From positions 2,935,226-2,999,225 of the forward strand of contig CM018605.1 of NCBI GenBank assembly GCA_009192285.1: 64,000 nucleotides of DNA, written 5' to 3'. The notes below the pieces were generated by a model that was not told the origin of the DNA, did not search any database, and saw only the letters and a list, made by a program, of their open reading frames with translations. Each line of letters starts with the position of its first letter. The stretch's first letter is position 1. Below are positions 1 through 64,000 of this stretch, piece after piece. Position numbers and translations under genes: made by a program. This stretch comes from Morchella semilibera (Eukaryota > Ascomycota > Pezizomycetes > Pezizales > Morchellaceae).

Positions 1-953
1 AGGGGAGAAACAATGTCGTCGGGCACCTCTGATAGGTGGAAGTCATATAACCGGGACCGCACGAAACGTAAGCTTGTTGGACACCTTTATGATGGGGTCT
101 TGCTCGTCGATGGCCACGAGCTCGGCGTAGCCGAGCATTCCAGGCAATACACACCTACTCATAATCATAAGTGGGTTCAGGACACACTGAAGGTTGTGAA
201 GGCCCTCCATGACATGTTATATACGTTGCAGTCTAGGGGGTCGCCGCTCCGTCTGTCGATGGGCTACAGGTTGATGGGCTACAGGTTGTTGGGATTGTCG
301 TCGCGGGGTGGCATTGCCAAAATTGGCGAATGTCTATTGCAGAGGGGTATACGTGCCTATTGATTGGCCACGACGTACAGGAAGTTCCCAGCGACTACAA
401 GCGGGTCTTTCTATTTATAGAGCTTTTGACCACTTTCTGGCTGCACAGGGTCAGTTGTTTCGCTATATTATGCAAACCCTCCCCCCAACTCCCAATACTA
501 ACGAAAGGCTTATAGGGTGTGGTAAAGTCCTGCAAGGCACTGCTGGACACTCCTAGCTCCTTAACCGCCGCTCAAAAAGCCCAGCGCTTGATCAACCGTT
601 CGAGGCAGCCAACGACGGCCCTGAAAGGCGTCACCATACCCAGATCAGTGAAGACTGATGGTAGTGCCAACGAATTATCCAGTGAGGGCAACGGCAACAT
701 AACGGATTAGAAGGGTCACCCTAAACCATATCCCCTCGGTGCATAGCTAGCCTTTAAGTAGTCTACTGTCGCCTTTAGTCCCCCGAGGATGAGTTATCAG
801 AATTTTTGGTATCTAGGGGTTTTGCAGATTTTGACTTCATTGTCATACAGAATTTCAACCTATACCTTTAGGCTGCGGTAGTGGGAGGCAAAATCTTTGA
901 CCACTTCTGACGGATGGAGCCGGAGATACATGCCTAGGCGGAGGCAGAGGTGG
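1..953. other. Left edge, no supported gene
   Basis: No convincing gene. An open frame at 13-363 (+, 116 codons) has no recognisable domain. It includes a 15-bp direct repeat near 259-288 (GATGGGCTACAGGTT twice), which produces a repeated peptide, so I treat it as chance or as a relic. The window edge could cut a gene that starts further left. Nothing else here shows coding character on either strand. Confidence 0.4.
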
Positions 954-1031
954 TGGCCGGGGCGGGGCGGCGGGGACGGGGACGGGACGGGGACGGGGAC
1001 GGGGACGGGGACGGGGACGGGGACGGGGCAG
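954..1031. repeat. GGGGAC hexamer microsatellite
   Basis: A run of about eight near-perfect GGGGAC hexamers (clearest at 973-1026) follows a GGCGGGGCGG-type lead-in. All guanine runs are on the + strand, so the tract could fold into a G-quadruplex (inference). The overlapping frames that encode Pro-Val/Pro-Ser or Gly-Asp dipeptides are products of the repeat and not genes. Confidence 0.85.
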
Positions 1032-1195
1032 AGAGGTGGTTGAGGAGAGGAAGACGCGGAGTAGAGGAGAGCAGATCCCTGTGCCAAGACCGTAGGAGCC
1101 ATATACTAGTCCTAAATAAGCCTAATGTACTTATATACACTCTTGCTACATTAGTCTCGTACCCATCCCTGTTCTGTTGTGGTTAATATATTCCG

Positions 1196-1361
1196 GTCGC
1201 AACTCAATATGCCTCAATACGCCGGATTCCTTACTGTCCCGTACGAAATCCTCAGGATTTTTTTTTTTACTGCAAAATCAAATCAATTTGCTATCCCGGA
1301 TTTTTTGCTATCCCGTACGAAACCCTTAGAATCTCGGCAATCCGGCATATCGAGTTGCGAC
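1196..1361. repeat. Small element with 18-bp terminal inverted repeats
   Basis: The left end GTCGCAACTCAATATGCC and the reverse complement of the right end (GTCGCAACTCGATATGCC) differ at one of 18 positions. The 166-bp interior is A/T-rich, has a T10 run, and contains a second direct repeat CCCGTACGAAA (about 1238 and 1314). Size and ends suit a MITE-like non-autonomous DNA transposon. No clean target-site duplication is visible: TA follows the right end but is absent at the left. Confidence 0.6.
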
Positions 1362-2779
1362 TATAGTAGGGTATCTTTCCGACATCTGTCGGAATACCTA
1401 AAACCCGACACTCCCATTTCCTCCGATACCGGAGTCCGAAACGTGATATCGGGTTTAATTTTCATGCTGGGGGCTAAAAAAACTTCATTTTTTGAATTTA
1501 AATTAGGCTCCGAAAGCTCCCCGACCCCCGCTGGTATTCCAGGGGAAGGGACTGGTACATACAGAGTTTATTGAACAAGAAATATCGATGGGTCTGGGGA
1601 CGAGACTAGTGCTGCATATAGTTTTTGGATATTTATTTTTTCATATGAATCGAGTCAATTATAGTAATAGCAAATATCAGATTTCTTCATATCTAGAACT
1701 GTATTGGCATTTTTCCTTCGATATCAGCTGCCGGCCGGGCCCATTTATCAACATCTAAGATTAATACAGTACTCGGTAAATCAACAGAACTGGACAGTTG
1801 GCCATGCTGAGTTACGTCCAACACCCAACACACTCCCTCTCAAAGACGAGCATAGAAAAGATGAAACCCCCGGTCACGACCAGCTCCACCGTCCGATATA
1901 TCAGAATTAACTGCTATACGAACTCAAATATCGGTATTGGACCCCTAAGAACTTGTGCAAGCAAAGAGCACTTTATTAAGAAATAGAAACCAAGATAGAA
2001 TATGGTGAAGCTATATTTACATACTCCGTCCAGGGGCTTTGACGATTGATCAACATAAATAGATTGGACAGTATATATATATATAGCCATCCGGCCCTCC
2101 CCGTACCCGAGGTCTAGGCCTAGGTAATAAAATCTATGCGGACAACTAGATATTGAGGTCAGAAAGGGTTTTATATTTCCTGACTACAGCCGAGGCAGAG
2201 GCCGCACTTGTATGATATATTCTGCTTATCGTGGCTATTCTGATTCTTGTGGCCATGATGGTTGTATCACTTGCGGCACGGCAAAGTTACATGTATTATC
2301 GGCACCATTTCCCTACATGCACTCAATTGTTACAGTTCGCCTTGAGCTATCTGAGTAGGTATCCATCGCCCATCATCAAAAGTCTGACCCAGAAAATGTT
2401 CATTTGGTATGACTTCACCAAGAGATCTTGTGATATATATATGTTACAGCAAATAATGAATCTCCCGTACAAATGTAATTCCCCGGTTATGGGAGGTCAG
2501 TAGTGACGCCCGTGAGATAATATACATTTCCAACCTAGCCTCCCTCTTTTTCCCTTCATTAGCTGGGAAAGTTCTGATCTATGGGCGGCTCAGGCTTGGG
2601 TAGGCCTAAGGTGATCTACAGCAAAGTCTCAAAGTCTACAGTAAAGTCCTAAAATGGCACGTACGATACGCTTTAGCCGTTTATAGGGGGTAGAACAAAG
2701 CCAAACTAGTAACAGCAAAGACGATGCCTTTATACCGAGAGTCTTTAATTTTTCTATGTCCTGCGTTCCCTTAATACCA
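1362..2779. other. Intergenic, no gene seen
   Basis: A near-perfect 29-nt hairpin lies at 1370-1398 (GGTATC-TTTCCGACA / TGTCGGAATACC). An AT dinucleotide stretch lies at about 2072-2084. Open frames here are short and share nothing with known families. The rest appears to be non-coding. Confidence 0.4.
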
Positions 2780-3120
2780 TTTGTGACTGGAGTCTCCCGA
2801 GTCTCCTAACAGGCTCCTGAGTCTCCTGAGACCCAGAAAATCTCAGGAGACTGGTGAAATCCTGCTGATGAATTTTAGGGAACTCTCTCGAAGGGACGTA
2901 CATGTATTTATAGGGGCCTTCGCGCCTCTCCAACCCCCCCACAATTCCAATTCCCGTCAGTTGAACATTTCATATAGCGGCCATTGGCCCCTCTCTAGTT
3001 CCCGACAGTTTTACCTTCATGTGTCACTCAATATCCCCATCAGCAAGCTTTATAACTTATATCTGGAGCCTCCTGTGTCTCCTAATAGTTCCCTGAATTT
3101 CCATCAGCAAACTACCATTG

Positions 3121-3335
3121 GATTTGGGTTTCTCTTTTGGGTATTCGGGTTTCTATGGTTTCTGTTACATGGAATATGAATCATCTTTGGACAGGGGTTA
3201 GAACTACTATATATATTCGGCTATGGGTCTCTCCTTTGCCTTTTCATCTCTTTCTTTCCTTACGCGTTCCTCCTATCACCAACCCTCGAGTATAGGGTCT
3301 TTAGTCTTATTTATCTTTAGGAATATATGAAATGT
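3121..3335 (+). repeat. Dispersed repeat, copy A
   Basis: This segment is clearly related to 9797-10015. Both contain GGGTTTCT...TTTTGGGT, then GTTTCTATGGTTTCTGTTACA, a TATATATAT stretch, then CCTTTCTTTTCTCTTTCTT..TTACG and a shared end around TCTTATTTATCTTTA. Identity is uneven. The TATA-like stretch followed by a pyrimidine-rich tract would fit a promoter-bearing repeat such as an old LTR, but ends are not defined in this copy. Confidence 0.55.
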
Positions 3336-3339
3336 TTCT

Positions 3340-3660
3340 ATACTTTAGTTTCGCTTGTCATAGCTCCAAGGACAACGTGATCCTCTTGCAACCCTTAGCA
3401 TAACTTTGTCCCGCCTTTCGACTTCGTACCTTGTTCTCATTCCTCGTCTCTCGTCCCTCAGCTTCGTACCTCGTCCTCGTCCCTCGTCTCCCGACTTCCG
3501 CATTTCGTCTTCGTTCTTCTCCCTTGTCCCCCGTCCCTAGTCCTTTGACCCGCGTCTCTTACGCCCCGTCTCCCGTCTCTTGATCTTTGGTTTCCCCACT
3601 TAGATCCTCATTTCGCCTTGGTGATGAACCTTGACTAGTTTAGTTTGTCTTCGCTTCACT
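3340..3660. other. Pyrimidine-rich CTCGTCCC tract
   Basis: Imperfect direct repeats of TCGTCCCTCGTCTCC-like words occupy about 3410-3590. The stretch is strongly C/T-biased on the + strand and holds no open frame of note. It looks like a degenerate microsatellite. Confidence 0.5.
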
Positions 3661-4977
3661 CCGTAACAGTACAATAGGAGGTGACTGAGCGTGGCCAGTG
3701 GTGACTGGGCATGCCTGGGGGTGATTAGGTGTGGCTCAGTATGACTGAGCATAACTCTAACTACATGAGTAACATTGTGTCTGTCTCCTAATACTTTTTG
3801 GGTTTTAGGAGAGTCAGGAGACTGTCAGTAGACTGTTAGAAAACTTGGGAGACTGTCTGGAGACTCAGGAGGCTCCAGACATAAGTTGTAAAGCTTGCTG
3901 ATATATATATCGTCTTGTCAGGACATATAATGATTTATATTCAAGTTGCGCGCCCTATCATGATATATATTATTCTATCAGTATACATATTTCACCAGGA
4001 GCATACTATTACGGGGAATCTAGATCTACTCGGAGACAAATAAAGATCATGACGCAGATGAGGTCAGCGGTTACAGCTAGTGTAACGGTAGCAGAATGCA
4101 GCGAACGGCCAAAGTGAACACCAGGAAGCAAAGCAGGTGAGGCGAGAATTGTAGGAGAAATATAGGCAATATTATGAGGTTGGACTTGATAGGCAATCTT
4201 CGAGCGAGACTATGGTAAACGGTGAACTATTGACTGTGAATAGGATATATTTTTATGTATTAAGATGACAGAAAGACGAGACAGAGAAGAAAGGAAGAAA
4301 AAGATAAAAGAAAACGTTTACGCTTGCTATATAACACCCTTCTCCTACAGTCCGATCTGATTCATTCATCATGCAATAGAATCCATGGAAACCTCCTCCA
4401 TAATCATAACACCCAATAACTGAGCCCACCCATCAGCAAGACTTGATTTGTCTCCTGATGTCTCCTGAACCTCAGGAGATTCAAAAAATATCCAGGAGTC
4501 TTGGGAGACTCTCAGGAGATACAGGAGACTGTTGGGAGACTCCAGACACAAATGGTAGTTTGCTAATGCCTTCTTCTTATGTATAGTATTACAAATCCAC
4601 TATACAACTGAAGCCCATAAAAACCATGACGACACTTTACGTTGCCCACCATCTCGCAACCGAGCCCCTCATCTCTTATTTCTGTTAGATTTCTTCATTA
4701 CTCTAATGATCCTGGGTGTAACGAAGTAGCAGGCTCTTGAGTCTCCTGAGGTCTAGAAAGTCTCAGGAGACAGGTGAAATCTTGCTGATGAAAGTGACAT
4801 GCCGGTACTTCAGCTGGAACAATTTTAGTCACTCCAGCTGCTTGTGAACCAATGAGGGTCTTCGATTCCAGCTGAAATCTGGATGTTTGTGATGTAGGGG
4901 TATAAATGAGTATAATACTGTTCCACTTCACCAAGTCTTGGCGCTTCTTTACATACAAAAACAGGCAAATCCAATCT

Positions 4978-5098
4978 CTTATAACTTTTTAACAAGACAA
5001 GATATCAAAAATCTGTGAAATCAAAATTTCTATCATATCTATATCTACAATTTCATTTCACAAATTTTTGATATCTTGCCTGGTTGAAAAGTTATAAG
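4978..5098. repeat. Imperfect palindrome with about 50-bp arms
   Basis: The left arm (4978-5030) and the reverse complement of the right arm (5050-5098) share CTTATAACTTTT, AACnnG-CAAGATATCAAAAAT and TGTGAAAT with few mismatches. They flank a short A/T-rich centre. The pairing weakens but seems to extend a little further out. Such a hairpin is typical of a foldback or MITE element, and no protein is encoded. Confidence 0.75.
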
Positions 5099-5485
5099 CG
5101 ATGCAATTTTTGTGACCTTTAAGCTGCGCCGCACCATAATCGGTATATATCCAGTGCGAAAGATAACTTCACTTTTTGAGCCCAAAACATGCAGAATTAT
5201 CATTTATTTTCCCCGTACCCAGGATAGATTACCGTGTCACCATACAAATCGATGTATCCTAGGGTACAACTGCTGGTGACACTGGCCCGGCCCAGTCCTG
5301 ACTGGGTCTACATACCCCGCCAATCTAGGGTTAGGGGTAGTTTAGAAAATCCGACCTCGTCTAGTGTGCCATGATTATTATTACTTAGTCCTCATACTTT
5401 GACCACGAAATCTACTGTCCCAGTTCGCCTCAAGCTTCTCAAGCCACTCAGGGGTCAATAACACGCCCGGAATCAAGTGCCGAGC
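5099..5485. other. Upstream region of the HET gene
   Basis: There is no coding signal. A telomere-like TAGGGTTAGGGG lies at 5326-5337. I see no clear TATA box close to the HET start, so the promoter cannot be placed. Confidence 0.4.
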
Positions 5486-7321
5486 ATGAAAATATATCTC
5501 GTGAGAATCAGAGAGAGAACAGAAGGGGGCGCTCTCTATATCGAGCGGAAGCCCGACGCAACAACCGAGGATGATTATATCGCAATATCACACGTCTGGG
5601 GTGATCCTGCGACTATCCAAAAGACGGAGATTGATGGTGTTGGTACTGTCGAGCTCAGTCCCGGTAAAAAGGATATTCTGGCTATCCTCCGGGAGCCAGA
5701 CATCTGTGGAGAGAGCTGGTTCTGGATGGACTTATTCTGCATCGACCAGAGACCCAGTGCGACTATCAGCATCTCAGAACAGCTCATGGCAATCCCGCAC
5801 ATTTACAAATCAAGCACGGTAATGAAGATCCTCATTGAATCTCCCGTTTGTATTAATTGGCAAACAACTGCAGCCAGAGTGGCCGGCAACCCGGAAACAG
5901 ATAGGGAAGTCTTCTACGAGGAGGAGCTCCGTCACTCCCGGAAATGCCCCAACATGCTTCTTCTCGACCCCTGGTTCGACAGACTATGGACTCGACAGGA
6001 AGGCCTCTATGCGAGGGATATCAAAGTTATCCCACTCAACATAGTTCAATGTACCCGATTAACCACGAGAAGAGCTGATGGAGATAGATGGGTTACGGAG
6101 GGGGCCGTCCGTGTCAAGCGGGCACTTGTGCACGAGTTCATTACCGATAAACTGGCGTACCACGGTTTACCGCAGAGTCGGGCTAATGTTATCCTCCGGC
6201 TACATTTCGACCTACTCTACAAGCAACATGTGCGTATGCAGGAGTACTCCACTGTTCCTGGTCCTCATGAAAACTATTCCCCTTTTGGGGAAGTGTGGAG
6301 GAGCGGGCGCCAGACAGCGAAACCGCGGGACTATGTCCTTGCTGTTTTTCCGGACATTGCTGGCTACCAGGTGCCCCGAAACCCTAGGGCTTTGACTTTT
6401 AAGCAATTGCTTGTCGATGCCATCCAACAGTTTGCGGCCATACGACAGCGTATAGCATTCGTTTCGAAAGTGCCGCTAGGTATGATGGTAGCGTCTTGCT
6501 CGAATGACTGCGCAAAACCTTGGATACACGAGTCCCCGGTGGATACGACTGAGGCTTATGACTCATTGTATGGTATTATTCTGCCTCACGCTATTGAAGA
6601 TGGCAAGATTTGTAAGGTCCGTGTCATGGTCGACCCTGTGACCCAGAATGCGATGGAATCTATCGACTTCCGCAGGAATGCACTACCAGACCTTGTGAGC
6701 CTGTGGGAGTCGACAGCAGGTATCATCGAGCATGCATCATTCGGGGCTATCTCTGGGCCATGCTCTGGAGGGTCGGGGCGATTCCAGACAAAACTCGACC
6801 TTCTACAGCGATACTTTGCCCATGAATTTGCTAAGCTCGCAATCGCAAGATTCGCCGCGAATCCTGACCTGCGACAACACGGCATTGTCAAGTTGGAAAG
6901 TCTACAGGTCCCGGACAACGAATTCTCCCTCGAGCTCAAGCGCTTTCTGGCTTGTCTTGTGTGCTCTACAACAATGCGTACCGCAGATGCAGTCCTGGAG
7001 GTGGCCGATTTTAGATTTGTCCCATCGCCTTATGGAAAGCTGATTACTTTGGTCAATAAAGTCTTTTTGCGCGATGACACTCAAAGCTTCATGCTGGTTA
7101 GCACAGGAAATACTCAACTTCACGGTCTACAGGTCGCAGTCAAGGCTGAGAAGCGCGGGTTCTGTCATATCGTTGGGAAAACCATGATTCCGGCGGTCCG
7201 AGTCGACTCAAAACAACCATCGCCCAACACAAACTTTTTGATAGCAGAAGGTTACAAAGGTACGTCCGGAGATGGTATCAGGTTCGATGAAACCTCTTCT
7301 TTGTCCTTGGGACCCTACTAA
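5486..7321 (+). CDS. HET-domain (heterokaryon incompatibility) protein
   Basis: A single-exon gene of 611 residues. HET-domain proteins of filamentous ascomycetes take part in allorecognition and can trigger cell death when unlike hyphae fuse. Family hallmarks are visible: YIAISHVWGD at residues 31-40 (family form A-h-S-Y-x-W-G), FWMDLFCIDQ at about 80-90 (W-h-D-x-h-C-I-N-Q), an M-x-x-I-Y segment at about 103-110, and DPWFDRLWTRQE at about 161-172 (family form Y-F-x-R-x-W-x-x-Q-E). The long remainder has no recognised domain, as is common. I chose the ATG at 5486. The frame is also open a few codons upstream, through a GTG at 5477. No membrane segment or WD/NACHT module is visible. The neighbours are repeats only. 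Function in incompatibility is inferred from the domain, since most HET genes have no tested role. Confidence 0.88.
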   Translation: MKIYLVRIRERTEGGALYIERKPDATTEDDYIAISHVWGDPATIQKTEIDGVGTVELSPGKKDILAILREPDICGESWFWMDLFCIDQRPSATISISEQLMAIPHIYKSSTVMKILIESPVCINWQTTAARVAGNPETDREVFYEEELRHSRKCPNMLLLDPWFDRLWTRQEGLYARDIKVIPLNIVQCTRLTTRRADGDRWVTEGAVRVKRALVHEFITDKLAYHGLPQSRANVILRLHFDLLYKQHVRMQEYSTVPGPHENYSPFGEVWRSGRQTAKPRDYVLAVFPDIAGYQVPRNPRALTFKQLLVDAIQQFAAIRQRIAFVSKVPLGMMVASCSNDCAKPWIHESPVDTTEAYDSLYGIILPHAIEDGKICKVRVMVDPVTQNAMESIDFRRNALPDLVSLWESTAGIIEHASFGAISGPCSGGSGRFQTKLDLLQRYFAHEFAKLAIARFAANPDLRQHGIVKLESLQVPDNEFSLELKRFLACLVCSTTMRTADAVLEVADFRFVPSPYGKLITLVNKVFLRDDTQSFMLVSTGNTQLHGLQVAVKAEKRGFCHIVGKTMIPAVRVDSKQPSPNTNFLIAEGYKGTSGDGIRFDETSSLSLGPY

Positions 7322-7352
7322 AGCCCGGCCCAATGTTCACCGGAAGCGCCTG

Positions 7353-7414
7353 TAAGCCCCATCCTTCTCTTAGTTACTATGTAAACGTCTGGCTAGGCTA
7401 CTAACCGCGCCCAG
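7353..7414 (+). other. Probable intron just downstream of the HET stop codon
   Basis: This 62-nt segment begins GTAAGC and ends CCAG, with a perfect fungal branch-point word CTACTAAC about 16 nt before the 3' AG. It starts 31 nt after the HET stop codon. It may be a 3'-UTR intron, or a sign that the gene once continued into a further exon. I saw no long continuing frame after it. Confidence 0.5.
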
Positions 7415-7721
7415 GTCAACTCCTACCATCGGATACTGTGGCGGCATAGCTACGGCTTCGAACAGGCTGTGGTCACTATTACGTGCGAGGGGTGGTTAGC
7501 GTGCAGTTGTAGATTTGGGAAAACTGCCATTTTGGTTCTGTCTGTTAGTGGAGTGGAAAGAGTGGAGATTAGCTTCCCTAAATTGATTCTGATCACTATA
7601 GAGTTGATGATAATGAATTTAGACGTAGGTTGGGGCCGTCCAAGATTACTTAGGCCTGCAAAAGGTTTGCAAGGCCTGGCAGAAGCCCTCTCATATAATT
7701 TCCCCTGATGTAGAAACACGG

Positions 7722-8339
7722 CTACATGTAAAAATGAAAAGGACTGGTTGCTAACTCAACTGACAACCGGCACCATAATATTCTAATATCCTACCTAGAG
7801 TACCCAGTAGAAAACCCTCTATCACCTATAATTTCCTCCACTATAACGGCTGGTATAGCTTCTTCGGCTTGGGGCGGCGCTGCGGCTTGAGCTCTAGGCG
7901 GCGGTGAGGCTTCAATATCGCTCGGTAGTGGGGGGTGTGGCTTGATTATATCTCGGCAGCGGCGGTGCGGCTGGAGCGACTGCGGCTTGAGACATTACGG
8001 GTTCACTGAGAGCGGCAGTGTTGTGGAGTCTTGGGGATGGTGGACAAGACATTGTGTAGACAGGAGATATCTGCAGACTACCGCATTAACTGGCGAGAGC
8101 GAGAAGGGCAAAAAGAGGTCCAAATAAGGTGTGGCACTAAACACAAGGATTGATAGCTGGTGGCAACTTCCCAAATAGCTTTTTTCTGCCACCGGCCACC
8201 CCACCACAACCCACCCCATCACAACTGAGGTCCTCCTGTCGCCACCAAAGAAAAGTCAACAGGTATCATTATTCATTCTATTCCATCAAATGAACATTTG
8301 CTAATGCTGTCTAGATAACCCCTACTCAACCCCATTTAG
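7722..8339. other. Intergenic with degenerate GCGGCTTGAG words
   Basis: GC-rich, weakly repeated words (CGGCTTGAG, GGCGGTGAGGCTT, GCGGCGGTGCGGCT) occur between about 7865 and 7995. No gene is supported. Confidence 0.4.
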
Positions 8340-8470
8340 TCTCGCTGTTTCGCTCCGTTTCGTTTCGCCGTTTCGCCGCTCGGTTTCGTTTCGTTCGGTT
8401 TCGTCGTTTCGTTCGGTTTCAACGTTTCGTTCAGTTTCGCTGTTTCGCTGTTTCGCTGTTCTACTGTTTC
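8340..8470. repeat. TTTCG-type pentamer/hexamer microsatellite
   Basis: A run of GTTTCG units with GCT, GCC and GTT spacers covers about 130 bp. The minus-strand frame through it encodes a Glu/Arg/Asn/Thr-rich peptide, which is an artefact of the repeat. Confidence 0.8.
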
Positions 8471-8869
8471 GCATCTTGCCACTTAGTACCAGATGCCGTG
8501 AACCAGCACTGCCTTTGGGGGGGACCTTTTCCTGAGTGGCGTTGCTTATAGAGGAGAGCACTTGAGAGAAAGGTCTTTGCTTATGCAAGAACTATAGTTT
8601 ATGGTTGATATGCTTGGTATATAAATGAGCGGAAATCTTTAGTTTGGAAAGGCAGCACCCGCTCAGGACAGGTCAAGCAATCTGCAAGCTATCTATGGAT
8701 ATATCTTTTCTTCTCAATGGTGCGGGCTCAGAGAAGAACCCCTCAGGCTTGGACACAACAGTTACAATAGGCCAGCGGGTACTTTTATCAACTCTTAATC
8801 CAAATCAACCCATCTCGAGTTTATTAACCCTCAATAACCCCTCCCTCAAACGGTGTCATCCAAATGAAT

Positions 8870-9743
8870 CCACTCATTGGCTGTGGATTTCCACTCTGTC
8901 AATGAACATGATACCACTCATTGGCTGTGAGCGATCACAATGCTAATGAACACTGGTATATCATCTCGCATCTGTTTGGCTGTGGGGTTCCACTCCGCCG
9001 GCAATTGTGTGTAGATGCCTATGTTTGACTAAGGGAAACCTCTATACCAATCGTTCAAGTAATTGTCTGTGGGAAACCACTAGGTCAATCGCTATTGGGA
9101 TTTTATGTTACAATCGATCAACTTGAGGGTATATCTTCTTTTCACTATACTTTGCTAACTATCAGAGGACTCGGACCTTTGTGCTTGTAGTGGGGATGGC
9201 AAAAGGAGGTTTAGAATCTTGATGTACTTAAATTCTACTGCGCTACATCTCACTTCCGCTGACCGTTTGAAATTGATAGCTCAACTTCAAATATGTTTAA
9301 GTTGGGACTCAGTAACGATGAAGAGGGATTTGGAGCTTTCAAGTATTTAGATCTTACACTCTACCGCCACATTTACCTAAGGTCAACTTGGTTGATTATT
9401 TAAAACGGGCAGCTCAACCTCTGGCAATACCGAAGGTATTAAATATGGAGTTAAGGGGTTCCGGTGGAAAAGGGGGTTGTAGCCCTTAGATATATTTCGC
9501 CATGCCCTATCTAGGTTCTGCTAACTGATTCAAATTGATAGTTCAACGTCCAAGATCTTTCAAGCTGGACTGGATAGTGGGTGTGGACGAGGGGGGTTTG
9601 GAGTTTTGAAGTATTTATCCTTGCTACATTATACTACTACACTCTACCTAAGCTCCACTAACTGTTTGAAACCGATAAATCAGCTCCCAACAGTGTCCAA
9701 AATCTTCCAGCTGAGACTGGATAGAGGGTATTGACAAGGGGGG
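8870..9743 (+). repeat. Duplicated segment, copy A (partner 21778-22652)
   Basis: About 874 bp match 21778-22652 in the same orientation with scattered substitutions, roughly 93-95% identical by eye. The shared block starts with CCACTCATTGGCTGTGGATT and stops abruptly in ATTGACAAGGGGGG. After that this copy runs into unrelated sequence, while the right copy continues as a satellite. It contains four of the roughly 135-bp satellite units. Copy A therefore appears to be a truncated segmental duplicate of the 21.7-23.2 kb array. Confidence 0.85.
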
Positions 9744-9746
9744 CAT

Positions 9747-10030
9747 ATCACGGCGTACCACGGACTTCGTAGAGGAGAAGGATATTGGAGAATAGGTTTT
9801 CGGGTATAAGGTTTCTTTTGGGTTCTTGGAGTTTCTATGGGTTTCTGTTACACAATGTTATGAGTCATGACTGTACAGGGATTAGGAGGGGTATATATAT
9901 ATGTTGCTACTGACCTTTCCTTTGTTCTTTTCTTTCTCTTTCTTTTCTTACGTGTTCTTCCTGTTGTCAACCCTACGGTTTAGTTTCGTCCTTATCTTAT
10001 ATCTTTAAGTTCTGAATTATCACGGCGTGT
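9747..10030 (+). repeat. Dispersed repeat, copy B, flanked by an 11-bp direct repeat
   Basis: The core (9797-10015) is homologous to 3121-3335. The word TATCACGGCGT occurs on both sides, at about 9748-9758 and 10018-10028, as expected for a target-site duplication around an insertion of about 260 bp. The inserted part holds a TATATATATAT stretch and a pyrimidine tract. No poly-A tail is present, so it is not an obvious SINE or LINE copy. Confidence 0.5.
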
Positions 10031-10549
10031 CTAACGGGAAGGGGTCGGGTTCTGGGACGAGGCGGGGTAGGCTTTCAGAGACAGAGACGGGACGGGGTCG
10101 GCTCAGGATATACCCAAGGCGAGACAGGTTTGGGTTCAGGTTCAGATTCAGATTCAGGTTCAGGGGCGAGACGAAGACAGAAGGGCCGAAGCCAAAGTCA
10201 TGTATTGCTAACAGAAAGAAAACGTTGCCTAGAGAGGCAGAAACATAGGAAAGAACGAACTCTATATATACAACTTTCCCGTTACACCGCTGACTCATAC
10301 CCATGGAATCCCATAGAACCTCCCCCACTTCCGTACCACCCATACTATTCCCAATACCCATACTTCTAACCCAATACTGCCCCGTCCTCCCTAGCGCTTA
10401 CATTCTATCACCCGAGCTCCTTCCTAATCCGTCATCCTACTTCCGACATCGACCGATACTATCCAACAACCCTGTCAAAACCCCATCCCCTACTACGCCC
10501 CGCAATCGTGTACCCTTCGCACCCCCACCATACAATATACTGAGGCCAG
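10031..10549. other. Low-complexity interval, no gene
   Basis: Tandem GGTTCAGATTCA-type hexamers occur at about 10126-10166. The open frames across 10020-10640 are compositionally biased (Pro/Ser/Tyr-rich or Leu-Asn repeats) and show no domain. I do not accept them as genes. Confidence 0.45.
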
Positions 10550-13400
10550 TTCGTGTCACACACATACAAATTAATGCCACGCTGGACGACTACGGGTCGC
10601 ATATAAATTCAACGCATCTCCAGCACTCAGGCTCGTAACTACGCTGCCAAGTACTAGGCTATAAGATCGTGTCCTTAATCTCCACCGCATCTAAGTTCCT
10701 TCCCATTGCATCTCGCACCCACCACCTCTCCAATTCTACATGGCTGCCAGCAATGGGCGAGCGCAGTCACTCACTCCTCGTTCACACCCTTTCATGTGGA
10801 GGGTTGTACCATGGCGTGATTGTGGAGAGTGTGTTAATCTATGATTCTAAATAATACATGTATGCATGCTTTTTCAATTGCTTCATCCGCGCCTGCAACC
10901 ATTCTTCTTTGTAGCATGTAATCATGGTTTTTGTATTCCTTCATATTTACATAGAATATGCTTTTTTGACGCGTAAAATCGTGGTTTTTAGCCTTCCAAG
11001 AATTATATATCTTGGTCGCATGGAAGTTATTAGGAGGCCACGCGCAGATAGCTCCCGCCTCTATACTCACTGCCACTCTATAGGAGCCAATCAGTAAGCC
11101 ACACCCATAAGCCTTCTTTCCGTGCATGAGCGGGCATGGGCGGGCGCAGTGAATCCTCGTTCGTACCCTTCTACTCAGAGGAATGCATCATGGTGGGATT
11201 CTAGAGCGAGTAATGATTTATGGTTCTGTATCAAATGTATGCTATTTTGACTCTTTCATATCTAAATGAAGACGTATTTTTTCACGTCACACACATAGAA
11301 AGAACTGCCAAGCTGGACAACTACGGGTCGTATACAAATTCAACGCACCCCGTCACCGAAGCTCACCACCATGCTCGCAACCACGCTCGCCTCCACACCA
11401 TGGGAGCTATTAAGGAACCGCACCCATATAGCTCCCTGCCTCTGCACTCACCTCCACACCACGGAAGCCATTAGGAAGTCACACCTACATGGCCTATTAC
11501 TGGGTACGGACGGGCGTAGTTAGCTATAAGGAGTGAGTGATAATCTATGACGATCCATCAAATGCATGTTTTTTTAGCTCCTTTAATTCCATACAAAAAC
11601 ATGCTCTTTCTGGGCGTTGAAATGTCCTTTCCTGTCACATGGAAGCCATGAGGGAGCCATGCCCAAACGGTTCCATGCCTCTCCACAGACCTCCGCAACA
11701 TGGAAGCCAGACCCAAATACTTCCCTGCTCCTTCACTCGCTCACACGCCCTTGCAGCCATTATGGAGCCACATCCAAATGGCTTCCTGCTTCTCCACTCG
11801 CTTCCACACCATTGCAGCTATTTCAAAGCCACACATACGCCTCCTACTTCTACACCCACTCCCACACCTTGGAGCCCACGATGGGGCCACAACCGTATGC
11901 CATGCTGCTAGCGTCGGGCAGGTACAGTGAATCCACGTTCGCATCCTTCCATGTGGAGTCCCTATTCTAAAGCGGATAATAATCTATGTTTCTAAATCGA
12001 ACGCATGGTTTCATCTATGCTCGGAAACATGCATTTTGGAGCATGGAATCGATGTTTTTAGACTGCTTCACATCCACATGAAATCGTGCCATTTCGGACA
12101 TTTCACATGCACATGGAATCATGCTCTTTGGCGCGTGAAAACATGTTTATTTTGGCGCATGGAAGCTATTAAGAAGCCACACGTAAGTGACCCCCTGCCT
12201 CCACACTTGCTTCCACACTATGGGAGCCATTATGGAGCCGTACTCATATAGCTTCCTGCCTCTGCACCCACTTCCACACACTGGAAGCTATACCTAAATG
12301 GCTCCCTGCCTCTACAGTGGCTTCCGCACAATGGTAGTGATTATGGAGCCACACCCAAATGGAAGACACACCCAAATGGTTCCCCGCCTCTGCACACGCT
12401 TCCACACCATGGAAGCCCATGCGTAGCCATACATATATTGCCTACTGCCTCTATACTCGCCTACACTCGCATCCACACCCTGGAAGCCATGTTGAGGCCA
12501 CAAACACATTGATCCCTGCCAGCGGCGGGCGGGCGCTGTGGATCCTCGTTCGCACCCTTTCATGTGGAGGCATACACCTTGGCACAGTATATCCTCACTC
12601 GTAGAGGCAGGCACCATAGCGCGATTATGCAGTGAGTGATAATCTATGATTCTACATCGAAGTCATGGTTTTACATTCACTTGAGAACATACCTTTTCGA
12701 CTTGTTTACTTGTGCCTGGAAACATCCTTCTTTGGGGCATAGGAACATGTGCTTTGGAGCATTGAATAGTCATTTTTACACTGCTTCGCCTGCGCCTAGA
12801 ATAATGCTTTTTTAGCGCACGGAAGTCATTGGGAGCAACACCCAGATGGCTTCCAGCCTCTACACTCGCTTTCACACCCTGGAAGCTGTCAGGAGGTCAT
12901 GCCCAGATGACTTCCTACCAGCGGCGGGCGGACGCAGTTAAGGAGTCACAATTAATGCTGTAAACTAAAAAACAAAAAAACAGTTAAGGAGTCACGGTTC
13001 TGAGGCGAGTGATAATAGATGATTCTGAATTCTTTTTCAATCGATTCGCATCCACATGGGGACCGGCTTTTTTGATGTATGAAAACATCCTTTTTTGGAG
13101 TATGGAACCGTGGTTTTTACACTGCTAGGAATCATCCTTTTTTGGCGCATAGAAACCATGGAAGCCATATCCAAATTCCTGCCACAACACTCGCTTCCAC
13201 ACCATGGAAGTGATTATGGAGCCACACTCATATGGCTTCCTGCTTCCGTGCCCGCTTCCATACCCAGGAAGCGATTATCGAGGCAGAATCATATGGGCTC
13301 CTGGTAGCGACGGGCGCAGTGAGTCCTCGTTCCCACTCTTTTATATGAAGCCGCGATTCTGGAGCGAGTGATTCTTCATATAAATAATCCAAATACAGAT
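10550..13400. repeat. Degenerate higher-order satellite
   Basis: The region is built from degenerate units of about 60 bp around words such as CCACACCATGGAAGCCAT, TATGGAGCCACACCCAAATG and GCTTCCTGCCTCTACACTCG. Longer repeats of 320-660 bp are superimposed. They are marked by an anchor like GCGAGTGATAATCTATGATT (about 10828, 11209, 11530, 11975, 12630, 13009, 13365) and by GGCGGGCGCAGTGAATCCTCG. A 75-bp block at 10553-10627 recurs at 11280-11352. Every open frame within is a by-product of the array. Confidence 0.75.
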
Positions 13401-13771
13401 ATGCGGGCGGGCGGTAAAATTATTCATTAGTTTTTTTGGAGTCGGAGACATATGTACATACAAAATGTGGGTACATGTACTTGAATATACCGTACATGTA
13501 AGTATACCCCTGCCTTAGCCGTATTGTTGGCCTCCCTACGGGAAGAACAAGCTGTCCATCCTAGAAAACATATCTGGCTAGCTACCCGCCTCCCTACCCC
13601 TCCTCTTACACTCCTATTCCATCACCTCCATCTTCATCCATCAACCAGTGATCTCAATCAAATGGCTCATTCCATCAACTGGACTCTTAACATGGGCCCG
13701 GATACATGAATGGTGTCTGATACACAAGATGAATTTTCGATTCTTATCGCTCCTCTTTGGCTGTGGGAAAC
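13401..13771. other. Gap before the retrotransposon
   Basis: There is no gene. A palindromic GTACATGTAC word sits near 13470-13500. The last 30 bp (TTTGGCTGTGGGAAACCG) belong to the same TTGGCTGTG repeat that continues right of the retrotransposon at 21591, so the element landed inside that repeat. Confidence 0.5.
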
Positions 13772-13776
13772 CGTTA
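13772..13776. repeat. Target-site duplication, left (CGTTA)
   Basis: CGTTA lies directly outside the left LTR and is repeated at 21586-21590. A 5-bp duplication is the norm for Ty3/gypsy integrases. Confidence 0.95.
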
Positions 13777-14356
13777 TGTAAAGGGATATCCCGAAGAGTC
13801 TTGGGATATGGCTAGTGCTAAGCAATAGTTCTGTAGCGTTTAAACTTTGTAATTTGATAAACCGGATTCCGCTCGCTTGAGTTCTTGAAGGATGATGATT
13901 CCAACAAGACGAGGGCAATCAGGCTTCTATTTATACATGAGTGGCTCAAGGCCTAGACGAGTCTTCTATCTAAGATCACGCCATAATTCCTTCCATAACA
14001 TTCTATCTTCGCAACCCTGCCCGATTCCATACATCGGCGGTGCTTCCTAAAACCACCCATACTATCCGCGACCGTGTAACTTGCCAAGAGCCAAGGCGTC
14101 AATACAATAGGACGTTAGAGGTGCTAAGCACCCTACCCCGCTTCTATGCTTTTTCAGGGAGAGTCTCCCACATGCGATAGAACGTGTAAGCCAACAAGCC
14201 CATGCTATTGCGACGCACCCCTCATGGATGGCGCAACCCCATTATATTTAGCCAAGACCCTTGTTGGTTACCCGACCGACTCTCTTCACAACTCATCACT
14301 CTAAACCCACGCCCATTATAACACCCTTAACACAACACCCCGGATATCCTATAACA
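13777..14356 (-). repeat. 3' LTR (580 bp)
   Basis: The + strand begins TGTAAAGGGATATCCC and ends ATATCCTATAACA. It matches 21006-21585 throughout, and I saw no mismatch. A TATA-type box (TATAAATAG in the sense direction) lies at 13927-13935. Confidence 0.97.
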
Positions 14357-14372
14357 CTACTCCCCCTCCTAA
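14357..14372 (-). other. Polypurine tract of the retrotransposon
   Basis: In the sense direction the bases just before the 3' LTR read TTAGGAGGGGGAGTAG, which is almost entirely purine. This is the expected primer for plus-strand DNA synthesis. Confidence 0.8.
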
Positions 14373-14451
14373 GACGTCGTCCCCGACCGTTAAAACCTCT
14401 GTATGGAAAAAACCCTGTGGGAAAACCCATACGCGAGGAAAGGTATCAGGA

Positions 14452-17400
14452 CTACTCTTCAAGTAACCGTCGTCGCTTATGAGTCCGTCTGACTCCCGAT
14501 GCGAGGTCCTGGCTTCCTTGACTGCGAGTATGAGGGTGAGCCTTAGTGACAGGTTTGGCGTTCTCATCAGCCAAGGCTTCCTGTGGTTCCGGTGTTGCGA
14601 GTCGTTTACGGGTGTTCTGTTGCCTACTCGGATCCGAATCTTCACGATAAGGTCGAAGCAACATCTCGTGGAACACGTTGTGTATCTTCCATTCTACCGG
14701 AAGGTCCAAACGATACGCTCGATTGCCGATTTTGGCGACAACTTCGAATGGTCCTGTAAACTTATCTGACCACTTGTTGTAACCGCCGAGGTTCCTAGTG
14801 TCTAAAAGAACCTTCTGTCCTGGTATAAACTGTTGGACTGTTGGCCCGGGTCGTGACGCCATTTTATCGTACGTCTTCTGAAGAGTCTCCCGTGCCAGCT
14901 CATGGGCCGATAGGATTTCATCGAGATAGTTATTCCCGTTGTCATCCAGTCGTTCGATTTCTGCGTCCGTTGGCCAGTCTGTCCGAGGGTGAAACCCATA
15001 GTTGACATAGAAGGGTGACTGTCCGGTAGAGGAATGCTTCGCGTTGTTGTAGGCGTATTCACAGATAGGAAGGAGATCTCTCCACTTCTTACCCGTACCG
15101 GCCGTAAATGCGCGAAGGTAGGACTCCATATGCTGATTTGTCCTCTCGGTTTGGCCATCTGTTTGGGGGTGGAACGATGTTGAGAGTCTTCTACGAATCC
15201 CTAGTCGTTCCGTAACTGCCACCCAAAAGGCCGACACGAACTGAGTACCTCTGTCTGATACTATCGATCGAGGTAGTCCGTGGAAGCGCCATATGTCCTT
15301 GACAAAGGCCTGAGCGGTCTGTTCCGCATTGATACCCGTCATTGGGATGAAGTGGGCCATTTTACTAAAACGGTCTACGACAACCAACACGTTACGGTAT
15401 CCCGACTTCTCTTTTGGCATTTCTACTACGAAATCCATTGAGATGTCGTTCCAGGGCGTAGTCGCTAACTCTAGGGGTTGAGGCAACGATAGGTGACGCC
15501 GTCGCTGTTTTGCTCGCTGGCAAACATCGCAGGTCTGAACGTACTTAGCGACGTCCGTGGTCATTCCAGGCCACCAGTAATTCCTATCAATCAACTCAAG
15601 GGTTTTATCCCTCCCTAGATGCCCCGCTACCGGTCTGTCATGATGATCTTCAATGACTTGCTTGACCGCATGCCCAGGCACAACCCAACGTCCATCGTGG
15701 GTGGCCGTATTCTGATCGGGATCCCACTTTTCGTGCAGCGTGTCCTCTCCTGAGCTCGACGTCTGCCGGGTCCACCAGTCTTCCGGACACTCGCCATCAG
15801 ATTGCTCATCCGGAACAATTCTGCGTGTCCATTGACTTCCTTGCTCATACCAGTCCTGTAGCGCCGAAGGCAGACCTACACCCGGTATGTGTACCCACTG
15901 ACTCAATAATGTCCGTTCCGAATGGGGGTTACTGACGATTTCGCTACCGAATGCTACCTCGGTACTTGACTTTCTTGCGAACTGTTCGATTGTAAGCAAC
16001 TGTTTTACTGGTTGCTCACGAATTACTCCCCCTTCCAGGGCGTACTCCGGACGCCGTGTCAACGCATCGGGCTTGCCGTTCTTGTCGCCTGGTCGGTAGT
16101 GGATCTTGAAGCGAAAAGGTGCTATCTTTTCGGCCCAACGAGCCTGCCTTCTGGACAGCTTCTTGGTCGTTGTGAAGTACTGAAGGTTTTGGTGATCAGA
16201 ATATATCTGGATAGGTATGTCCGTACCTTCCAGCCAGTGTCTCCAAGTCAAGAGAGCAGAAACTATCGCGAGCATCTCTTTATCATAGATCTCGTAGTTG
16301 ACCTCTGCCTCGTTGAACTTGCGAGAGTGATATGCCACCGGATGCAACATACCATCATCGAACACCTGGGATAGGATCGCGCCTTCAGCCCAGTCGCTGG
16401 CATCAGTTTCAAGGACAGCCTGGCGATGTTCGTCATAGTGTCGGAGGATTGGAGCGGTGGTGAATCTCTTCTTGAGTTCGGTGAAAGCATCCTGCTGCTC
16501 CCGACCCCATTTCCAGACGGCGTTCTTCTTCAGGAGATCGGTCATAGGTCTACACACTTCTGAGTAGCCGTAGATGAACCGTCGGAGGAAGTTGGCGAAT
16601 CCCAAGAAACACTGAAGCTCCTTCACCTTGGTTGGCGCCAGCCACTCGGTGATAGCCTTCACCTTTTCTGGTGAGACCTGGGTTCCCGTACCTGATAGCT
16701 TGAATCCTAGGAATTCTACCTCCGTTTGGAACCAAGCCGTCTTTTTCAGGTTGCCGAATAAATGGTGTTGTCGTAGCCGCTCCAGCACCCTGCGCACCAG
16801 AGCAATATGCTCTTCTCTAGACTTGGAATATATCAGGATATCATCCAAGTATACCACTAGGCCTTGATCTAACAGATCCTTGAATATCGTGTTGACCATC
16901 GCTTGGAACGTTGCTGGCGCGTTCGTCAAGCCGAAGGGCATCACCTTGTATTCAAAATGGCCATATTTGGTTCGGAAAGCTGTCTTCCACTCCTCTCCTT
17001 CGGCGATCCTTACTAGGTTATAACCGTTCTTGAGATCTATCTTGGTGAAGAAGAGAGCTCCCTTCGTCGAGTCTGCCAACTCAGCCATGAGTGGCAGCGG
17101 GTATCGGTTCTTGACTGTGACGGCGTTTAGTCCGCGGTAGTCGACGCATAACCGTAATGACCCATCTGGTTTAGGGACGAAGAGGATTGGTGCCGCTGCT
17201 GGGCTCGAAGACGGGACAATTTTACCTGCCGCTAACATCTCGTCCAGGTATTCCCTCAGCGCTTTCTGTTCCGGGGGGCTCAACGGGTAGATCGGGCCCC
17301 ACGGAGGCTGGCTTCCGTCTATCAGAGGAATCGTATGATCCCACTGTCCATGTTCCGGCAGGCGGCCTGCTCCGTCTAAGGAGAACACGTCTGCGTAGTC

Positions 17401-17985
17401 TTGGAACTCTGCCGGGATAGCACTAGCGAGAGTTTCGCTTCCCGACCCGCGTGACCAGAAAGGGTGCGACTCGATGGATACTACTGGCTCAGGGTCTGGC
17501 ATATGTCGGAGAAGTCTGACCACTTTCTCTTGCCAACCCTCTTCGTACATATCCAAGTCTGTCATCATGCATCCCTTAATCTGACACTGGATACTATTGA
17601 AGGTGACTAGGTTCTGTCCCCAATGTATCGTAGGTTGATGCTCTGTGAGCCATCGATGTGGTATTACAAGGTCTTCTCCAGCAAAGGTACCGATTTCGCA
17701 GGTGACTAGCCTGTCGAGGTGGCTACCGATCCGGAGTGTGAGGGGTTGGGTGGTGTGAGTGCCGGAGTGAGGCATGCGTGTGCCGTCGGCTTGCTTAATG
17801 AGGAGGATTTTAGGTCGATTCTGGATTGGGATGTCGGCCTTCTTGACGCAGTCCCATGACATGATCCAGTCTTCGGTGCCACTGTCTAGGAGGGCTTTGA
17901 CAGTATGAGTGAAGTGCTTGTTGGTCTTTGGGTTAGCCCAAGAGATTTCTATCTCCAGGCGTGTTTCTTGAGTTGAGGTGGTCAT
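14452..17985 (-). CDS. pol: Pol polyprotein (protease-RT-RNase H-integrase)
   Basis: 1,177 residues, uninterrupted. The aspartic protease motif is LLDSGTEDW (about 31-39). The reverse transcriptase carries YPLPLM, KIDLKNGYN, MPFGLTNAP and the catalytic YLDD (about 375-378). RNase H shows ETDASDW (about 521), YEIYDKE and YSDHQNL. The integrase shows an H-H-C-C zinc region (H...GHLGRDKT ... CDVCQRAK, about 782-828) and a D,D-35-E core: SMDFVVEMP, IVSDRGTQF, QTDGQTERTNQHMESYL. The GPY/F-like module reads FTGPFEVV, followed by HNVFHEMLLRPY. The C-tail is basic (KRRRLLEE), could act as a nuclear-localisation signal, and holds no chromodomain. All catalytic residues I looked for are present, so the enzyme looks functional. 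It is in a different frame from gag and separated from it by 416 nt. Confidence 0.97.
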   Translation of the reverse strand: MTTSTQETRLEIEISWANPKTNKHFTHTVKALLDSGTEDWIMSWDCVKKADIPIQNRPKILLIKQADGTRMPHSGTHTTQPLTLRIGSHLDRLVTCEIGTFAGEDLVIPHRWLTEHQPTIHWGQNLVTFNSIQCQIKGCMMTDLDMYEEGWQEKVVRLLRHMPDPEPVVSIESHPFWSRGSGSETLASAIPAEFQDYADVFSLDGAGRLPEHGQWDHTIPLIDGSQPPWGPIYPLSPPEQKALREYLDEMLAAGKIVPSSSPAAAPILFVPKPDGSLRLCVDYRGLNAVTVKNRYPLPLMAELADSTKGALFFTKIDLKNGYNLVRIAEGEEWKTAFRTKYGHFEYKVMPFGLTNAPATFQAMVNTIFKDLLDQGLVVYLDDILIYSKSREEHIALVRRVLERLRQHHLFGNLKKTAWFQTEVEFLGFKLSGTGTQVSPEKVKAITEWLAPTKVKELQCFLGFANFLRRFIYGYSEVCRPMTDLLKKNAVWKWGREQQDAFTELKKRFTTAPILRHYDEHRQAVLETDASDWAEGAILSQVFDDGMLHPVAYHSRKFNEAEVNYEIYDKEMLAIVSALLTWRHWLEGTDIPIQIYSDHQNLQYFTTTKKLSRRQARWAEKIAPFRFKIHYRPGDKNGKPDALTRRPEYALEGGVIREQPVKQLLTIEQFARKSSTEVAFGSEIVSNPHSERTLLSQWVHIPGVGLPSALQDWYEQGSQWTRRIVPDEQSDGECPEDWWTRQTSSSGEDTLHEKWDPDQNTATHDGRWVVPGHAVKQVIEDHHDRPVAGHLGRDKTLELIDRNYWWPGMTTDVAKYVQTCDVCQRAKQRRRHLSLPQPLELATTPWNDISMDFVVEMPKEKSGYRNVLVVVDRFSKMAHFIPMTGINAEQTAQAFVKDIWRFHGLPRSIVSDRGTQFVSAFWVAVTERLGIRRRLSTSFHPQTDGQTERTNQHMESYLRAFTAGTGKKWRDLLPICEYAYNNAKHSSTGQSPFYVNYGFHPRTDWPTDAEIERLDDNGNNYLDEILSAHELARETLQKTYDKMASRPGPTVQQFIPGQKVLLDTRNLGGYNKWSDKFTGPFEVVAKIGNRAYRLDLPVEWKIHNVFHEMLLRPYREDSDPSRQQNTRKRLATPEPQEALADENAKPVTKAHPHTRSQGSQDLASGVRRTHKRRRLLEE

Positions 17986-18082
17986 TGTAAAGTTGTGCGA
18001 TGGTTATGAGAGGTATTGATTGTATGGTAGTAATTGGTGGAGAAGGTTGTTGATGTTCTTCGAAGAGGTGGGAGGTAGTGCC

Positions 18083-18090
18083 CTTTTATA
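18083..18090 (-). promoter_or_regulatory. TATA box in the gag-pol spacer
   Basis: In the sense direction the spacer reads GGCTATAAAAGGGC, 98 nt upstream of the pol ATG. It is followed by a C/A-rich leader (CAACCTTCTCCACC ... CACAACTTTACA) that resembles a fungal 5' UTR. This suggests pol may have its own promoter. LTR elements normally express pol by readthrough or frameshifting from the full-length RNA. Confidence 0.5.
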
Positions 18091-18401
18091 GCCAAGTGCG
18101 GGGTAATCCTTTTCTATACTGGCATGTGTTAACTTACTATTGCTCGACAGATCATGTGGGTCGTGGCCTATGGGTGCGTCATACGCTCCTCCCGCAGCAT
18201 ATCCACATGTCCCGCTTTTCGGTTACGGTTGCTCTTGATAGATAGGGATTTCCCGTGCACATGTGACTTATTGAGGCATTTTTGCGTAGAAAACCAATTA
18301 AATTCCGTGTAGCCCATACAATCTTCGCATAGCCATGCCGGTACAAATATCCGAAAATAATATCTCTAAGAAATAACTTATGAAAAGACCCAATAACCAT
18401 T

Positions 18402-20546
18402 TCAATCTTCCTCCAGTGACGTAATCCTAGACCTAAATGCTTCCGTCTGCGATCCTTGTTTCCTCTTTTTCTCACCCCCCTTTCCAGGCTCCTTTCTCCC
18501 AGAAGGAGTATCTTCCCGTTTGCGTTTTCCCCTACTCGACTCAGTCGTAAACCTAACTTTACTGGTCGCAAAGCAATTCTTAGCGATGTGACCTTCTCGA
18601 CCGCACCTGAGGCATTTATTTTCCTTTTGCCACCGGTCCTTCTCGTCCTGGGTAGCACCAAGGCTTCCAGACTGGGGCTCACGGTGCGTCGTCTCCGCCT
18701 GTTGCCTTCTTGGCCGTTCCCTGGAGCGTTGTCGGCGTTTGGAGGCCTGAGGTTCCCGGGTTTTCTCCCGTTCTTTGCCACGCAGTATCTCTCTGCGGGC
18801 TTTTACTTCAGCGTCCTTGCGCCCGACCTTGCGTACCCAGGCTAACCAGGCCGGAAAGCTGGATGGTTCTTCGATCGCCGCGAGAGTCTTGTTTCCAAGG
18901 AGGAGTTTATTCCTGCAAGGATCATAGACTTCATGACGATTGGCCCTACCTGTGCGTCCCATTCGAGGTTCTGCATCTCATTGATGTAATCGTCGATTGG
19001 GCCAGTTTGACGGAGCCTATCCATCTTTTGCTTGGCCTGTTCTTGACTGGTACGATTACCATACTGGGTGCGCAGTTCCCTCTTAAAAGCCTCCCAAGTA
19101 CCGAGCCCAGGTTCTACACTGAGCCTTTCCTTGTAATTTCGCCAGAAGCTGGCGGCACTTCCCTGAAGTTCGAGGGACGCCCACAGAATCTTGGTCTTAT
19201 CATCCCATCGGACCTTCTTCTGTAGGGTCGATCAGAATTTCCATCTGATCTATCCAGTGCCGCACGTCTTGGTCTGGTTTTCCGGCGAAGGGGATCTTGG
19301 CTTGCTTTGGGGTTTCTCCCGCAGCAGGAACATTGGTGACCGGGGGAGGTAGCATTTCTGCCCACCGTTGAGCCCGTCTCCGGCGATCTCTCTCTGCTCT
19401 CCTTCTTCTCTCGTCCTCATCCGAGTCAGAGGAGTCTGAAGGGTCTGGATTGCTACCTCCAGTCCTTCCTCGTCCTCCACCGTTGCCTCCGCGTCCGCCT
19501 CCCTGGCCTCCATGGGCACTTCCGTGTTGGGATCTTGTATAAATTGGATCCGCTGGTGGAGGGGGCGCAATTTCGATTGGCGGTGGTGGTGGTACTCGTC
19601 CTCCTTCCTCTGACTCACTTTCCACTGCCGCTTGCCTTCCCTTCCCTTTGTTCCCCGTGGCCCGCCTCATCTCTTCCAGGAGGGTTTTCATACCTTCCTG
19701 AGTGGTGGCCAACAATTGCTCCGCTCGTTCCCTTTCCCTAGTCAATTCCTCCTGATCCACCGCCTTGGCGGCCTCGATTCGTTGGAGGGCCTCAGTGACC
19801 TCTGCGGGTATAATCACTGCGGGCTGAGTTTCTTTGAGTTGATTGACGTAGGTAACCAGGGCCTGGGTCTGTTCTTCCTGGCGCTGGTGCTGGGCTGTGG
19901 CGGTGTTGGCGAGGCGGGTCACGACCTCGTTGAGTTGCTGGGCCTGCGTACCCGCTTGTGTCTGCAGCCGGAGGTTCATGTCTTGGAGGGCGGTAGCTAT
20001 CCGTACCGTGTTCTCGTCGTTCACGACGAACTTGGCCTGCAGCTCGCTGATTAGAGCTTGATGGGCCCGGTTGTTCTCCTCTATCCGGCGCTCGTGACGG
20101 GAAATAAGTTCCTCGATGACGGGTATGTTCTGGGTACGCGTGGCGAGCTCGCTCACGCCTTGGTGGAGTCCCTGGACGACTTGTCCTCCTTGCCTCAGCA
20201 CCTCCCTGCGGACCGTAGCGGTAAGGAAGGGGTCGTGGGCGCTGATGGGGGCCGATGACTCGTCGCTGTCTTCGGCTTCCTCCCTGACCTCGGAGGGCCT
20301 GCGAGTCAAGTGTGACCCTCGAGTTGGCGTTCGGTAAGGGGAGGTCTCCCTCCTGTCCCTGAGCCGTCTCTGGCCAGGTAATCTCGCCTCTCTCGTTGAC
20401 TCCCAGAGATGTGTTATTGGCGTATCCCTGGTTGTGCCGATGTGTCTCTGCTGAGTCTGCGCCACGAAGGTACGCTGATCCCGCAATGCGACTGCATCCT
20501 GCATTAGCGAGTCTTCCTCGTATGGTAGCTGCAGCGGCTGAGACAT
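18402..20546 (-). CDS. gag: Gag polyprotein, with two compensating frameshifts
   Basis: Starts MSQPLQLPYEE at 20546. It has a long Gln/Glu-rich, probably coiled-coil N-terminal half, then a Pro/Gly/Arg-rich stretch (PPPPPIEIAPPPPADP). The capsid-type segment is RHWIDQMEIL ... WASLELQGSAASFWRNY ... TWEAFKRELRTQYG. It ends with a CCHC zinc knuckle (CLRCGREGHIAKNC) and a basic tail ending SLEED. The first frame stops at 19200. A shift near 19205-19212 is needed to read on through WDDKTKILWASL. A second shift near 18885-18900 returns to the original frame before AAIEEPSSFPAWLAW. Because the LTRs look identical, the shifts are either recent single-base indels, assembly errors, or (least likely) programmed. 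The knuckle-to-pol gap contains a stop. Confidence 0.85.
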
Positions 20547-20844
20547 CGTGGAGTTGTTCGAAGCGGAGATTAGGAGTTCGTCGGGTCCAAGGTTGTGGGG
20601 TGAACCAAGGTACTTGGTGCGCTAAACCGTAGGAGTTCTGGTAAAGCGATACCTTGATGGGTGGAAGGGTGGTAGGTTCGAGGATACACGGATCGTATTC
20701 CTCGAAGAAGCAGTGGGTTTGCGCTTCGTAAAAGAAGCCTCGATATTCCAGGTAGCCGCAGTAAAGATGCTCTGCGCTACCTCGGGGGACAACAAAGGAT
20801 GTCTTGCAGGAGAACTCGTAGATTGAGAGTTCTCGAGGGTGCAT
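20547..20844 (-). CDS. Leader open frame upstream of gag
   Basis: An ATG at 20844 opens a frame of about 100 codons before gag begins. The peptide (MHPRELSIYEFSC ... FEQLHDVS) has ordinary protein-like composition with several aromatic residues, unlike the low-complexity remainder, which merely overlaps gag to 19792. It could be an upstream open frame in the retrotransposon leader, or the original gag N-terminus now separated by a +1 shift. I do not recognise it. Confidence 0.35.
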
Positions 20845-21005
20845 ATGACTATCTTCCTTCGATCGCTACTTCTCTTATTCTCGTACCAAGTGCCCGTGTA
20901 CTATCCGTACCTAGCAATCACACAAGGTAGTTGTTTAAGCGAAGAGTTTTCTCGTGAAGTAGTGGGATGCTCGTAGGGTAAGCGATTGGATAAGGTATCA
21001 AATAG

Positions 21006-21585
21006 TGTAAAGGGATATCCCGAAGAGTCTTGGGATATGGCTAGTGCTAAGCAATAGTTCTGTAGCGTTTAAACTTTGTAATTTGATAAACCGGATTCCG
21101 CTCGCTTGAGTTCTTGAAGGATGATGATTCCAACAAGACGAGGGCAATCAGGCTTCTATTTATACATGAGTGGCTCAAGGCCTAGACGAGTCTTCTATCT
21201 AAGATCACGCCATAATTCCTTCCATAACATTCTATCTTCGCAACCCTGCCCGATTCCATACATCGGCGGTGCTTCCTAAAACCACCCATACTATCCGCGA
21301 CCGTGTAACTTGCCAAGAGCCAAGGCGTCAATACAATAGGACGTTAGAGGTGCTAAGCACCCTACCCCGCTTCTATGCTTTTTCAGGGAGAGTCTCCCAC
21401 ATGCGATAGAACGTGTAAGCCAACAAGCCCATGCTATTGCGACGCACCCCTCATGGATGGCGCAACCCCATTATATTTAGCCAAGACCCTTGTTGGTTAC
21501 CCGACCGACTCTCTTCACAACTCATCACTCTAAACCCACGCCCATTATAACACCCTTAACACAACACCCCGGATATCCTATAACA
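21006..21585 (-). repeat. 5' LTR (580 bp)
   Basis: Matches the other LTR over 580 bp with no difference that I could find. The inner boundary is at 21006 (TGTAAAGGG on the + strand). The outer boundary is at 21585, followed by the target duplication CGTTA. Confidence 0.97.
21156..21164 (-). promoter_or_regulatory. LTR TATA box
   Basis: TATAAATAG in the sense direction, about 150 nt from the LTR inner end, suits transcription of the whole element. The same word is conserved in the diverged solo LTR at 53 kb, which supports a functional role. Confidence 0.65.
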
Positions 21586-21590
21586 CGTTA
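21586..21590. repeat. Target-site duplication, right (CGTTA)
   Basis: Identical to 13772-13776 and directly adjacent to the outer end of the 5' LTR. Confidence 0.95.
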
Positions 21591-21777
21591 AGCCATCGGT
21601 AAAGGTAGCTTTTCCATCGGCTGTTTCAAACAACGCTGATAGATATTTCATATTAAATTGGCTGTGCGAAATCACTGAGTCATTGGTTCAAGAATCTTTC
21701 TCATCGGTTGTGCATTGCATTATACCGTTGACTGTTTTGATTGGCTGTGGATTTCCACTCTGTCAATTGACACGAAA
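21591..21777. repeat. TTGGCTGTGG repeat flank
   Basis: Imperfect copies of CATTGGCTGTGGATTTCCACTC-like words (ATCGGCTGT, TTGGCTGTGCGA, ATCGGTTGTG, TTGGCTGTGG) are spaced about 40-60 bp apart. They continue the repeat that was split by the retrotransposon at 13776. Confidence 0.6.
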
Positions 21778-22652
21778 CCACTCATTGGCTGTGGATTTCC
21801 ACTCTGTCAATGAACATGAAACTACTCATTGGCTGTGAGCGATCACAATGTTAGTGAACAGTGGTGTATCATCTCGCATCTGTTTGGCTGTGGGGTCCCA
21901 CTCTGCCGGCAATTGTGTGTAGATGCCTATGATTGGCTGGGGGAAACCTCTATACCAATCGTTCAAGTGATTGTCTGTGGGGAACCACTAAGTCAATCGC
22001 TATTGGGATTTTATATGTTACAATCGATCAACTTGAAGGTATATCTTCTTTTCACTATACTCTGCTGACTATCAGAGGACTCGGAACTTTGTGCTTGTGG
22101 TGGGGATGGGGAAAGGAAGTTTAGATCTTCATGTACTTATATCCCCACTGCGCTCCATCTGACTTCCGCTGACCGTTTGAAATTGATAGCTCAACTTCAA
22201 ATATGTTTAAGTTGGGACTCAGTAACGATGAAGAGGGATTTGGAGCCTTCAAGTATTTAGATCTTACACTCTACCGCCTCATTTACCTAAGGTCAACTTG
22301 GTTGATTATTTAAAATGGGCAGCTCAACCTCTGGCAATACCGAAGGTATTTAATATGGAGCCAAAGGGTGCCGGTGGAAAAGGGGGTTGTAGCCCTTAGG
22401 TATATCTCGCCATACCCTATTTAGGTTCTGCTAACCGATTCAAATTGATAGTTCAATGTCTAAGATCTTTCAAGCTGGACTGGATAGGGGGTGTGGACGG
22501 GGGGGGTTTGGAGTTTGAGGTATTTATCCTCGCTACATTATACTACTACCCTCTACCTAAGCTCCACTAACTGTTTGAAACCGATAAATCAGCTCCCAAC
22601 AGTGTCGAAAATCTTTCAGCTGAGACTGGATAGAGGGTATTGACAAGGGGGG
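21778..22652 (+). repeat. Duplicated segment, copy B (partner 8870-9743)
   Basis: The counterpart of the 8.9-9.7 kb segment in the same orientation, offset by about 12.9 kb. Here the sequence carries on as satellite beyond 22652, so this copy is probably the source. Confidence 0.85.
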
Positions 22653-23200
22653 TTCGAGATCATTAGGTATTTATCTCCGGCTACACCTCAGCTGAGTTCC
22701 AATGACCTCCGCTTACCTGCCGGTCCAAAAACAGACTGATCACCTTCCAACAATGCCAAAGATATCTAAAGTCAGATAGTACAATGGTTGCGGAGAAGGT
22801 TGTTTCGAGTCTTTAGGTATCTATATTTTGCTACCCACTACCTGAACTCCGCTGAACTGACCTTGTGAAATTGATAGCTCAACTCCCAACTGTTCCGAAG
22901 GTACCTAAGATGGGGCTATGTAACTGATGCTGAAAAAGGGGGGTTCAGAGCCTCAGAAAATTATACAATATACCAAAGATTGGACCAAGCAGTAGTTGTG
23001 AGGAAAGGAAAGTTTGCAGTATTTCTTCTATATATATAAGCCCCGCTGACCACCTGAAACCCGCTAGTTCTACATAGTTGAATTATAGGGTGGGAATAAC
23101 TTGGAGGAGTAGGGGAAAGGGAAGTTCGGAACGATGAGGTACTTATATCTTTCTTCGCTTTCTAAGCTTTGCTGACACTTCGAAGTTGATATTTAGCTAA
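22160..23200 (+). repeat. Satellite of about seven degenerate 135-bp units
   Basis: Units begin around GCTGACCGTTTGAAATTGAT (about 22163), 22290, 22433, 22569, 22701, 22853 and 22960. The shared order is: TTGAAATTGATAGCTCAAC, a CCGAAGGTA word, GGGACTGGATAG, a run of purines (GGGGGGTTT), AGGTATTTATAT, then a CTACACTCTACCTAAGCTCC end. Units are roughly 60-75% alike by eye. There is no coding content. Confidence 0.7.
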
Positions 23201-23651
23201 TTTGTGAATTAAACCTGTTGGCGTGCCTGGGAATTATTTATTTCAGTGGATGTTTTATCTCTATTTCGTCACGCATCAAGAAAATCTTAAAACGGTGCAG
23301 GTTGTTGAATGTAATAAGTCGGTTCTAGTTATACTTTGTAACAATAAAACTTTAAAGAGCCGCTTGCCTATATTCCAATTTGTGGGGCTGCTTTTTCTCT
23401 ATCCCGCTTGCGTGCTCATTAGTACATCCGTGACGGGTACAGCTGGTCCACCCCCACCAACATAATGGCTCTTCTCACCTCCCGCCTTTGGCAGATACGG
23501 TGTCTCTCGTGCTAATCATGACGGCGATCCATTGCATTCACTCTCACATCCCCCACTAGTCTCACCCATCAGCTGTCATCTCATCCAATCCCTCATCCCC
23601 AGCCTTATTATATTCCATACCGGTCCCTTGAAAGGCATCGTCTACAATCTT
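23201..23651. other. Region upstream of the JmjC gene
   Basis: Open frames at 23223-23465 and before the ATG at 23652 lack features. No firm TATA box is visible. The first in-frame ATG of the downstream gene is at 23652. Confidence 0.4.
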
Positions 23652-25687
23652 ATGGCATCCTCTATTAAGTCATACAAAGCACCCAATCCGCCTTCTAGGT
23701 CCCAACTTAAAAAGCAGCTGTATCTCGAGCGCCGCGCAGCAAAGACACAGAAAGACAAAGAGGTACGAGCAGCTGGGTAATTTCATCTCCCTCTCTTTAA
23801 GCGGAATAGTACCATATCTGATAAATCAATAGGAGTAAAAGTTGTCGATGGGAGCCTTATGGCTGCAGAGAACTCATCTCTATCCCCCAGAAGGGCCAAC
23901 ATAACCACAATAACTGCCCCTTTAAATGCGTCGAGGAGGTTCATGAACTTTGGAAGCTACTCCGGAATTACCAAGAGCGTTACCCAGATTTTAAACCTGA
24001 CTTGTGGGGCGTTTTCGCTCCAAAAGCCTACATGTATAGGCCAATTCAGTACTACGATAAGCTAACAGCTATATCGAACAAGGACCAGCCGTTCCTCTTC
24101 GATATTAAGGATATCTGGCAGAAAACAGTTCCGACAGATGGGACTGTATATCTCGCGTGCATGAAAGCGGTCCCTTCTCAGCATTATGACCCCTTGACAA
24201 TTTTCAATCAGATCCACTACCCGAGGGATCACCGACCTGCTGACGTCCAATTTATCCTCGATGTCAAGCCCAAAGGCTTAGAGCAGTACCCTCTTTCAGT
24301 ACCGGTATGTCTGGAGACATTACATCGGGTTGGATATGTAGGATATAATATGACCCCTATTCATTCTTTTGTCGATCTACATGTCGGTAAGCTTCAGACC
24401 TTTCAATGTGTTTCTCAGGATTCCTGCTTGAACTCAGGCCTTTCAATTATGCTGATTCATACAATAGACAGAGGACAGGATACCGTATGTACAATGGTCG
24501 GCAAAACAGAGAAACTCTGGATCATGTGGCCTCCAACAAAGCAAAACGAGGAGGCTTATTATCGGCATGCATTTCCAGCAGAAGTTGAAATGAGGCCTCT
24601 CCTGGCCGCATCCACGGGAAGGCAAGCCAACATCGGAAGACAGCTCAACACCGCACACAAGGTTATTACAATTGCCCAAAATCTTACTGAAGGACGTATT
24701 GTCAAGACAACCAAGCATAATGCAATATATATCCCTGCAGGCTGGATTCATATGGTCCTCACACTTACCGGTGGCATCTTGGTAGGTTATACTTGGTCGG
24801 CACCGGAGAGAATAGGTATCCTCTTGGGTTGTCTAGAAAAAGAAATCACCTCAGGTAATACTGTTGAGGATTTGGCTCAGACAGTCAAACTAGCGGCAGA
24901 AGTACTTGAATTTGGCCTCCTCAAAGGAGACAGACAGACGATAACCTCCGCTCTCAAGCACTGGATCAACTTTATCCGAATTCTGGAAATAAACCTAGGA
25001 AAATGGAGCAGAGAGACCTTGGAGAGAGTTAAACAGACCATGAAAAATCTTTCAAAGCGGCAGAACCTCCCTGTAGAATGTCCTTGCATCACTCTCACCA
25101 CGACACACCAAGAAAAAAGGCCTAGATACGATATGGGAACCCATGTTTTAATACACGTGGTGTCGAGCGAGAGACCCGGCATTTCCACGGGCTATAGGGA
25201 ACTTGAACCAGTTATCCCTACTGCCACAGAAGGCGATTTCTCTGATATCGAGCAATCGACTAGTCCTTTACTTCCCCCAGAACCTCCGATCAAAAGGCCC
25301 ACAGTCACTAGAGTATATGCTTCCAAGGCTAAGACTCTCGCTTTGAAGAGCGCCGCCACCACCGCTGCTAAGGCCGCTACCAAGACCGCTGCTAAGACGG
25401 CAGTTAAGACGGCAGTTAAGACTACCACAGCTAAGCCCAGCAATAAGGCTACCAATAAGGTTAGAGGCGCCGGAGGTACCAGGCCTGCTACTAGGGCAGC
25501 TACCAGGCCGGCTACCAGGGCCGCTACCAGGGCCGCTACCGCTACTAGGACCGCTACCAGGGCTTACCCAAACAAGAGGAATTCTAGAGGCATTCGGTCC
25601 TCATCAGTTCTTTATGACTCTCAAAGTGATGACGAGGAGGAAGGGGAGGAGGAGGAGGAGGACGAGGAGGACGAAGAATATATATAA
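23652..25687 (+). CDS. JmjC-domain protein with histone-H1-like basic tail and acidic end
   Basis: A spliced gene: exon 1 23652-23776, exon 2 23833-24386, exon 3 24468-25687, about 632 residues. JmjC proteins are Fe(II)/2-oxoglutarate dioxygenases, often lysine demethylases. After splicing the core reads FVDLHVDRGQDTV (H-x-D, at about residue 225). It continues with GKTEKLWIMWPPT and YIPAGWIHMVLTLTGG, which carries the second iron ligand His (about 325) in the usual lPaGhiHaV setting. The N-terminus is basic and helical (LKKQLYLERRAAKTQK). The C-terminal 150 residues are Ala/Lys/Thr repeats (AAKTAVKTAVKT) passing to Ala/Thr/Arg repeats (TRPATRAATR) and an Asp/Glu run, like a linker-histone tail. 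The 3' splice site of intron 1 is ambiguous (23832 or 23868, both in frame). The gene converges on the helicase gene. Substrate is unknown. Confidence 0.75.
23777..23832 (+). other. JmjC gene intron 1 (predicted)
   Basis: Begins GTAATT, ends CAATAG, 56 nt, with a CTGAT branch-like word 10 nt before the end. Removal joins two open frames. The alternative acceptor TGCAG at 23868 also keeps the frame. Confidence 0.5.
24387..24467 (+). other. JmjC gene intron 2: in-frame, stop-free, 81 nt
   Basis: Begins GTAAGC and ends ACAATAG, with GCTGAT as branch word. The length is a multiple of three and there is no stop, so a naive open-frame call reads through it. Splicing joins CATGTCG to ACAGAGG and creates H-V-D, the JmjC iron ligand pair. 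Retention gives H-V-G and 27 extra residues. Confidence 0.8.
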
Positions 25688-26625
25688 TTAGCTTTTCCTT
25701 AGGCACTTATATAGCTAATGTGGTGCTAATCTCTGTGGCCGGCGCTCATATGTGATATAAGAAATGGCGTGGTGATACACACAACCTTAACGATAAGTAG
25801 TATACACCATCACTCTCTGTACAATTTTGTGTGACAAATCCATCTCTCTTGCACCGCCGACAGCCGTTCTTAATTAGCTAGACTCTCATTTTTGTATGGC
25901 GAGCCATAGATTGCCACAAGTCTTGAATACAGACGAAGACATAACAATTCAACTATACCATACATGCCACGACCACTACAAGCCCGTAATCGCTAACTTG
26001 AAAAAAGGTACATCTTCATGGGAACACAACTTCAACACCGCCCTACACCACAACCATCAGAAAAATAATCCGAATGAACGGCGGGTCACACAAGACGTTG
26101 AAATTTCCTGTTTTTTTTGAATAATACGCCCCTCTAATCTCCCTTGAAACCCTGAAAAGGCGACTTCAACGTCTTGTGTGACAGCCCGTTCATTTGAATT
26201 AATACGGTAAGTCAAGGGATTTCAATTCTGTGATCCTCTATAAGTGTATGGTCTAGGGCTTTGATATGGGTTTAAGAGTGGTACTTACAAGATCTAATTG
26301 TAGGCCATTTACTTTGTTGCGAGGCTGGTTTCCGGTTATTTTTGACACCCCATATGCATTATATTTCTTGAGTGGGGCCGAGGTTTTGTTTTCGTTTTTG
26401 CGAGCACACAGATAGTTTATGTCCTGGGCGTGTGAGACATTTGCAAAATCTCTCATGCATGAAAGTTATGTGATCTTCAACCTTTGCCGTGGAGTGTGTC
26501 CGGTAAGCTTTTTGCTGCATTATCAGTCTTGAAATTACTCGCAAATGTCTCACGAGCCTAGGATATACAAGCAAGTTTATATATTTTCTACGCGAATAAG
26601 CTACAAACATGAGAAACTAAATTTC
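25688..26625. other. Convergent intergenic region
   Basis: This 938-bp gap lies between the JmjC stop and the helicase stop. The main feature is the inverted repeat at 26067-26202, listed separately. Open frames at 25896-26120 and 26253-26610 have no features and partly overlap that repeat. Confidence 0.45.
26067..26202. repeat. Inverted repeat with about 36-bp arms between convergent genes
   Basis: The left arm (26067-26103) and the reverse complement of the right arm (26165-26202) share AATGAACGG and GTCACACAAGACGTTGAA with only a few mismatches. They flank a loop of about 60 nt. It may be a small foldback element or a 3'-end structure shared by the convergent transcripts. Confidence 0.75.
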
Positions 26626-29600
26626 CTAAAGCTCGATTGCGACTTCAAGGACCCTTATAAGATTAGTCGCCTTCTGACCATGGATCCAAGTCAGTTTGCC
26701 GATCCAATCCCTGTATTCATCAACATTCAAAGAATCCACCCCCATAAACTTTTTGATCTTGCTCCTCAACCGCTTAATGAACTGAGCCAAATAAACCACA
26801 AGCATAATAGTATGCGGCCCATATTTGCAGGTCGATTTATCACCCTTCTTCTTACCAATCCTGCAAAGATGTTGTGGTAGGAGACATCTGAAACAGCATG
26901 AATGGTCATCACATCTCACAATATTCCTCCAATCCCAGTAGGACTGATAGTCACTACTTATACCCCCATAGCTCAACGTGCTATAAACTCCAGAACATCC
27001 CTTGCTCAAGTGATCAAGCTGGGATCCCACCCTAGAACCCATCCAACAATAGCCACAAGCCCCCGAAAGCATTGGGAGAGCTTCTCCTATCTTTGCCCAG
27101 TAAGTAGTAGCCAGTGTTGTTCTCTCTAATTGCATCTCCTGTACCAGGTTCGCTGTTTTACTCTGGGTAGCCGTTGATAGATCTGTGCCCTCCGATCGGA
27201 GTTTTTTGGTTGAATGCTCCCCCGCCTTGAATGAATCGGCGTGTATCATAGGCCTTTTTCCGTTGACATTTCTTCCTGTAGGTAGGTCTTCCTCATCTTC
27301 ACTTTCACTAGAGCTCCCGTTGTCTGACCCTTCATCAGTAGTAATCAAATCCATGATTATTCTATTGGCTTGTCTTGGTGGTGAAGGGGACCTCTTTCTC
27401 GGAACTTTCTCCGCATGATTATTATTAACGGAGGGCTCCACAATTGGGTTCACTATCGGCGCAGCTCTCTTGTGTTGGAGCGGGGCTGTCGCTGGTTTCG
27501 CCCTATCACTCCCCAATTTACCTCTCCGTGGTTGTGCTCGGCTAGGATATTGTCTCTCCTTGAGGAAGGGGCTTGGCGGAGACTCATCGACCCCCTCATC
27601 ATCGATCCTGACTACACAATTATCGCAGAGCTCATCCGAACCTAACACACATCGCAGACCGGAACCATCAAAATATTCACCTAATTGTACTCTGCGGCAG
27701 CCCTGTGTTTTGCAGTAAGCCGCCATAGCATCCCTGTCACTCTGCATGCCATCATTCTTCTTGATGTCAATCTGTTCTGGAACGACAATAATGATTGACC
27801 GAGCTGGTTTCCCATCTCTTCCGGCACGACCACTACCTTGTGAAAACTCAACGAACCCATGTGGAACTTTGAAGTGTACTACCAGTCTGATATTAGGTAT
27901 GTCAATACCTGTTCCAGGTGCAGTCGTGGCCACTAGTATTTTGCTTTTTCCACTTGTGAAATCAGCGAGGGCAGTATCCTTCCCTACCATCTTCGCATGA
28001 TATACTGCACATCTAAATCTTTCGGCAATTCGCTCACCTTCCTGGTAGGTCCTAGTATAAACCAAGGCTTGGTCGTTTTCCGAGTCTCTGGAGAACGCAT
28101 TTATTGTCTCCTCGAGCTGCTGCTCCAGAAAGTCCTTCTTTGCTTTGATGACGGTGTAGGCTATATTTGGCCTGAGAGCTCTAGCCCGAATAATGGTGCT
28201 GTTCTGCACAAAGGCAGCCTTCAGCAGCTCGGGCTCCATCCAGCCGGGAAGTGTAGCAGTCAAGAATGCACACTGCACCCCGACAGCCGAGAACCAGTCG
28301 AGCTTTGCAAAGGCCTCCCGGAAACCGGCTATCGTGACGAGCATGTGTGCTTCGTCTACGACCACCCTATCTAAGCGGCCAACTTCCTTAATCCTCTTAA
28401 TATATTGCTTGAACCTGGGCGATACTGCAGTCTCTACAGTAACGACGAGTAGAGGACTATCTTGAGTCAGGTTCTTACTAGGTGTCCACAACTGGCAATC
28501 TATTTTCATATCACGGGCTCTTCTTACCAAGTCTTGAGAAAGAGCAATAAATGGTGATATTACCACAGTAACACCTGCATCAGGCTCGAGCGACGGCCCC
28601 TGGAAAAGAAGACTCTTACCGCCACCTGTCGGGAGCACGACTATAAGGGGTGTAACCAGTTCCAGGATTCCAGAGAGGGCTTTCCTCTGCTCTACCGACT
28701 TGAAGGTTGCCCCTTTTCCATACAATTCCGCCAGTATCCTGTTGCATCGGACTTCAGTCTCCGCCGGATTAAGTGACTCGCGTGGATGGCGATCTCTGTT
28801 GTTGGAGGGTGCGGGAGGGACCACTGTCTCTATGTTTGGTATAGGTATAATCTTCTGCTCCTTCGGATAAACTAGTTTATGCCAATCTTTGCTAATTAAA
28901 CCAAAGATATTCATCGCGCTCTCTGTAAGCTCATTGAGGGTGGAGGAATTAACAGCATAAATCCTATTTGCGACTGCAGTAGTATGGCCTGCTTGCAAGT
29001 CAATCCCTTCATCCTCGGTATCAGTATCATCCTCTTGAAATGTCTTTTTAAGGAATCTTCTGCTCATGGAAATTGCTAGGTGGCGATACGAATCAACTCC
29101 GAACTGACTATCGACACCAAAGGCAGCACAAGTAGCCTTCTTTAAAACCTCTGTCAGTCTGCCACTCTCCCATGGTTCTTGGCCGTCATCGGAGAACAGG
29201 AAGTTTCTCGCTGAGTATGATTTTTTCACTTCGTCACCCTTCTTTAAAGTGTCTACTTTCTTCAAGTATTCCATTAGAGGCTTTACCCTTTCTATATACA
29301 GGATATATATCGCTGCTATATCAGAAGGTAAGAATCGTGGGATGAACTTTGAATGACCAGACTTGGTGAGACCCTTGTGCCAACTGGTCACCCACATGAG
29401 CATGCCGTCAACAACAAAGACGTTCCTATTGCCAAGGACACTGTTCCGGAACCTAGCCTTAATTATTTCTGAAGCTCTTGCAGGCTGCCCTCCTACGAGG
29501 TGGAACAGCAACAGGAGTGTTTCTAGTAGGGCCTCCTCGTCGTGGATAAATTGCTGGATGCCGTTTTCCATGTAGATGAGTTCACCATTGACGGAGTGCA

Positions 29601-32433
29601 TGAGTTTGTTTCTCAAGGTATCATTATCGAATACCGAATCCAGGCACACTCCATTTCTTGTAGGGGAAAACATCTTTCTGTTTCGTCTATCGCCTAAAAA
29701 GCAGTACTCTCGGTTGAGACAGGAGATATCATCACGGACTCCTGAGACCCACGCCTCTAGGTCTCCCTCTGGCTTGGCTACCCCGAACGCCATATTAAGT
29801 AACATCCATGCATATTTAACGTGGTCTTGAATCATTTGCCTGAATTTAGTCATGCTGAGGTCTGATCCTTTGAAGCAGACAGTGTCCGATTCCAGGCCTT
29901 CTTTCAAGCTCCAGAACAGATCGGGTTGACTATATTCTAGCTTGCCAACCTGTAGTGCCCAGGCAAGGAGGTTACTCACTTCTGGAATTGCAGTCAAGCC
30001 AGTTGGCGTGAGATATTTATGGTGGAGCTTTATGAACCCTGGGAGTATCTCGTCGTCGACTCCTTTTGCCATTTCCCAAGCCCTTCGGAGAAATAATATT
30101 CTTCCATCATACTGGAGCCCTGCGAGATCTGTGGAAATGTGCTTTGCGGTTCTAAATATGTTCTCGACAGGATCGATACCCAATACACTAATCCCATGCA
30201 TGAATGGTGCTTTCATTAGGGCAGTTTCGGTAAAGGTCTGTGTCAGGAGGCTTATGCTAAACCCAAATACCAGTTTCTCTAGCCCCTCATGATCGATATG
30301 GAACTCAAACTCATCATCGCTTGCATCACCTGCGCTCGGTTGTTCTATCTCTCTCTCGATCTTGAAGAGCCATTCCTTTTGCTCGTTGGTGAATGTTATG
30401 AGCTTATCGTATGGAGATTTGCGAATGTAATCTCCCAACCAGAGGTGTACCAGATAAAGAACAACCTTCTTGAAAGCATCCGTATATCTCTTTTCGGTGT
30501 TCCCAAACCTTCTATCCCATGGCTTGACTGCGTACTCGACCGTACTAAAACTAGACATCCAGCGCCTAGTAGGTACCCCTGCCTTCCAGTCATAAATGTT
30601 CCTGCAGATTATGAACATATCGTTGAGAGCACAGGATACGGCAGAGAGTCCCTGATAGAGAGCCCCTCTCGGTACTTCCATTAGCTTGCGAACAACGCTG
30701 ATGTCGCAATCTCTAAAATGAACGAGCCATCCAGTTCTAGAAAGCCAGGGGGATACCTGATCCCTAGGCACCTCTCCGACCAGACCACCTTTGGACCTCA
30801 TGCAGAACTCGAGAAACTTTTTCTTTTCTTTTCTTCTCATTTCCTCGGTGATTGACCCCCTGTCAATTCTCATAGTACTATCGAGAACCACACTAAACCA
30901 CCTTCTCCCAAGTCCCAGAAAGAAGGACTGTACTTGGGCAGGAGAGTATCCCCCGGGCGTATGCCTAGGTGAACCCTGCAAATCGCCTTCCCTATCCCTT
31001 ATATGGCGCTGCATAACCTCTTTATTCCTCGATGCATATGGGCAAGCAAGGCATTTATAACCCTCATGTATTGCTAACGACTCAAAGGGGGCCCTTTCAG
31101 GAGTCTGCAAACTCACCTCATGTACTGGAAGGGGCTGTAAGTTGGCAAGGAATCGATGCACATCTACCCGATTTTTGTTGTACTTGTGGTGCGTAATTAA
31201 ATGTGACAAAATATGTCTCGGATCGAGCCCAGTCTTGCATTGGAAACATATCACCACTTTGTACTCTTGATTGTACTCGAGCCCCAGCCTGGCTCCCAGT
31301 CTCCGACCCTCAAGTTCACTCAGAGGTTCATCATCTTTTCCCATTGGCGGTATCGTCGATTCTTGACCGTCCTTGTCCGAGCTCAAAACAGCCTTCAATT
31401 TCCAGCTCGTTGAAGCATATAGTCTAGCCTCTTCAAAGGCCAAATCCACATCCATGCCTGTGAGAAACTCTCTTTCACTTCTCACACTTTCTTGCCGCGC
31501 CATAACCACCCCTGAGTCATGAGGGAAAAAATCATCCTCCTCGATGACGGCTGGGTTGATATGTTCGATCTCGGTGCGTGCAGCCTCTGCTATGAAAGCA
31601 TTAGATAGGTTCAACTACAAAGCATCAGGGCCTTACGATCAAAATAATGCCTAACATCACTCTGCATACACAAATCCCCTAAATCGACATCTGTAATATG
31701 CTCCCCGAGTAGATCACTCATACTCTCCCTTGGCTCCATGTTAATATCGGCAACACTAGAAGCCAACTGTGGCTGTGTACTAGTACCCCCAGCTATATCC
31801 CCACTGCTACTTGGACGGGCGGCAGCCATTGGAGACACAAGAAATGGTACTTCACTGTTTTGGGTGGCTGTTCCGGGGATCTGATTCTCACTACCTATTG
31901 CAAGCTGCGGATCAACCGGAACCATAGGTCCTGTGGGCTCAATGGTATTTGACTCGGTATCGAGGTCACTTCCGTCACCAGTAATCTGTTCCACAGTCTT
32001 AGGTTCTACCCTTACCCCCTCTGTTCTTGGTCTTCTCTTCTTCGCATTAGTTACATGGTTCTCCCCAACACGGAGAGTTGGCTGAGCCCCCACGTTTACC
32101 AACAGAGGATTTTTTGAGCCTCGTGCATGTGCTAGGGTCGTAGCATCATGGTTTGTCTCTCTCTGAGCAACATGTCTGCGCATATACTCCGGCTTGGCAC
32201 TGGAGTAGCCACACTGGCATCGGAATAATCCAGTCACCGCATCCCGGATAAAATTCACTAAATCACCATCCCAACTACGAGCCTCTACACTTCCTTGATG
32301 TACCTCCTAAACAACGGATTAGACCCATTTCTGTAAGCTACTATTTAAACCAACATACCCTCTTGTGGCTCAAGAGCTTTGAACTATTGTCAAACCTTAG
32401 TTGGCATTGGCCACATTCATGATAAGCTGGCAT
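26626..32433 (-). CDS. Telomere-linked RecQ-type helicase with zinc fingers and a tyrosine-recombinase-like region
   Basis: Three-exon model: 32433-32359, 32306-31637, 31589-26626, about 1,902 residues. The first exon starts ATG CCA. Classical C2H2 finger: C7-x2-C10-x12-H23-x4-H28, completed across intron 1. Further finger-like segments: CQCGYSSAKPEYMRRH (about 54-70), CFQCKTGLDPRHILSHLITH (about 361-380, OrsD/DUF3505-like) and CLACPYASRNKEVMQRH (about 430-446). Residues about 900-1130 resemble a tyrosine recombinase: PARASEI, KGLTKSGHSKFIPRFLP, DSYRHLAIS, QAGHTTAVANRIYAV. The RecQ helicase follows: PTGGGKS (about 1237), VVDEAHM (about 1326), QGSGRAGRDGKP (about 1502), and a zinc module C...GEYFDGSGLRC..CDNC (about 1545-1572). 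A Cys-rich block (GACGYCW ... CCFRCLLPQHLC) lies near the C-terminus. The type and position fit fungal telomere-linked helicases. The recombinase role is inferred. Confidence 0.85.
31590..31636 (-). other. Helicase gene intron 2 (predicted)
   Basis: In the sense direction it begins GTAAGG and ends TTTCATAG, 47 nt, with branch word CTAAT 15 nt before the acceptor. It removes both the TGA that closes the upstream frame and the TAG just before the long frame. A CAG acceptor 3 nt further on would also keep the frame. Confidence 0.75.
32307..32358 (-). other. Helicase gene intron 1 (predicted)
   Basis: In the sense direction it begins GTATGT, has branch word TCTAAT and ends TTGTTTAG, 52 nt. Joining the exons completes a C2H2 finger, C-x2-C-x12-H-x4-H, whose last His lies in exon 2. 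The domain therefore supports the splice independently. Confidence 0.8.
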
Positions 32434-32946
32434 TTTCTGTATCCATATCGTCAATTTTCTGTGCATTCTGTTCCCTATGTTTATTAGTTGGACTCACGTT
32501 TCTTGATAACCCTCGTGTTCTTTCCCCTGGTCTCCGAATCCAGCCTTGCTGGGATATGGCTGTATGTTGAGGGTTCGTTTATGTTGGTGAATCGTGCCAC
32601 AGAATCACCGGGTACATCTACCGTGGCCACATATCCCGCAACCAAATGACAACATACTCATCAGACTATTGACAACATATCAAACTGGCTCTGGCAACCA
32701 ACTTCCCTGCTCGCGAAATGGTACTTCTCAAGGGCACAGGTTTCCTGGTTGAAAGGACTTGCCAACTTCAGATTTAGGATGAATTGTTGTGGAATACTCG
32801 AGAATAAGGTTGTTATTTAGAAAACACCACATCACAATATCCTGATCCACCAAGCCTATAACTTCTTGTAAGAAATCCACAATCGCTCCCAATCCCAGAC
32901 TAATTACAGCCACAAAAAATCACCCTCCTACAGGCAAACACCCGAT
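32434..32946. other. Divergent upstream region
   Basis: About 510 bp lie between the start of the helicase gene (minus) and the next plus-strand frame. It could act as a shared promoter. I see no strong TATA box or repeat. Confidence 0.4.
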
Positions 32947-33377
32947 ATGCGCAAGACCGCCCACACCCGTGATAGGGACCAGACAGCTATCTCCGATTAT
33001 CTCACTAAAACTATCACCGAGAGAGTTAGCCCATTCGCAGTTGGTGGGCCTCGAGTCACTCTTGTACCTCCAATGACTAGCAGCCATGCCAAACAACTTG
33101 CAAAGAAAAAGTATAAGAACATGCCTTTCCGAGGCACAACTCCGAGCCAAGAAGAGACTTTGCGCAAGCTGCACAAGAATTTGGAAAAGAGTATGGTTAA
33201 GCAGAGCGATAACAAGGCCGTTTGAAGATTCAACTCAAAGAGAAAGCAAAATCAAAGCTTCGTGAACTGAAAGGAAAGCAATCCGAAGGACACGCTTCAC
33301 TCGCCAAGTTTGTTTTTAGGCCTAGCTCTTCTACAGCACCCGATAAAAATGGTTGTGGAGCGCCGACACTTGGATGA
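32947..33377 (+). pseudogene. Small Lys-rich protein, interrupted by one frameshift
   Basis: The ATG at 32947 opens 92 codons, ending TGA at 33225. In the next frame, without a gap, a Lys-rich helical stretch continues for 50 codons (KIQLKEKAKSKLREL ...) to TGA at 33377. A single lost T in GTTTG at about 33219-33223 would explain the break, and it would restore Leu at the join. The N-terminal part contains DQTAISDYLTK, close to a PCNA-interacting PIP box (Q-x-x-h-x-x-a-a) but with Leu as the last position. The rest is basic with heptad-like spacing. I do not recognise a family. It is divergent from the helicase gene. It could be an intact gene if the base is an assembly error. Confidence 0.45.
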
Positions 33378-33527
33378 GTGTCACAAAAAATACACCCGAT
33401 GATTTAGCTAGCTTAATAAGTTACCTTGCTGCTTTTTGAATAGTTCAACGCTGGAAGACTTACTTTGCCCCACACGCTTGGTCACTTGTCTGATCGTAGC
33501 ATCTTGTGGCTCATAATTCTTGCAGAA

Positions 33528-33854
33528 TTAGTAATTTATTGCTATAGTAAGACTTGGCCACTCAATACCTTGACCTTCCTCATGGACGCGGACTCCGTGA
33601 CTCTCCAGGAACAGAGATTGGTACCAGTCCCTATCGATTAAAGCCATCCGGAAATCCTCAGACATAGTAGCGAGCTCTGTTTTCATCAAGGTATTATCTT
33701 TCCGGAGTTGCATCATATCTTTAATCTGCTCTTGCATACCTTTCAAATCGGCCTGCAGACGTTTGATCTCCTCTTTTTGTAATCTCCTAATAAGCTCGGA
33801 ATCATGAAGCTTCCTGCGTAGCTTGCCAAATCTTTTCTTTAATGTGTCTTTCAT
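33528..33854 (-). CDS. Small coiled-coil protein, unrecognised
   Basis: 108 codons from ATG at 33854. The first 75 residues are strongly helical and charged with a coiled-coil pattern (LIRRLQKEEIKRLQADLKG, MQEQIKDMMQLRKDN). They are followed by a less charged tail (WYQSLFLESHGVRVHEE). No domain is recognised. The frame is also open for nine codons before the ATG. It may form one transcript with the preceding frame at 33865-34077, but I found no good intron between them. Confidence 0.45.
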   Translation of the reverse strand: MKDTLKKRFGKLRRKLHDSELIRRLQKEEIKRLQADLKGMQEQIKDMMQLRKDNTLMKTELATMSEDFRMALIDRDWYQSLFLESHGVRVHEEGQGIEWPSLTIAINY

Positions 33855-33864
33855 ATATGTAGCG

Positions 33865-34077
33865 TCAGGTGCAGGCGTGGTTCAAGTTTAAAGCGAGTTG
33901 GATAGTTTTGACAAGTGTGAGGTCGATGGTGGGGGTGTGGGGTGGGGTACAGGGTCTCGAGAAGTCCACTTGTAGTAAAAGCCACGTATGTTCCTGGGTT
34001 TCGGGACTTTCACTGACAAATTTCTTGGCAGAGGCGTAATCGATAAGGACGAATCCATCATGAGTAGATTTTAGCAT
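33865..34077 (-). CDS. Short open frame before the coiled-coil gene
   Basis: 70 codons (MLKSTHDGFVLIDYASAKKF ...). Composition is protein-like, with a Pro/Thr-rich stretch. It stops 10 nt before the next ATG. It could be the N-terminal part of the same gene disrupted by a stop, or a separate peptide. No homology is recognised. Confidence 0.3.
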   Translation of the reverse strand: MLKSTHDGFVLIDYASAKKFVSESPETQEHTWLLLQVDFSRPCTPPHTPTIDLTLVKTIQLALNLNHACT

Positions 34078-34080
34078 AGC

Positions 34081-37000
34081 TGAAGGGACTTGTGCCTAGG
34101 CGCATTCTTCAAAGCAGCCCAATGGTTCGCCCTTCCTTTATTTCTTCTTCTTTTACCACCCCCATCTCGCTTCCACCCATCATGTTATCCTAACTGTGGT
34201 TTGAATTAAATCATAGGGCATTAAAAAATTACCTGTATGATATAGGGATAAAGCCTATTCGCTATATCCTATGGCGTTCTAGTGTCCCTGCAGTCCTGTA
34301 TCAAGTGGGACCGGTGGGGCTTTCTCTGATTCTACAATCAAGTGTAATAAATACTCTATGTTTTAACTGTGCTCACGAGATGTATAATGTATTATATTTT
34401 ATATACTGTTATCCCATCGCTCGACCAAAGACTAACATTGCCTAGTGGGATTTTTTTTCAAAGTACCTTAAATAAAAATTCTATACCTATCTCGTACTTG
34501 GGGCTCCTGCTAAATCAAAAACATGATAGCTAAGTTTTCTATAATCATGTGCTATCACTCGCCTCTGCTTGCATCGCTCAGGCCTTTTTTTCTTTCTTCT
34601 TTCTTTTTTACTCTCCTTAATGGTTCGTGGGATGTGAGAGCTACTATATGTATTCTATTACAATTTTTCCTCATGTTATTCACGACGGAGTAACTTTGTT
34701 CGTATTCTGATCACAAATCATCACTCGGTCCAATATTCACACTTGCCCAAGACATATTATCACTTTTGATGCCTAGCTCTAATATGTTAGGTTAGTTCCT
34801 ACCTTTGATACCGTTATAGTGTCCAGAACATAGTTTCTTTTAATTTCTTGAACTATCAATCAATCCCTTTATTCGTAAACATCATATATCACTCGACTTG
34901 CTTTGGCCGAACCATTTTTGTGCGTTATCTTAAGCGGGAGTGTCCGGAATGCGCTGTAGTTATCTTTCTATGATTACCATATGTGATTAAATATTGTATC
35001 CGGTTTAGGGTTGGATCAGTACTAAGACCAAACTGTACATTAGTTATGCAACAGAGAGCAGTCTTGCCCGATCAATACCAGGGGAAATCATGCTCGACTA
35101 ACTTCATTACTCGCACGCTATTGGTGTCTTTATATATACTATCAGGAATTGTAGTTTATCTATACTCCTGAGCTATTACTGGGACTTGATAAAGTATCAA
35201 TTGAGAGGTATCCCCAAGAAAAGCCCCAGACTCCCCAAATAAACAATCTGAGATAAATACCGTATCTGTACTGTGTTTCGACTCATCATCTGTGCCAAAA
35301 GTTTCACTCTCTTATAAACTCCGCCATTCTGCCCGAAACAGTCGAGAGCTTGTGTTCTTTCCCCAAGATATCGGACATGATACATCGGTCCGCCGTACAG
35401 GGTCGAGGGCGCACCACACACTGGTGTAGGACACCGCTGCTAGTCACTTCACTGGACCCTTGCACTGAGAAACACAAACCCCGTTCCACCTCATTCTGAA
35501 GAATCAAGGTCCGCAGCCATTCGGTGTGAGATTCTTTGAGATAAGTTCCACAGCGGGTCTCGGTGTCCACGCCGTTCTCTGCCTCTTATTCATGGGAACT
35601 GGACTTTTTATTCGAAATAATCATCTATCACTCGACCTTCTTGAAATATTCCCCCGTTCCTAGTTTGTGATGGCTCTCCCCAACAGTCTCCAATACATGA
35701 TATCTATCCACTATGATTAATCCCGTTTTTTAACTTTAAATAAGTGTCTTCTTACCCCCGATCTGTGCCGACAACCTCACAAGCTGTTTCGCGGCGGGGC
35801 CTTTGCTCCTCCAACACCTGAGCTATGACAACCTCCCGTAATGCTCCGGTCTACTCTGATTTCTGTTATGTTTTTCCAGTTACCTCAGTCACGAGCCATC
35901 ACTCGGCTCTGATTAAACTCCCCTTATGAATATCTCTGAGGGTTTACCTCAGCTAGAAGCCCTTTATATCATTATGCTGCTGAACTGAAGGCGATATATT
36001 CCCCTCGCGGCACGACGTTCGACTTGATTCCTTTACTTATTTCCTAATCACGAGCTATCACTCGGCTAGGCTGGAGCATTCCCGAGTACTCCACAAGCTT
36101 GAGACCCAAGAGTTAGGCGCTCTATACTAGTTCGGGCTATGATTGTTAGGCTCTTGTCACACTGTCTGAAACGTTGAGTTTTAGTTTTTAATCATGCGCC
36201 ATCACTCGGCTCGAACCGTATCTTCTTAAAAGCATTATCTCAACCCGATGGGTTGAGAGGTGTTTAAAGTGTGCTCCCTGATTCACTTGTAGACCTATTG
36301 AGACGCATCTACCCATCGATCCTTCTTGCAGTGAATCGTTTTGATTCTCGGTCACGAGTCATCACTCGGCAGCTATATTTCTGAGTAAAAGAGATTCATC
36401 TTAGGATTCAGGTATATACCTCGTTCTACCTAGATTATAATCTGTTTATGTCTGTCATCAAATCCAAAGGAAATTATAGGAGGCCGATTTATAATAGCAG
36501 ATGTATCAATTGTCGCGAAATGACTCTGTCAGTTCAAGATTCCAACTATTCCGTCTTAAGGTTTGTCACCATTCTCTTAGCAGTTGGGTGGAGAGCTCAG
36601 TATTTGTCACCCCTGTGTAGGGGCCTATGGTGAAGATCAACATACTGAAGTAGTATATCTACTTAGAGTTTTTACATCGTTGGTAGTGTGGAATGTATGC
36701 TGTATATGATGAGCGGAATATCTATTGTTATTCTAGCGGGGATTTCCAAGATATCAATTCTCTATATTCCTTGCGCCCTCCCCTGCTCTGCCACCTTGTG
36801 GGGCCTGGCACTCGTATAATCTCGTGGTAGGTTTATCTATTGTCATGTGGGAACCCTTAGATTTAAAACAAATGTGTACCCTCCGCCCTTGGAGAGCAAG
36901 ACCTTGTCAAAACCGTAATCTCGATCCTTGAGAACATATGATAGATATCCGGGAAGGGAAAAGTTTGAACCCTTCGTACATTATGAATGTATAATATTGT

Positions 37001-37820
37001 AAGTATCCACATAGATATTTGTCTGACACGTTCAGACGAGATGATGCGCTGACCCGCCCAAACTTAACCTCAGCCCAGCTCAACCCAATTATAGATGCGC
37101 TTATCTCACCTAATACTAACCAGGCCACAATGATGTTGTTATTCGCCGGCCAGGCTACACTCTCAAGGCAACTTTGATTATCCGAGCGTTCCTCGAACGG
37201 GCGCAGTTACCCACGAATCCAGAGTGAATTTTTCGGGGCGCTCAGTGTAGGATATTTTGGAGGATAAATGTAGCGGAATACAATAGTCTGGTCAATTAGC
37301 CCCAGATCATAATGCCGGGGTTCGGTGGCTAGGTTAGGTGGTGGGCATTAGGTAGGTTATCTGGGGACTTTGTCTCGAGAATCATGGAAAAAAAAAACGA
37401 GATAAGATAAGACTGGTCAAAGATGTCTCGAGACTTGTCTCGGCTTTTTCGATAGATTATTTGATAAATAGATATTTTAAACTCTGAACCATATTAGGGT
37501 TTTGTAACAGACCCCCCACTCTGGCGCCAGAGTCACAGTACCATGAAGTCTCGAGACTTTGTCGAGACCGTGACCTTGTGTTCAGACATTCAAGACAAGG
37601 ATGGGGGGATGCAGGGCGGGGCGGTGCCGGCCCAAGTCTTGTCGCGTCTCGTCTCGTGCTAATTAATAGTCAGGTCTCATGCAAGATTACCCTCACTCAC
37701 TATGAATGTCAGTCTCCCGCTGTCCTGTCTCAGCTAGCAAGATCGGAAAAGGCGGCTCATTTTTGGTTAGCGTCTAGGAAATCTTGACCATTTATAATCA
37801 TAATCTATCACTCGATCCTG
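34081..37820 (+). repeat. Gene-free interval with repeated TCACGAGCCATCACTCGGC motif
   Basis: There is no convincing gene. The core ATCACTCG occurs, always in the same orientation, at 34554, 34720, 34888, 35627, 35898, 36057, 36201, 36361 and 37807. The best copies extend to TCACGAGCCATCACTCGGCT. Several successive spacings fall between 144 and 168 bp. The sequence between copies looks unrelated, so this is a spaced motif and not a tandem repeat. Two more copies lie at 40298 and 44927. Confidence 0.65.
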
Positions 37821-40616
37821 GTTTCCCGAGCAAACATCTGCTCATCATGCCCGCCACATGGAATTTTGACAGCCTGGTGGGAATCATTCAGTACACTGTG
37901 GGAGATTCAGATATATATATATTACAAACCGTCAATTCTAGGAGGTTTTGATATTTTACTCACTTCAGGGCGTCTTACCCGCCGCCTGTCCCTTGGAAGG
38001 ATAAATCTTATCAAATTCCGAGTTCCCTCCTTCGGTGTGGTAATTGTTTGAAACATTGGAATGGCTCTATTACCATATACCGTAACAAGCAATAAAATTC
38101 CTTTGCTGAGTGGTGGGGTGCACGGTATAGCCGATAGTTGGTAGAGTCGTAGTGAAGGCGGGGAGAGGTCCCCGGGTGCGGGTGAAGGTACTATTCTCAT
38201 AGCCTGAGTGTTAGTATCATTAAGATTTAGGGATACTCTCCCGAAAAAAAAAAGTCAGTTAACGATTTGGGTGGCAACCGCACCAAAAATATCAATAGGC
38301 CTTAACTTTTGGCGAGTAGTAGAGTATATTTTCTCTTTTGCATGTTTATGTATGAAATATGTCTCGGTAAACATATGATATGTGACCCAGAAAGAAAATA
38401 GCGAATAAAAGCATTGTCACTAGGCTGGGGGTTTGGAAATTCGCTGGGTGCTATGAGACACAAAGTAGGCTTCCCTCTCTCCTATTTTATTTCGCTAGGG
38501 ATACACCGCTTACTCATGTGCAAGTACTTACTACACTCACTACGGAAAAAAAAATATCTTGAAGGATTTTCGCAACGCATTGTGTCATGTCACAAATATT
38601 TCGTCGCAAGAATGTGCTTCATCCTCGATTCAAAGACATACACCGCGCAATGTCCCTTTTTTCCTGTGGTCCAACAGCGCCTTGTAATCTTAGAGTGGTT
38701 TCTGTTTTTATCCGCTGAAACTTTAAATATAACTAGTGCTGGCTATAACCCCACAAACTCCTGACGGATCATAGTCTTGCGGGTCTATAATAAACTGACC
38801 GAAGGTGTAACAGCTTATGTTGCTCACTGATCTGCTCCTCTGTGGAATAACAATCCTAACCCATTAGGATGCATGCGTAATCCTAGTTCGCGTGGGGATT
38901 CGGCCGACACCTACCTCTCCTGGCGGGTCTTTGATCACTAGGTAGGAGGTATTTGAAGTATTGTTTTCCTCAAGGTGTCCGAGACCCGCTCCACGGGTTA
39001 TGGTTCCTGGTGGTGTTTGTGCCTATTGGAGAGGTATCCAGGCAAGAGCTTATCACGATCTCTGGCTGGGTCCATCAAAATCTAGTTGGACAATACGATC
39101 GCCCTGATATCCTTCCGCCCCCCGGAGTTTCGATTCCGGCTAGGAAGAGGTGTGTATCTGAGCCATTCGGTGAAGTTTGACCCGCAGAATTCGCCTTGGC
39201 CCGGACTTGCCACATCTAAATACCGGAATGGTGGATTATTTGAGAATCAATGGTAGGTCCACGGATATGATGTTTGGGCGTACCTAGGATACAACTTAGT
39301 TGGTTTGGTGACACCTGCGTTAATTAGCACAACGCATTGGAACATGTATATAGACGGACCTTAATCAAATAGTTTCGCTTGAGTTGAAGAAATGTCCAGC
39401 CCGGGGGGGGGGGGCAAATTCGTCCCACAACTGCTGGAGATGGTGGCATTGATATTATGACGTCAGAGTTGTAAATCTGGTTGCTCTGTAGAAATAGAGC
39501 TAAGCCTTGTTGTAGTTAGCCTAGCTGCCGTTACTATCACCACCTCCCTGGTAAATCTTTTTCCATATCAAAAAACATCTCATCAATATTTGACCTCTTG
39601 GGACCAAACTTTCCCACTGTGGCAGCGCCTCTTCACTTTATTGACGGTTTTGTCTAGCGGTCTAGAATATTACATCCTCTTTGTGCTTTCCAGCTACATC
39701 TACTCGGTAAGTTCTATCTGACCTATGCATAATTCTTTATTGCTTTAATTTGTCCTTCCTATAATTATCATCGCGCCAATGGCTAATTGTTCTTCGCCTT
39801 CCCTAGTCCGTTGGCCTATAACTACCTTCAGCCCGCCGCAGTTTCAGCTTACGTAGATACCTGTTGACATTCCGGCAGCACCCACGAAAGCATCTGCCCT
39901 ACCAAACAGCTTGTCAGTGAGAGTCTTTACAGTATTCCTTGTGCCCCGCAGTCATATGTTAGCAACGAAAACGTTGGATATAGTTAGGGTTAGGTTTATA
40001 ATTAACCGTTTCCCAAAACATTTACCTTCTATGCAACCGCCTGTGCTCAGCTGGCCAAAGATCTGTTCAAGCTGGTCTATGGAAGGTGCTTTAGTTCTTG
40101 GGTTGGTAAAAGCACACCACTGTTTTTCGGTTTTCTATCAGGTTCGCAACATTCGAGCCCAAACTATGGTACCGATAAGAGTCATGGTAGTGTTAGCAGA
40201 CCCGATGCGTAGTGTTTTTGCAGTTTTTTCTAGTCCTCCATTTTTCCAGAACAATAGGTAACGCGCCGGAACATAGATATCTATTGGGTCATGAGACATC
40301 ACTCGGTTTACTATGAATTTCCGCAAAAGTACGGACTATTAATTTATTCATTTATAGTTAATATATACATTTAACCCGTAGGCTCTGGCAACCGCCCCCT
40401 CCCCTTTTCCGGAGGTGGTATGATCCTCCTCGTCGATAAAGAAAATAGAAACCAAGAACATACGAAAAATAAGTATGTAAAACTAAAGACAGCCCTTTCC
40501 GCTTCTTCGGCACTGGCCGGTCCGGCACCCTCACCGTCTAGGACCTCAGTCAGTTAGATAAGCCACTCTCCCTGCCACTTCCCCAATAATACATTCCCTT
40601 CCCAGTCCGCCCCACC
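37821..40616. other. Gene-free subtelomeric interval
   Basis: Only short open frames without domain features. Notable are a G12 run at 39403-39414, a telomere-like TAGTTAGGGTTAGG at 39981-39994 and one spaced-motif copy at 40298. A GTTTCGATTCC word at about 39125 resembles a tRNA B box but is not part of a tRNA fold. Confidence 0.4.
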
Positions 40617-40970
40617 CTATTGCATGTTTCTTTGACTTCCCCTAGGTGGGTCCATGTTGTAGGCAGCCCACGAACAACACTTAAATGTTGGTCTGATGCC
40701 TAGGCAAGCGAAGAACTCTTCCTGTACCGAATTGTAGCCTACAGTCATGGTTACTTCAAGGTAAAATTCTCCTTGCGCTGGGAAGGCGACGTTCAATAAG
40801 TTCCCAGGCACAGCAAAACCCATCACAATTCCGCCCCTCGGAATTCCACTCCTACAGGAACAAACAATTTGGGGGATTTTGTTTTCAAATGAACCCTTGG
40901 TAGATTGGTTTGCCAGTTGATGAATTGCCCCATTTCCGATATAAGATTTGTCCGTTGCTTGCCTGGACAC
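40617..40970 (-). CDS. Unrecognised 117-codon open frame, doubtful
   Basis: An uninterrupted frame whose middle (NVAFPAQGEFYLEVTMTVGY) has protein-like composition. No family is recognised. It overlaps the left arm of an inverted repeat (40659-40679), so it may belong to a small element or be a chance frame. Confidence 0.2.
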   Translation of the reverse strand: MSRQATDKSYIGNGAIHQLANQSTKGSFENKIPQIVCSCRSGIPRGGIVMGFAVPGNLLNVAFPAQGEFYLEVTMTVGYNSVQEEFFACLGIRPTFKCCSWAAYNMDPPRGSQRNMQ

Positions 40971-41024
40971 TTAATAAATATTTTAGCTTTGTTCGTGGAT
41001 TGCCACTGTTCGTGGGCTGCCTAC
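40659..41024. repeat. Inverted repeat pair about 330 bp apart
   Basis: GTAGGCAGCCCACGAACA (from 40659) has its exact reverse complement TGTTCGTGGGCTGCCTAC at 41007-41024. Weaker matching continues outward (CATGTT against AGCATTG). A partial extra copy GTTCGTGGATTGCC sits at 40991. It is probably the two ends of a small transposon-like unit of about 366 bp. No target duplication is obvious. Confidence 0.6.
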
Positions 41025-44000
41025 AGCATTGTTAGTTACTTTAAACTTTGGGTATTGCAAATCTGGTTAAGCTTTATCGACAAAATTAGCCACAAGTAGG
41101 TTATTAAATTACCGTATCTCGTAAGTACTGTGCTGTCTTGGTGCCGCTATCCAGTAGAGTCGGTACCGGCCATTGATGGTCCCCCAGATTGTTGCATGAA
41201 CCATAGCTGACTTTTGTGATGAAGAGGATGACAAATTACGCGTTAGTTCTCTATCATGTCTAATTTCCTTTGGGGCTGGCTAATCCTCCACGGTCATCTT
41301 GGGTCGGATTAAGGCCTTCGACAGCCTTCAGGGCCTGCGGGCTTTTACTAAATCGGAGAGTAGATCTCTCCACCACACCTGTAAAGCTCGAGACAAAGGT
41401 CTCTGGGTATATTAGATTCTCCATCTTCGCCGAGCCGGCTAACACTGAGTTGTACCGCCCTGGAAATTGCTGACTTTGCTAGGGTAGAAGGAAGTTGGGT
41501 AATCGGGGGTGGGCTGCTGTCCTATGCGTTTTTATAAAGTACAGTTAGTGATATTATATTTTCTGGTCGACGGCAGCACCAGGTGAGGTGAGTAAGAGTC
41601 CTACCCCACTTTGTCACGATCTGATGCCATAATACCATATTGTAGAATTTCAGCGCCCCAACCTTTCCTTTGAAATGTTGCTCTAGTGAAGAGGAATATG
41701 GAAAGAAAAGCCCTAGATTTTAGAGTGGGGGGTGATCTCCACAAGGTATCTCCCCGGCTACTATGGACAAAAGAAGGAATCGAAAAGGCGCTAATGATTT
41801 GGAAGCAGTGGATGGAGTACATACAGGAAATAAGCGAGGGAGATAGAGAAGAAGCGGAGAGAGAAAGGGGACTGAGTCAAGGGTGGGGAGGCCTAAAGAA
41901 TGAGTGACTGGATAGAGGGGGGGTGGCAGGGTGATTTTATTACTGTGTTTTTCGAATTTCCTTTGTTTGAACAATTTTCCTTTGTTGGCGGCGGAAGTGA
42001 GGGTAGTTCTGGATACAATTAATGAATTAAAAAAAAAATGGTGCCCGCAAGTTAGGGTTAGGGCTAACTCCCAATTGTTAAGTGGTCCGAGAGCGTAAAG
42101 TTTCGCATATGTCTTGGCCAAGGGCCGGGTTTTAAGAAAAGAAAGTTCTAGTAAGGAAAAAAGAAATAGATGACATCATTACTAAACCACAAACTATTGC
42201 GTTGTGGAGGTGTCACCCAGATGTAGGAACCAAACACGGTGTTTGAATATCTGTCCGACCCCTGTCTGCTATTGATTATGCTATGGTGTTATTGTCACTT
42301 TATGTTCTATTTAAAGCCCTAGACTTGTAGACTCTGAATAGAACCATGCTCGTCTCGTTCATCTGTTTATCATCGGACTCTTAAGCCAGGAGAACAGAGC
42401 GCCACACGACGTCATTTTTCGTCATCGCCTGCAACTAAATCTCCATCTCCACCTCCACCTCCCCCCACCTTTACCTTCACCCCCATCACCATCTCGAGTC
42501 TTTCATCTTGGACCGTAAAACGTTGGTTGCAGGTCCTTCTAGAACTAGAAACCTTCACCCTGTATGGTAACCAATCCCCCTTATTGACCTGAGCTAGAGG
42601 TAGTTTTCCCGAGCTCTGATATTCTTTGCAGCCTCTCGTTGTTCTCTTCGGTACCTGACTGTTCTATACAGCGTCACATTAACTGAAGTGATGTTGTCCG
42701 GGGGGTAAAGTCCTTTCCACCTCCACAGTTGCTACTATATGTATCAACTCCCTGATTGTATTTCCGTACCAATCTCTATATTTTTTGAAACCTATACTAA
42801 CGTCTATGGGCGGGTGGTTCTTACCTGAATCGACGATTATCTACTGTTAGGTTAATATGGCTCTATGGATCCCTCAATTAGTATCGTGCTTATCCCTAAC
42901 CTGCTACCTATTCTACGCCGCCTAGATGGTCAGTCGGACCGCTCGAGGCTAGGGGAGGTGTATTCCACAAGGTGCCTTTGCCTCGACAGGGTCAGATCTT
43001 GTACCTCTTCACCGACCAGAACCCGAGGCAGCTATCTCTTTTGCTGGTGAAGCTCTCAACATCTCCTGTAGCCGCATAGTGCACCGTGCACCCGAAAGTT
43101 CCCTCAGAAACACGCCGTCTCTACTTTTGAGAACGTGTGAGGCGCTGGTTCATGGTTATTACATTGGCGGAGGGGCCTCTCAAAGGTTGGTAGCATTTAA
43201 ATTTCAGTGAAAGAGATAGATGTTTGAGGCATATACTAACTATACTGAGACTTATATTACCTATAAATGACCACTGACAAGGATCTTTACGATTATATAC
43301 ATATTAATCTCTATAAATCATATCTAGGTATTATAGGATCACATTTCCAAGGAATAACAGTATGCTTACCGCAACCCTGAATAGCTAGGTGAGCGTAGGA
43401 CATGCCTAGAGCATTATCTCCTTGTTAACTGTTTGCTTGAGCTCCCTCAGGTCGGAGACCTTTGATACTGGAATATCTCGTACACGAGAAGCCGCCAAAA
43501 TGTGTGTTCCAAGGGTAGACAACACGTAGATTAAATATTCTCTGCTGGATGAACCTGGTTTCGTCTACTGAATATTCGGTGGACCCCTCACTCCCGGTAC
43601 CTGTGACTCTAGGTAAGAATAGCACTAATGGTGAATAGCTTTCCAATCCCTGATATAATACAAGGCGCATAGCTTTCGACAGTATCGACCGTGGATCCCA
43701 AATCAAAAGATCTTAAGAGCAGAGTTTGTTTTTCGGTGGCGCTTCCTGGTTTCCAAAAAAGTCGAGCCCTGCTGCACCCGGGAAAAGGGCTACATGAAGT
43801 AAGTGGTTGTTTTCGACTAAAATACGTACTTACTAGGGTGGGCACTTCGCGACCGCTAGTTGTAGGGATTCTATCATCGATCATGGATAAGCTGTTATTG
43901 GGGGCCTACGCCCCGCCCCCCGGTATCTCTGGGTAGCATTTTATTTGGCCATGCTGGGTTAGGGTTACTTGTTTTCAACCAAACAAAGCGTCGGAAGCAG

Positions 44001-44873
44001 ATCCTATTTCTAGTAAATAGTAGGCCGGGATATTAGAGTGGGACAGTGCTAATCCTTGGTGAATATTCCTACACACAACGTCCCATACGCTATTGGCAGA
44101 TAGGGCGCCAAGTTATTCATTCATTGCAGCCATCCTGGGTGGGCACTCGCTCGTGGGATATCTCCAGTGTGTCTGCTCCCACCACTTTTGAATAGATCTC
44201 GACTAAGCCTCTCTAACTCCCAAGAGCGACTGATTCAATAGGAGCAGTCAGGGGAATTTATCCTAAGAGATTTCCAAATTCCTCCTTTGACAAAATCCCC
44301 TCCACACACAGGGTACTAACCCCTCAATATAATCTCGTATATGCCACACCAATGTTGCGTCTAGGAGCGCCTCAGTCACACTCAGGTATGCTAGGCACCT
44401 CTTTTTCTGTATGAGCAGTGCGCCTTTTCCATGTGTTTGCTGTGAGTGGGTTAGTCTGATTTCGTTCAAGGGCACCGATTGGTCTAATATCGAGAGTGAC
44501 GGACCTTTTCGGACCGCGTCGGTTCTTACATAAATTGGGGCTCAGGCTAGCCTATCGCTTATCTTCGGTCCCATTTGAAGGGCGAGGTATATCCCATATC
44601 CCCAACATACTCTTGTATAGATAACTTCTTAAGGTGTTGCGAACTAGAACCTCTATACTGGTATGACCATAGCGTACTCAGCTCTCACAGCTATAGTGAT
44701 GTGTCGGTGTGGTTGTCTTGTTGTAAGGTTGCGACACTGCGATGGTGAATCACGCTAGGAGGTATTTGCCGATGTTACCCTTCATATATATTGGTACTAC
44801 CATGATCGGACCTTGCCATAGATGTGCTTGTTGTGCGTGCATTCACGCTTTCCCTTCTTTCTCCTTTCTTCTC
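41025..44873. other. Gene-free subtelomeric interval
   Basis: There is no gene with recognisable features. A frame at 41698-41907 (+, 70 codons, RLLWTKEGIEKALMIWKQW, then an Asp/Glu/Arg-rich end) has protein-like composition and could be an exon relic. Telomere-like words lie at 42051-42063 (GTTAGGGTTAGGG) and 43956-43967 (GGGTTAGGGTTA). Confidence 0.35.
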
Positions 44874-44892
44874 TTTTTTTTTTTTTTTTTTT
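44874..44892. repeat. T19 homopolymer
   Basis: 19 consecutive T. Similar long runs lie at 46837-46858 (T22) and 49148-49173 (T26). These could be remnants of reverse-transcribed poly-A tails on the minus strand, but no retrogene is visible beside them. Confidence 0.9.
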
Positions 44893-45839
44893 GCATCTCC
44901 ACATATGAGTTTTTGAGGCATGAGATATCACTCGTTTCCATGACAAGGTGCGGATTGGATTTTTTTTTGAGGTCTTTTGATCGGGAAAGTTGGAGTTATC
45001 ATGGGGCTTGGATAATCCTAGACGGAATATTTCTGGCAAGGCTACGTCACTATTCTCTCATGTCATCACTACCTTAGAACCAAGCTACTTATTCTTATAA
45101 AGGGCCCCTAAATTGCTTCTTGTCTTCCCCGACAACAGGATAAGAGTTTATTCCGCCTACGGCCAATCCCCGCGTCATCACCGGGGAGGGTAACACTAGG
45201 GGCAGTCGCTTGACCACTGCGAGTTTTAGGTACCCTCCTTTCAAGTCCACATCCTACATCCGGAATGGGGTTTTCCTGTTCCCCTCCATCACTTCGTCCC
45301 TTCCTATTCTTGGTATCCATTTCTAGTTGACTTTGTTCTGGCTCACTTGTTTCTAACTCGAGTGTTTTTACATGAATCACGCCTATTTCCGGCACTGCTC
45401 CCAGGCATGGCGAACAGGGCTCGCGGGGCGTCGTTACTAGCCATGTTTATATCAGTTCAGGGTAATGTCTCATCTTCTCTGTCATGAAATCGTAAGCTCT
45501 TGTACTTGTCTCTTGGGGCCAATGAGAGAATTGCTTAATGTGGTGTTTGTAAAGTCAACCTCCCCTCTCTCACATGATAGCGTTTTGACATGCCAAGTTA
45601 GGTCTCTCTCTACCAACTAGAAGGCAGGAAATATCGAAGTCTCTCTACGACAGGGAAGTCTAGATTCATAAAAGCGAGGTTATGCAACCTAACAAAACAC
45701 CAAATCGTTCGCGGGTAGTAGTTTCCTTCGATCATTCCCTGTAACAAGGCAATTATCAAAGTGAACATACCATGAAGGGACCAGCGGTTACCCATTCAAA
45801 CCGTGACAGTGTTTCCAACTGTTGTAACCTGTTTTTTTT

Positions 45840-46130
45840 TTCTAGCAAAACTGAGCTGAGCTGAATAAATGGCCTAAAGCTGAACCGGCCGAATCAGAAC
45901 CGGTTTATCCCTTTGTCTGGCAAAGGATGCTTACCCCCCTCAAAGAAAAGGTTTTGTGTGACTTTACTAACAGATCCCGTCGTCAAATAATAGATTTCCT
46001 ATACAAATTCAATTCCTCTAGAGAGACAATACTTGATTTCACCGCAAGTATACTAAGATACTCAGGGTTAGGGTCTGCTCTGAACTGTTTAAAAAACCGG
46101 TTTAAACTGACAAACCAAAGAGCCATTGGA
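45840..46130. repeat. AACCGGTTTA-type degenerate repeat, site 1
   Basis: Contains GAACCGGCC, AGAACCGGTTTA, AAAACCGGTTTAAACTGAC and CAAACCAAAGAGCC. Related words recur at 47300-47440 and 61260-61600. A telomere-like AGGGTTAGGG lies at 46064-46073. It looks like relics of one repeat family. Confidence 0.4.
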
Positions 46131-46836
46131 AACAGTGTCTGAGCGGGATGTTTTTGGTCTTAGCTCGTTGCGAGCCGTCTATCAGCAGAAGAAGCGTATA
46201 TTCCTGTTTTTCTCGTCGAGGTAAGGAGCCTATTATTACCCCACTGAATTGATATTCTGTATGCCAGCGCTCTAGATATTATATTACTCGATCCCTGAAG
46301 CAAGCCAAAAGCCTCCCAAAAGTCAAAATCTTCAATTTAGCGCTCTTGATCCGATACCTGAACGAATACTATCGCTACCACTGTATCTATATAAAGTGTT
46401 TTACACCTCAAATCACCTGTGGCTACGCAATAATAATAGTTCGATGTTACGTCCCCATACAAATTTTGGTGTAAGGCGAACTTTCGTCAACTATTTAGCC
46501 TGCATGAATCGTCTATTGAATCAGATATTTGCCGGGGGTTTCGCCGTTGATCCACCCAATTGCATTGTGAAAGCATTACGTCAGAGATATTCCATGAATT
46601 ACGGAACTAGGCGACATCCCGAGCCCGACAAATGGGGTGTAAATGGCAAGACTCTCTAGCGTCAGAAAAAGCAAATGCTCTTGAGATTAGCACAAAGACA
46701 CCGCCTCCGGTGACAGATTTAGCTTCCCTTAGTGACTGGCACCAATTTCTATTTTGTACAAGCGCTCCAAGCCCCAAACTCCGTCACATTGGAGACTTTA
46801 CTGCCAAAATAGGGTCGCTGTGTCGCATGACATCGC

Positions 46837-46858
46837 TTTTTTTTTTTTTTTTTTTTTT
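46837..46858. repeat. T22 homopolymer
   Basis: 22 consecutive T, preceded by ATGACATCGC. The same ATGACATCGCTTT word recurs at about 47218-47230 without the long T run, which suggests a short local duplication. Confidence 0.9.
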
Positions 46859-49142
46859 GTTTACACCAATTGCATGCAGCCCTAAGGCTATGATAATGTC
46901 ACACCATGTTATCCCCAGAACGCCCTCCCTCCACCACCATCTCAAAGAAAAACAAAAGAAAACTACAAATATATTGTCTCTTCCTCAACTCTAGCCGACC
47001 TGGTGTGCTCACTGTCTCGAGCCTCATCATTCACCAGGTAAGCACCCCCAAAAAGAAAAACGTCTATCTCAACTCAAACTCGGCCCAAATTCCTTCTCCG
47101 TTTTTAAATCCGTAAATTCTGTCTTCAATCCATCTTTTCTGATCCGGAAAAATCCTGCTACATTCGATGTCTTTCCTTTCCAATGCGAACCCGCCTCCTC
47201 TGTCGCTATCAAAATGCATGACATCGCTTTATAATGGCTCTGAAAAGTACGTCCTACCCGTTGAAACCCTCTTTCTAGGGATAGAGGTGTACTTGAGCTG
47301 CGCTCAGCATCGTCTAAACGAGCGGGGTTTCCGGCGGTTTACCGGTTTTCTGGTTCGCACTGGTTCAACTGAACAGGCTAACCTTAGAGTTGGTACAGCT
47401 CGTACGGCCCTTGGTGATTTGAACGGTTTAGATATCTAGTTGCATTGACGGTTTAGCTAGTTTATCAACACATGCTCCTGAGTTTGAACGCTTCACTTTA
47501 ATATCCCGAATACACCGCTCAAGGAAATTAACCCTGCAGTGCCTCCTTTCGACACCACATCCGTCCTCCTAGCTCTATTAGATGAGTTCCTTTCCTGGCC
47601 TGGATCTAAGAGCCTATTCCAAAATGTTCATTATGCCAAGTCATGAAACCATGGTTTAAGCAGTTAATTAGATTTAGAATGTCAAGATAAATAGTTGGCG
47701 CAGTTGGTACAGTTTGAGCTCCCCGACTTAGTGGTCAGTATAGTTTTCTCCTATATCCCAACTGGTTTCTATCGTTGTAAACCCTGCTCGGAACAAGACC
47801 AGTCTGCTGAAAAGAGCTGAGATAGTTTTAAGACGCATATTTAAGGAGCGGATTGCTTGGGGTGTCTATACCACATGAGGTTGGGGCTTCTACACTTGGC
47901 AGCGCTGCCACTGGTATCTGGCGGTTTATAGTTAGGGCTCGACCCGTTGCCTTTCGATACCAGGGGCGGTTAGCAGATAAGAGAATTCCTGGCAAAGATC
48001 TTTTGAGTCCCCTACAAGGATCGCACTCTGTATAGCACATATCTCGACCTTCGAAGACACATATGTTTGCGATTACTATGCCGCGAAAAAGGGCCCCATG
48101 GAGCCATAGATCTAATGCGTTAATAGATACGTAGGTTCAACAGTTGCTTTCATTAACTAAAATGCCATTTAGTTTTGTAATTTAACTATAAAAGCTGCCC
48201 CCAAGTGGAACACGTAGCCCTGAGGCTGCGGTGGTCTAGTGTTCGCAACCGTCCAGTGCCCCGGCCGCCCACAAGGCCTTTGACTGTTGGATAGTCATGA
48301 ATGAGTGGACGATAAACATAGTCTTTCTATTGTAGGCGCCTCACAGGCGCCAGTGATCGACGAATAATGCTGACAGGTAACTAGGCAAGTGAGGAGCAAG
48401 TGGGTATAGCGAAATATGGTAGGAATTTCGCAAATATCAGGCCGTAATTAGGTAAATTAACTGCATGAGAACGACTAATTTATATACCATCCCATTCGCT
48501 GGACATCCGCCCAATGCTCATTCCGCTCATACGACGATTTTTTTCGTATGGGTAGTTGGAGAATAATTGAATATCAATGCGACACGTCCCTGCAGCAATA
48601 TCCCCCCTTATTGATACATTGTTATCTTATTCTCTTGGGGATGGTGGTGGATGGGTTGTCGCTCTGGGGAGAAAATAGCGTGATATTGCCATGGCGGTAA
48701 TTATAAGTCTGCATGTAATTAAGGGCTAAACAAAGAGAAAAAGAGGCGAAACAGTTATAAATTGATAATGAGCTAGTTAAGCTTTGACATGATTCTTTAC
48801 TTCCCTTAATGCCGGGTCCACTCCTTTTTAAAGTCGCTCCACTCATGTAAACCTGCTGCGCCGAGACGCTTCGTACTGGGTATCTGCACTCAGAACATAG
48901 TGAAAGAAGACATTTTGGCAGGCTTGGCGCATCCGCCAGATGTGTCAAACTGGGAGTTAGTGAATATTTCCCTTCTGAATTAAGTCTGACCTCTAGGACC
49001 TTTATACCCCCCCCCCCAAAAGGAAAAAAAAATAATAATAACTGGCGCTCCCAAACTTAAAGAATTCAGCTACGGCAGCCCCCCCGTCAAGAGCTTTCTC
49101 AAACAAATGGCATACTAACAGAAGCTTTCCCATGGCAGTAAG

Positions 49143-49147
<5 letters not shown>
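46859..49147. other. Gene-free interval
   Basis: No supported gene. Repeat-like AACCGGTT words occur at 47300-47440 (GGCGGTTTACCGGTTTTCTGG). A C11 tract lies at 49007-49017. Confidence 0.4.

Positions 49148-49173
<26 letters not shown>
49148..49173. repeat. T26 homopolymer
   Basis: 26 consecutive T, the longest homopolymer in the window. Its exact length should be treated with caution. Confidence 0.9.
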
Positions 49174-49704
49174 GGAGAATTATATGTACAGGGTTGACGG
49201 GATCGCCCTCTACTCCCTCTTTCGCCATATAGATTGCCCCATTCTGCGTCCTATTCCAGCTCAGGAGGACATGTTGTGCAGCCCCGTATACTCGTAACAA
49301 TAGTATGTCTTACCTTTCATTTGTTTGAAAGAATTGTTAACTGGCGAGAGGTAATATGAGAGTACGGTATAATACTTATTCCTGGCCTAGGCATTTGACG
49401 AGTAATTTAGTCTTTAGAACACGCCTAGAGCACAGCGGGCCCTGGTGGGCGCATGCAAGCGAGGTCAAATTGGGGACAAGACTAGATATGTACGACGACC
49501 CGCCGTCACTTGCAGTAACATCCAGTCTCCTGTAGGCACATGCGGTCCTGAACGTGCAGGTTAACCCGTTGGAAATAGTAAGGGCGCGTTAGGCAACAAC
49601 CTTAAAGGATCTTAGGACGCCAGATGCCGTTATACAACGGACCTTTCTCAAAACCTATAGGTTGGCCTGTTTAGTGAGCCACTAACATAACTAAATCATA
49701 AAAG

Positions 49705-49977
49705 CTAAGTCAGATCTATCTTTTCTCGTTCCACTACACGTCCCCCACCAAAACCTACAACAGGGACCTCGCTGAGCTTGTGTTTGTAGAATCTAACCTT
49801 GTCGTAATATTCCTCAGTCAGCAATGTGCAAACAAGACTTCCGCATAACATAGTTTCTGGACCATATGCCCCCAAATGCTCCCTAACTATGACTGTCTTG
49901 GTCTTGGCCCCACCAATAGAGTTAAGAATGGCGGTCTTGCAAAGAGCAAGTATATCGGAGGTACTGGGTATGACCAT
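49705..49977 (-). CDS. Unrecognised 90-codon open frame, doubtful
   Basis: The frame has normal protein composition (AILNSIGGAKTKTVIVREHL ...) and an ATG at 49977. No family is recognised and no introns or neighbours support it. It could be a relic. Confidence 0.25.
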   Translation of the reverse strand: MVIPSTSDILALCKTAILNSIGGAKTKTVIVREHLGAYGPETMLCGSLVCTLLTEEYYDKVRFYKHKLSEVPVVGFGGGRVVEREKIDLT

Positions 49978-52900
49978 TTGAGGCTAACAGCAAGCCAATG
50001 ATTTCGGTTTAAAACACAAAAATAAGGTACTCATAAGAATAAACTCCACAATACACCAAAGGCCACAGGTGTCCTCTACCTAGGTTAGGTAAAAAGGGTT
50101 AGTCTAGTAAAGGCGCCACAAAAAAAGGGCCCATTTATAAGTCGTGTCTAATGACTTCAATAGCTTGATACCTAAGTAGGTCCTTATCCACATCCATTCC
50201 GCATAATTAAATTTCACATATTAAATATTTTTAATACAGAATCTCAGATAGACATGTAATATCAAAATGTCTTCTTCTATGCATTCTCGCAGATATACTG
50301 GCCTTCTTACGACCTTGATTTGGCCCCAGACCCAATACGCAATTTATCAAACAGCTGATATCTCGTTTATCATGATGAACTAGAGCCAGGGAGGGGGGGG
50401 GGGGCAGGCGACCACAGAGAAGGCGCAGGGGGTAGAACGACGTGATATCTATCAGTCTCCAACCAAGCCCCCGCTCTTGTTAGAGTCCTCTCAATACTAA
50501 TTATCAGTACAGACATCTCGACCAAGCCTTATTTGGCCTGATGAGGCGCCGAGCATAACAATTGGCGACTAATCTAGCCCATATATGACCTTTATTAAGC
50601 AATTAGCTTTTTGCATAAATCTATTTATATCTAGCGGTCGAGAAAGGGATCATAGCTATCATTCTCTCATTAGGTGACTGTGGTAGGGGGCCGGGCTACG
50701 GCCTCTGGGCATTATTCTCCCTCCTCGGGCGTTCCTAAATGGGAAAGGCCACGATATGTGTCTAGTGAAATTTGAAGTGTCCCAGCCTACACAGAGCCAC
50801 TACCTTACTTGATGCGGACATAGGTACAGCAACAGGTAAATAGGTGGTGGGGTACAAACACCAAATCTCGGTGGCGTTTTACTAAAATAGGCATCACTCT
50901 GTTCCATCACTATTACCTGCCGCATACAAGCACTCGTCATGGAGGCCAAACCTAGGGGAGGTCGATCGCGAATGGACCGTTTCAGCTCCGCTCCGTCTCG
51001 GCCGGCGAGAGAATCTATTATTACTTGTGATCCTCTGTTGACCTTTCTATATGCTGAATGAGGGAATCACCTCTGCAAAACAACAGGATAGCAAGTAGGA
51101 CCTAAAATCTAAGGCTTGTAGGCTGTTGAAAGATACGCACAATTCCTTATTTGGTTTGTAGAGGAACAGCCAATAAAGATGATTAGTTCACCGCCTATAA
51201 GAGAGGGCGGTTGTTCTTGCTCTTAAGTGCGGTCCCTCTCCATTAGCGGAGAGAAGAGCTATTGCTATGCATTAACCCGCCCTAGCAGATAGTGATTTTG
51301 CAAAAAGAATGGCAGAAGATCGTTTGGAGCGAAACATACTAGACTTATTCACGACCAAACAACGGCAAAAAGTGGTGGACTATACAGTGGTGCAAGAAAA
51401 TTTCCCTAAACGTGAATTACACATGTCGAATAGGACAACTAGAATATCCCAAGACGAAACCGAGAAAATGTGAGCAGTGCATGTTCTCTCGGCTAGTGAG
51501 CTTCCTTGAAACATCACTGAACATGGGCATGTGGAGGCTTTGGGTACCCGCCAGCCTGGGGAAGAAACAACTCCATTATTTTAACCCCTCTTACTCTGTT
51601 GAGTTCCACATGTCGGAGCTGTATTTCGTAGCTAGTGGAAGATATTCAATCAAAAACGAGTGGGTTCGGAAACCGAGTGATAACACATGACTATAATTAT
51701 TCCCATGTGTAGACCCCCCTCCTTGCTTAATTCATTAATTGTTCTCATGTGTAGGCGCTCCGATTCTACTCACCGCGTGGCAAGGCTAGAAAAAGTATTA
51801 TCACATTTGAAAAACAGGTAGGGGCCATTTCCTACATCTCGCACAAAGCTTGGGCCCCACCGCACACCCCAGTTACATTCGTTTCTACATCGTGGCTTTT
51901 GATATTAGGCATTATACTTCACAGCCGGGACCTAGATAGGCTCCTAGTGGTAAGTGGGGTGCACGTTCTAGTCTCGCTGTAGATTTGTTGAAATATTAAC
52001 CTGCAGAGTCGTCATTACTTAGCCTCTGAACTAATAAACCCTATTCTGAGCAGGTTTCTCCTAGAGCTTGTCATACACATGCTGTATGGGTTATTTATCT
52101 TTATCATATATACGATTAAGTAGCGTGTAAGATCACTCTTGTTGACAGATGCTGTAGGGTTCGGTACAGGATTGGATGGACCAAGGAATATCTTCTGTGC
52201 CAGGCCAAGATAAGAATAGGCTCGAACAATGATTCAGCATAGGTACAGTCTGCTAATATCTACATGTCTTGCGAATCAGGCTGGTGTAAGTGCCCGTCTA
52301 GATTTTTAAAGACAGATATTATATGAAAGGTATCACCATATGATCAAATATGGTCTTCAATGGATCAGGAGCGTTGTTTGGGATCCTTAAACACAAAGAA
52401 TACGGATATGTGTGTCGTATATAGCGGTGCAACCTGTGCTTAAGAATTAGAATCCCCCTATTGTAGCTACGTACAATTTTGTTGGGTCGGTTTCTTCACT
52501 CACCTCTCACGGCTTATTTGGATGTAGGTACAGTTTACTATTGCGAACTCTCTTTTGTTAGTTTGGCTCCCGCTCCATATACTATGTACCAAGCAATTGC
52601 AAAGCAACAACTAGTGTCATAACCACCCGGAAACCAGGGGTAGATGTTCTTAGAGGCGCCAATAGTAGTAGTTCCTGGGACTTTGTCGCTGGGGGGGGGG
52701 GGGGGTGCGTTTTTTGGCCCCTCTTGATCCCAATATCCCTAGAGAACATGGTGGATATCCCCTACCTTGTCGCTTCCTCGGCCCAGCGCCTCTAAAAACG
52801 GGATGCCCCGCTGTGTTGGTTATCGCTTTACAATTACTCTACAGTACTTTCGCTAGCACTTATTATCAAAGCATTATACTTGCGGTGAAATTAATCATGG

Positions 52901-53161
52901 TTCCAATTTCTAATTGCGCTGGCACCTATTGAAACAATGTGGTTCATTATGGCGAAGTACTTTGTTCCTTGTCTCAAAGCAAACGCCCCGAGGTGGTACG
53001 AGGTATACATTTCCATGAGCTGAGGTGCCCCGACCCATGGTATATCTCTCGACCGAGTTGGTTCAAGCCAACTCCCCAAGACAGAGATACTCGTATTATA
53101 AGCCCTGGGTGACCGGAACGGATAGGAACTGTTGAGGAATCACTGCTAAGACCTACTTCGA
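49978..53161. other. Gene-free subtelomeric interval
   Basis: I see no gene. G runs occur at 50393-50404 (12) and 52691-52705 (15). A frame at 51412-51690 has no feature beyond a single CEQC pair and is not accepted. Confidence 0.4.
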
Positions 53162-53166
53162 GCAAA
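53162..53166. repeat. Target-site duplication of the solo LTR, left (GCAAA)
   Basis: GCAAA directly precedes TGTAAAGGG and is repeated right after the LTR end at 53559-53563. Confidence 0.75.
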
Positions 53167-53558
53167 TGTAAAGGGATATCTCAGAAGTCACTAAGATATG
53201 GCTAATGCTAAGCGATAGTTCTGTAGCTTTTAAACTTGTAATATTGTAGACCGGATTCCGTTCGCTTGAGAGGATGATGATTCCCCTAAGACGACGGGAA
53301 TCCTACTAGCTATTTATACATGAAGAACCCCCTTTAAACCCGCTAACTCCTCCAATAGCAAATCTCCCGCAATGCCTCCGCTACTGCTCCGACTTCCTAC
53401 GAGGTGGGGTTACAAGGGTCCACTCATGAGGTGTGGTAGTGGTTGCCGAGTTTTAACCGAACCCCGCTTCTGGGCGTACGTCACTCTTCCATCGCGCCGT
53501 CGTACCAGAACAATTCCATTGTACTACCAGTACCGCACTTCCAAGCAATCCTGTAACA
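53167..53558 (-). mobile_element. Solo LTR, diverged relative of the 13.8-21.6 kb element
   Basis: The first 180 bp match the start of the intact LTR with about 15-20% differences by eye: TGTAAAGGGATATC, GATATGGCTA-TGCTAAGC-ATAGTTCTGTAG, ACCGGATTCCG-TCGCTTGAG, GATGATGATTCC and CTATTTATACATGA with the TATA box. The middle is unrelated and shorter (392 bp in total against 580). The end ATCCTGTAACA matches ATCCTATAACA. The flanks are GCAAA on both sides. Solo LTRs arise when the two LTRs of one element recombine and delete the interior. Confidence 0.75.
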
Positions 53559-53563
53559 GCAAA
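53559..53563. repeat. Target-site duplication of the solo LTR, right (GCAAA)
   Basis: Perfect 5-bp match to 53162-53166. The duplication length agrees with that of the intact Ty3/gypsy copy. Confidence 0.75.
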
Positions 53564-55894
53564 AGCGAGACAGCTCGAGGAAAGCTGGGGTCGATCTCAC
53601 TAGAGCAAGAGCACACTCGATACACCCTGTCTGCTTTACCTCAATGCCCTTTGTAGACCACTGCGTCATCCAACCCCACCACACCTGGGAACCCACAGAA
53701 CCCCAACTATTAGGTCAATCCAAGCGTATTGAATCTGGGCCACGGTCATTCTAAACTCAAAACCAACCATATCGCACTTCAAGGATCATGGTGAGTATGG
53801 CTACCACTGCGCACGAGAGACTATACATAATTTAGCCCAAGTATACTCACTCTGTCAAGATTAAAATTTCACTTTCTTAGTATTTTACCACCAAATCATA
53901 CTTGATTGGGGTTGATCGGAATTTTAATTCTGGCACTATGGGTAGAGAGTCTATAACAGGACATGAAATTAATTCCGAGCGTCGATAGGATCTAGTCTTT
54001 GGTATAGAAATTATGAGACGCACAGCTGCCGAGAAACCGTTTTTGGAAAAATGATGGGTGCTTCAACCCTGTGGCACATAGAATATGGGTGTGTTCTAGG
54101 CTGCGGCTAAGTGGGGCGTTCTAATTGTAGACGAAGTCCCGTAATTAGCTGCCTTTTACCATTCTTGATGGCCAGTGGCGAGTGCTCTATCGCAACCTGT
54201 GAAGCTAGAAGCGGTCTAATCTTCTATAATCAGTAGATATGGTAGAGAACCAGATCATATCCATCTGTACCGCGGAAGGACATACCAAGTGATCGATATA
54301 CATAACTAACGAGCTTTTGTGACTCTAGAGAATGGCCAGCCTTTGTTGAGTCTCTACAGGCGTTTTCAGTGTAGTGTAGAATGAGTTGGAGAAATGGGCA
54401 GCCCAGGGCGGGGTAAGATCATTGCGGACTTGATCCCACGGCACTTGGATAGATAGGATGCACTACCACAGAATAGTATGGTTCATGATCATACAGGATC
54501 AAATAACGCCACGCTCCTTGCAGCTGCAAGGTCCCTGAAGTGGAAGTAGCATTAGATCTTGACCCGATCCACGGTTGTGTGCGTTGGGACGGGTATGAGA
54601 GTTAATATGGGTTGGATCGTGTGTTTGATCCAACTATAACCGAATCTTAGAGCTAAAGTGCGAGGGGTGTGACGCTGCCTTTTAGAAGCTCACAATGTTA
54701 GTCCAGTTTCGGCCGGTACCATGTTTTACCAAGAGTTTGGATAAAGAGAAACACCACAGGTTAGAACCCTCAGGTGGACATGCTTGTCAGTATAAGCCAT
54801 GCGGGTCAGCTGTTGTGCATGTGTTTGACTTAATTTAAAGGATAATTCTGAGTCTTAGAGCGGTTCAATTATGGAATAGATGCTGGGTGGTACGTGAGAC
54901 GGTTTGACAGTTCTTCCTACTTTTTTGAACTGGCTAGCAAAGCCTAGGACAGTGCGGCGCCCAATGACTAGAGAGTAAAACCCTAGTTTGAGTGTTATCT
55001 CAATAGCCAATTAGTACCAGTAGAGGCAATATGTTCAACCAGTCACTCGCCGCAACAGTGCAGATAGACAAAGAAAGACTAGGAATCTGAGCATGCCCAT
55101 GTTTATATAGCTCTTAGGACTAGACCCTTGTCCTCGGTCGTAATCTGCTGAGCGGACAGAGTTGAAACTGTGCTTGTAATGCACAAGTTTTAGTGTGGGG
55201 TTAGTTGAGGAAATACCTTTAACAAACCCGCATAATTCCACGGACTACACGTCAAACAGCTGCTCTAGCCTCCATTAATTATCCGTCAATAATCTAGTCT
55301 ATACATGGCCTATTTCACTAATTGGAAGTTATTAGTTACGTGACCAGCATGAACCCTGCCCTTTTTACACCCACTCCGCGGAGAGGGAGGGGTTGGTTGC
55401 AATTGCCTAAGGGCTGTATGCATGTATGAAGTATAAACCCTTTCGTTAACACGCGGACTTAACGCCAAAATAACAGAGTATCAGGGTGTTAACAAAGGTC
55501 GGCTGGCTTAGTAATGTGGTCCCAGCTGTGGATCAGAAAGAGGTAGTAATTGTATAACTTAGGAATTCTGTCCCATATGGGGGCTGGGGGATAGTAATAA
55601 ACTGCTTGACGGTTGTCGTATGATATTTTGGTTTCCGCTACATAGCCTGTGGGTTGGTGAGCGCGGTAGTAGAAATAGAAATAAGAAGTGGTGCCCGTTC
55701 GACTCTTGCCCTGATCTTCTCGGATTTTAAACCGTAAAACCATTTCCTACTTGTCGCCCAGGTGGAAATCGATATTAGCTATCTGAGGAGCTCTAGAGCT
55801 AGCGCAACTCGTTATTTAATTTGTGTCAGATAAGAACTTCGATTGAGGCTTATCCGCCGATAACCGCACACTAAACCGGCCTGATTAGGCGCCC
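53564..55894. other. Gene-free subtelomeric interval
   Basis: No gene. A small hairpin GTTGGATC-GTGTGTTT-GATCCAAC lies at about 54611-54634. The open frames here are short. Confidence 0.4.
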
Positions 55895-56985
55895 TTGGAA
55901 GATTAGCTGCAGTGCGGTCCATGAGGGTCCTTGAGGCGAGCAGAGGCAAATGCTTCGGGAGCTCTGTCTTTCAAGGGGGTGGCTTGCCCTGCGCGAACAA
56001 CGAGATATGCCTCGAGGTGCTTGAGGCAATCGAAGCAAATTGTAATATGGACATAAGATGCTTCTCCTAAAAAAGGCCAAGGTGGATGATTATTCTGAGC
56101 CGCTTTATATTAATATATCTAATAGTATAATCACCTAAAACCCGAGCTGCTCGAGGCAGAGGCCCTGGGAGAGCCTCATGGACCATATACGATAACTATA
56201 TTAAAGATAACCGTTAGTAATATCTAGTGTGGTCCACGAGGCTGCTCGAGGCGAGCAGAGGCAAACGCTTGAGATGCCTCGACCTTTTATGGGGGGGGCG
56301 CTCTGCTCTGCTCGAGCAACGGGATACAACGCCTCGGGGCGGGGTTCTCAATGGTACGTATCAGTATGGTCTTCTTGCCATATCGTACCCACTATTATAT
56401 ACTAAAGTGGCTATCCAACTGCATGATATTTTGCAGACTCTTTATCGTACCAAATATAATATATCATGCTGTAATCGAGTGATGTCTTATGTCCCTGGAG
56501 TTCTTTTTAGCCCATGAACCACATAGAAAAAGCAAATGAAGATCTATTTGGGCGCCAAGACCCTACCGTGATGTCCATGATGTGTTATCGATGCAGATAA
56601 AATCCATATCCTACCTACTATGGCCTAAAGATCATCATATTGTACTTTACTCACCACACTACCAGCGAATATTACCGATACGTATCACAATACGGGGTTA
56701 TCATTGAGTGCCCTGCCTCAAGGTGTTCTAGGCAATCAAGGCAAATATGTGCTATTGATGTAAGGCTGATCCCAAGACATACCAAAGTGCTAATAATCTC
56801 ACAATTGTTCCGAGGTACTCATACATATATACGTATGCTCATGTATCTAGAGTATGGTTACCTAAACCTCGAGCTGTTCGAGGCGGGCAGAAGGAGTTTC
56901 CTCGAGCATACTTGCCTCGTAGACTCACATGCCTTGGGCTACCTTGAGGCATAGGCCTCGGGAATACCTCGTGGAACACACTGGT
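55895..56985. repeat. Cluster of CCTCGAGG / GAGGCxxxxGAGGC motifs
   Basis: Degenerate, partly palindromic words recur in several places: CTTGAGGCGAGCAGAGGCAA (about 55931), ATGCCTCGAGGTGCTTGAGG (about 56007), GAGCTGCTCGAGGCAGAGGC (about 56143), GAGGCTGCTCGAGGCGAGCA (about 56238), TGCCTCAAGGTGTTCTAGGC (about 56712), CGAGCTGTTCGAGGCGGGCA (about 56868) and GCCTCGGGAATACCTCG (about 56956). Spacing is irregular. No coding content is supported. Confidence 0.6.
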
Positions 56986-59900
56986 AATATCCGTGAAAGC
57001 TTATTAGCTATGATTAGTACACTCACGGATGTCATGCCCTTTCCTCTACGCCATCCTCACGCCTCTGGTCAATTATCATCAGCTCGACACGAGTTAATTG
57101 CTGAATCTAGTACTGAATGGAGCGGGATATCACCAGATCATGCGCCCAGTCAAACCCTTTTAGGAACATCTAGTTACACGTACCTGCTTGGTCAATATAT
57201 TATCAAAAGCCTGGCCTGCCAGATTGACCCGTGGCGGGTGGGCGTGAAGCCTAATGCACGTCCATAGTTTGAAGCAGGTAATAAAAAGTAAAGAGTTGTA
57301 AAACCTATGGTAAACAGAACGTTTCCAAAGGTTACAAGGTCAAAATTGGGACAATGATTCTGTAGGCATATAAATAACTCTTTGTGGATATAGCACATGA
57401 TCGTAAGTCCCTACCCTGTCTTTGATATTGTGTAAGTTAGTGGTGGCTTTCGGATTGCAGTTTTACAGCTCAAGTTTTGCCCTTGTATGATTCATTTAGT
57501 TTTCTTTATATTAGCACCCGACTAACTCTTTTGTGTATGTATCTTTAATTGCAGAGCGTGTTACGTGCCTATTTGATGTGGTTAAGGACAGAGCCCGGTT
57601 GAATCTGTCAACTATTATGAACACTTGCCAGCATTGGTTCGACACTCGATCGTAGTGGCTGTTTCGCGGCTTGTTTAGCACTGTCAGTCTTTGTGTAGGT
57701 TCAGTCGTGGTTACAGATCGTAGAGGGGTGAGTTGCTTGCTTGTGCTCAGATCCGGAGACAGGCGCGCTAAGCGTTGGCTATTCATGCATTAGAAGATCC
57801 AGGTCCATTCCAATCTGCCCATGTTTACCCCTTTTTCTCTGAACCCCACGCCGCTTATGTTTCATTCCATCAAACGAAATGTTGGATTTGTTTTTCCAGC
57901 TTCAAGATTTCTTTTCTTCGATATCCACGGCGATTGTCGTAATCTGAAGTTGAGGGTATAATCTTCCGTATAGTTTCATTGCCTTGCCATGATCTTTGAG
58001 GCGGTTGTCGTTTTCTCTTTGCTCTCATTTCGGCCCACCACCCTTATCTCATAGACGTGCCGAAGGAGTTATTGAAAGGCAGGTTTCTATTAGACGACAC
58101 CTTAGGTGGGGGTAGTTGGGATCATTATGAGTAATGCGTCACTAGATTTGACGGTCTCTTTGTAATTCGTGATGGTGTTGGAGTAAATTTCTGTTGGCAT
58201 CAGAATCTCTGGGGGATACACCGGGAAGTGTTGAGAGCGCAAATGATCCAGTCCATACGCGAACGCCTCTTTACAGCAAGCGCCAGTTACGAACACCTGG
58301 AAGTATTCTTAGCTCTGGATACTATGCCCACGTTTGTCAAGCCCCAACTCTCCCGTTACAAATGACGTATTAGTAGGATTCTTGTGCGGAGAAGCGGAAA
58401 GGTTAATAGGCTCGAGGTGGTAAGTGGCTAATCCTTGTCGGACAGCCGTACTATATTAATGGTTTGTGCGCTCCACACAACTGCCTACCCCATTTGTACG
58501 ACCCCACGACTGACAGCCTCAACCTTGGGCATTGTGCCTGATTTGGTTTCTGCGGGTAAGCGGGTGGGCAGTGTTTGTGACATGCACATACGCTCTGGGG
58601 GTTGTCATTTGCCATATTGAACCATCCCAATGACTTGAGAAACAGACAACGATATGCTTCAGAACATATACTGGCAAACATAGCGCTCTTTATGAACTTA
58701 TCCTTCCATTAGTGTAACCGTCTACAGTTGGCGGCCGCCATATTTGAACGTTCCTGGATGGGGGCCCTTCATTGATCGCGCAGAGAATGAACAGCGGTAA
58801 ATCCGGTGTAGTGTGCAGCCCCGTTCGGACAGTCGTGGCACCCAGGGTCAAAGTACGAGGGTGTTTCTTCTATCTCCTAGTCCTCTCATGACTGTAACTA
58901 TAATAACAGAGAGCTACAATATCTTCACTACGGCCATACCTATCAATTTTTGAGCATGGGCAGGGGAAATGGTTGTTGGTGGGTTAGAATTCATAAACGA
59001 ACGCAATATAGTAGGGTGCAAGGAGGGCTGTACAAAGCTAGTATATCATCATTTAAGTGGCCACTGATCATCGCGGCTCAACGACGGATATCCGGTGATA
59101 GGTGTGAAGGTGACCAGAGGGAGACGGTTTCTGTGAAGAATACACTCTTTTTAACAACTGACACCGTCATGAGACCGCGGACCGTTTGAGCTACAGATTG
59201 CCCGGGGTCCATGGACGTGCTGCAGCCTGCGTTTCAAATCATTAACCTCGGGAACATTCAAACTCGTCTAGCTCGTGACGGGTGTTGGAATCGGGGGTCT
59301 ATTGTACTATGGCGCGGGGAGGCATGGGGGGGGGGGAGTGTAGACCTCAGAGGATCTTTTTGTATGGGGATTAGACCGTTAGGCTAGGCGCTAGTACAAT
59401 TATAGGAGTAGAAGTCATGATTTCTATAGCTGATTGGCTGCAAACGCCGAGGTTTACATACCTACCCTCCATAGCTTCTCGAGCCATATATTCAATTTGT
59501 TGCTCCTTGCTTTTAGTGCTCAGGCATTGTTTTCAAGGTGATCATGAGGGCACGGGGTAAATGCTCCCTTGCCAAGTTTTCCTGGGCAAAAGTGACCTGA
59601 GCAGATAGGGACAGGCCCTATATATGGGTTATTTGGGTGTACCCGGGTAGTTTAGCTCGGGTGTGGTCTGCTTGTGGACGCTGGATCAGCAGTGCGGCCA
59701 GCTTCTGACTAAGGCGGCCGGACTAGCAACGAGCATGGAGCTAGGTACAATGACGCATCAAAGCATGTGGGACACCAGCCAAACGGGGTAAAGAAACTCG
59801 AACATTTTTATCCAAAGATTCAAGGCTCTAGAATCGTCACGCCTCTATTTTAATTTCAATATTACTCGTTTTGCCCTATTTTAGACTCCAGACACGACTA

Positions 59901-61259
59901 TAACTGGGCAATGATTGAGGAATGAGCGATCATTAGTATTTTTGTGATCACAGTGTTTGAAACGGAACGAGGCTTAGGATACCCACATACGAATAGGGTG
60001 TGGCTGAACTAAAATAAAACCTTAAACCGGCAACACCTACCAGGTATGATATAGAATCCTATTGAATAATTCATGTTATGAATTTACCCATCCGGAAGAC
60101 CTCCTCAAAACACGTTCCAAGACTGATTCTATATAGATATTGATAGTAATTATCTCTATTTACCAATTAGTCTAGATTAGAGGGTGTGGATGGCTTATTA
60201 CGAGCAGGATTTGTTAAAGCTCATAACACTGCAAGTACCTGATTTAGATGCTAGCCATTTAAGATACTGAAGGCCTGTATGCAATTGTAGCTGGCGCTCT
60301 AGCGTGCACTGTCACTGTCCAATCCTATCCTGCGAGGTATTAGGTCAAGAACAAGGGAGGTAGTGGGGAAGGGAAGAAGAGAGGCACAAAGGCCTTAGCA
60401 AGTAACCCAAATCAGCGCTGTGTCGGGGCCTCTGCTATAGACCCGAACCTTTTGCGTGTGGGCCAGGATAGTAAAGACCACTTCAATCACAACACACCGC
60501 CCTTTGCCCCCTAACACTTCCATGCTCCAATACGTGGATTGTTTGTGGTTAGAGGAGTTTACCAAACCTGAACTAATCATTAGCCTTTTCGTGGATCAAG
60601 GGATACACACGTTTCATGCTTTGTTTAAGCGATAACACCACAACTCGGGGGGCGGCGCGCTCTTCATTTCAACTTTTGCCTCTCATACCATGGCAGTCAG
60701 GAACCTCAATCCCTAAGATCGGCCCTGCTCTAGATATCTTATAGCGGACACACTAATTCCAATAGGACAACCGACACTAGTGTAGGCCACATATTGCTCC
60801 TTATGACGTTATTTGACGCATCATTCACGCGAAACACTTGTGGACACTGCCTCAAGATAAGCTGTGAGGCATATATTCTCAACCGTGTCTTTGGAGTTGA
60901 AGCTCTCGTGGACATGCATCTTGAGAAGGTGAGAATCGGGCTCGCAAAAGTTCTCCTCGGCTATTTCTATCACTACTTTATAAAAACCGTTCCAGCGGTA
61001 CTAAGTAAAATAATCTTATTGATCTTGCGGGGTGAGCTGTCTGTGTCGTGAAATTTAGAAGAGCGTCCAGAAGAGAAGCATTATTATTAGTTTAAGGGTA
61101 TATATGTCGGGGTTAGATTGCTAGGATGTCCTCACAATACTGAAATCCTATCAAGCGCCAGTTACCATGTGTGCGTACTCTACGTTTTGATGTCGTTCAG
61201 TGGACGATGACCAGCACTAGGCAAGGCTTCTGGTAGAAACTGGTTGTGATAGAAGACAA
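56986..61259. other. Gene-free subtelomeric interval
   Basis: I see no gene. Frames at 58102-58296 (-) and 60794-61051 (+) are short, without domains and without splice partners. A G11 run lies at 59326-59336. Confidence 0.4.
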
Positions 61260-61600
61260 AACCACCAAACCAAAGAGGCCAACCTGTACCAACAATCTAT
61301 CATGACAGTCTTAACCGCTTAAACCGTGGTTTCATCTTTGGCATATTAGGTAATGAGAACAGTCCTGAAATGGATTCTCATGTCCCCTTACAGCATGTTT
61401 GAGCTTTCGTACTGTTTGAGCTCAGGAGCTGGGGTGTTTTAACTTACGAAAACGACTTGTATGAACTGTTCAAACCGCCAGTCCAACCGGTTGTTTACTG
61501 TTGAAACCATATATCCAGGGCGAGAGGAACTGTACCAACTGTAAACCTAACCAGTCGAGCCATAAAACGGTAAACCACCGGAAACCTTGGCACCAGGCGC
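61260..61600. repeat. AACCGGTTTA-type degenerate repeat, site 3
   Basis: Contains CAAACCAAAGAGGCCAACC, CTTAAACCGTGGTTTCA, CCAACCGGTTGTTTACTG and AACCACCGGAAACC, related to sites at 45.9 and 47.3 kb. It may be remnants of one old element. Confidence 0.4.
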
Positions 61601-63862
61601 CGACGGACCACACAGAGCCGGGCACCTTAAACCTTCTCGATGGAAAAAAGGCCCGTTCCTATCTATACCAGGTCTCTCTGTGTCCTGTGGGTGCTGCGGT
61701 TGCCCGGGAAGGTGTAGATTTAATCTAATTTGGAGAGTATATCAACCAGTGGGTCCTCGTATATGGGGCGGGGAAGTGTTAGCGCCTATCACCTGTTTAA
61801 GAATGATCTGAAGCTACAGTTCCATAGCCGTGAAGAGTATGTCCTAGATCACGACTACGGATGTATAAGAGCATTTTATCTAATGTAATTCGGTTAGCTC
61901 CGTCTTGGCATCAGGCGCCGGGGAACTGACGGTGGTTCAACGTGGAGGTCTTGCAGCATTCTAGAAGCGGTCTAGAACCGGTCAAGACCAGGATCGCAGA
62001 TTCCTGCTTGGGCCAAATAGCACTATGAGCTTGCGATAATCCCTGACAGCCTTCCGGGATAGAAATGCGTCATCTACCTGTCTAAAAGTCATCACCATAG
62101 TTAGCACACCAGATCTGTCATTATCCGGGATGGGCGCGCTCCAACTGTTCCGAGAGATCTCTGTCATCAAGTATCATGTAGCCGATAGCTCCCGATTCTC
62201 CTGTTTGAGCTTGGATTAGCCCTGTTGGGCTTTGGATTCTCTGGGATTATGCATGTAGGAGGATGTAACCGAAGGAGGGGAATGGGGTGGAGAAACAATG
62301 ATAGCCATGTGTCAATAACACGGTATCTCATTAGTTGAGGCCACATTGGATTTGTGAAGACGCAAAAGTCAAATATGTAAGACTTGCATGTAGCCGGTTT
62401 ACAGGACTTGGCTGGATGTATCTAAATGATTAAACAGAGGGGTCAACCTGTAATTCCGCGCGCTCTTGCATTATTTTATTGTGCGCTGGCCTTAACATCT
62501 AGCTAGCCGTTAACATGTATCTGGCCGTCCTTTTAGCACACGTATCATCCACTATCGGTCGGCCAAAATTCGATGCCAAGGGCATATGTTTGTAACACGT
62601 AGTCCCGGAAACGTACACCATAGTCGGTATTTGGCCGCCCGCCAAGGTGCACTAGCGTTCTGGCATCATTTCGGCTCTAGAGAGGACAGTGTAGCGAAAC
62701 CACGTTTCCTTTCCGGGCAGAGCTATAAGAAAAGCTCGCTTCGCCCTCTGTTTCCTCTTCATCCTCGTTTTATCCATTTGCATCTCCAAGTGCTCCCAGA
62801 AACTTTGAGTGTCCGGTCTTTACTGCTGTGAAGTGCAAATTCTCTATAATGACTGTCGTGTTTTTAGAAAGTAGCCCGTTAACTGGAACATTTCTACTCA
62901 GTATAATGACTAGGTGTTGAGTATGTGAAACCCGTGACTTTATTTCTTGTGGTGCTTGGGGGGTCTACTTTGGTAAGAACGAGTCTTTTCCAGTGTGATT
63001 TTTAAGTATGTGTAATAATGGTTTTCTTAGGTTTCCCGCCCATTATTTCCAATGCCGTTGAGTGTGTTGCCACATTGCAAGATTCCCGATGGCGTTTTAA
63101 GATTCAAGCCATTGTGAACCTCTGTTAGGTCAAGCCGTTCCGTTTAGCGGAATCTCGAGACGGCGTAGCTGCTCTAGTATGGTTTTCCGTGTGTTTTAAA
63201 CACAGCTTCTCTTGAGTGGCGGCCCGTTCTTGAGTGGCGGCCCGTGCTGGTTTTCGCCCGTGATGTTTCCCGGCATCTGGATATAACCCGAGTTGCTACT
63301 TCATGGGGCTAGTTTCTAGTTTTCCATGCACGTGCAGGTGTACTTTGTGTTGAACCGTCTGGTTTTAGTTTTTGATGTCGACAACTTTGCTGTTTGTGCT
63401 GAAGTGCCGCTTTGCGGGCAGAAGTTGCGAGATTTAAAGTCTTGAGCGCCCATCGCTGTTATCACGACTTTTGTTGGTGGGCTGTTTTTGGTAAACCACG
63501 TTTATCGCAGTTCTGAGCCGTTCACGCTAGTTTGGGCAGAACCCGCGCCAGGGGTCTTTGGGACTTTTCTTTGAGTGTGAGTGTCCCGCTGCGTTTCTGG
63601 CAGCTAGTCACGTGAGTAGAATCGTTTACGGTTGGTGCTTGAGGACCCGGGTCACGTGACTTTGAGTTTTTTCGTGTGTAAGTGTTTACCGGCACTTTTT
63701 TCTTTTCGCTGTGCGGGAGCCCGGGGTTGTGCTGTTTTGGTAGGTGTTAACCGCTAGGGTTAACCGACGGCCGGGTAACTCCCGTTTTTTAACCGCCCGC
63801 TAACTTTTTTAACAGTTTTGCAACCCGCCGGCAACCGCAGTCCGGGTAACAGGCCAGGGTCA
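61601..63862. other. Telomere-adjacent region
   Basis: No gene is supported. The last kilobase is T/G-biased on the + strand and contains a degenerate CTAGGGTTAACC at about 63753 and several GTAACAGG / TTAACCG words. An 18-bp tandem pair lies at 63211-63246. It abuts the telomere array directly. Confidence 0.5.
63211..63246. repeat. Two tandem copies of an 18-bp unit
   Basis: CTTGAGTGGCGGCCCGTT is followed at once by CTTGAGTGGCGGCCCGTG, one mismatch. Confidence 0.85.
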
Positions 63863-63870
63863 GTTAGGGG

Positions 63871-64000
63871 TTAGTTAGGGTTAGTTAGGGTTAGTTAGGG
63901 TTAGTTAGGGTTAGTTAGGGTTAGTTAGGGTTAGTTAGGGTTAGTTAGGGTTAGTTAGGGTTAGATAGGGTTAGTTAGGGTTAGTTAGGGTTAGTTAGGG
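63871..64000 (+). repeat. Telomere: 13 copies of TTAGTTAGGG
   Basis: A perfect 10-bp unit TTAGTTAGGG is repeated 13 times to the end of the window, with one variant (TTAGATAGGG at 63961-63970). An imperfect CAGTTAGGGG precedes it. G-rich strand 5' to 3' towards the end is the right polarity for a right-hand chromosome end. The unit equals TTAGGG plus an extra TTAG. Most filamentous fungi have plain TTAGGG. Confidence 0.95.

Follow-up and report, generated by a model that had tools for sequence, protein, structure and literature searches.

A helicase gene near one chromosome end of Morchella semilibera (GCA_009192285.1; 56.8 Mb in 23 contigs) appears to belong to a subtelomeric family of the telomere-linked helicase (TLH) type in which the unannotated middle of the protein is a tyrosine-recombinase catalytic domain, probably an active one. 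This is the reading that we favor from the sequence, and we regard it as a credible new domain assignment, of moderate confidence, in an already known gene family. A preliminary description of the same DNA had proposed that a recombinase-like domain is fused to a RecQ helicase, and that proposal is supported both by alignment, in which the catalytic columns are conserved, and by register in profile comparisons. The window analyzed here makes up the final 64 kb of contig C3, and its HET-domain gene and OrsD would fit a filamentous ascomycete.

The gene lies on the minus strand, from an ATG at 32433 to a stop at 26626 (the same limits as in the preliminary description), and is modeled as three exons that encode 1902 aa with no internal stop (spliced CDS, 5.7 kb). 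Exon 1 (32359..32433) contributes the ATG and a first C2H2-like finger (CGQCQLRF...), exon 2 (31637..32306) a second finger (CQCGYSS...MRRH) and a linker, and exon 3 (26626..31589) is the main coding exon; the two GT..AG introns, of 52 nt (32307-32358) and 47 nt (31590-31636), can be removed while keeping a single frame, the first by an in-frame join and the second by restoring the frame. Exon 3 sits inside an uninterrupted minus-strand ORF of 1662 aa (26626-31614) that holds all four of the recombinase-like motifs in one frame.

In order along the protein come zinc fingers and OrsD, some 450 aa without annotation, a core that resembles tyrosine recombinases, and a RecQ core, which is intact, all encoded on the minus strand. 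The OrsD domain with its zinc fingers (ORF aa 112-208; 30991..31281) matches Pfam PF12013 at an E value of 4.2e-17. Between it and the recombinase-like core lies a conserved region with no assigned fold (29644..30990), which has many invariant columns in the paralogue alignment, has no Pfam match past the OrsD boundary, and could contain a recombinase core-binding domain. Assignment of the catalytic core itself (ORF aa 658-917; 28864..29643) draws on profile comparison, a profile search of the PDB, and conservation; Pfam returned nothing above cut-off between the OrsD and DEAD matches of the window ORF. The helicase portion (ORF aa 976-1333; 27616..28689) is identified as RecQ by the Pfam models DEAD, Helicase_C, and RecQ_Zn_bind (a helicase core plus the RecQ zinc-binding domain), and its best solved relative is RECQ5 (E value of 2.5e-29 in a PDB search). 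The C-terminal Cys/His-rich region (CGYCW...CCFRCLLPQHLC; ORF aa 1502-1662; 26629..27111) has no Pfam match and was matched separately at the copies on C1, C6, C4, and C16.

All four motifs that the preliminary description had placed between the zinc fingers and the RecQ core do occur in one minus-strand frame upstream of the RecQ Walker A motif PTGGGKS, which is at aa 1235 of the spliced model. Located in the translation and numbered by that model, PARASEI starts at aa 951 (window position 29484), HKGLTKSG at aa 986 (29379), DSYRHLAIS at aa 1081 (29094), and the box III motif, QAGHTTAVANRIYAV, at aa 1114 (28995); the residue labels that follow refer instead to the 1662-aa ORF. The motifs supply the box I pair R713xxE716 (29467..29478), the beta-hairpin lysine K747 (29374..29376), the box II pair R844-H845 (29080..29085), which lacks the usual His at R-3, the box III residue H877 (28984..28986), and the predicted nucleophile Y886 (28957..28959), with R713, K747, R844, H877, and Y886 falling on XerD R148, K172, R247, H270, and Y279, respectively. 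A five-copy alignment (the window copy plus the paralogues on C6, C1, C4, and C2) has 106 invariant columns, which include R713, E716, K747, R844, H845, H877, and Y886, and the sixth copy, on C16, which is in two pieces and was compared separately, agrees with this alignment at the catalytic residues. The tyrosine-recombinase series R, K, R, H/W, Y is thus found in order and invariant in all five rows, and each of the six copies has the Arg and Glu of box I, the Lys, the box II R-H, the box III His, and the Tyr, with nine residues from the box III His to the Tyr. The preliminary description had staked its proposal on homologues keeping their R, R-H, and Y columns, and among the paralogues of this genome these columns are conserved in six of six copies. 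Recombinases of the XerD/Cre type have the same elements in the same order, with the same H-to-Y distance; the present core differs from them in having no box II His, in an identity that falls in the twilight zone, and in being fused to a RecQ helicase.

The Asp that had been noted in place of the box II His is confirmed: at R-3 the window copy has D, and the five paralogues have L, A, A, S, and I. Because it is not His in any paralogue, the absence of the H-x-x-R histidine, common to all six copies, is a trait of the family. According to the sections of PMC4381057 on which we draw, this position is less conserved and varies in true tyrosine recombinases, several Cre His-289 variants stay active, Flp H305L still cleaves, with accumulation of the cleaved intermediate, and a conserved Asp/Glu supports the active site. 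Given that the missing member of the pentad is the less conserved His, without which several Cre variants are active and Flp can cleave, the core is probably capable of cleavage; joining is less certain. The position of RxxE is, we assume, the site of the supporting Asp/Glu in tyrosine recombinases, a role that E716 would fit.

Kinship to the recombinases was assessed by aligning the 260-aa core alignment, with hhalign, to a profile of 47 tyrosine recombinases (XerD/Cre/lambda Int). One run scored 26.8 over 166 columns, against 14.9 when reversed and at most 23.6 in 60 shuffles. A second run, likewise unguided, scored 26.5 over 158 columns and set R, K, R, H, and Y in the XerD register at five of five positions; among 400 column shuffles, none of the catalytic columns aligned in 329, one in 66, and two in 5, never more than two of the five, while the score itself was exceeded once (29.8). 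The motif order and nine-residue H-to-Y spacing claimed in the preliminary description stand. The hhalign probabilities (1.6-8.2%) and E values (0.004-0.032) are in the twilight zone. When the full-length alignment was compared with the recombinase profile, the best stretch was aa 709-887 (score of 26.0, E value of 0.032), and a second stretch, aa 255-292, was nearly equal (25.3, 0.039). Seven other segments of the same protein, used as decoys, had scores between 10.6 and 25.0, the top one being that of aa 60-319, over only 34 columns, compared to 26.5 for the core; since such decoys reach 25.0, the score is weak evidence by itself, and it is register, length, and conservation that carry the argument. 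The RxxE/K/R/H-9-Y constellation arose in 17 of 200,000 shufflings of residue labels over 105 of the 106 invariant columns (F1254 was left out), a count that is indicative only, as the spacing ranges were set post hoc.

Searching the PDB (177,635 sequences) with the core profile by hmmsearch placed 3nkh, named Integrase and presumably of the tyrosine type, first (E value of 0.026), with R-H aligned on R-H; the second of the two matches up to an E value of 10 was a chromodomain protein (0.42). A longer profile (aa 348-917) ranked carboxypeptidase T first (0.055) and the integrase tenth (0.079). The preliminary description had also called for HMM searches with phage-integrase and DUF3435 profiles. 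Scans of the core against Pfam, PHROGs, and NCBIfam returned no match to a recombinase family, and a genome search with PF00589 returned no match. One of five members matched phrog_9079 (no description) weakly, at an E value of 0.029, and one paralogue matched an NCBIfam glycosyltransferase model at 9e-4, but with 18 bits against a cut-off of 457. A plain tyrosine recombinase HMM run against 541 ORFs from the window and the five paralogue loci ranked the C2 paralogue best (E value of 0.2) and the window ORF (12) below several unrelated ORFs. Relatives sought in viral and genomic contig collections (non-fungal by description) gave 31 and 24 pattern matches, none of them related. The core, unannotated in Pfam, PHROG, and NCBIfam, may have a label in InterPro or SUPERFAMILY.

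Starship captains (DUF3435) and Cryptons are, like the enzyme proposed here, fungal tyrosine recombinases, and the preliminary description had named both. Kinship to either is not supported: DUF3435 (PF11917) had no match in the five core-domain sequences scanned and a single, broken, weak match in the genome search (on C23), and a Pfam scan of two ORFs gave no match to GCR1_C, the DNA-binding domain that accompanies the recombinase in CryptonF.

At least 33 matches to the window protein were found in its own genome, including the five further copies on C6, C1, C4, C2, and C16; such counts are lower bounds because only the best candidates were scored. The five paralogues are diverged (identity to the window protein by alignment of 42% for C6, 48% for C1, 33% for C4, and 32% for C2, and 31-40% for the C16 copy, in pieces) and keep the domain order of the window gene. 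On C1 (1452 aa) and C4 (1990 aa), OrsD through RecQ is in one frame; the C6 frame is interrupted once, by a stop that lies after the core, ahead of RecQ, and inside a possible 57-nt intron, and the C2 and C16 copies are spread over several frames, which may reflect introns or decay. Smaller fragments of the family occur on C23 and C19, an OrsD fragment occurs on C20, and there are a few elsewhere, while the remaining matches look like ordinary helicases. Of seven OrsD matches found genome-wide, six fall in the six helicase copies.

A telomere-linked, subtelomeric position had been claimed for the gene, and it holds for the family, which consists of multiple RecQ genes (six copies found) at chromosome ends. 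The contig that carries the window terminates in telomere repeats, (TTAGTTAGGG)n, which occupy 63856..64000 on the plus strand, 31 kb from the gene; their unit is 10 nt, TTAGTTAGGG, not TTAGGG. Five of the six copies lie 14-47 kb from such an array. The distance to the repeats at the contig end is 31 kb on C3, 40 kb on C6, 47 kb on C4, and 14-15 kb on C2; on C1 the copy is internal in the assembly, at 23 kb from an array that breaks off at a single N (C1:5770140), with non-telomeric sequence beyond it, as if contigs had been joined in the assembly at what was once a chromosome end. The sixth copy, on C16, is 27 kb from a bare contig end, with no TTAGTTAGGG repeat in the last 10 kb. The genome has 363 occurrences of two tandem TTAGTTAGGG units, 168 of them forward and 195 reverse, which lie both at contig ends and within several interstitial arrays, so proximity to an array is not unique to the helicase family. 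Among the listed matches to the telomere string in published papers, none appears related to fungal telomeres.

The TLH genes of Ustilago (UTASa/UTASb), Schizosaccharomyces (tlh), and Magnaporthe and Fusarium likewise encode RecQ-type helicases at chromosome ends. The present family differs from the published accounts in its recombinase-like core: their consulted portions name no recombinase domain (PMC7473861, PMC12857005, PMC7840980, PMC10532341), and the word “recombinase” does not occur in the main text of these four papers; in the sections cited, subtelomeric RecQ/TLH genes are also described without a recombinase in PMC4522978, PMC12857005, and PMC7840980. For Agaricus bisporus, the cited part of PMC7473861 reports no domain beyond the helicase core of the subtelomeric helicases, ten genes with identical proteins (as opposed to the diverged copies, 14-47 kb from the end, seen here), and, in the authors' view, no obvious telomere abnormality in a variety without subtelomeric RecQ genes. 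The tlh ORFs of Fusarium oxysporum are about 3.5 kb (PMC12857005, in the part cited), compared to a CDS of 5.7 kb here. In Ustilago maydis, UTASb, consisting of a core sequence, OrsD, or both, is found near telomere repeats or upstream of the RecQ-bearing UTASa, and some subtelomeric RecQ genes are upregulated in telomerase-RNA mutants (PMC10532341, relevant sections). A fusion of tyrosine recombinase to RecQ is not mentioned in the cited part of a screen for fungal host-transposon fusions (PMC10799480) nor reported in the titles or the opening lines of abstracts among the matches listed from open-licence PubMed Central. For background on tyrosine recombinases, we drew on portions of PMC3212892, PMC6681497, PMC3537659, and PMC12134995.

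Other explanations overlap with the favored one, and their probabilities need not sum to one. The protein could be a mobile-element transposase, Crypton-like or akin to the telomere-targeting TATE elements, rather than a host-maintained gene, a reading that shares its chemistry with ours and that we hold to be unlikely. TATE elements, as described in the relevant part of PMC6681497, are tyrosine recombinase elements tied to telomeres and inserted in telomeric hexamers, and the present family is also multi-copy, subtelomeric, and accompanied by fragments; TATEs, though, are retroelements inside the telomere repeats, while the present copies sit 14-47 kb inward, outside the repeats, and the protein, a helicase, contains no reverse transcriptase detectable with Pfam. 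Among the matches scored, moreover, nothing but the window protein itself exceeds 57% identity to it over a long match, and nothing in the genome exceeds 39% identity to the C2 core. The recent mobility implied by the preliminary description was not upheld either, in that no convincing bounding repeats were found around the gene when repeats of ≥18 nt were sought; the short imperfect repeats present, some of which span the gene (e.g., an 18-nt repeat at 83% and an inverted pair of 20 nt at 75%), often arise by chance. A recombinase fold kept for DNA binding only, without catalysis, has a precedent in the domesticated, Crypton-derived DUF3504 proteins and would suit the lack of the box II His in all six copies, yet the DUF3504 proteins have lost the Tyr and the second Arg (PMC3212892, in the part cited), whereas here the window copy and four paralogues, at 32-48% identity to it, share R, K, R, H, and Y without exception, and the sixth copy has them too; we think it rather improbable that the core merely binds DNA.

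A reading of the core as a type IB topoisomerase, which would serve RecQ as a swivel in the manner of RecQ-Top3 or reverse gyrase, draws on the analogy between strand cleavage by tyrosine recombinases and by these topoisomerases (PMC4381057, in part). PF01028 has no match in the five core-domain sequences scanned, the PDB search with the core returned an integrase and a chromodomain protein but no type IB enzyme, and PF01028 topoisomerase matches occur separately in the genome, on C3 (the exons recovered for its own TOP1 are fragmentary). Pairs of a helicase and a swivel do exist, which counts in favor of a topoisomerase, but a His that immediately follows the box II Arg is a tyrosine-recombinase-like feature, and we judge this identity very unlikely. 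It seems to us similarly far-fetched that the resemblance is due to chance and the middle of the protein has an unrelated fold: the twilight-zone scores and the silence of Pfam would agree with it, but the shuffling and constellation tests, the rank of the integrase in the core PDB search, and conservation in six of six copies all speak against it.

If the core is indeed an active tyrosine recombinase, the anatomy and location of the gene suggest its coupling to RecQ and its action at chromosome ends. The zinc-finger/OrsD part, together with the 450-aa region, would bind a subtelomeric or telomeric DNA site, where the RecQ motor, whose motifs are present, would open or migrate the DNA. By the chemistry of the superfamily, Y886 would then nick one strand to form a 3'-phosphotyrosyl link, and the core would rejoin the nicked strand to a partner strand. 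The outcome might be strand exchange, or a nick and swivel, between chromosome ends, such that the enzyme would spread its own subtelomere or assist recombination-based maintenance of the ends. One enzyme might thus both unwind and recombine chromosome ends, and a strand-cutting and -rejoining domain would, if real, recast helicases without an assigned role as a recombinase that can be tested, with Y886 as its predicted nucleophile. The region between OrsD and RecQ would then merit a look in every fungal genome. More tentatively, and with doubts that outweigh our confidence, fungal subtelomeric RecQ helicases in general might be, or descend from, recombinase/helicase fusions that cut, unwind, and rejoin chromosome ends. 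A gene family known only for its helicases would in that case conceal a eukaryotic recombinase dedicated to chromosome ends, perhaps a selfish one, that binds DNA through OrsD.

The neighborhood of the gene has further features. A gene that is JmjC-like by eye (24002-25687, plus strand) and has no Pfam match is convergent to the window helicase, within about 1 kb; its counterpart at C2:12504-14053 is also convergent within about 1 kb, and another, at C20:3983919-3985761, adjoins the OrsD fragment there. This family has many other matches in the genome, several near contig ends. Convergent to the C4 helicase copy is a weak Tet_JBP-like dioxygenase match (L011:8397-8963, minus strand), below cut-off at an E value of 0.021. 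The window also contains a retrotransposon pol (14452-17985, minus strand), probably of the Ty3/Gypsy type, whose reverse transcriptase, RNase H, and integrase core domains share a single open frame, and a HET-domain (heterokaryon incompatibility) gene (5477-7321, plus strand; E value of 8e-14).
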